NCBI GenBank assembly: GCA_001791045.1
Contig: MGDT01000003.1
Coordinates: 40,817-74,117, forward strand
Length of the DNA stretch: 33,301 nucleotides
Direction: 5' to 3'
DNA from: Candidatus Uhrbacteria bacterium RIFCSPHIGHO2_01_FULL_63_20
GTDB lineage: Bacteria; Patescibacteriota; Patescibacteriia; UBA9934; GWF2-40-263
Shown here: positions 1-33,301 of the stretch, in pieces
How positions within the stretch are numbered: position 1 is the first letter of the stretch
Layout: each line of letters starts with the position of its first letter
The notes under the pieces: model-generated
Told to the model about the DNA's origin: nothing
Seen by the model: the letters and a program-made list of their open reading frames with translations, nothing else
Database searches by the model: none
Made by a program: the position numbers and the translations under genes

Positions 1-495
1 CTGTACGCCACGAGCCTCAACGGCGCGTACGTGCTGCTCCCCAAGAACGACGATTGGCGCCCCATCCAGGCGATGGCCGAAGGGATCTTCGACGGCTCGA
101 CCGCGCCGCTCGCTTCTTCCCAACCCAAGCCGAAGTTCGTGAACATCGAGGTGCAGAACGGCACGCTTGTGAGCGGGCTCGGGTTCCGCACGTCGCAACT
201 GCTCGAGACGCACGGGTTCACCGTAAGCAAGGTGGGCAACGCCAAGGACCGCGGATACGAGCACACCGTGGTGTACGACCTCACCGATGGCGCGAAACCC
301 GAAGAACTCCTGGCGCTGCGCAGCTTCCTCGAAGCCGAGGTCACCGGCGTCTCCGGCGGATGGGTGAATCCGGGCGACGTGGCCGCGCGCACGCTCACCG
401 TGGCCCCCGAAGACCCCTCGGCGCTTGCTACCGAGAAGAACGTTGACTTTTTGGTCATTTTAGGCGAGAATTCCGCCAACCTCGCACGAAATTGA
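1..495 (+). CDS. LytR C-terminal (LytR_C) domain protein, 5' end outside the window
   Basis: Frame 1 is open from base 1; VQNGTLVSGLGFRTSQLLETHGFTV...VVYDL resembles the LytR_C domain; stop at 493-495. Confidence 0.65.
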   Translation: MYATSLNGAYVLLPKNDDWRPIQAMAEGIFDGSTAPLASSQPKPKFVNIEVQNGTLVSGLGFRTSQLLETHGFTVSKVGNAKDRGYEHTVVYDLTDGAKPEELLALRSFLEAEVTGVSGGWVNPGDVAARTLTVAPEDPSALATEKNVDFLVILGENSANLARN

Positions 496-514
496 TGCGG
501 GCCGACCCTGCATC
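494..514 (+). promoter_or_regulatory. Hairpin immediately upstream of the der start codon
   Basis: GATGCGGG-CCGA-CCC(T)GCATC, 3 nt before ATG at 518. Confidence 0.5.
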
Positions 515-517
515 AGT

Positions 518-1894
518 ATGGCGCTTCCTTCTTCTGTCCCCTCCCTCGCCCTCGTGGGCCGTACCAACGTCGGCAAATCGACGTTGTTTAACCGTCTCAC
601 CGAGTCCCACAAGGCGATCGTGAGCGACGTGGCCGGGACGACGCGCGACCGGCTGGAGGGCGAATGCCTGTGGCGCGGCAAGGTGGTGAAGGTGATCGAC
701 ACGGGCGGGCTTGACGTGGAACAGGTGAGCGTGATCGAGAAGGACGTGATCCGTCAGGCCGAAAAGGCGATGAAGATGGCGGACGTGATCCTGGTGGTGC
801 TGGACGCGAAAGTCGGACCGTTGCCGCAGGATCGCGAACTGGTGACCCGGCTCCGCCAGTCCGGCAAGGAGGTGCTGCTCGTCGCCAACAAGGCCGAAGG
901 GGTTTCGACCGTGAACGACGTCTTGAACGGCAAGGACTGGCGGCTCTCCGGCTACCTGCCGCATCCGGTCTCGGCCGTGAAAGGGACCGGCTCGGGCGAC
1001 CTGCTCGACGAGGCGTACAAGCTCCTTGAAAAGATCGACCGTCCTCCGGCGGAGATTTCCCAGGTGAAGCCGGTGCGCGTCGCGGTGATCGGCCAGCCCA
1101 ACGTGGGCAAGTCCTCGCTCCTCAACTCCATCCTGGGCGAAGAACGGTTCATCGTGTCCCCCATCGCGCATACGACCCGCGACCCCAACGACGTGATGGT
1201 GGAGATCGGGGACAGGAGTTACGTGCTGGTGGACACCGCGGGGATGCGCAAGGCGCACAAGATGCGCGAGAAGGGCGGCCTCGAACGCGCGAGCGTCGAA
1301 CGTGCGCGCAAGCTCCTCAACCGCACCGACATCGTGCTGTTCGTCCTCGACGCGTCAGAGCCGATCGCCGCGCAGGAACGTACGCTCGCCGGGATGCTGT
1401 CCGAAGCCAAGGTTGGCGTGATCGTGGTGGTGAACAAATGGGACCTGGTCGCGGACAAGACCCCGTCTACCACCGCCGAGTACACGCGGATGCTGCATCG
1501 CCAGCTCCCGTTCCTCGCGTGGGCGCCCGTCGTGTTCGTGTCCGCGAAGACCGCGAAACGCGTGAGCGAGCTGTTCGACCTCATCGACCAGGTGGAGACC
1601 CATCGCCACATGACCGTGACCGAAGAGGAGCTGTCCGCGTTCCTGACCATGGCCACCAGGCGCCATCTCCCCGCGCGCGGGAAAGGGCCGTCGCACCCGA
1701 AGGTGCTGGGGCTCGTGCAGACCGACGTCGCCCCGCCCACCTTCCACCTCACCATCAAGTCCAAGCAGACCGACGTGTTGCATCCCAGTTACTTGCGCTA
1801 TCTTGAGAACAGGCTGCGCGAACATTTCGACTTCCTGGGAAGCCCCATCGAGATCCGCGTAAAGGTCGCGACCGCCGTGTCACTTAGAAAATAA
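518..1894 (+). CDS. der: Ribosome-associated GTPase Der (EngA), two G domains
   Basis: Two P-loops (GRTNVGKSTLFN, GQPNVGKSSLLN), two NKxD motifs, C-terminal KH-like domain. Confidence 0.97.
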   Translation: MALPSSVPSLALVGRTNVGKSTLFNRLTESHKAIVSDVAGTTRDRLEGECLWRGKVVKVIDTGGLDVEQVSVIEKDVIRQAEKAMKMADVILVVLDAKVGPLPQDRELVTRLRQSGKEVLLVANKAEGVSTVNDVLNGKDWRLSGYLPHPVSAVKGTGSGDLLDEAYKLLEKIDRPPAEISQVKPVRVAVIGQPNVGKSSLLNSILGEERFIVSPIAHTTRDPNDVMVEIGDRSYVLVDTAGMRKAHKMREKGGLERASVERARKLLNRTDIVLFVLDASEPIAAQERTLAGMLSEAKVGVIVVVNKWDLVADKTPSTTAEYTRMLHRQLPFLAWAPVVFVSAKTAKRVSELFDLIDQVETHRHMTVTEEELSAFLTMATRRHLPARGKGPSHPKVLGLVQTDVAPPTFHLTIKSKQTDVLHPSYLRYLENRLREHFDFLGSPIEIRVKVATAVSLRK

Positions 1895-1896
1895 AT

Positions 1897-2418
1897 ATGA
1901 AACTCATCGTGGGCCTCGGGAATCCCGGGAACGAATACGCCCGCACGCGACATAACGCGGGGTTCTTGGTGGTGGATGAGCTTGCCCGACGCTTGGACCT
2001 TTCCCTCGCCGAGAAAAAACCCTTGAAGGGCGAGGTGGCTGAGGGTGAGGGCATCGTCCTTCTCAAGCCGCTCACGTTCATGAACCTGTCCGGCGAATCG
2101 GTGAAGGCGGCCGTGGCGAAATTCCGCTTGAAGCCGTTCGACATCCTGGTCGTGCTCGATGACGCCGACCTGCCGCTGGGCGAGATCCGATTCCGCGAAG
2201 GCGGCTCGGCTGGCGGACACAACGGGCTCAAATCCATCCTGGAACAGTTCCCCGCTGACACCGACATCGCCCGGCTCCGGATCGGCATCGGCCGCCCGCC
2301 CGACGGACGCACGGAACTCGACGACTGGGTGCTCGGGAAGTGGTCGAAGGAAGAGACGGCGGCGCTCGCGGACATCGTGTCGAACGCCGTGGACCAGGCG
2401 ACGACGTGGTATGGCTGA
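1897..2418 (+). CDS. pth: Peptidyl-tRNA hydrolase
   Basis: MKLIVGLGNPGNEYARTRHNAGF...KPLTFMNLSGESV...GGSAGGHNGLKSI. Confidence 0.97.
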   Translation: MKLIVGLGNPGNEYARTRHNAGFLVVDELARRLDLSLAEKKPLKGEVAEGEGIVLLKPLTFMNLSGESVKAAVAKFRLKPFDILVVLDDADLPLGEIRFREGGSAGGHNGLKSILEQFPADTDIARLRIGIGRPPDGRTELDDWVLGKWSKEETAALADIVSNAVDQATTWYG

Positions 2419-3292
2419 CATCCGCGGGCTCACGCTCGCGGATGCTGGTTATCCGCCGAGGCTGCGCGAGATCCACGACCCGCCTTCCCCGCTGTACGTG
2501 CGCGGCGCGCTTCCCGACGCGACGCGGCCGCACGTCGCCGTGGTCGGCACGCGCGCCCCGACGCGCTACGGCCACGACGTGGTCGAATCCATCGTGACGC
2601 CGCTCGCGCGCGCCGGCGTCGTCATCGTGAGCGGTCTCGCGTTCGGTATTGACGCGCTCGCGCATCGCGCCGCGCTCGAGGCCGGCGGCACCACGCTCGC
2701 GGTGCTCGGGAGCCGGCTCGAGGACGAGCAGATCTATCCGGCCACCAACCGACCGCTCGCCGCGCGCATCCTCGCCTGCGGCGGCGCGCTCATGGGCGAG
2801 CTCGATGCGGAATCGGCCATCGGTTCGTTCAATTTCCCGCGCCGCAACCGCATCATCGCGGGACTCTGCCAGGCCGTGCTCATCGTGGAGGCGGCCAAGA
2901 AATCGGGCTCGCTCATCACCGCTCGCTGCGCGATTGATGAGGGTCGCGACGTGATGGCCGTGCCGGGCCCGATCACCGGCGCGCTTTCCGAGGGTCCCAA
3001 CCGACTCATCAAATCCGGCGCGATCCCGATCCTGTCGGCCGAAGACGTGCTCGAGGCATTGAAAATGCCCTCCGTCATCCAGAAATCCGAACCGACCCTT
3101 TTCGTGGCTGATACCCCCGAGGAAGAAGCGCTCGTGAAGGCGCTCGCGGACGCGACGCTCCACGCCGACGAACTCACCCGCGCGACGGGCCTCGGCGCCG
3201 CGCTCGTGGGCTCGACGCTCACGCTGCTTGAGATGAAAGGAGCGGTGAAAAACGCAGGCGGAAGGTATTGGCAACGGATCCTCAACCCCTGA
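2411..3292 (+). CDS. dprA: DNA processing protein DprA
   Basis: VAVVGTRAPTRYG, VSGLAFGIDALAHRAAL, SGSLITARCAIDEGRDVMAVPG; start overlaps the pth stop (ATGGCTGA). Confidence 0.95.
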   Translation: MADIRGLTLADAGYPPRLREIHDPPSPLYVRGALPDATRPHVAVVGTRAPTRYGHDVVESIVTPLARAGVVIVSGLAFGIDALAHRAALEAGGTTLAVLGSRLEDEQIYPATNRPLAARILACGGALMGELDAESAIGSFNFPRRNRIIAGLCQAVLIVEAAKKSGSLITARCAIDEGRDVMAVPGPITGALSEGPNRLIKSGAIPILSAEDVLEALKMPSVIQKSEPTLFVADTPEEEALVKALADATLHADELTRATGLGAALVGSTLTLLEMKGAVKNAGGRYWQRILNP

Positions 3293-3824
3293 ACCCGATC
3301 TCCGGCTTCGGGTTGTCGTCGTCCGCGAGCAGACGACGGATGGCGTCGAAGACGACGCGGAATTGTTCGTCGTAGTGCTTCTCGAGTGCCTCCAGTTTCA
3401 GACGCAACGAGTGGTTTTCCGAGATCATCTCCCGTAATTTCGTGAACGTTCGGATGATTTGGATGTTCACGGCGATGGCGCGTTTGCTGTTCAAGACGCC
3501 GGATAGCATGGCGATACCCTGTTCGGTGAAGGCGGTTGCTCGTCGTGTGCCGCCGTATCCAGAACTTGATATCACAATTTGTGATATCAAGTTTCTTCGC
3601 TCAACGTCGCTTAATTCGAACATAAAATCTGGCAGAAACCGGTCAGCATTGCGTTTGACCGCCTGGTTCAACACCTGGGTTTTCACCCCATATAGGGCCG
3701 CCAGATCGCGGTCCAGCATCACCTTCTTCCCTCGAATGAGGTAAATCCTGCCTTCGATGCGTTCGTGCGGGATGAGTTCCGGCATATGGCGATAAAAAAG
3801 ACGGCCCCGAGGCGGGGTCGTCAT
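3282..3824 (-). CDS. ORF6N domain-containing protein
   Basis: IYLIRGKKVMLDRDLAALYGVKTQVLNQAVKRNADRFLPDFMFELS is typical ORF6N; start is either ATG 3824 or ATG 3785. Confidence 0.85.
   Translation of the reverse strand: MTTPPRGRLFYRHMPELIPHERIEGRIYLIRGKKVMLDRDLAALYGVKTQVLNQAVKRNADRFLPDFMFELSDVERRNLISQIVISSSGYGGTRRATAFTEQGIAMLSGVLNSKRAIAVNIQIIRTFTKLREMISENHSLRLKLEALEKHYDEQFRVVFDAIRRLLADDDNPKPEIGFRG
3794..3822 (-). terminator. Intrinsic terminator-like hairpin inside or just before the ORF6N start region
   Basis: Minus strand GACGACCCCGCCTCGGGGCCGTCTTTTTT, about 6 nt after the predicted TSS. Confidence 0.7.
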
Positions 3825-3834
3825 TGATAGCTAC

Positions 3835-3863
3835 ATTCCACCACGAAAACGCCGTTTTGTCAA
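3835..3863 (-). promoter_or_regulatory. Sigma70-type promoter for the ORF6N gene
   Basis: TTGACA - 17 nt - TGGAAT. Confidence 0.55.
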
Positions 3864-3882
3864 CGGTTTTCCTGTGGATGAA

Positions 3883-3911
3883 TTGACGCTTCCCCGTTTT
3901 CGAGGCATCAT
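3883..3911 (+). promoter_or_regulatory. Candidate topA promoter
   Basis: TTGACG - 17 nt - CATCAT, 7 nt before ATG 3919. Confidence 0.45.
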
Positions 3912-3918
3912 CGCCGAC

Positions 3919-6210
3919 ATGTCCAAGACGCTCGTCATCGTCGAGTCGCCGACGAAGGCCAAGACCATCTCCAAATTCCTCGGGAAGGACTACAAGGTCC
4001 TTTCCTCTTTCGGCCACGTGCGCGACCTGCCGGCCTCCAAGACCGGCGTGGACGTGAAGCACGGGTTCGCCCCCACCTACGAGGTGCCCGAGCGTGCCAA
4101 GAAGCATGTCTTGGAACTGAAATCCGCGGCCAAGGACGCGCAGGAAGTGCTGCTCGCCACCGACGAAGACCGCGAGGGGGAGGCCATCGCCTGGCACATC
4201 GCCGAGATCTTGGATCTGGACGAGGCGAAGGCGAAGCGCATCACCTTCCACGAGATCACCAAGCACGCCATCGACGACGCGCTCACCCACCCGCGCGCGC
4301 TCGACATGAACCTGGTGCACGCCCAGCAGATGCGCCGCATCCTGGACCGCCTCGTGGGGTACGAGCTGTCTCCCCTCCTCTGGAAGAAAGTGCGCCGCGG
4401 GCTCTCGGCCGGACGCGTGCAGAGCGTGGCCGTGCGCCTCGTGGTGGAACGCGAGCGCGAGCGCGACGCGTTCAAGATCGACGAGTACTGGACGATCGAC
4501 GGATTGTTCGAAAAGGACAAGACCGCGTTCGACGGCAAGCTCTCCACGATCGACGGGAAGAAGCTCGAGAAGCTCGACATCAAGGATGAAGCGGCTGCGA
4601 AAAAGATCGTGGACGATCTCGCCGGCGTCTCCTTCGCCGTTTCGCGCATCGAGAAGAAACAGGTGTCCAAGGCGCCGCCGGTGCCGTTCACCACCTCGGC
4701 GCTGCAGATCGAGGCGAACGCAAAGCTCGGGATGAGCGCGAAGCAGACCATGACGCTCGCGCAGAAGCTCTACGAGACCGGACGCATCACCTACATGCGT
4801 ACGGACTCCACCAATCTCGCCGAGAAATTCCTGGGCGAAGCGCAGGCGTATCTGAAAAACACGTTCGGCGACAAATACGCGACCGGCGCGCGCACGTACA
4901 AGACCGATAAGAAAGGAGCGCAGGAAGCGCATGAGGCGATCCGGCCCACCGACCCGTCGGTCACCCCCGAGTCGCTCAAGGGCGAACTCGATCCGGGCGA
5001 GTTCAAGCTGTACGACCTCGTGTGGCGCCGTTCGCTCGCCACCCAGATGCCCAATGCCGAGCTCGAGCGCACCAGCGTGGACGTCGCCGCCAAGCGCTAT
5101 GGCTTCCGCTGCAACGGCAACGCCGTCCATTTCGACGGCTACATGAAGGTGTATCGCGGCGCGCAGGAAAAGCTGCTCCCCGAGCTCGCGGTGGGCGACG
5201 CGGTCGCGGAAAAGGAGGTGAAGCCCGTGCAGCACTTCACCGAACCCCCGCCCCGCTACGGCGACGCGACGCTCGTGAAGACCATGGAGGAGTTCGGCAT
5301 CGGCCGCCCCAGCACCTACGCCCCCACCATCTCCACCATCGTGGACCGCGGCTACGTGGAGCGCGACGACAACAAGAAGCTGAAGCCCACCGAGGTGGCC
5401 TCCGTGGTCACCGACCTCCTGAAGGAACACTTCCCCGACATCGTGGACTACGCGTTCACGGCCAAGATGGAAAAGACGCTCGACGACGTGGCCGAAGGCC
5501 AGGAGAAATGGGCGCCCGCGCTCGAGGAGTTCTACAAGCCGTTCCACGAACGCGTGACCGAAAAGACCGGATCGCTCAAGCGCGAAGAGGTGCTCAAGGA
5601 ACATTCCCTTGGCATGGACCCCGGAAGCGGCCTCGAGGTGTTCGTGAAGAGCGGGCGCTTCGGGCCGTTCGTGCAGCTGGGCGAGTGGAAGGAGGAGGAC
5701 CGCAAGGCCAAGGTGAACAAGCCGAAAAGCGCCAGCCTCCCGCGCGACGCGAACATGGACACGGTCACCCTCGAGGCCGCGCTCAAGGCGCTCGAGCTCC
5801 CGCGCACGATCGGGACCGCCGACGACGGGACCGCGATCGAGACGAACGTCGGACGCTTCGGGCCGTATCTCAAGGTCGGCAAGACCTACGTGTCGCTCCC
5901 GCCCGGATTCGACCCGCGCACGGTCTCGCTCGAAGACGCGAAACGCCTCGTGAGCGAGGGGCTCGAGCGCAAGCGCAAGATGATGGAGCCACTCGCCACT
6001 CTCGGCGAGGATCCCGAGACCAAAGGCACCATCCAGGTGAAGGACGGACGCTACGGCCCGTACGTGACGGACGGCACCACGAACGCGACCATCAAGAAAG
6101 GGACGGACCCCAAGAACGTGACGCTGCCGGAAGCGATCGAACTCCTCAAGAAGAAACGCGCCGCCCCAAAGCGAAACTGGACGCGAAAGAAGAAAGCGAT
6201 GGACGCCTAA
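3919..6210 (+). CDS. topA: DNA topoisomerase I
   Basis: MSKTLVIVESPTKAKTISKFLG; GRITYMRTDS active-site motif; C-terminal GR(F/Y)GP(F/Y) repeats. Confidence 0.97.
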   Translation: MSKTLVIVESPTKAKTISKFLGKDYKVLSSFGHVRDLPASKTGVDVKHGFAPTYEVPERAKKHVLELKSAAKDAQEVLLATDEDREGEAIAWHIAEILDLDEAKAKRITFHEITKHAIDDALTHPRALDMNLVHAQQMRRILDRLVGYELSPLLWKKVRRGLSAGRVQSVAVRLVVERERERDAFKIDEYWTIDGLFEKDKTAFDGKLSTIDGKKLEKLDIKDEAAAKKIVDDLAGVSFAVSRIEKKQVSKAPPVPFTTSALQIEANAKLGMSAKQTMTLAQKLYETGRITYMRTDSTNLAEKFLGEAQAYLKNTFGDKYATGARTYKTDKKGAQEAHEAIRPTDPSVTPESLKGELDPGEFKLYDLVWRRSLATQMPNAELERTSVDVAAKRYGFRCNGNAVHFDGYMKVYRGAQEKLLPELAVGDAVAEKEVKPVQHFTEPPPRYGDATLVKTMEEFGIGRPSTYAPTISTIVDRGYVERDDNKKLKPTEVASVVTDLLKEHFPDIVDYAFTAKMEKTLDDVAEGQEKWAPALEEFYKPFHERVTEKTGSLKREEVLKEHSLGMDPGSGLEVFVKSGRFGPFVQLGEWKEEDRKAKVNKPKSASLPRDANMDTVTLEAALKALELPRTIGTADDGTAIETNVGRFGPYLKVGKTYVSLPPGFDPRTVSLEDAKRLVSEGLERKRKMMEPLATLGEDPETKGTIQVKDGRYGPYVTDGTTNATIKKGTDPKNVTLPEAIELLKKKRAAPKRNWTRKKKAMDA

Positions 6211-6680
6211 TGGTGTCCACCTCCTTTCTTTCCGTGATCGTCTTTTTTCCCGTGGCCGCCGTCGTGTTTCTTTTCTTCCTTCTTTTCATGTCCTCCCCCT
6301 CCCTTGCCGATGACCTTGAGCTTCTCGAGCGTCCACACGATCGCCCCGCCCACGACCGGGATCTCACCGAGCCGCTTGGCGTTTTTCTCGCCCCACTGTT
6401 CGAGTTTGTGAAGGAACGCGTCGAGTCCCGTGTATCCGGCTTTGGCCGCCTTCGTGGCGCCTGCCGCCCCGAGCGACAGGGCACCGAACCCGACGGTCTT
6501 CGCAAGGTTCTTCGCCTTTTCGCTCGCCTCGCTCACCTGGGTGGCTGACGGCTTCGCCTCAGGCTTGTTCCACACTGGCGTCGTTTCCCCTGCCGCTTCC
6601 AGCGCCGGCTTCGTCTCGGTTTCAGGCATTGGCACGGGTGCCTGTTCGGGTTTCGGGGCCAGATCGATGCGTTCAGCCAT
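6207..6680 (-). CDS. Hypothetical protein with Gly/His/Lys-rich C-terminal tail
   Basis: ORF with start MAERIDLAPKPEQ at 6680; tail GGGGHEKKEEKKHDGGHGKKDDHGKKGGGHH. Confidence 0.65.
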   Translation of the reverse strand: MAERIDLAPKPEQAPVPMPETETKPALEAAGETTPVWNKPEAKPSATQVSEASEKAKNLAKTVGFGALSLGAAGATKAAKAGYTGLDAFLHKLEQWGEKNAKRLGEIPVVGGAIVWTLEKLKVIGKGGGGHEKKEEKKHDGGHGKKDDHGKKGGGHH

Positions 6681-6714
6681 ACGTAATGATTTCGGGAAGA
6701 TGATACCACGAACT

Positions 6715-6743
6715 TTACAGCAACTGTGGACGGGCATACCTTG
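6715..6743 (+). promoter_or_regulatory. Candidate promoter for the RSH gene
   Basis: TTTACA - 17 nt - TACCTT. Confidence 0.4.
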
Positions 6744-6757
6744 GATGGTGCGCCCAT

Positions 6758-8254
6758 ATGCCCGAAATCGTGCACACGTTCGACGAGCTTGCCGAAGTGG
6801 TGCGGCGCAATTACCGCAACCCTGACTTGGATTTGCTTCGCCGGGCCCATGACCTGGCCGCCTCGGCGCACGAGGGCGAGAAACGGCTCACGGGACACGC
6901 GTTCATCACCCACCCGCTCGCGGTCGCCTACAAGCTCGCCGAGATGGGGTTGAGCCTGAACGTGGTCGCGGCAGGACTTCTGCACGACGTGATCGAGGAC
7001 ACGGGAATCGAGCTCGACGACCTGCGCGCGCAGTTCGGCGACGACGTCGCCTCGCTCGTGGACAGCGTCACCAAGCTCAAGAAGGTGCAATACCAAGGGG
7101 TGGAGCGGTACGTGGAGAACATGCGCAAGATGTTCCTCGCGATGGCCTCCGACGTGCGCGTCGTGTTCATCAAGTTCGCCGACCGCTTGCACAACCTGCA
7201 GACCTTGTACGCGCAGCCCGAGCATAAGCAACAGCGCATCGCCCGCGAGGTGATGGACATCTACGCCCCGATCGCGGGCAGGCTCGGCATGGGCGAGATG
7301 AAAGGCGAACTCGAGGACCTGTCGTTCGCCTATCTCCAACCCAAGGAATACGAACGCGTGCGCCGCATCATGGAAACCCGCGTGCGCGAGAAGGGCGCAT
7401 ACGTGAGCCGCATGATCGAACGTACTGAGAAGTTGCTCGCCGAGGCCGGCGCCGTCGAGGCGCAGGTGCACGGCCGCGTGAAACGCCTGTTCTCGCTCTA
7501 CCGCAAGCTCACCAAGTACGGCAACGACCTGTCCAAGGTGTACGACGTGATCGCCGTGCGCATCATCGTGGGCGACGTCGAGCAGTGCTACGGGATGCTC
7601 GGCATCCTGCACCAGGCGTGGAAGCCGCTTCCCGGCCGCATCAAGGATTACATCGCGCAGCCCAAGCCCAACGGCTACCAGTCGCTCCACACCACCGTGT
7701 TCGGCGACGACGGCGAGATCGTGGAGTTCCAGATCCGCACGCGCGAGATGCACGAACTCGCCGAATACGGTCTTGCGGCCCACTGGCGGTACAAGGAGGC
7801 GGGCATGAAGCCCACCGAGAACCTGTTGTGGATGGAGGAGCTTGCCGCGATCCAAAAGGAACTGGCCGGCAAGGAAGGATTCCTCGAGCAACTGGAGTCG
7901 TTGAAGATCGACGTGTTCAAGGACCGCATCTTCGTGTTCACGCCCAAGGGCGACGTGATCGACCTGCCCGACGGCGCCACCCCCGTGGACTTCGCGTTCG
8001 CGATCCACTCCGAGATCGGCAACAAGATGAGCCAGGTCAAGATCAACGAGCGCCTCGCGAACATGGACACCGTGCTGCACTCGGGCGACATCATCGAGGT
8101 GGTCACGGACCGCAACCGCAAGGGGCCGAACCCGGACTGGCTCAAATTCGCCCGCACGCGCCACGCGCGCGAAAAGATCAAGGACGCCACCAAGCACACG
8201 GTGAAGGGCTGGCTTTCCGACATGCTGCGCGGCAAAGGCGCCGAAGCGCGATAG
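6758..8254 (+). CDS. RelA/SpoT-family (p)ppGpp synthetase/hydrolase, no C-terminal ACT domain
   Basis: HD domain (THPLAVAYKLAEMG...LLHDVIEDT), synthetase (YDVIAVRIIV...KDYIAQPKPNGYQSLHTTV), TGS (IFVFTPKGDVIDLPDGATPVDFAFAIH). Confidence 0.93.
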   Translation: MPEIVHTFDELAEVVRRNYRNPDLDLLRRAHDLAASAHEGEKRLTGHAFITHPLAVAYKLAEMGLSLNVVAAGLLHDVIEDTGIELDDLRAQFGDDVASLVDSVTKLKKVQYQGVERYVENMRKMFLAMASDVRVVFIKFADRLHNLQTLYAQPEHKQQRIAREVMDIYAPIAGRLGMGEMKGELEDLSFAYLQPKEYERVRRIMETRVREKGAYVSRMIERTEKLLAEAGAVEAQVHGRVKRLFSLYRKLTKYGNDLSKVYDVIAVRIIVGDVEQCYGMLGILHQAWKPLPGRIKDYIAQPKPNGYQSLHTTVFGDDGEIVEFQIRTREMHELAEYGLAAHWRYKEAGMKPTENLLWMEELAAIQKELAGKEGFLEQLESLKIDVFKDRIFVFTPKGDVIDLPDGATPVDFAFAIHSEIGNKMSQVKINERLANMDTVLHSGDIIEVVTDRNRKGPNPDWLKFARTRHAREKIKDATKHTVKGWLSDMLRGKGAEAR

Positions 8255-8255
8255 A

Positions 8256-8286
8256 AAAAACCGGCCATTGTGGGCCGGTTCTATTA
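8256..8286. terminator. Bidirectional terminator between the convergent RSH gene and parB
   Basis: AAAAAACCGGCC-ATTGT-GGGCCGGTTCTATTATT. Confidence 0.7.
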
Positions 8287-9138
8287 TTCTGACAACTTGT
8301 CCAACAAATCAATGAGCTCCTCCTTCGAGTAGAACTCAATCGTGATCCTCCCCTTCCCGCCCTTCTCCTGGATGGCCACCTTGGTCCCCAGGATCTCGCG
8401 CAGGCGCTTCTCGTGCGCCGCGATGTTCGGATCTTTCGACCCGCCGCCACCCTTCCCGCCCTTCGAACCCTTTCCGCCGATCCCCACGCGCGCTTCGGCC
8501 TCGCGCACCGACACGCCGCCCGAGAGCATCGTTTGGAACAGGGCCTGTCGCTTGCCGTGGTCGGATTCCGAGAGGAGCGTGCGCGCATGGCTCTTGCTCA
8601 ATCGTCCGTCGCGGATCGCGATGAGCATCTCTTCCGGGAGATCCAAGAGGCGCAGGATGTTCGCGACCGCGCTCCTCGACTTCCCCACGCGCTTGGCCGC
8701 TTCCTCCTGCGTGAAGTTGAACTCCTCGATCAACGCCTTGTACGCGAGCGCCTCTTCCACGGCGTTCAGGTCGGCGCGCTGCACGTTCTCGATGAGCGCC
8801 CACTCGAGCTTTTGCTGCTCGGTGGCGTCGCGCACGATCGCCGGGACGGTCTTGAGCCCGGCCTCTTTGCTCGCGCGTAACCGGCGTTCGCCGGCCACGA
8901 GCTCGTAGCCGTCGCGCACCTTGGTGACGATGAGCGGCATGAGCACGCCGTGCTCCTTCACGGAGGCCGCCAGGTCCTCGAGGTCTTCCAGCGCGAAATG
9001 CGATCGCGGTTGGCGCGGGTTCGGGCGGATCTTCTCGACCGCGAGATCCATGACCTCGCGATGCGACGACGGGATCACCTGTTCGGTGATCGTCTGTTTG
9101 CTTGGGATGAGCGAGCTGAGCCCGCGACCGAGTGCCAT
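8284..9138 (-). CDS. parB: Chromosome partitioning protein ParB
   Basis: MALGRGLSSLIPS; IRPNPRQPRSHF; ELVAGERRLRASKEAGLKTVPAIVRD; HTH. Confidence 0.96.
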   Translation of the reverse strand: MALGRGLSSLIPSKQTITEQVIPSSHREVMDLAVEKIRPNPRQPRSHFALEDLEDLAASVKEHGVLMPLIVTKVRDGYELVAGERRLRASKEAGLKTVPAIVRDATEQQKLEWALIENVQRADLNAVEEALAYKALIEEFNFTQEEAAKRVGKSRSAVANILRLLDLPEEMLIAIRDGRLSKSHARTLLSESDHGKRQALFQTMLSGGVSVREAEARVGIGGKGSKGGKGGGGSKDPNIAAHEKRLREILGTKVAIQEKGGKGRITIEFYSKEELIDLLDKLSE

Positions 9139-9148
9139 ATCATTTACG

Positions 9149-9255
9149 AAAGGACGAAGGTCGGAAGGGCTGAAGGACCAAACTTCTTCCTTCGCCTTCG
9201 ATCTTCATCCTTTCCCTCCATCTTTGGTCCTTAAATCCTTGATTCCTTCGACCTT
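9149..9255. repeat. Long imperfect inverted repeat with polypurine/polypyrimidine loop in the parA-parB gap
   Basis: AAGGACCAAA (9173-9182) / TTTGGTCCTT (9223-9232); outer AAGGTCGGAAGG / CCTTCGACCTT. Confidence 0.6.
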
Positions 9256-9257
9256 GA

Positions 9258-10031
9258 TTATATCACTCCTTCTTCTCGCATGATGAACTCCCGTGCCAAC
9301 CGCTCGTACGCCTTCGCCGCCTTGCTGCTGGGGTCGTAGTGCACGATGGTCTTGCCGAAACTCGGCGCCTCGGCGAGCCTCACGCTCCTCGGGATCACGG
9401 AGCGGAAGATCTTGTTGGGAAAATACTTGTACAGCTCCTCGAGCACCTCGCGCGAAAGCCGCGTGCGCGAATCGTACATGGTGATGACCGCGCCCATCAC
9501 GTCGAGCTCGGGCTTCAGGCTGTCCTTGATCATGTTGATGGTGTTGAGCAGCTGCCCCACCCCTTCGAGGGCGAAATACTCGGCCTGGACCGGGATGAGC
9601 ACCGAGTCGGCGGCCACGAACCCGTTCACGGTGATGATGCCAAGCGAGGGCGGCAGGTCGATGAGCACGTAATCGTAATCGTTCTTGAGCTCGAGCAAGG
9701 TCTTGCGCAGGAAATGCTCGCGTTCCTCGGCGCCGACGAGCTCGACCGCTGCCCCGGCCAGGGCCTGCGTGGCCGGCAACACCTTGAGTCCCTGGTGCGG
9801 GGTCGGGAGCACGGCGTTGCGAGCCGGGACGGCCCCGATGAGCGCCTCATATACGCCGTGCGGGATGTTCCGGTGATCCACGCCAAGCGCCGAACTCGCG
9901 TTCGCCTGCGGGTCCAGGTCCACGAGCAGCACGAACTTGCCGGCGTCGGCCAGGTACGCGGCCAGGTTGACCGCCGTGGTCGTCTTCCCCACCCCACCTT
10001 TCTGATTTGCGACGGCGACGATATGGGCCAC
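9258..10031 (-). CDS. parA: Chromosome partitioning ATPase ParA/Soj (GTG start)
   Basis: IVAVANQKGGVGKTTTAVNLAAYLA deviant Walker A; VLLVDLDPQANASSALG. Confidence 0.96.
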   Translation of the reverse strand: MAHIVAVANQKGGVGKTTTAVNLAAYLADAGKFVLLVDLDPQANASSALGVDHRNIPHGVYEALIGAVPARNAVLPTPHQGLKVLPATQALAGAAVELVGAEEREHFLRKTLLELKNDYDYVLIDLPPSLGIITVNGFVAADSVLIPVQAEYFALEGVGQLLNTINMIKDSLKPELDVMGAVITMYDSRTRLSREVLEELYKYFPNKIFRSVIPRSVRLAEAPSFGKTIVHYDPSSKAAKAYERLAREFIMREEGVI

Positions 10032-10040
10032 AACGGAGGC

Positions 10041-10046
10041 ATTATA
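10041..10046 (-). promoter_or_regulatory. -10 box of the parA promoter
   Basis: Consensus TATAAT 9 nt upstream of the GTG start; weak -35 (TTCCGC) at 17 nt. Confidence 0.5.
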
Positions 10047-10082
10047 AAGGAGGGGGGTCGAAAGCGGAAGGCCGTCAGTGGA

Positions 10083-10111
10083 TGGACATGGGGCGAAAAA
10101 CCTGTTATATT
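10083..10111 (+). promoter_or_regulatory. tRNA-Leu promoter
   Basis: TGGACA - 17 nt - TATATT (also extended -10, TGTTATATT). Confidence 0.55.
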
Positions 10112-10119
10112 CGCGACGC

Positions 10120-10205
10120 GCTGGAGTGGCGGAATGGTATACGCGGCGGACTCAAAATCCGCTGTCCGCAAGGGCATGAGGGTTCGACTCCCTCCTCCAG
10201 CACCA
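10120..10205 (+). tRNA. tRNA-Leu (CAA)
   Basis: Acceptor GCTGGAG/CTCCAGC, anticodon loop CTCAAAA, type II variable arm, encoded CCA. Confidence 0.93.
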
Positions 10206-10206
10206 C

Positions 10207-10235
10207 TTGCCAGAATGACCGTCCGCTGGTACCAT
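10207..10235 (+). promoter_or_regulatory. Candidate promoter for the tRNA-Met pair
   Basis: TTGCCA - 17 nt - TACCAT. Confidence 0.4.
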
Positions 10236-10253
10236 CGCGTCACCCAATACCAT

Positions 10254-10330
10254 GGCTGGGTAGCTCAGTTGGTTAGAGCGTGGGACTCATAAGCCCGAGG
10301 TCGTGGGTTCGATTCCCACCCCAGCTACCA
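10254..10330 (+). tRNA. tRNA-Met (CAT), elongator-like
   Basis: Acceptor GGCTGGG/CCCAGCT (G1-U72), loop CTCATAA, encoded CCA. Confidence 0.88.
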
Positions 10331-10350
10331 GAGGTTTCAAACAGAATGAT

Positions 10351-10427
10351 CGCGGGGTAGAGCAGCCAGGCAGCTCGCCAGGCTCATAACCTGGAGGTCG
10401 CGGGTTCAAATCCCGCCCCCGCAACCA
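10351..10427 (+). tRNA. Initiator tRNA-fMet (CAT)
   Basis: C1xA72 mismatch (CGCGGGG...CCCCGCA), D arm GAGCAGCCAGGCAGCTC, loop CTCATAA, encoded CCA. Confidence 0.93.
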
Positions 10428-10457
10428 AAAACGCCCCTCTCCGGAGGGGTGTTTTTG
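10428..10457 (+). terminator. Intrinsic terminator after the tRNA array
   Basis: AAAAACGCCCCTCTCCGGAGGGGTGTTTTTG. Confidence 0.75.
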
Positions 10458-10462
10458 TTCCT

Positions 10463-10491
10463 CGACACGACGGCGGATCGATGCTATCCTG
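10463..10491 (+). promoter_or_regulatory. Candidate promoter of the 10505 gene
   Basis: TCGACA - 17 nt - TATCCT. Confidence 0.4.
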
Positions 10492-10504
10492 ACGCGGTTC
10501 GACT

Positions 10505-10969
10505 ATGACCCTCACCACCCACGCCACGCTCGGAGCGCTCATCGGGAAGGCCACAGGGAACCCCGTTCTCGCGTTTTTCGGCGGGTTCCTGTCGCACCTG
10601 CTCATCGACATGATCCCGCACGGCGACACGGGGATGAGCGACAACTTCCGCGTCCACAAGACGCGTCAGACGCGCGCGGTGGCGTACGTCGTGGTGGATG
10701 CGATCGTGGCCATCCTGTTCGTGCTCGTGATCGCGAACACGCGCGACATCGATTCGGTGCGCACGTTCACCTGGGGGATCATCGGCGGCGTGCTGCCCGA
10801 CCTGCTCGTGGGACTCTACGAGATCACCAAGACCCCGCTGCTCAAATGGTTCAACATCGTGCACTTCTTCTTCCACGATTTCTTCGTGAAGCGCCGCGGC
10901 GACGTCCCGCTCTACTACGCGCTCCTCGCCCAGGTGGTGCTCATCGCGTATTTGCAGACGAAGCTGTAG
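10505..10969 (+). CDS. Predicted membrane-bound metal-dependent hydrolase-like protein
   Basis: TTHATLGALIG...GGFLSHLLIDMIPHGD; histidine-containing hydrophobic helices. Confidence 0.6.
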   Translation: MTLTTHATLGALIGKATGNPVLAFFGGFLSHLLIDMIPHGDTGMSDNFRVHKTRQTRAVAYVVVDAIVAILFVLVIANTRDIDSVRTFTWGIIGGVLPDLLVGLYEITKTPLLKWFNIVHFFFHDFFVKRRGDVPLYYALLAQVVLIAYLQTKL

Positions 10970-10995
10970 GTCTCGCCTTGACCTCACGCGCTCTT

Positions 10996-11034
10996 GACCT
11001 CACCCCTGACCCCTCTCCTTAGCAAGGAGAGGGG
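10996..11034. repeat. Left terminal inverted repeat flanking the DUF559 gene (contains hairpin)
   Basis: GACCTCACCCCTGACCCCTCTCCTTAGCAAGGAGAGGGG, inverted match to 11471-11505. Confidence 0.75.
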
Positions 11035-11395
11035 GGCTTGTCTTGATAAAGGCGTGGATGCGTTCGAGGATGGCGTCGATGTTTTCCATAACGTCCGCGT
11101 TCGTAAAGCGGAGAACGCGATTATTGAGGGATTCCAGGTAAGCGGTACGTTCGGCGTCGTATGCCACCCCTTCCGGCGTGAAGTGGCTCTCGCCGTCGAT
11201 CTCGATGACCAAACGCCGCTTCGCGCAATAAAAATCGACGATGTACGGCCCGATGCCGACCTGCCGACGGAACTTGAGGCCGCCTAATGCCCTGTTGCGG
11301 ATCCGCTTCCATATCTTCCGTTCAGGCAACGTCGAATCCCTCCGTAATTCCCGACGACGCTCCGACTTGTCATTCCTGTTGATGATGGAGGCCAT
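11000..11395 (-). CDS. DUF559 / very-short-patch-repair-like endonuclease
   Basis: LPERKIWKRIRNRALGGLKFRRQVGIGPYIVDFYCAKRRLVIEIDGESH. Confidence 0.88.
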   Translation of the reverse strand: MASIINRNDKSERRRELRRDSTLPERKIWKRIRNRALGGLKFRRQVGIGPYIVDFYCAKRRLVIEIDGESHFTPEGVAYDAERTAYLESLNNRVLRFTNADVMENIDAILERIHAFIKTSPPLLAKERGQG

Positions 11396-11440
11396 ATCAC
11401 CTCATTCTACCCCTTCCCCCCGCGCACTACCCTTCTTCTT

Positions 11441-11480
11441 ATTCGCTATCCCTCTCCTTAATTCGCTATCCCTCTCCTTA
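11441..11480. repeat. Perfect 20-bp tandem duplication
   Basis: ATTCGCTATCCCTCTCCTTA x2. Confidence 0.9.
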
Positions 11481-11505
11481 CTAAGGAGAGGGTATGGGTG
11501 AGGTC
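11471..11505. repeat. Right terminal inverted repeat flanking the DUF559 gene (contains hairpin)
   Basis: Reverse complement GACCTCACCCATACCCTCTCCTTAGTAAGGAGAGG matches 10996-11034. Confidence 0.75.
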
Positions 11506-11583
11506 TGGCACCGTCGGGTATGGGTGAGGTCTGGCACCGTCGGGTATGGGTGAGGTCTGGCACCGTCGGGCATGGGTGAGGTC
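11491..11583. repeat. 26-bp tandem repeat, about 3.6 copies
   Basis: GGTATGGGTGAGGTCTGGCACCGTCG at 11491, 11517, 11543; partial diverged copy at 11569. Confidence 0.92.
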
Positions 11584-11587
11584 GAGC

Positions 11588-11644
11588 ATGAAAATCAAAA
11601 CGGGCCCCGCGTGTTCACACCAGATGGCGTGATACGCGGAGCCC
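11588..11644 (-). terminator. Long terminator hairpin downstream of gene B
   Basis: Minus: GGGCTCCGCGT...ACGCGGGGCCCGTTTTGATTTTC. Confidence 0.6.
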
Positions 11645-11673
11645 GAGGGCCAAAGGACCAAGGGCCAGCAGCC

Positions 11674-12267
11674 TCACTTGCGGACGACGAGGAAGACGTA
11701 GAAGCTGCACAAAACGTCAACGTAGACGGTCCAGTACAGGCCGAGGCGTCGGTCGCAGCTGCCCTCGTAGAGGGGTGCGATGCTGCGGCCGTCAACCACC
11801 TGCGCGATAGAACCGAGAGTTTCGATGAGCTGCTTTCGTTGCTCGTCAGGATTCGTCTTGACAAACTCGAGAATCTCTTCGTAGAAAGCTGGGCGCATGC
11901 CTTGGCGATCCATATCGGCGAGCACGGCGTCGCTGGACATCGTTCGAACAACGAACATGCAATCGAATCTCATTTCGCGCTTCTCACGGGGAACGTCCAT
12001 GCATCGGTCTATTGGCGTGAACTCCGCCTTGGCGCAGCCATCGTTCACCCAGTCAAAATCGTACTTGAGATCCGCGAACTTCGGCTGGACGTAGTCTCGA
12101 CTGATGGTGGCGATCGCGACCTTCGTCACGACCGCCTCGACCAAGCGCTTCATGAGCGAGTTGTCGTTGCGAAGCTTGTTGGCAAGTTCGGCCGTCATGC
12201 CGGCCTCCGCCAGCTTCGTCATGAAGTTGTTGAGCTTTCCCGATTCCATCTTGAACAGGTTTGCCAT
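11674..12267 (-). CDS. Hypothetical protein 'B'
   Basis: Start MANLFKMESGKLNNFMTKLAEAGMTAELANKL preceded by AGAAAGG; own promoter and terminator. Confidence 0.75.
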   Translation of the reverse strand: MANLFKMESGKLNNFMTKLAEAGMTAELANKLRNDNSLMKRLVEAVVTKVAIATISRDYVQPKFADLKYDFDWVNDGCAKAEFTPIDRCMDVPREKREMRFDCMFVVRTMSSDAVLADMDRQGMRPAFYEEILEFVKTNPDEQRKQLIETLGSIAQVVDGRSIAPLYEGSCDRRLGLYWTVYVDVLCSFYVFLVVRK

Positions 12268-12279
12268 GTGGCTTCCCTG

Positions 12280-12424
12280 CCTTTCTTGATGCCGCCGGTA
12301 TATTCGTAAAGCGCGGAGTGCGCCGTACGACTTTCCTGAGTTGAGAGCAGCCATTCGACCCAACCTTTCGCGAAAGGTGGGAGCAAAATACCGTTCTCAA
12401 CATTTCTATTTTCAATGTTCGACG
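12280..12424 (-). ncRNA. Candidate cis-regulatory leader RNA, copy B
   Basis: GTTGAGAACGG (12401-12391) pairs with CTGCTCTCAAC (12350-12340); internal hairpin; conserved GGCGGCATCAAGAAAGG; shared with 20604-20738. Confidence 0.65.
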
Positions 12425-12430
12425 CAGGGA

Positions 12431-12459
12431 ACTATACCACTTTTAAGGGGTTTTGTCAA
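12431..12459 (-). promoter_or_regulatory. Strong sigma70 promoter of gene B
   Basis: TTGACA - 17 nt - TATAGT. Confidence 0.8.
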
Positions 12460-12481
12460 GGGAGAATGAAGGATGATTTAG

Positions 12482-13618
12482 CTAACTGCAGCACTTTTCC
12501 AGCACGTTCAGCGTCTCCCGAGCCGCCCGTTCCCATGTGAACGCGGCGGCTCTTCGTTTTCCCTCTTCGACGAGCTCCTTCGTACCGTCGGGGAGCAGCA
12601 GGCATTGGGCGAGCGCGAGCGACATGGCCTCGTGGTCGTCGGGAGCCACGAGGATCCCGGCGTCGCCCACCACCTCAGGCAGCGCCCCGCCCGTGCTCGC
12701 GATCACGGGCACGCTAGCGGCCATCGCCTCGAGCGCGGTCAGCCCGAACCCCTCGTGCCACGACGGGATCAGGAGCGCGGACGCGCGCGAAAGCAGGCTC
12801 CATTTTTCCTGATCCGTGACGTAGCCGAGCAGTTGCACCACGTTCTCCCCGGCCACCTCCCGCCAGGCGGCATTCACCGCTTCGACCGCCACGAGCGTCT
12901 CTTCGGCCTTCCAGCCGATGCTCCCGACGATGAAATACCGCGTCGTGCGGGCGCGCTCCGGGCGCCGGCGCAGATACCGGTCGAACGCGGACGCCGAGGT
13001 CGCATAATTCTTTCGCGGCTCGACCGTGCCGATCGACAGCACCAGATCTTCCCCGCCCTCGATGCGGACGAACCCCTCTGGCAGCTCTCCACCCTCATAC
13101 ACGACGGTCGTTTTCCGTTCCGCGTCAGGAAACATCCTCGCGACCGACCGTTTCGTATCCTCGGACACCGCGATCACCGCCGAAGCGGCGCGCACGCTCT
13201 TAGGGAACACGGTGCGGCGCGACCAGTTTCCCCGGTCCCCGTCCGGGAACCATTCGGGATGCTCGTACACCGACAGGTCATGCACGGCGATCACGGCCTT
13301 CCCCCGCCAAAACAGCGGGATCTCCCCCGACGGGCAGAACAGCACGTCCACCCCTTCGAGCGCGATGCGCGACGGGAGGAACGCGTGGCGCGACAGGAAC
13401 CGCGCGCGCATGGCCGGCAGCCGGATCACCCGGACGCGCCCGCAGCCGGTCAGCTCCTTTTCGTCTCGCTTCGAAAACGCCGCCGGAACGGCGACGACCA
13501 GGCGGTGCGATCCGAGGGCGGCCATGGCGCGGGTGATGGACCAGGTATAGTGGCCGATCCCCGCCCCGCGGCTGCCGTCGCTCGCACAGATGTCGCGTGC
13601 GTCGATGGCGATGGTCAT
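12482..13618 (-). CDS. Glycosyltransferase family 4 (GT-B) protein
   Basis: IAIDARDI...GIGHYTWSI; VGTVEPRKNYATS; PSWHEGFGLTALEAMAASVPVIAS. Confidence 0.92.
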   Translation of the reverse strand: MTIAIDARDICASDGSRGAGIGHYTWSITRAMAALGSHRLVVAVPAAFSKRDEKELTGCGRVRVIRLPAMRARFLSRHAFLPSRIALEGVDVLFCPSGEIPLFWRGKAVIAVHDLSVYEHPEWFPDGDRGNWSRRTVFPKSVRAASAVIAVSEDTKRSVARMFPDAERKTTVVYEGGELPEGFVRIEGGEDLVLSIGTVEPRKNYATSASAFDRYLRRRPERARTTRYFIVGSIGWKAEETLVAVEAVNAAWREVAGENVVQLLGYVTDQEKWSLLSRASALLIPSWHEGFGLTALEAMAASVPVIASTGGALPEVVGDAGILVAPDDHEAMSLALAQCLLLPDGTKELVEEGKRRAAAFTWERAARETLNVLEKCCS

Positions 13619-13619
13619 G

Positions 13620-14093
13620 TCAGAAAAGCGCTATGGCGCCGGTCGTGATCGCCCACACCACGAACGCCTCCCACAGGATGCCGGCGAGGATCGCGGGCAC
13701 GGCGTATGTCGGACGGATCGAGAACAGCACGGCAAGCACGCTCGCGGTCCAGGCGCCTGCGCCAGGGAACGGCAAGGCTCCCACCGCGAACAGCGCGAGG
13801 GCGCCGGCCCGTTGGTACTTCTCCTCATGTTTCAATCGGAGGGAACGGAAGTACCGCTCCATGAGCCGGTGGAACGGTTTCACGTGCCGCTCGGTCCAGG
13901 CCACGAACGGGGGAAGGAACCGCAGGATGAACGGCACCGGCAGCATGTTCCCGGCGACGGAAAGCGCGATCGCGGCCGGAAGCGGCATCCCGTGCACCGT
14001 GAGCGCGATCGGCAACGCGCCGCGCAGCTCCACGACCGGCAGCGCCGCGATGAACATCACCTGGAGCCAGGAAGGCATATCAGGACCGTTCAT
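13620..14093 (-). CDS. Small multidrug export family membrane protein
   Basis: ALPVVELRGALPIAL...GNMLPVPFILRFLPP...GALPFPGAGAWTASVLA. Confidence 0.82.
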   Translation of the reverse strand: MNGPDMPSWLQVMFIAALPVVELRGALPIALTVHGMPLPAAIALSVAGNMLPVPFILRFLPPFVAWTERHVKPFHRLMERYFRSLRLKHEEKYQRAGALALFAVGALPFPGAGAWTASVLAVLFSIRPTYAVPAILAGILWEAFVVWAITTGAIALF

Positions 14094-15060
14094 CAGGCCA
14101 CTCGTACACCTTGAACGCCCAGGCCGCGAGCGCCTTCGCGTCCTGGAAGCGGCCCGTCTCGCTTTCGCTCCCGAGCACCACGACGATCACCTCATGGCCG
14201 CCGTCCTTCGAGACGATCGAGCCGAAACAATACCCGGCCTCGGGGAGGAACCCGGTCTTCCCGCCCACGATCTTGTACGGCGGCTGGTTCATGAACGTGG
14301 CGAGGAGGTCGTTCGTGCTCTCCACGCGATACGACCGCCCCGAGGCGCCGCGCACGTCGACCGACGCGGACTCGGTAGCGATGCGGATCTCGTCCACGCG
14401 CATGGTGCGATCGATGAGGCGCACCAGGTCAGGCGCGATGGAGCGGTTGTCCGGGGAAAGCCCGGTCTCGTCCACGAACGTGGTCTTGCGCATCCCCATC
14501 TCGGCAGCGGTCTCGTTCATGCGCGCCACGAAATCCCCGGCCGAGAGCCCCGAAAGCCGGCTGAGCGCCGCGGTCGCGGAGTTGTCCGACCCCACGAGGC
14601 TCGCGCGAAGCAGGTCGCGCACCGTCACGGCGTCACCAGCCATGATGTGCTGCACCCCGCCCGCGCGGTAATCGCTTGCCGTGATCTGCGCCTGGGCATC
14701 CAGATCAGGGTTCCCTTGCAGGAACACGTACGCGGTCATGAGCTTGGTGATGGACCCGATGGAGCGCGGTTCCTCGGCGTTCTTCTCGAACAGCACCTCG
14801 CCGGTCTCGCGATCCACGACCGCGGCGCTCACCGCCGAAGTCACCACCCCGAGGCTCGTGGGTTCGACCTTCACCGGCCGCGGCGCCGTGCCCGACGACG
14901 GGAGCGGGCGCGCCATGAGGGAAATGACCTCGCGGATGCCTGTCTCGCGCGGCGCGGATTCCGGCAGCGTGGCCGCGCGCTCGATCACGCCCGAATCGAT
15001 CGGGTACATCTGGAACAGGCTGGTCGCGAGCACCAGTTGGGCGGCGAGGCGCAGGATCAT
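14080..15060 (-). CDS. D-alanyl-D-alanine carboxypeptidase (peptidase S11)
   Basis: SxxK (SIGSITKLMT), SxN (SDNSA), KTG (GGKTGFLPEAG). Confidence 0.92.
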   Translation of the reverse strand: MILRLAAQLVLATSLFQMYPIDSGVIERAATLPESAPRETGIREVISLMARPLPSSGTAPRPVKVEPTSLGVVTSAVSAAVVDRETGEVLFEKNAEEPRSIGSITKLMTAYVFLQGNPDLDAQAQITASDYRAGGVQHIMAGDAVTVRDLLRASLVGSDNSATAALSRLSGLSAGDFVARMNETAAEMGMRKTTFVDETGLSPDNRSIAPDLVRLIDRTMRVDEIRIATESASVDVRGASGRSYRVESTNDLLATFMNQPPYKIVGGKTGFLPEAGYCFGSIVSKDGGHEVIVVVLGSESETGRFQDAKALAAWAFKVYEWPDERS

Positions 15061-15620
15061 ACCCCTTCCACGTTCGGCGAGGATGAGGCGAGCTCCTCAA
15101 GCATCTTGCCGATGCGCTCGTTGCCGTGCAGGTCCTCGTATTGCGGGAGTTCGCCGGCCTCATGCACGCCCAGGTGTCGCAGGAACTTCACGGACACGGT
15201 GTACACGGGCTGCAATCGGGACGCGTCGTCGCGTTCCTCGATGAGCCCGCGCATGAGAAGGTTCCTCAGGATGAGCGAGCAGTTGATGCCGCGGATCTGT
15301 TCGATCTCGGGCTTCGTGATCGGTCCGCGGTACGCGATGATGGTGAGCGTCTCGAGGCTCGGGCGCGTCAGCTCCCCGCTTGCCTCCACCTTGAGGAACG
15401 CGGCGAGCGCCTCGGCGCAGGCGGGGTTCGTCACGAACTGCACGTCCCCGTCGGCTTCCACGAGGTGGATGCCGCTCGTGTCGCGGTTGAAACGCGTTTT
15501 CACGTCATCAAGCGCCTCGGAGAGCGTCTCGTCGGAAACCCCGAGCGCCTTCTTGAGCGAGGCGACGCTCACGGGCTTTGCCGAGGCGAACAGGAGTGCT
15601 TCGAGCGTCGTCGTTATCAT
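15057..15620 (-). CDS. scpB: Segregation and condensation protein B
   Basis: LEALLFASAKPVS...LETLTIIAYRGPITKPEIEQIRG. Confidence 0.93.
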   Translation of the reverse strand: MITTTLEALLFASAKPVSVASLKKALGVSDETLSEALDDVKTRFNRDTSGIHLVEADGDVQFVTNPACAEALAAFLKVEASGELTRPSLETLTIIAYRGPITKPEIEQIRGINCSLILRNLLMRGLIEERDDASRLQPVYTVSVKFLRHLGVHEAGELPQYEDLHGNERIGKMLEELASSSPNVEGV

Positions 15621-15624
15621 ACGG

Positions 15625-16323
15625 TCATTCGGCGCGGGCGATCGTGATGTCCGCGAACGCGTCGCTTTGCGCCACGTTCACCACGCGCTGTTTCACGAGT
15701 TCGAGAAGCGCCAGGAAGCTCACCACCACGTCAACCTTGCTGCCCGCGCCGGCGGACACGTCGCGGAAGGTGAGACGCGCGCGCTCGAGGATGGCACGAT
15801 GGATGTCGCGGATGCGCTCCTGGACCGACACCACGCGCTGCATGGCGGTCTGGCGCAGCGCGAAGAACGGTTCCAGCCGCTTCAACAGGTGTTGGAACGC
15901 GTCGCACAGCGTCTGTGCCGTGAGCCCTTCAGGCGGCGTGAAACGGACGGCCGACGGCTGACGGCTTCGCTCGCGCGCGAACATGTTCGCGGGGGCGTTC
16001 CACAACGCCTCGATTCCCTTGCTCGCCTCCACGAACTCCTTGTACATCTTGAGCTGCAGCGCGAGCGCGTTGCCGTCCACTTCTTCCTCAATGGCAAGCT
16101 GCGGCAGGATGGCGCGGGACTTGAGAAGCAGCAGTTTCGTCGCGATGAGGAGAAAGTCGGCCAACTCCTCGGCCGGCACGTCCTGTTCGTTCACATAGCG
16201 CAAATAGTCGTCCGCGACCTTGGCGAGCGACACCTCGGTAATCGGCAATTTCTCCTGCTCGATGATCTCAAGCAGGAGCTGCAGCGGCCCGGAGAATTTG
16301 TCGAGAGAGACCTCGAACGACAT
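15625..16323 (-). CDS. scpA: Segregation and condensation protein A
   Basis: FSGPLQLLLEIIEQEKLPITEVSLAKVADDYLRYV...ADFLLIATKLLLLKSRAILP. Confidence 0.95.
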   Translation of the reverse strand: MSFEVSLDKFSGPLQLLLEIIEQEKLPITEVSLAKVADDYLRYVNEQDVPAEELADFLLIATKLLLLKSRAILPQLAIEEEVDGNALALQLKMYKEFVEASKGIEALWNAPANMFARERSRQPSAVRFTPPEGLTAQTLCDAFQHLLKRLEPFFALRQTAMQRVVSVQERIRDIHRAILERARLTFRDVSAGAGSKVDVVVSFLALLELVKQRVVNVAQSDAFADITIARAE

Positions 16324-16329
16324 GGGTCC

Positions 16330-16338
16330 ATTGTAACA
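16330..16338 (-). promoter_or_regulatory. Extended -10 of scpA abutting the aspS terminator
   Basis: TGTTACAAT, 6 nt before ATG. Confidence 0.5.
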
Positions 16339-16363
16339 AAAAGGCGTGAATCACGCCTTTTTA
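16337..16363. terminator. Terminator at the aspS 3' end
   Basis: AAAAAGGCGTGATTCACGCCTTTTT; overlaps the aspS stop. Confidence 0.8.
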
Positions 16364-17748
16364 ATGTGAACCTCCCTCAACGCCTTCTCCGGCAATTCGC
16401 TCGGCGCCCCCATCATCGGGTCGCGGGCGTCGCCGGTCTTGGGGAAGGCGATCACCTCGCGGATGTTGGGCTCGTCCTGCAAGAGGGCGATGATCCGGTC
16501 GAGGCCCAGCGCGATGCCGCCGTGCGGAGGCGCGCCGAAGGAGAACGCCTCGAGCATATGCCCGAACTGCGCCTGGATGTCCTCGTCGGAGAATCCCATG
16601 ATCTCAAACACCCGCTTGAGCGCTTCCGGTTCGTGGTTGCGAATGCTCCCGCCCCCGATCTCGAACCCGTTGAGCACGATGTCGTATTGCGAGGTGAGGA
16701 TGCTCCCGACGTCCTTTTTCTCCATGAGCGCTTCGCGATGCTCCGGCGTCGCACGCGAGAACGGGTTGTGCGTAAAGGTCCAGCCGCCGTCTTCCGTCTT
16801 CTCGAAAAACGGGAAGTCGATCACCCAGCAGAACGCGAGCAGGTTCGGGTCGTTCTTGTCCTCGCGGATGTCCGGGCGGTCGTTGCCGTACTTCTCCATC
16901 GCTTCCTTGTACGAAATGCGCGGGAACGGCACCTGCTGGATGCGCTTCTCCGGCGACTGCTTCTTGACCAGGTCGATGAGCATCCCCTCCACGAGCGCCA
17001 TCACGTCGTCGCGCTCGACAAACGACATCTCAAGGTCCACCTGCGTGAACTCCGGCTGGCGGTCGCCGCGCTGGTCCTCGTCGCGGAAGCAGCGGGCGAT
17101 CTGGAAATAGCGCTCCGTCCCCGCCACCATGAGCAGCTGCTTGTGCTGCTGCGGCGACTGCGGAAGGACGTAAAACTTTCCGGGATGCACGCGGCTTGGC
17201 ACCAAAAATTCGCGCGCGCCTTCGGGCGTCCCCTTCGTGAGGATGGGCGTCTCGATTTCCTGGAAGTGTTCGCCATACAAGTGTTCGCGAACGAACCGCG
17301 TGATGGCACTGCGCTTCCAGATATTCTTGTGCATGCGGTCCGAACGCAGGTCGAGGTAGCGATACTTCAACCGAAGCTCCTCGTTGATGCCGCTCGTATC
17401 CTTGTCGATCTCGAACGGCGGCACCTCGCAGGTATTGAGGACGACCACGCGCTTCGCCGCAAGCTCGATCATCCCGGTCGGCTCCCCTTCCTTCACCTGT
17501 TTCGCGCCGCGCGTCTTCACCTCGCCCTCGATCTCAAGGACATATTCGGTGTTGATGGAATCGACCGCGGCCGCGACTTCTGGCGAAAGGTCCGGCTTGT
17601 AACAGACGACCTGCAGCACGCCGCTGCCGTCGCGCAGGTCGATAAACGCCAGCTTATCGCCCATCACGCGGACGGACTTGGCCCATCCCTTAAATGTAGC
17701 GGTCTGGCCTACCATCTTCGCGGCGTTGTAAATCCAGGTTCGTTCCAT
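16351..17748 (-). CDS. aspS: Aspartyl-tRNA synthetase, GAD insertion domain apparently absent
   Basis: YRYLDLRSDRM; FRDEDQRGDRQPEFTQVDLEMSF; GIALGLDRIIALL; 465 aa. Confidence 0.96.
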   Translation of the reverse strand: MERTWIYNAAKMVGQTATFKGWAKSVRVMGDKLAFIDLRDGSGVLQVVCYKPDLSPEVAAAVDSINTEYVLEIEGEVKTRGAKQVKEGEPTGMIELAAKRVVVLNTCEVPPFEIDKDTSGINEELRLKYRYLDLRSDRMHKNIWKRSAITRFVREHLYGEHFQEIETPILTKGTPEGAREFLVPSRVHPGKFYVLPQSPQQHKQLLMVAGTERYFQIARCFRDEDQRGDRQPEFTQVDLEMSFVERDDVMALVEGMLIDLVKKQSPEKRIQQVPFPRISYKEAMEKYGNDRPDIREDKNDPNLLAFCWVIDFPFFEKTEDGGWTFTHNPFSRATPEHREALMEKKDVGSILTSQYDIVLNGFEIGGGSIRNHEPEALKRVFEIMGFSDEDIQAQFGHMLEAFSFGAPPHGGIALGLDRIIALLQDEPNIREVIAFPKTGDARDPMMGAPSELPEKALREVHIKKA

Positions 17749-17754
17749 ATGGGT

Positions 17755-17783
17755 TTGACAAATGGGATGACGTTTGATAGTAT
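17755..17783 (+). promoter_or_regulatory. Promoter reading away from aspS
   Basis: TTGACA - 17 nt - TAGTAT. Confidence 0.65.
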
Positions 17784-17789
17784 CCTAAA

Positions 17790-17850
17790 AGATCACCAAT
17801 GGAAAAGGTCACCCTTCAAGGTTCCGTCCTTGCGGGGTCTTTTCTTTTTT
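17790..17850 (+). ncRNA. Candidate short transcript (~60 nt) ending in an intrinsic terminator
   Basis: Promoter 17755-17783; hairpin ACCC.CAAGG-TTCCGT-CCTTG.GGGT then CTTTTCTTTTTT. Confidence 0.45.
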
Positions 17851-18336
17851 ATACCCCAATTTCTCCCGTAAATCGTTCATGAAGCGGAGGTAAGGGCGGA
17901 TTTCCTTGAATTTCAACAACGCGGAGTATTTTTGCTTATGCGGAATGAGGAGCGCCTCGAGCTTCTTTTGTTCGATCAGATATTTCACCAGACAATAAAA
18001 ATCCCCGTCTCCGGACACGATGACGGCACGCTCATAATCGTCAAAATCGATCATGGCCTGCAACACGAGCTCGGCGTCGCAGTTCCCCTTATGCGTCCCG
18101 TCCTTGTACGTCAGCGTCGGCTTGAACACGCAGATGAATCCTGCTTCCTGGAGCGCTTGGTAGAGCTTCGCGTTCCCGACGAGATATCCGATGAACACGT
18201 ATGCCTTCTCGACCCCGTATTTTTCCGAAAGGTAGATCCGGAACTTTCGAAAACTCAAAAACCAACCCTGTGCGCGAATCGCCAAGTTGAGATTCTGGCT
18301 GTCGATGAACGCGAAATTTTTCTGGATCCGACGCAC
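17809..18336 (-). CDS. NYN domain (LabA/DUF88-like) protein
   Basis: AFIDSQNLNLAI...KGNCDAELVLQAM...RAVIVSGDGDFYCLVKYL. Confidence 0.88.
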   Translation of the reverse strand: MRRIQKNFAFIDSQNLNLAIRAQGWFLSFRKFRIYLSEKYGVEKAYVFIGYLVGNAKLYQALQEAGFICVFKPTLTYKDGTHKGNCDAELVLQAMIDFDDYERAVIVSGDGDFYCLVKYLIEQKKLEALLIPHKQKYSALLKFKEIRPYLRFMNDLREKLGYKKEKTPQGRNLEG

Positions 18337-18352
18337 AAATGAGCGTTGCTTA

Positions 18353-19648
<1,296 letters not shown>

Positions 19649-19663
19649 ATCGTCAAAGTCAGC

Positions 19664-19692
19664 GGGAATTGTAGCGAAACGGCCTATTCTTA
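19664..19692 (-). promoter_or_regulatory. Candidate asnS promoter
   Basis: TTGCTA - 17 nt - TACAAT on the minus strand; coordinates approximate. Confidence 0.45.
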
Positions 19693-19708
19693 GCAAATGC
19701 TGCATAAC

Positions 19709-19760
19709 AAAAAACGGACCCGGATTCCAAAGGTCAAAGACCAAAGGAATCCGGGTCCAT
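19709..19760 (-). terminator. Long terminator hairpin downstream of gene A
   Basis: GGACCCGGATTCC-TTTGGTCTTTGACCTTT-GGAATCCGGGTCCGTTTTTTG (minus). Confidence 0.85.
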
Positions 19761-19771
19761 AGGAGCAAAGA

Positions 19772-20593
19772 TCAGAGCACATCACTCCCGAGAGAGGGCA
19801 CTAAGAACTCCCGATAGTCGAAGCCGTACCTGCCCGCGTCCAAGAACACCCCGCCCGCGTTCGTATTGCGGTACACGCAGGGCACGCCGTACCACGAACG
19901 GCCGTCGTGCTCGGGGACGTTGAGCTCGTAGCCGGCGAGGAAGAACCCGGGGTTCTCGTCGTAGTCAATCGCCTTCACATACTCCGGGTGGAGCCAGGCG
20001 AAGGCGAGACCCTCGTCCGCGAGCGACAGCTTGCCGCGGACGGCTTCGATGCTCTTCCGCTTGCGGTTCGCGCCCAGGTCGATGGTCACCCATTCGACCA
20101 CGCTCTTGTGGGTGTCATTGCCGGCGAGCAGGCGCAGGCGATCCTTGTCGGATCGCAGGTGCTCCCAGCGGTAGAAGGCGCTCTCGCCGAATTCCTTCTC
20201 GATGCGCTCCGCGTGCGCCTCGAAGGTGTTCGCGACCCCCTCCTGCCCCTTGCCGAGGCGGATGCGCAAGGAGAGGAACGCGAGGCGGCCTTTCGGCTGC
20301 TCGGGGGCGGTCTTCGCGAGACGATCGAACACCTCCTCGCCCAGACCCCAGCCCTCTTCCTTGTTGGCGAGGCGCAACCGCGTGAGCAGCTCCGACGCCG
20401 TGAGGGCGAAGGGGTTGTGGTCGTCGAGGTCGGTGCGGAAGGTGGCGTGCTTGCGCATGGCCTTCAGCATGTCGTCGAGCACGTCCGGATGCTCGAGCAG
20501 CTTCAGCACCTCCTCGGCGGTGAGGTCGCTGCCGTTGAGCAGACGATCGAACTGGTCCCAATCACCTTTCCGAAGCGTTGCAAGGCGAGCCAT
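19772..20593 (-). CDS. Hypothetical protein 'A'
   Basis: Start MARLATLRKGDWDQFDRLLNGSDLTAEEVLKLLEHP; own promoter, leader and terminator. Confidence 0.8.
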   Translation of the reverse strand: MARLATLRKGDWDQFDRLLNGSDLTAEEVLKLLEHPDVLDDMLKAMRKHATFRTDLDDHNPFALTASELLTRLRLANKEEGWGLGEEVFDRLAKTAPEQPKGRLAFLSLRIRLGKGQEGVANTFEAHAERIEKEFGESAFYRWEHLRSDKDRLRLLAGNDTHKSVVEWVTIDLGANRKRKSIEAVRGKLSLADEGLAFAWLHPEYVKAIDYDENPGFFLAGYELNVPEHDGRSWYGVPCVYRNTNAGGVFLDAGRYGFDYREFLVPSLGSDVL

Positions 20594-20691
20594 GTGGCGA
20601 GCCCCTTTCTTGACGCCGCTGGCGAGCATGATCCACGCACCACGCGCAGACGAGGCGAGCCTGTGTTGAAAGCGGCCATCTGACGCGTTAG

Positions 20692-20710
20692 GCCTTCGAC
20701 AAGCTCAGGC
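20692..20710. repeat. Short hairpin repeat GCCTGAGCTTGTCGAAGGC
   Basis: Direct reading; forms the cap of the leader's internal hairpin. Confidence 0.6.
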
Positions 20711-20737
20711 AATAACGCTGCAAAATACCGCTTTCAA

Positions 20738-20757
20738 CCTGCCTGCCGGCAGGCAGG
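20738..20757. repeat. Perfect 20-bp palindrome CCTGCCTGCCGGCAGGCAGG
   Basis: Self-complementary by inspection. Confidence 0.9.
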
Positions 20758-20788
20758 TGACGACTTTGGATTGAATGAGCGAGGTCAA

Positions 20789-20817
20789 AAAATATCACGA
20801 AAACGACTTTTTGTCAA
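20789..20817 (-). promoter_or_regulatory. Promoter of gene A
   Basis: TTGACA - 17 nt - TATTTT. Confidence 0.7.
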
Positions 20818-20820
20818 TGG

Positions 20821-21594
20821 TCACGCGATGCACGCCTCGCGCAGGCTGCTCGCTGGAATCGTGGGGAAATGCGAGATAATGAGGCTCTCCACGGCCTCGT
20901 GGAACGCTTCAAGCGTGTCGGCGGGGAGGTGCGGGCGCAGCTGGTGCTCGAACCGTTCGGCGAGCGCGAAGCGGATGAGCTTGAGCGTCTCGTCCTTCAT
21001 GGGGCGTGCGGCGAACCATTGCGAGGCGTCACGCGTGGAGCAATCGTCGCACACCACGCCGCCCTTGGGCGCGTACCAGCGGTAGGAGCCGGGGCAGAGC
21101 GCGTCCTTGCACGCGAGGCAGTTGGCGAGCTCGGGACGGTAGCCGATGATGGCGAGGAGCTTCAATCCGAACGCGGCGAGCAGGAATCCGGATCGTTCGG
21201 CGGAGAGCGCCGGCGCCTCGTCGACGGCGGCCAGGAATCGCGTGAGCTCGTCGTAGAGCACCGGATCCGTCTCGTGCGGCTTGGTGCCGATGTCCACCAG
21301 ATGGAGGGCGCCGCTCACGAGCGTGAGCTTGCCCGCGTCGGCGTACACGTTCGGGAACGCTCGCACGCGGTCAGTCGACGCGACCGTAAAGTATTGGCGG
21401 CCGTCCACGAGTAGCAAGTCAATCTCGGCTGGCATCTCGAGGTGCGGCGTGAGCTTTGCGAGCGGCTTGTGCCCGCCGCGCGCCAGGAATTCCACTTTCC
21501 CGTGTCCGTCCGTGAATGCCGAATACCACCGGTCGGCTTCGCGGTGGTCGCGCCGGGAAAGGATGATGCCGGTCGTCCGGAAAAGCGTCGCCAT
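20821..21594 (-). CDS. recO: DNA repair protein RecO
   Basis: GIILSRRDHREADRWYSAFTDGHGKVEFLARGG; CxxC pairs (CLAC..., CDDC). Confidence 0.92.
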   Translation of the reverse strand: MATLFRTTGIILSRRDHREADRWYSAFTDGHGKVEFLARGGHKPLAKLTPHLEMPAEIDLLLVDGRQYFTVASTDRVRAFPNVYADAGKLTLVSGALHLVDIGTKPHETDPVLYDELTRFLAAVDEAPALSAERSGFLLAAFGLKLLAIIGYRPELANCLACKDALCPGSYRWYAPKGGVVCDDCSTRDASQWFAARPMKDETLKLIRFALAERFEHQLRPHLPADTLEAFHEAVESLIISHFPTIPASSLREACIA

Positions 21595-21601
21595 GAAAGG
21601 C

Positions 21602-21679
21602 GTTACGAACCTACAAACTGGCTACGAAACAACGAACAAAAAACATTAGTAGTTTCGTAGCTGTTCGTGGGTTCGTAAC
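21602..21679. repeat. Long TACGAA-type hairpin downstream of ruvX
   Basis: GTTACGAACC/GGTTCGTAAC and GCTACGAAAC/GTTTCGTAGC. Confidence 0.85.
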
Positions 21680-21682
21680 AAT

Positions 21683-22078
21683 TTATACCCTGTTATTCAG
21701 ATACTGCTGCACGATGAGCATGGCGGCGAGCGCGTCTTCCTCCGCATCAGAACCTTCCTCGCGCTGGAGACGGATGCTTTCGGCCGTCGTATAGCTTTCG
21801 TCTTCTTCGACGACGGGAATCGAGATCGCGGCTTCGAGCGCCTTGATGAACGCGCGCGTCTTATCGAGCTGCGCCGAACTGTGGTGCCCGCCGGTGGAAA
21901 GCGGCACGCCCACCACGATCACGTCGATGTCCTCCGCGCTCACGCGCATCGCGAACGCCTGGATCGTTTCCTCGCCGCGGTTAGGGACGACGTCAAGCGG
22001 GACCGCGACGCCGACGGTCGAATCCCCGAACGCCAGGCCGATCTTCTTGTCGCCGTAGTCGATGCCTAAAATGCGCAT
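21683..22078 (-). CDS. ruvX: Putative pre-16S rRNA nuclease RuvX/YqgF
   Basis: MRILGIDYGDKKIGLAFGD...VVGVPLSTGG...VEEDESYTTAES. Confidence 0.92.
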   Translation of the reverse strand: MRILGIDYGDKKIGLAFGDSTVGVAVPLDVVPNRGEETIQAFAMRVSAEDIDVIVVGVPLSTGGHHSSAQLDKTRAFIKALEAAISIPVVEEDESYTTAESIRLQREEGSDAEEDALAAMLIVQQYLNNRV

Positions 22079-22081
22079 ACT

Positions 22082-22166
22082 GTTACAAATCTACAAATCG
22101 CCTACGAATACTACGAATGTATGAATCAAATTAGTAGGATTCGTAGGAAATTCGTAGATTCGTAAC
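22082..22166. repeat. Long TACGAA-type hairpin upstream of ruvX
   Basis: GTTACAAATCTACAAAT/ATTCGTAGATTCGTAAC (2 mismatches) and CCTACGAAT/ATTCGTAGG. Confidence 0.85.
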
Positions 22167-22167
22167 G

Positions 22168-22944
22168 TCATACCGGCATTGGCGTCAGCACCTCCACCCC
22201 GCTCTTCGTCACCGCGATCGTCACTTCGAAATGGGCCGCGCGTTTTCCGTCTACGGTCACCACGGTCCAGCCGTCGCTCGCCGTCTTCACGCGGTAATCC
22301 CCTTCGGTGATCATCGGCTCAAGCGCGAGCACCATCCCCTCCTTGATTTTCACTTTCGGATACCGAGGATCCACGAAGTTCGGCACGTGCGGCGCCTCGT
22401 GCACCTTATACCCAACGCCATGACCCACGAGCGCGCGCACGACGCCGTAGCCATGCGGAGCGACGGACTTTTCCACCGCGCGTCCGACATCCGAAATGAG
22501 CCCGCCCGGCTTCACGGCCGCGACCGCGTCCATGAGCGAAGCCCGCGTGACCTTCATGAGCTTCGTCGCCGCCTCATCCACCGCGCCCACCGGCACGCTC
22601 ACGGCCATGTCGGTGCAGAGGCCCTCGTACCAGCACCCGATGTCGAGCCCCACGATGTCGCCTTCCTTGAGGGTGATGTCGCGATTCCCCGGCCCGTGCA
22701 CCACCTCGTCGTTTATCGAAACGCACACCGTGGACGGGAACGGCGTGTCCTTCGGGTCATTCCTGTAGTCCAGGAACGACGGCGTCCCTCCCCCGTCGCG
22801 GATCACCTTCTCGGCCGCCGCGTCGACGTCTTTCACGGCGACCCCAGGCCTTACGGCGTCCACCGCCGCCTTCAACGCGCGCGAAAGCAGGGCGCCTCCG
22901 CGCCGCAATTTCTCGATCTCTTCGGGGGTCTTGGTCATGGACAT
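22168..22944 (-). CDS. map: Methionine aminopeptidase type I
   Basis: TPEEIEKLRRGGALLSRAL...CVSINDEVVHGPG...GHGVGYKVHEAPHVPN. Confidence 0.96.
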   Translation of the reverse strand: MSMTKTPEEIEKLRRGGALLSRALKAAVDAVRPGVAVKDVDAAAEKVIRDGGGTPSFLDYRNDPKDTPFPSTVCVSINDEVVHGPGNRDITLKEGDIVGLDIGCWYEGLCTDMAVSVPVGAVDEAATKLMKVTRASLMDAVAAVKPGGLISDVGRAVEKSVAPHGYGVVRALVGHGVGYKVHEAPHVPNFVDPRYPKVKIKEGMVLALEPMITEGDYRVKTASDGWTVVTVDGKRAAHFEVTIAVTKSGVEVLTPMPV

Positions 22945-22974
22945 ACAAAAAAGTGCTTGCGTCGCCGCAGCACC

Positions 22975-23139
22975 CTAACCAGCTACGGTTTCCATCTCCT
23001 GTCGCACAAGCTGCAACGCTTCCTTGAGGTTCTCCTCGGTCTCCTTCCGGGTCCGGCCTTGCGTGTTCACGCCAGGAACCTCCTCGACCCAGCCGAGGTG
23101 CCATTTCCCATGCTTCTGATAGACGGCCGTGAACTGCAT
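22975..23139 (-). CDS. HicB-like antitoxin-fold protein (no HicA partner seen)
   Basis: MQFTAVYQKHGKWHLGWVEEVPGVNTQGRTRKETEENLKEALQLV. Confidence 0.75.
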   Translation of the reverse strand: MQFTAVYQKHGKWHLGWVEEVPGVNTQGRTRKETEENLKEALQLVRQEMETVAG

Positions 23140-23148
23140 AGCAATCTG

Positions 23149-23177
23149 ATGGTATCGGCCAGACGGCCCCACGTCAA
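23149..23177 (-). promoter_or_regulatory. Promoter of the HicB-like gene
   Basis: TTGACG - 17 nt - TACCAT, 9 nt before ATG. Confidence 0.6.
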
Positions 23178-23180
23178 CCA

Positions 23181-23208
23181 AAGAAAAAAGTCCCGAAGGC
23201 GGGACTTT
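23181..23208 (-). terminator. Intrinsic terminator of the small 23234-23470 gene
   Basis: AAAGTCCCGCCTTCGGGACTTTTTTCTTT (minus). Confidence 0.8.
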
Positions 23209-23233
23209 CGTGAGCGTCGTGTAGCGAGAACGG

Positions 23234-23470
23234 TCAGCCTTCTTCAAGCCACTTCGCGTACAGGCCGTCGAGCCGGAGCTTCATGTCTACCACTCCCTGG
23301 ATGAGCGCCGGATGCATGCCTCCTGTCAGGACATACATCTTTTCGCCGAGCTGCGTCTGCTGCTCGATCTCTTCCTTCAGCTTGATGATTTCCGGAGGCA
23401 TGGGGCCTTGGCGTTGCCGATCGATCTTGTCGAGCACCGCCTGCGTGATCGGTACGGACTTCATCTGCAT
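23234..23470 (-). CDS. Small hypothetical protein (78 aa)
   Basis: MQMKSVPITQAVLDKIDRQRQG...; SD-like GGAG upstream, own promoter and terminator. Confidence 0.7.
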   Translation of the reverse strand: MQMKSVPITQAVLDKIDRQRQGPMPPEIIKLKEEIEQQTQLGEKMYVLTGGMHPALIQGVVDMKLRLDGLYAKWLEEG

Positions 23471-23494
23471 GGTTGCTCCTGCATCGTAAACGAA

Positions 23495-23523
23495 AAAATA
23501 GCCGACACCGGCCATTTTGTCAA
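23495..23523 (-). promoter_or_regulatory. Promoter of the small hypothetical gene
   Basis: TTGACA - 17 nt - TATTTT. Confidence 0.65.
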
Positions 23524-23525
23524 CC

Positions 23526-24158
23526 CTATCGCTCGAGCGCCTTCACGATGCGATTGTGGATCTCCTCGACCGAGCCGACGCCGTCGATGCGGCGGACGAG
23601 TCCTTGTCCTCCGTACACGGCGATGAGCGGCTCGGTTTCCTCGTCGTAGATCTTGAGGCGCTTCTCGATGGCCTCGGGCGTGTCGTCCGTGCGCACCTCC
23701 ATCTTTCCGCCGCATTCGCACGCGTCGCCGGCCGCGTGCCCGTCACGCATGGCGTACACGCGCCCGCATGTGAAGCAGGTCAATCGGCCGCCAAGACGCT
23801 TCATGGACTCGTCCTTCGGGACTTCGATCACCATCACGTGCGTGGGTTTGTCGAAGGTGAACTCGTTCGCCTGCTCAAGGCTGCGAGGGTAGCCGTCCAG
23901 TATGTACCCGTTCGCGACGTCCGGCCTGGACAACCGCGCGCGCAGCACCTGCGCCGCGACCTTGTCGGACACGAGGTTCCCGCCGCTGATGATGCGGTCG
24001 ATCTCACGCCCGAGTTCGGATCCCGACGCGGCCTCATCGCGCAGCAGCTGCCCCATGCTGAACGCCGGGATGCGCAGCTCGCGCTCCAGGATCTTGGCCT
24101 GCGTCCCCTTCCCGCTTCCCTGCGGGCCAAGAAGGAGGATTTTCAATGGCTCTGACAT
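23526..24158 (-). CDS. adk: Adenylate kinase with zinc-binding LID
   Basis: ILLLGPQGSGKGTQAKIL; CFTCGRVY...CECGG. Confidence 0.96.
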   Translation of the reverse strand: MSEPLKILLLGPQGSGKGTQAKILERELRIPAFSMGQLLRDEAASGSELGREIDRIISGGNLVSDKVAAQVLRARLSRPDVANGYILDGYPRSLEQANEFTFDKPTHVMVIEVPKDESMKRLGGRLTCFTCGRVYAMRDGHAAGDACECGGKMEVRTDDTPEAIEKRLKIYDEETEPLIAVYGGQGLVRRIDGVGSVEEIHNRIVKALER

Positions 24159-24166
24159 ACAGGGCG

Positions 24167-24175
24167 AGTATAACA
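24167..24175 (-). promoter_or_regulatory. Extended -10 of adk
   Basis: TGTTATACT, 8 nt before ATG. Confidence 0.5.
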
Positions 24176-24178
24176 GAA

Positions 24179-24202
24179 ACGAGGGGCGTGTCTGCCCCTC
24201 GT
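24179..24202 (-). terminator. Terminator-like hairpin after secY
   Basis: ACGAGGGGC-AGACAC-GCCCCTCGT TTCTGTT (minus). Confidence 0.6.
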
Positions 24203-24210
24203 GTCTCGGT

Positions 24211-25482
24211 TCACATCTCGTACTCTCGCATGGTCAGCTGCGCCTCGATCTGCTTCACCGTGTCGATGACCACGCTCACCACGATGAGCACCGAGGTGCC
24301 GCCGATCACCAGGCTCGCGTTGCCACTCACCTGCTGGACGAGCGTCGGAAGCACGGCGATGAGCGAGAGGAAGGTCGCGCCGACCAAGAGCAGGCGGTTG
24401 GACACCCAGCCCAGGTACTGGGCGGTGGGCTCTCCCGGACGGATGCCCGGGATGAACCCGCCTTGCTTCTGGAGGTTCTCGGCGACCCGGTCCGGGTGGA
24501 AGATCACCGACGCGTAGAAGAAGGTGAACAGGAACACCATCACGAAGAAGACGGCGCCGTACACGTTCTGGTCCTGGAACATCCGTACGACCCACTGCGC
24601 CGCCTCGCGCACCGCGGGCGTGGTGGCGTTCACGAAGAACTGCGCGAGCGTGGTCGGGAACAGGATGATGGAGATGGCGAAGATGATCGGGATCACGCCG
24701 CCCAGGTTCAACTTGAGCGGAAGGAAGCTCGCGACCGCGCCCGCGAGCCGGCTTCCGCGGATCTGGCGGGCGTACTGCACCGGGATCTTGCGCACCGCCT
24801 CGTTCATCACGACGATGGTCGCGATGGTGACCACCACGAGCAGGGCGAACAGGAGGATCGTGAGGATCTGCGAGCGGTCGAACACCGAGAACGCCTGGCT
24901 CAAGTAGCTGGGCAATCCGGCCGTGATGCCGGCGAAGATAAGGATGGAAATGCCGTTCCCCATCTGTCGCTCGCTGATGAGCTCGCCCAGCCACATGAGG
25001 AAGATGGTGCCGGCGGTCATGGACGCCATCGCGAGCAGCATGGTGAACAGGCTCCCGTCGGTGAACACCGCCTGGCCCGAGGCCTGGGAACCGAACAGCA
25101 GGATGAGGCTGTACCCTTGCAGGAACGCGAGCGGCACGGTGAGGGCGCGCGTCCAACGGTTGATGCGGGCGCGCCCCTGCTCCTCCTTCTGCATCTCCTC
25201 CATCTTCGGCACGATCATGCCCAGCAGCTGGAAGATGATGGAAGCCGTGATGTAGGGCCCTACCCCGAGCGCGACCACCGAGAAGTTCTCGAACGTCCCG
25301 CCGGAGAACAGGTTGAGCAGCCCGAACAGCTGGTTGCCGCCCGCGATGCCCTCGATGACGGCCCGGTCGACGCCCGGCACGGGGACGTGCGCCGCAAGGC
25401 GGAACACGACGAGCATCGCGATCATGAACAGGAGGCCGTTCCGGACTTCCGGCGACTTCCAGATGCGACGGATGGGGATCAT
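24211..25482 (-). CDS. secY: Preprotein translocase subunit SecY
   Basis: AAHVPVPGVDRAVI...ALGVGPYITASIIFQLL; multiple TM segments. Confidence 0.97.
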   Translation of the reverse strand: MIPIRRIWKSPEVRNGLLFMIAMLVVFRLAAHVPVPGVDRAVIEGIAGGNQLFGLLNLFSGGTFENFSVVALGVGPYITASIIFQLLGMIVPKMEEMQKEEQGRARINRWTRALTVPLAFLQGYSLILLFGSQASGQAVFTDGSLFTMLLAMASMTAGTIFLMWLGELISERQMGNGISILIFAGITAGLPSYLSQAFSVFDRSQILTILLFALLVVVTIATIVVMNEAVRKIPVQYARQIRGSRLAGAVASFLPLKLNLGGVIPIIFAISIILFPTTLAQFFVNATTPAVREAAQWVVRMFQDQNVYGAVFFVMVFLFTFFYASVIFHPDRVAENLQKQGGFIPGIRPGEPTAQYLGWVSNRLLLVGATFLSLIAVLPTLVQQVSGNASLVIGGTSVLIVVSVVIDTVKQIEAQLTMREYEM

Positions 25483-25491
25483 AAGGTAAGG

Positions 25492-25932
25492 CTAGGCGAG
25501 CACGCTGCCGCCCGCTTTCTCGATCTTGGCCTTCGCGCCTTCGGAGACGGTACAGCCGGAAACGGTGAGCGCGATGTTCACGTTGCCGTCGCCCAGCAGC
25601 TTCACGGGCGCGGTCGGAGACTCGATGAGGCCCTTCTTGAACAGCTGCTTAGGAGCCACTTTCGCCCCGTCCGGGAACGACCGGGCTATGTCCGCCACGT
25701 TCACGTACTGCGGCTTGGGCTTCAGGCTCTTGAACCCGCGGCGCTTCGGGATGCGCAGCATCATGGTGCGGATCCCCTTGAGCTTGAGGCCGGACTTGCC
25801 GCCCGCGCGGGCGCGCTGTCCCTTGGATCCGCGGCCGGAATAGGTGCCGCCCTTGGACAGCCCGCGGCCGACGCGCTTGGCGGCGCGGCGAGACCCCTTC
25901 TGGGGCTTGAGGGAATGCATCGACAACGACAT
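25492..25932 (-). CDS. rplO: Ribosomal protein L15
   Basis: MHSLKPQKGSRRAAKRVGRGLSKGGTYSGRGSKGQRARAG. Confidence 0.96.
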   Translation of the reverse strand: MSLSMHSLKPQKGSRRAAKRVGRGLSKGGTYSGRGSKGQRARAGGKSGLKLKGIRTMMLRIPKRRGFKSLKPKPQYVNVADIARSFPDGAKVAPKQLFKKGLIESPTAPVKLLGDGNVNIALTVSGCTVSEGAKAKIEKAGGSVLA

Positions 25933-25942
25933 ACGTGGGGGG

Positions 25943-26557
25943 TTAGGCCTTCGCCGGTTCCGCCTTGGCGGCACGGGCCGGGCGAACGCGCAGTTCCTTG
26001 ATCGCCTCGAGGGTGGCGCGGGCGATGTTGATCTTGTTGCTCGAGTTCATCACCTTGGAAACGGCGTTCGGGACGCCGGCCATCTCGAGCACCATGCGGG
26101 CCGCGCCGCCGGACTTGAGACCCACCCCCTTCGGAGCGGGTTTCAATAGCACCACGGCCGAGCCGAACTTGGCCTTGACCGGATGGGTGATGGTGTCGTT
26201 CTCCAGCTGGATCCGGATGAGCTTCTTCTTGGCCTGGCGGTACGCCTTGTCCATGGAAAGCTGCACGTCGGCGCCCTTGGCCACGCCGAAGCCGACGCGG
26301 CCCTTCTTGTCGCCGATCACGAGCGCGGCGCGGAAGCTCATGCGCTTGCCGCCCGCGGTGACGCGCGTCACGCGGGACAGGTCGAGCGTCTTCTGCTCGA
26401 ATTCACGCACCTCGCGCTCGCGGCCTCCGCCGCGGCGCGGGCCGCCTCCGCGTCCGCCGACACCGCCGCGGCCAGGACCTCCGCGTCCGGATCCGCCACG
26501 GGGCGCGGATCCGTGGGCAGGAGCGGCCGCCGGCACGTTGGGTTTCTTGTCATCCAT
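25943..26557 (-). CDS. rpsE: Ribosomal protein S5 with Gly/Arg-rich N-terminal extension
   Basis: VTRVTAGGKRMSFRAALVIGDKKGRVGFGVAKG. Confidence 0.97.
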   Translation of the reverse strand: MDDKKPNVPAAAPAHGSAPRGGSGRGGPGRGGVGGRGGGPRRGGGREREVREFEQKTLDLSRVTRVTAGGKRMSFRAALVIGDKKGRVGFGVAKGADVQLSMDKAYRQAKKKLIRIQLENDTITHPVKAKFGSAVVLLKPAPKGVGLKSGGAARMVLEMAGVPNAVSKVMNSSNKINIARATLEAIKELRVRPARAAKAEPAKA

Positions 26558-26561
26558 ACTA

Positions 26562-26918
26562 TTAGAAATTCAATCCGACTTCGCGCGCGCCGTCGGCGAG
26601 CGCGGCCACGCGACCGTGATAGCGGTAGCTGCCGCGATCGAACACGGCCATCGAGACGCCCAGCGCCTTCGCCTTCTCGCCCAACGCCCGGCCCACCGCC
26701 TTGGCCACCTCAAGCGGCTTCCCCGAGGCCTTGGCTTCGAGGTCCGAGGAGGCGCACAGCGTGCGACGCGCATCGTCGTCGATGAGCTGCGCGTAGATGT
26801 GCTTGGCGCTGCGCTTCACCGAAAGGCGAGGAGCCTCTTTGGTGCCGCGGATGCGCGCGCGCACCCGGTGGGCGCGGCGCGCGGCGGAGGCGCGCTTGTT
26901 GCGGATGGTCTTGGTCAT
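26562..26918 (-). CDS. rplR: Ribosomal protein L18
   Basis: RRAHRVRARIRGTKEAPRLSVKRSAKHIYAQLIDD. Confidence 0.96.
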   Translation of the reverse strand: MTKTIRNKRASAARRAHRVRARIRGTKEAPRLSVKRSAKHIYAQLIDDDARRTLCASSDLEAKASGKPLEVAKAVGRALGEKAKALGVSMAVFDRGSYRYHGRVAALADGAREVGLNF

Positions 26919-26926
26919 ACAGGGCG

Positions 26927-27487
26927 TTATTCGGCGGTCTTGCCGGCCGTCTTCCCGGCCTTGCGACGGATCACTTCGTCCACGTACTTGATCCCCTTCC
27001 CCTTGTACGGTTCGGGTTTCTTGAGCGAGCGGATGCTCGCCGCGGTCTCGCCGACCAGGATCTTGTCCGCCCCGCTCACGGTGACCACGTTCTTGTCCAC
27101 CTTCGCCGTGATCCCCTCGGGAATCTGGAAATCGACGTCGTGGCTGAACCCGAGCGCGAACACGAGTTTCTTGCCCGACACGTTCACGCGGAACCCGACG
27201 CCGTTCACCTCAAGCGACTTGCTATATCCCTCCTTCACGCCCTGCACCATGTTGGCGAGGTTGGCGCGCCAGGTCCCCCACAGCGCGCGCTCGGACACGT
27301 CGTCCGGGTTCGCGACCGAGAGTTCCACGGTCTTCGCGCCATCCGCGTCCACGATCCTCGCGGTCACGGCCGGATGCAACGTGGCCCGAAGCGAGCCCAG
27401 CGGGCCCTTCACGGCGACGTCCTGTCCCTCGATCTTCACCTCCACACCAGGGGGAATGACGATTGGTTTCTTGCCGACGCGGGACAT
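26927..27487 (-). CDS. rplF: Ribosomal protein L6
   Basis: MSRVGKKPIVIPPGVEVKIEGQDVAVKGPLG. Confidence 0.97.
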   Translation of the reverse strand: MSRVGKKPIVIPPGVEVKIEGQDVAVKGPLGSLRATLHPAVTARIVDADGAKTVELSVANPDDVSERALWGTWRANLANMVQGVKEGYSKSLEVNGVGFRVNVSGKKLVFALGFSHDVDFQIPEGITAKVDKNVVTVSGADKILVGETAASIRSLKKPEPYKGKGIKYVDEVIRRKAGKTAGKTAE

Positions 27488-27488
27488 A

Positions 27489-27878
27489 TCAGGAGATTTC
27501 GCAGATCACCTCGCCGCCGAGGCGACGGGCGCGGGCCTCGCGGTTGGTCATGAGGCCGTTGGGAGTTGAGACGATCGAAACCCCCATGCCGGACATGACG
27601 GGCTTGAGCTCGTCAGCCTTGGCATAGACGCGGCGGCCGGGCTTGGAGACGCGACGCAGGCTCTGGATGCGCGGCCCGTTCGCGTAGTTCAACCCGAGCT
27701 TCAGCATGGTGTGGATGCCTTCGCCGGTCTTCTCGACCGAAGCGAGGTACCCCTCGCGCTCCAGGATCTTGGCGATGGCGTACTTCACGTTGGAGGAGGG
27801 CAACTCCACGAACTCGCGACGCACGGAAATGGCGTTGCGAAGCCGGGTCAGCATGTCGGAAATTGGGTCGGTAATCAT
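27489..27878 (-). CDS. rpsH: Ribosomal protein S8
   Basis: MITDPISDMLTRLRNAISVRREFVELPSSNVK. Confidence 0.97.
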   Translation of the reverse strand: MITDPISDMLTRLRNAISVRREFVELPSSNVKYAIAKILEREGYLASVEKTGEGIHTMLKLGLNYANGPRIQSLRRVSKPGRRVYAKADELKPVMSGMGVSIVSTPNGLMTNREARARRLGGEVICEIS

Positions 27879-27885
27879 AGGAGTA

Positions 27886-28071
27886 TTACCAGCTGGCCTT
27901 GGTCACGCCCGGGATCTCGCCGCGGTTGGCGAGCTCGCGGAAGCAGATGCGGCAGAGGCCGAAGACGCGCATGAAGGCGCGTTTGCGCCCGCAACGCCAG
28001 CACCGGTTCACGACGCGCGTCGAGAACTTCGGCTTCCGCTTCGATTTGGCGATCTGGTTTTTCGTGGCCAT
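27886..28071 (-). CDS. rpsZ: Ribosomal protein S14, zinc-ribbon short type
   Basis: [25 protein letters not shown]. Confidence 0.95.
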
Positions 28072-28075
28072 AGCG

Positions 28076-28618
28076 TTAGGTCTTTTCCTCAAACGGCATG
28101 CCGAGCGTGCGCAGGAGCGAGAGGGCCTCGGGCTTCGACTTCGCGGTCGTGTTGATCGTGACCTGCAGCCCGTGGATCACCTCGATCTCGTCGCTCTTGA
28201 TTTCCGGGAACGCGATGTGTTCCTTGAACCCCAGCGTGTAGTTCCCCTGCCCGTCGAACCCGTTCACCGGGAGGCCGCGGAAGTCGCGCGTGCGAGGGAT
28301 CGACACCTTCACGAGTTTCTCGAGGAAGTCCCACATGCGCTTGCCGCGCAGCGTGACCTTCATCCCGACCACCATCCCCTCGCGGATCTTGAAGTTGGAG
28401 ATGGAGATGCGGGCCTTGGTCTTCACCGGCGCCTGCCCGGCGATGCGTCGCAGCGTGGATTCGGCGGTCTCCAGGAACTTGGCGTCCTTGAGCCCCTTGC
28501 CGAGCCCCACGTTGAGCGTCACTTTCGTGATCGTGGGCACCGCATGGACGTTCGTATAGCCGAACTGGTTCTTGAGGGCGGGGACCACGGTGGTCTTGTA
28601 GTGTTCTTTGAGGGCCAT
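28076..28618 (-). CDS. rplE: Ribosomal protein L5
   Basis: [19 protein letters not shown]...RTRDFRGLP. Confidence 0.97.
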
Positions 28619-28621
28619 AGG

Positions 28622-28936
28622 TTATCCGATATCCTCCGTCTTCCCCTTGGACCGCAGCACGCGGACCTTCTCGCCGGACGCAAGGATCTTGAATCCGACG
28701 CGACCCGACCCCGACTTGCCCACCATCATCACGTTGCTGACGTTGAGCGGCGACGGGAACTGGATCTTCTGCCCCTTTTGTCCCCCCGCGCGGTTGCCGC
28801 GCAGGTGGCGGGTGCGGACGTTCACGCCTTCAACGACCACGCGTTCAAGCAGCGGGAACACCTGCAGGACCTTGCCCTGCTTCCCCTTGTCCTTGCCCGC
28901 GATGACGCGGACCATGTCTCCGGTCTTGATCTTCAT
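28622..28936 (-). CDS. rplX: Ribosomal protein L24
   Basis: MKIKTGDMVRVIAGKDKGKQGKVLQVFP. Confidence 0.97.
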   Translation of the reverse strand: MKIKTGDMVRVIAGKDKGKQGKVLQVFPLLERVVVEGVNVRTRHLRGNRAGGQKGQKIQFPSPLNVSNVMMVGKSGSGRVGFKILASGEKVRVLRSKGKTEDIG

Positions 28937-28941
28937 ATGGG

Positions 28942-29313
28942 CTAGAGCACTTCGGGAGCGAGCGAGATGATCTTGCCGTACCCGCGGGCGCGAAGCTCGC
29001 GCGGGACCGGCCCGAAGATGCGGGTCCCCTTGGGGTCCTTGGTCTTGGGATCGATGATCACGCCGGCGTTCTCCTCGAACCGGATGTAGGTGCCGTCACG
29101 GCGTCGGGTCTCCTTGCGGGCCCGCACGATCACGACGTGCACCACGTCGCTCTTCTTGACCGCGCCATGCGGCACGGCCTCCTTGACGACGGCGTTCACC
29201 ATGTCGCCGATGCCGGCGACGTCCTTCTTGTAGCCCCCGCGCACGCGGATGACCTGGAGCTTCTTGGCGCCGGTGTTATCGGCGACCTTGAGCATCGTTC
29301 GATGTTGCACCAT
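28942..29313 (-). CDS. rplN: Ribosomal protein L14
   Basis: [24 protein letters not shown]. Confidence 0.97.
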
Positions 29314-29314
29314 A

Positions 29315-29569
29315 TCAGGAGGCGTTGCCGATCACCCTCCAGCGCTTGTCGCGGCTGAGCGGGCGCGTCTCCACGAAGGAGACGGTCTCCCCGACCTGGT
29401 GCGCGTTCTTCTCGTCATGCACCTTGAACTTCCGGCTTTGCACGTAGCGCTTGCCGTACTTCGGGTGCACGACCGTGCGGTCGACGCGAACCACGATGGT
29501 CTTATCCATCTTGTCCGAGACGACCGTCCCGATGAACGTGCGGACGGATTTTGCGTTGGAGGTTTCCAT
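29315..29569 (-). CDS. rpsQ: Ribosomal protein S17
   Basis: [29 protein letters not shown]. Confidence 0.97.
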
Positions 29570-29573
29570 AGGG

Positions 29574-29777
29574 TTATGCGGTGGCCTTTTCGGCGAGCAC
29601 CGCGTTCACGCGGGCGAGACGCGTCTTGGCCTCGCGGACCTTTCTCACGTCCTTCAGTTGGTTGCTGGAAAGCTTGAACGCGAGGTCGCGCAGGTGCGTC
29701 GCGAGCGTCGCGCGTTCGCGCACCAGGGCCTCGGCGGACTTGGCGCGCAGCTCCTTGAGGGTATCCTTGCGTTTCAT
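29574..29777 (-). CDS. rpmC: Ribosomal protein L29
   Basis: [37 protein letters not shown]. Confidence 0.92.
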
Positions 29778-29782
29778 ACGGG

Positions 29783-30202
29783 CTAGCTCACGTCACGGGT
29801 GACGACCTTGGTACGGACCGGGAGCTTGTGCGCCGCCAGCGACATCGCTTCGCGCGCGAGCTCGGGGGTGACGCCGTCCATCTCGAACATGATGGTCCCG
29901 GCGCGCACGATGGCCACATAGTGGTCGACCGCGCCCTTCCCCTTGCCCATCGGCATCTCGGCGCCCTTCGTGGTCACCGGCTTGTCCGGGAAGATGCGGA
30001 TCCACACCTTGCCGCCGCGTTTCATCGCGCGGGTCATGGCACGACGCGCCGCCTCGATCTGGCGCGACGTGACCCAGGCTTCGGTGGTGGCCTTGAGCCC
30101 CCACGAGCCGAACGCGAGGCGCGTCTTGGTGCTCGCGAGACGCTTGCCGCGCGCGCGGCCCTTGTGCCACTTCCGGTGTTTGACTTTCTTCGGCATCAAC
30201 AT
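29783..30202 (-). CDS. rplP: Ribosomal protein L16
   Basis: [21 protein letters not shown]...[27 protein letters not shown]. Confidence 0.97.
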
Positions 30203-30203
30203 A

Positions 30204-30869
30204 CTAAGCGGTCTTCGCGTCCTGCTCGCGCTGGAACTTCTCGCCGCGGTTGATCCACACCTTCACGCCGATGGCGCCGTAGATGGTGTAGGCGGTCTCG
30301 CGGGCGAAATCGATGTCCGCGCGCAGGTTATGCAGCGGGATCTTGCCGCTCGCGAGCGTCTCGACGCGCGCGATCTCGGCGCCGTTGAGCCGTCCGCCGA
30401 TGGTGATCTTCACGCCCTCGGCGCCGCTCTTGAGCACCCGCTCGATCGCCATCTTCATGGTGCGGCGGAACGGCATGCGCTTCTCGATGTCGGAAACGAT
30501 CTGCTGGCCGACCACCGAGGCGGAGAGCGACGGATGCGCGATCTCCTTCACGTTGATCGACAGGTTGACCTTGCGGCCGCGGAAGAACTCGCCCTTCAAC
30601 TTCTTGGTGAGTTCCTCGATGCCGGCCCCGCCGCGCCCGATGATGACGCCGGGCTTGGCCGAGTGCACGTTCACCGCGATGTTGCCGCGGCTGCGCTCGA
30701 TCTCGATGCGATCGACCAGCGCTTCTTTCAGCGCCTTCTTGAGGAAGGCACGGATCTTCACGTCTTCGCGCAGCTGGGTGCGGAAGGCGTCCTTCTGGGC
30801 GAACCAGGTGGCGTCCCATGCCTTGGTGACGGCGAGACGGAACGCTTTTGGATGGACTTTATGACCCAT
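30204..30869 (-). CDS. rpsC: Ribosomal protein S3
   Basis: [18 protein letters not shown]...[14 protein letters not shown]. Confidence 0.97.
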
Positions 30870-30870
30870 A

Positions 30871-31296
30871 TCAGGTGGTGGCCTTGGCCTTCTTCGCGGA
30901 GAGCTTCTTCACCGCCGGTTTCGCTTTCTTCGCGTTCGCTTCCGACTTCGCCGCCACCGCGCTCTCGCGCGTCGCGAGCGTCACGCTCACGTGGCTCATG
31001 CGCTTCCGGATCGGTGCCGCGCGACCCATGGCGCGGGCGCGCCAACGATGCAGCACCGGACCGCCGTCGGCGGCGATCGACTTGATGTACAGCGTATTCG
31101 GGTCGATCCCGAAATTATGGGCCGCGTTCGCGGTCGCCGAGTTCACGAGCTTGAGCACCGGCAACGCGGCGCCCTTCTTCATGAAGGTGAGCTGCGCGAC
31201 GGCCTTCGAGACGTCCATGCCGCGCACGACGTCGATCACGAGACGCACCTTGCGGGGCGAGACGCGGATGTAGCGGGCTTTGGCGGAGACTTCCAT
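30871..31296 (-). CDS. rplV: Ribosomal protein L22 with Lys/Ala-rich C-terminal tail
   Basis: ARYIRVSPRKVRLVIDVVRGMDVSKAVAQL. Confidence 0.97.
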   Translation of the reverse strand: MEVSAKARYIRVSPRKVRLVIDVVRGMDVSKAVAQLTFMKKGAALPVLKLVNSATANAAHNFGIDPNTLYIKSIAADGGPVLHRWRARAMGRAAPIRKRMSHVSVTLATRESAVAAKSEANAKKAKPAVKKLSAKKAKATT

Positions 31297-31305
31297 ACGA
31301 GGTCG

Positions 31306-31620
31306 TTACTTGGCCGGAGTGGCGGGTTTCGCCATCGCCCCAGCGGCTTCGGTGTCCTTTTGCAGCTTGCCGCCGTGACGCACGAACTTGCGCGTCGGGG
31401 CGAATTCGCCGAGCTTGTGGCCCACCATGTTCTCCACGACGCGCACGGGGACGTGGTCACGGCCGTTGTGCACGGCGAAGGTGAATCCAACCATTTCCGG
31501 CGTGATCGAGGAGGCGCGCGCCCAGGTCTTGATCACCGTCTTGTCGCCGACCCGAAGCTTCCCCACTTTCTTGAGGAGCTTGGCGTCGACGTACGGTCCC
31601 TTTTTCGAGCTACGAGACAT
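31306..31620 (-). CDS. rpsS: Ribosomal protein S19
   Basis: [19 protein letters not shown]...[15 protein letters not shown]. Confidence 0.97.
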
Positions 31621-31629
31621 ATGGTCGGA

Positions 31630-32478
31630 TTAGGCGCCAACGAAGCGGCCCTTGGGGCGGCGCTGGACGATGAACTTGTCAGAGGCCTGCTTGCGACGGG
31701 TCTTCACGCCGAGCGCCGGCTTGCCCTGCGGGGTCTTCGGGTTCACCAACCCGATCGAGTTGCGGCCTTCGCCGCCGCCGTGCGGGTGGTCCACCGGGTT
31801 CATCACCTTGCCGCGGACGCTCGGGCGGATGCCGCGATGACGCATGCGGCCGGCCTTGCCCCAGCGGATGAGGCGACGATCGGGGTTCGAAGCGCTCCCG
31901 ATGGTGGCCATGCACTCGCGCGGCACCAGGCGCATCTCGCCGGAGGGGAGCTTGAGGGTGGCGTAGGCGCCTTCCACGGCCATGAGCTGCACCGCGGCGC
32001 CGGCGCCGCGGGCGATCTGGCCGCCCTTGCCGGGGGCCAGCTCCACGTCGAACACGGTGATGCCCACCGGGATGTGCTCGAGCGGGAAGCGGTTGCCGTT
32101 CTTGATCTCGCCCTTCCCTTTGGAGCACACGATCGTCTCGCCGACCGCGAGCGCGGCGGGGGCGACGATGTAGCGCTTCTCGCCGTCGGCGTACTGGAGG
32201 AGCGCGAGGCGCGCGCCGCGGTTGGGATCGTATTCGATCGCGAGCACGCGCGCGGGCACGTCGAACTTGTCGCGCTGGGCGTCCACGATGCGGGCGCGGC
32301 GCTTGGCGCCGCCGCCCTGGTGGCGGACCGTGATCTTACCGCTCGAGTTGCGACCGGCCTTGCGGCGACGCGGGACCGTGAGCTTCTTCTCGGGACCCTT
32401 CTTCGTCACGTCGGAAAACGCGTCGACGCTCGAGATGCGGCGGCCGGCGGTCGTCGGGTTGTACTGTTTTACTGGCAT
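31630..32478 (-). CDS. rplB: Ribosomal protein L2
   Basis: RNSSGKITVRHQGGGAKRRARIVD...GVVMNPVDHPHGGGEG-like motif (GKVMNPVDHPHGGGEG). Confidence 0.97.
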   Translation of the reverse strand: MPVKQYNPTTAGRRISSVDAFSDVTKKGPEKKLTVPRRRKAGRNSSGKITVRHQGGGAKRRARIVDAQRDKFDVPARVLAIEYDPNRGARLALLQYADGEKRYIVAPAALAVGETIVCSKGKGEIKNGNRFPLEHIPVGITVFDVELAPGKGGQIARGAGAAVQLMAVEGAYATLKLPSGEMRLVPRECMATIGSASNPDRRLIRWGKAGRMRHRGIRPSVRGKVMNPVDHPHGGGEGRNSIGLVNPKTPQGKPALGVKTRRKQASDKFIVQRRPKGRFVGA

Positions 32479-32482
32479 AATC

Positions 32483-32905
32483 TTAGACCCCTTCGTACAC
32501 GTCGATGGTCTTCCCCTTCGGCAGGGTGACGATCGCCTTCTTCCAGGTGCTTCGCATCCCTTCGCGGCCTCCGAAACGCACGACCTTGCCGCGCACGCGC
32601 TGGATGTTGACGCTCGAGGGGAGCACGCCGTACATGGCCTTCACGGCCTCGCGTACGTCCACGCGGGTCGCGCCGGAGTTCACGACGAAGGAGTACTGCC
32701 CCTGGGAGGCGAGCGTGGCCGCCTTCTCGGTGACGAGCGGCGACACGATCACGTTCACCAGGTTCGCCGGGAGGGCCTTCGCCGTTTTCGCGGGCGACAC
32801 CTTTTCTTTCTTGGCCGGCACCTTCTTCCCTTCCTTGGTCTCGACAGGAACGGCATTCGTCAGCTCCTGTTCCTTCTTGGATTTGAATCGGTCGAGGATG
32901 CCCAT
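32483..32905 (-). CDS. rplW: Ribosomal protein L23 with N-terminal extension
   Basis: VIVSPLVTEKAATLASQGQYSFVVNSGATRVDVREAVKAMYGV; start MGILDRFKSKK at 32905. Confidence 0.95.
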   Translation of the reverse strand: MGILDRFKSKKEQELTNAVPVETKEGKKVPAKKEKVSPAKTAKALPANLVNVIVSPLVTEKAATLASQGQYSFVVNSGATRVDVREAVKAMYGVLPSSVNIQRVRGKVVRFGGREGMRSTWKKAIVTLPKGKTIDVYEGV

Positions 32906-32906
32906 A

Positions 32907-33301
32907 TCAGGAACGCTTATACGTCTTCGTAAGCGCCTCGATCGCGGAGCGGGACGCCACCACGTTCTCATGGGTGATGAGGTCCACCACGTTGAGCGAG
33001 GCCGCCGAGATGGTGGTCACGCGCGGGAGGTTCTTCGCCGCGCGCACGACCGCGCGATTCTCAGGTTCGAGCACGATGAGCGTCTTCTTGCCGGAGAGCG
33101 GGAGCTTCTTGAGCATGAGGGCCACGCGCTTGGTCTTGGCCTCCGAAAGCTCGAGCGAATCCACCGCCACGAACGCGTCGTGCATGACCTTGTCGGTGAG
33201 CACCATGGCGAGCGCCTTGCGGCGGGCCGATCGGTTCATCTTCACCGAGAAATTGCGTTCCTTGCGCGGACCGAACGTGACGCCGCCGCCGACCCAGATC
33301 G
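32907..33301 (-). CDS. rplD: Ribosomal protein L4, N-terminus outside the window
   Basis: GGGVTFGPRKERNFSVKMNRSARRKALAMVLTDK; frame open to the window edge. Confidence 0.95.
   Translation of the reverse strand, partial: IWVGGGVTFGPRKERNFSVKMNRSARRKALAMVLTDKVMHDAFVAVDSLELSEAKTKRVALMLKKLPLSGKKTLIVLEPENRAVVRAAKNLPRVTTISAASLNVVDLITHENVVASRSAIEALTKTYKRS

What the first reader, a model, noticed from the sequence alone, without database searches (positions are those of the whole stretch)
20594..20790. Conserved structured 5' leader RNA shared by two distant hypothetical genes (candidate new cis-regulatory RNA)
On the minus strand, gene A has GTTGAAAGCGGTATTTTGCA-[hairpin]-GTCAGATGGCCGCTTTCAAC. Gene B, ~8 kb away, has GTTGAGAACGGTATTTTGCT-[hairpin]-GTCGAATGGCTGCTCTCAAC. 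The arms pair in both: A has a perfect 11-bp stem; B has one compensatory A-U to G-C change, one G-C to G-U wobble and one A.C mismatch. The internal-loop words GGTATTTTGC and GTCRRATGGC are nearly invariant. The enclosed hairpin is unrelated in sequence (GCGTTA..TAACGC in A; CCTTT-CGCG-AAAGG in B). Downstream both carry GCGGCRTCAAGAAAGG and GCCACATGGC at the start codon. A conserved structure with a variable cap looks like a riboswitch or other cis-regulatory RNA, or a cassette-associated element. I do not recognise it as a named family, but I could not search.
Basis: partly seen in the sequence, partly recalled or inferred. Interest (0 to 1): 0.85.

Follow-up and report, generated by a model that had tools for sequence, protein, structure and literature searches.

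The report
RNA switch on hypermutated Patescibacteria genes
In tiny Patescibacteria, genes that a retroelement deliberately hypermutates share a previously undescribed folded RNA at the front of their messages, which looks like a translation switch and also marks such genes that earlier surveys could not see.

Summary
The two hairpin leaders (A, window 20615-20738; B, 12291-12401, minus strand) belong to an RNA family absent from Rfam. A covariance model built from A and B, then refined, found 38 well-aligned members in one class of Patescibacteria and more in other classes. Nearly all sit about 28 nt behind a sigma70-type promoter; the element ends 21.5 +/- 2.5 nt before the start codon.

First, the downstream word GCGGC is a third strand. 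It pairs with the 3' arm of the hairpin core (helix P3) and competes with the 5' arm. Where the 5' arm stops matching, the third strand still matches (32 of 35 cells). This suggests a hairpin/pseudoknot switch just upstream of the Shine-Dalgarno sequence.

Second, the downstream genes are targets of diversity-generating retroelements (DGRs). In 11 of 22 loci checked a template repeat lies 315-569 nt behind the gene, and all 110 template/variable mismatches fall on template adenines. A and B are homologues of such targets without a local cassette.

Most likely this is a cis-regulatory RNA controlling translation of DGR targets. Switching, its direction and the trigger are inferred, not shown.

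The parts
20789..20817 (-). Leader A promoter: -35 TTGACA (20812-20817), 17-nt spacer, -10 TATTTT (20789-20794)
   Evidence: Sequence; 36 of 39 leaders score >=9 of 12 consensus positions (shuffled upstream sequences 20%), -10 a median 28 nt before P1
20665..20738 (-). Leader A hairpin P1: 5' arm GTTGAAAGCGG 20728-20738, upper stem with UUUUG, cap 20682-20720 carrying a dispersed palindrome, 3' arm CCGCTTTCAAC 20665-20675
   Evidence: covariation in 38 sequences
20621..20661 (-). Leader A hairpin P2 (three-part stem with conserved 3-bp base, sequence variable)
   Evidence: 35 of 38 sequences z < -1, mean z -2.66 (A itself -0.2); basal pairs covary
20615..20676 (-). Leader A helix P3: GCCGCT (20671-20676, inside the P1 3' arm) with AGCGGC (20615-20620, just upstream of the Shine-Dalgarno)
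   Evidence: 89.9% of cells paired, slid controls 24-60%; competes with P1 core
20602..20610 (-). Leader A Shine-Dalgarno AGAAAGGGG
   Evidence: Sequence
19772..20593 (-). Gene A: 273-aa homologue of DGR variable proteins, no template repeat found in its own genome
   Evidence: (64% identity to the validated DGR target L006 over 214 aa, E 2e-89)
12431..12459 (-). Leader B promoter: -35 TTGACA (12454-12459), 17-nt spacer, -10 TATAGT (12431-12436)
12340..12401 (-). Leader B hairpin P1: arms 12391-12401 and 12340-12350
12297..12336 (-). Leader B hairpin P2
   Evidence: z -3.3
12291..12351 (-). Leader B helix P3: GCTGCT (12346-12351) with GGCGGC (12291-12296)
12275..12287 (-). Leader B Shine-Dalgarno region AAGAAAGGCAGGG
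   Evidence: Sequence
11674..12267 (-). Gene B: 197-aa protein; residues 1-63 homologous to a validated DGR target (L049); C-terminus of another type that resembles that of L023
   Evidence: E 7.5e-12

Best explanation
It is the 5' untranslated leader of diversity-generating-retroelement (DGR) target genes in Patescibacteria, and it works as a cis-acting translation switch. SHOWN by comparison: P1, P2 and P3 are conserved by compensatory changes; P1's core and P3 use the same 3' arm (GCCGC), so they cannot coexist; P3 ends 21.5 +/- 2.5 nt before the start codon; nearly all of the genes are DGR targets or their homologues; a promoter lies just upstream, so the RNA should start about 20 nt before P1. 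INFERRED: lower P1 (GUUGAA/UUCAAC) and upper P1 (UUUUG/CAAAA) can stay formed while the core arm is handed from the 5' strand to the downstream strand. That exchange converts a long hairpin into an H-type pseudoknot abutting the ribosome-binding site. The hairpin state (the predicted default) leaves the Shine-Dalgarno region open and permits translation; the pseudoknot state hinders 30S loading. A trans factor or condition, unknown, sets the balance, so that the target genes of a cell, including those far from the retroelement, are controlled together. The ON/OFF assignment is a guess at roughly 60:40.
For: P1: 30 cells with double-sided compensatory change against 12.2 +/- 2.6 shuffled; 90.3% paired, slid controls 36-47%. 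P3: 16 against 6.0 +/- 1.7; 89.9% paired, slid controls 24-60%; pair 91-155 is C-G in 22 and U-A in 12 of 38, with U-A in several families beside C-G relatives. In 35 cells where the 5' arm is not Watson-Crick to the 3' arm, the downstream strand is Watson-Crick to the 3' arm in 32 and copies the 5' arm in 2, so it pairs rather than mimics (five sequences with a bulged or shifted P3 left out). Members found by later searches, including other classes, keep P3: L132, L134, L139, L140, L144, L146, L147, L154, L160 in 5 of 5 pairs, L136 and L119 in 4 of 5 (read by eye). G.U outnumbers A.C in upper P1 28:0, cap 27:4, P3 14:2, P1 36:21, as expected for RNA on the sense strand. Isolated P3 duplex is at least as strong as the P1 core duplex in 26 of 38. 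Promoter. Spacing. DGR: RT in 9 of 10 genomes, about 2 kb downstream of the leader on the same strand in nine intact loci; 110 of 110 TR/VR mismatches at TR adenines over 11 cassettes; bAvd E 6e-19 and DivGenRetAVD E 2e-21 in the one cassette scanned.
Against: The minimum-free-energy fold has P1 in all 38 and P3 in none; a nested P3 without P1 costs about 10 kcal/mol. P3 therefore needs the pseudoknot or an outside trigger; pseudoknot energies were not computed. P3 covers sequence 5' of the Shine-Dalgarno, not the Shine-Dalgarno itself, so repression is not self-evident. No ligand, protein partner or expression data. Some DGR loci of the same genomes have no recognisable leader (10 of 11 extra RT loci, some cut by contig ends). 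One P1-like match (L057/L135) lacks P3 and precedes an unrelated gene.
Confidence: 0.62

Rival explanations
1. A static structured leader: P3 always forms as a pseudoknot (or P1 always as a hairpin), serving as a 5' mRNA stabiliser or ribosome docking platform without switching.
For: P1 starts close to the predicted mRNA 5' end, where hairpins protect transcripts; P1 is the predicted fold in every sequence; spacing of P3 to the start codon is constant.
Against: Both exclusive pairings of the same arm are conserved; a static structure needs only one of them.
Confidence: 0.2
2. A small-molecule riboswitch with P1 upper stem and P2 as aptamer and P3 as expression platform.
For: Competing helix next to the ribosome-binding site is the usual platform logic; conserved UUUUG/CAAAA upper stem.
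Against: No conserved unpaired aptamer core: P2 and the cap vary freely in sequence; the genes are hypervariable proteins, not metabolic genes.
Confidence: 0.1
3. An element of the retroelement itself, for example recognised by RT/Avd or needed for target recognition during retrohoming.
For: Tight link to DGR targets.
Against: Present on targets far from any cassette and in G001, where no RVT_1 gene was found (100% complete); it sits 5' of the gene, at the opposite end from the variable repeat.
Confidence: 0.06
4. A DNA-level recombination site (attC-like or other cassette element) that shuffles N-terminal modules between targets.
For: The two halves of the leader have different histories: P1 follows host lineage, P2-to-SD follows the N-terminal protein module; arms end in GTT/AAC.
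Against: G.U exceeds A.C, so selection acts on sense RNA; GTTRRR...YYYAAC is the reverse order of attC boxes; promoter and Shine-Dalgarno in fixed register.
Confidence: 0.04
5. Chance or paralogy: two recently duplicated upstream regions.
For: Genes A and B share a similar N-terminal layout.
Against: A and B proteins do not align; leaders recur in many genera with covariation.
Confidence: 0.01

Closest known systems
Translational leaders acting through a pseudoknot at the ribosome-binding site (E. coli rpsO/S15 leader, preQ1-II riboswitch; from general knowledge)
   Same: Hairpin and pseudoknot compete for one arm near the Shine-Dalgarno; fixed distance to the start codon.
   Different: No sequence or Rfam relationship; genes are DGR targets; ligand or protein unknown; Shine-Dalgarno itself not paired.
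Patescibacteria-specific DGR clade 2 and its targets (Roux et al. 2021, PMC8144416)
   Same: The cassettes found here (target, TR, Avd, RT) have a DGR layout in that phylum, and their targets lack recognisable domains, as reported.
   Different: No mention of a conserved leader RNA was found in that paper's main text (searched for 'upstream', 'promoter', 'UTR', 'regulat'). It states that targets remote from the RT were not detectable; the leader marks such genes. Membership of the RT in clade 2 was not tested.
Rfam release 15 families
   Same: None reaches threshold.
   Different: Only tRNAs found in window and test loci.
Integron attC sites
   Same: Folded imperfect hairpin with GTT/AAC ends.
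   Different: Box order reversed, no integron looked for or seen, RNA-type covariation.

Membership tests
Structured cis-regulatory 5' leader RNA (general kind) | Conserved secondary structure supported by compensatory changes | tested here: met
Structured cis-regulatory 5' leader RNA (general kind) | Lies between promoter and start codon in fixed order | tested here: met
   (promoter by consensus only)
Structured cis-regulatory 5' leader RNA (general kind) | Changes expression of the gene in cis | not testable with these tools
   Needs reporter or RNA-seq
Riboswitch | Conserved ligand-binding core and measured ligand binding | not testable with these tools
   No conserved loop core seen in A5; binding cannot be measured here
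Riboswitch | Match to a known class in Rfam | tested here: not met
DGR (for the genes downstream) | Template repeat near a variable repeat with adenine-specific mismatches | tested here: met
   11 loci, 110 of 110 mismatches at TR adenine; not found for genes A and B themselves
DGR (for the genes downstream) | Reverse transcriptase with the DGR variant of motif 4 and an Avd gene | tested here: met
   RVT_1; LGNLTSQ read in L085; bAvd and DivGenRetAVD in the L085 cassette; other cassettes not scanned for Avd
DGR variable protein | C-type lectin fold | tested here: inconclusive
   Confident model of gene A (pLDDT 88.5) but no significant PDB match (best E 2.0)
attC site | RYYYAAC...GTTRRRY box order | tested here: not met
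   Arms read GTTGAAA...TTTCAAC

The most novel reading that the evidence does not exclude
Patescibacteria run their hypermutated proteins as a regulon controlled by one shared RNA switch: a three-strand hairpin/pseudoknot exchange in the leader of many targets, local or remote, so that a common signal decides when diversified proteins are made. The leader is assembled from a lineage-specific 5' half and a module-specific 3' half.
Probability: 0.4. Interest if true: 0.9.

Novelty: new variant of a known kind. Interest (0 to 1): 0.8.

Why it matters
DGRs are common in Patescibacteria, but nothing was found in the held library about how their targets are expressed, and Roux et al. 2021 note that targets far from the retroelement escape detection. 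A conserved leader gives a handle on both: it is a sequence tag that finds remote and orphan targets (gene A looks like one), and it implies coordinated control. A structure in which three strands co-evolve, two of them competing for the third, is also directly testable at the bench. The opposite inheritance of the two leader halves points to module exchange among hypermutated genes.

Tried and rejected
(1) boxA antitermination: the predicted mRNA 5' ends (GUUCAUU, GUUCUUU) resemble boxA, but the rrn leaders of the same genomes carry GTTCACAA-type sequences, so the match is weak; dropped. (2) attC/integron: box order wrong. (3) Riboswitch of a known class: no Rfam match. (4) A pairing of the mRNA 5' end with the P1 5' arm, as in a four-strand attenuator: good in L023, absent in L006 and L021; checked by eye only, not claimed. 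(5) Template repeat for gene A: no match in the own genome; B and L023: none within the loci held. (6) Known structure for the A protein: no sequence match and no fold match in the PDB. (7) Exact-pattern search of 97 genomes found only the window's own two copies; the covariance model was needed. (8) Viral contigs: no exact match to the P1 pattern. (9) Several non-Patescibacteria pattern hits (L148, L152, L153, L157, L161) score weakly and lack the layout; considered chance. The hits labelled Lentisphaerae and Ignavibacteriae (L146, L160) are full leaders with target-like genes; misbinned contigs are suspected, not tested.

Full report
WHAT WAS CLAIMED AND WHETHER IT IS THERE. The two hairpins are present at the given places and pair as described. 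There is no Rfam family at gathering score in the window apart from tRNAs, and nothing at relaxed threshold for the two leaders except a meaningless mir-9416 hit on the other strand. Each alone folds only slightly better than shuffled sequence (z -1.9 and -1.4), so everything rests on comparison.

THE FAMILY. A covariance model from A and B (R1) found two further copies in the same genome and six in five relatives. A second model (R2) found matches in 17 of 73 genomes of the order (E <= 1e-3) and in 21 of 389 of the class at E <= 1e-6, with only eight candidates scored per genome. A third (R3) reached other classes of the phylum: four further genomes, of which G535, G634 and G717 show the layout and G440 is doubtful. 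A pattern scan of GTDB species genomes names the carriers mostly as Candidatus Uhrbacteria and other Patescibacteria; viral contigs gave none. These counts are lower bounds.

ANATOMY. Reading 5' to 3': a sigma70-type promoter with its -10 a median 28 nt before P1 (36 of 39 score >= 9 of 12, shuffles 20%). Then hairpin P1 with lower stem GUUGAAA/UUUCAAC, core GCGG/CCGC, upper stem UUUUG/CAAAA and a free cap. Then hairpin P2, a three-part stem with a 3-bp base whose pairs covary and which folds below shuffles by more than one sd in 35 of 38. Immediately after P2 comes the word RGCGGC, then the Shine-Dalgarno, then the start codon 21.5 +/- 2.5 nt after that word.

THE THIRD STRAND. RGCGGC is complementary to GCCGCY in the 3' arm of P1, the stretch that the P1 core also uses. 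On the 38-sequence MAFFT alignment A5, both pairings are supported. P1 has 30 double-change cells against 12.2 +/- 2.6 shuffled. P3 has 16 against 6.0 +/- 1.7, with 89.9% of cells paired against 24-60% for slid versions. The shuffles do not preserve relatedness and the slid controls do; both agree. The downstream word could mimic the 5' arm rather than pair. This was tested: where the 5' arm departs from Watson-Crick with the 3' arm (35 cells), the downstream strand is the complement of the 3' arm in 32 and copies the 5' arm in 2. Members found later keep it (read by eye). G.U pairs far outnumber A.C in upper P1, cap and P3, so the selected molecule is the sense RNA.

GENES. The proteins behind the leaders looked like several unrelated hypothetical families but share hypervariable C-termini. 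A test for DGRs was positive. RVT_1 genes occur in 9 of 10 leader genomes, about 2 kb downstream of a leader and on its strand in nine intact loci, plus one locus with a broken RT. Eleven of 22 leader loci have a template repeat 315-569 nt behind the target, with every one of 110 mismatches at a template adenine; reversed-sequence controls reach about 50% identity or less. An Avd homologue lies in the cassette of this genome, L085, and its RT has the motif LGNLTSQ. BLAST links 26 of the other leader proteins to validated targets, A at 64% identity over 214 aa (E 2e-89) and B over its first 63 residues. Genes A and B themselves have no local cassette; A has no template in the assembled genome. 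They are orphan or remote targets by homology, not by direct proof. A structure model of A is confident (pLDDT 88.5) but matches nothing solved, so a C-type lectin fold is not established.

TWO HISTORIES IN ONE LEADER. Similarity of the P1 half follows host family (Spearman 0.25, Mantel p 0.002) and not the N-terminal protein module (0.00). Similarity of the P2-to-SD half follows the N-terminal module (0.37, p 0.002) and not host family (-0.01). The leader is thus a mosaic, and P3 bridges the joint. G.U pairs in L058 and L147 look like recent joins not yet compensated (inference).

MECHANISM. The P1 core and P3 are mutually exclusive. Lower and upper P1 do not conflict with P3. Keeping them gives a classical H-type pseudoknot in which the strand GCCGCUUUCAAC pairs downstream with its first half and upstream with its second. 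As isolated duplexes P3 is at least as strong as the P1 core in 26 of 38, so the exchange is energetically plausible, while a nested P3 without P1 is about 10 kcal/mol worse. I propose a translation switch: hairpin open, pseudoknot closed, trigger unknown. What is shown: the RNA family, its two exclusive pairings, its position and its genes. What is inferred: that the exchange happens, that it changes translation, and in which direction.

LIMITS. No expression or probing data. Covariation was counted without an explicit tree. The library of papers gave no description of this leader, but subscription papers and preprints are not in it. Ten of eleven additional RT loci in the same genomes gave no leader match, some of them cut by contig ends, so the leader is not universal among DGR loci.

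Noticed in passing
window 20693-20709 (-): A dispersed palindrome (CCTGAGCTTGTCGAAGG) sits in the cap of hairpin A; related copies lie elsewhere in the genome (L024, L025) and a relative of it caps leader L021. A second palindrome CCTGCCTGCCGGCAGGCAGG lies directly upstream of P1.
   Followed up: partly
predicted 5' end of the leader mRNAs (e.g. window 12405-12425, L006, L023): A conserved word GUUCAUU/GUUCUUU/GAACAUU starts about 8-10 nt after the -10 in most leaders; its role is unexplained and it only weakly resembles the rrn leader words.
   Followed up: partly
window 11480-11610 (-): Tandem copies of a 26-bp unit (CCTCACCCATACCCGACGGTGCCAGA) right behind gene B, followed by an ORF (11000-11395) resembling very-short-patch/DUF559-type endonucleases (by eye).
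   Followed up: no
L057/L135 (G101:C1:1993-2130): A good P1 hairpin with promoter but no P3 strand, ahead of an unrelated 334-aa gene: either a decayed leader or a different use of P1.
   Followed up: no
L026 and L028: Leaders intact but the downstream target genes are interrupted soon after the start (39 and 33 codons), suggesting decayed targets or assembly errors.
   Followed up: no
L146 and L160: Full leaders with target-like genes on contigs binned as Lentisphaerae and Ignavibacteriae; probably misbinned Patescibacteria DNA, otherwise horizontal transfer.
   Followed up: no
window 19772-20593: Target gene A stands alone between housekeeping genes (a recO-like gene and an aminoacyl-tRNA synthetase gene, by eye), not in an obvious mobile region.
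   Followed up: no
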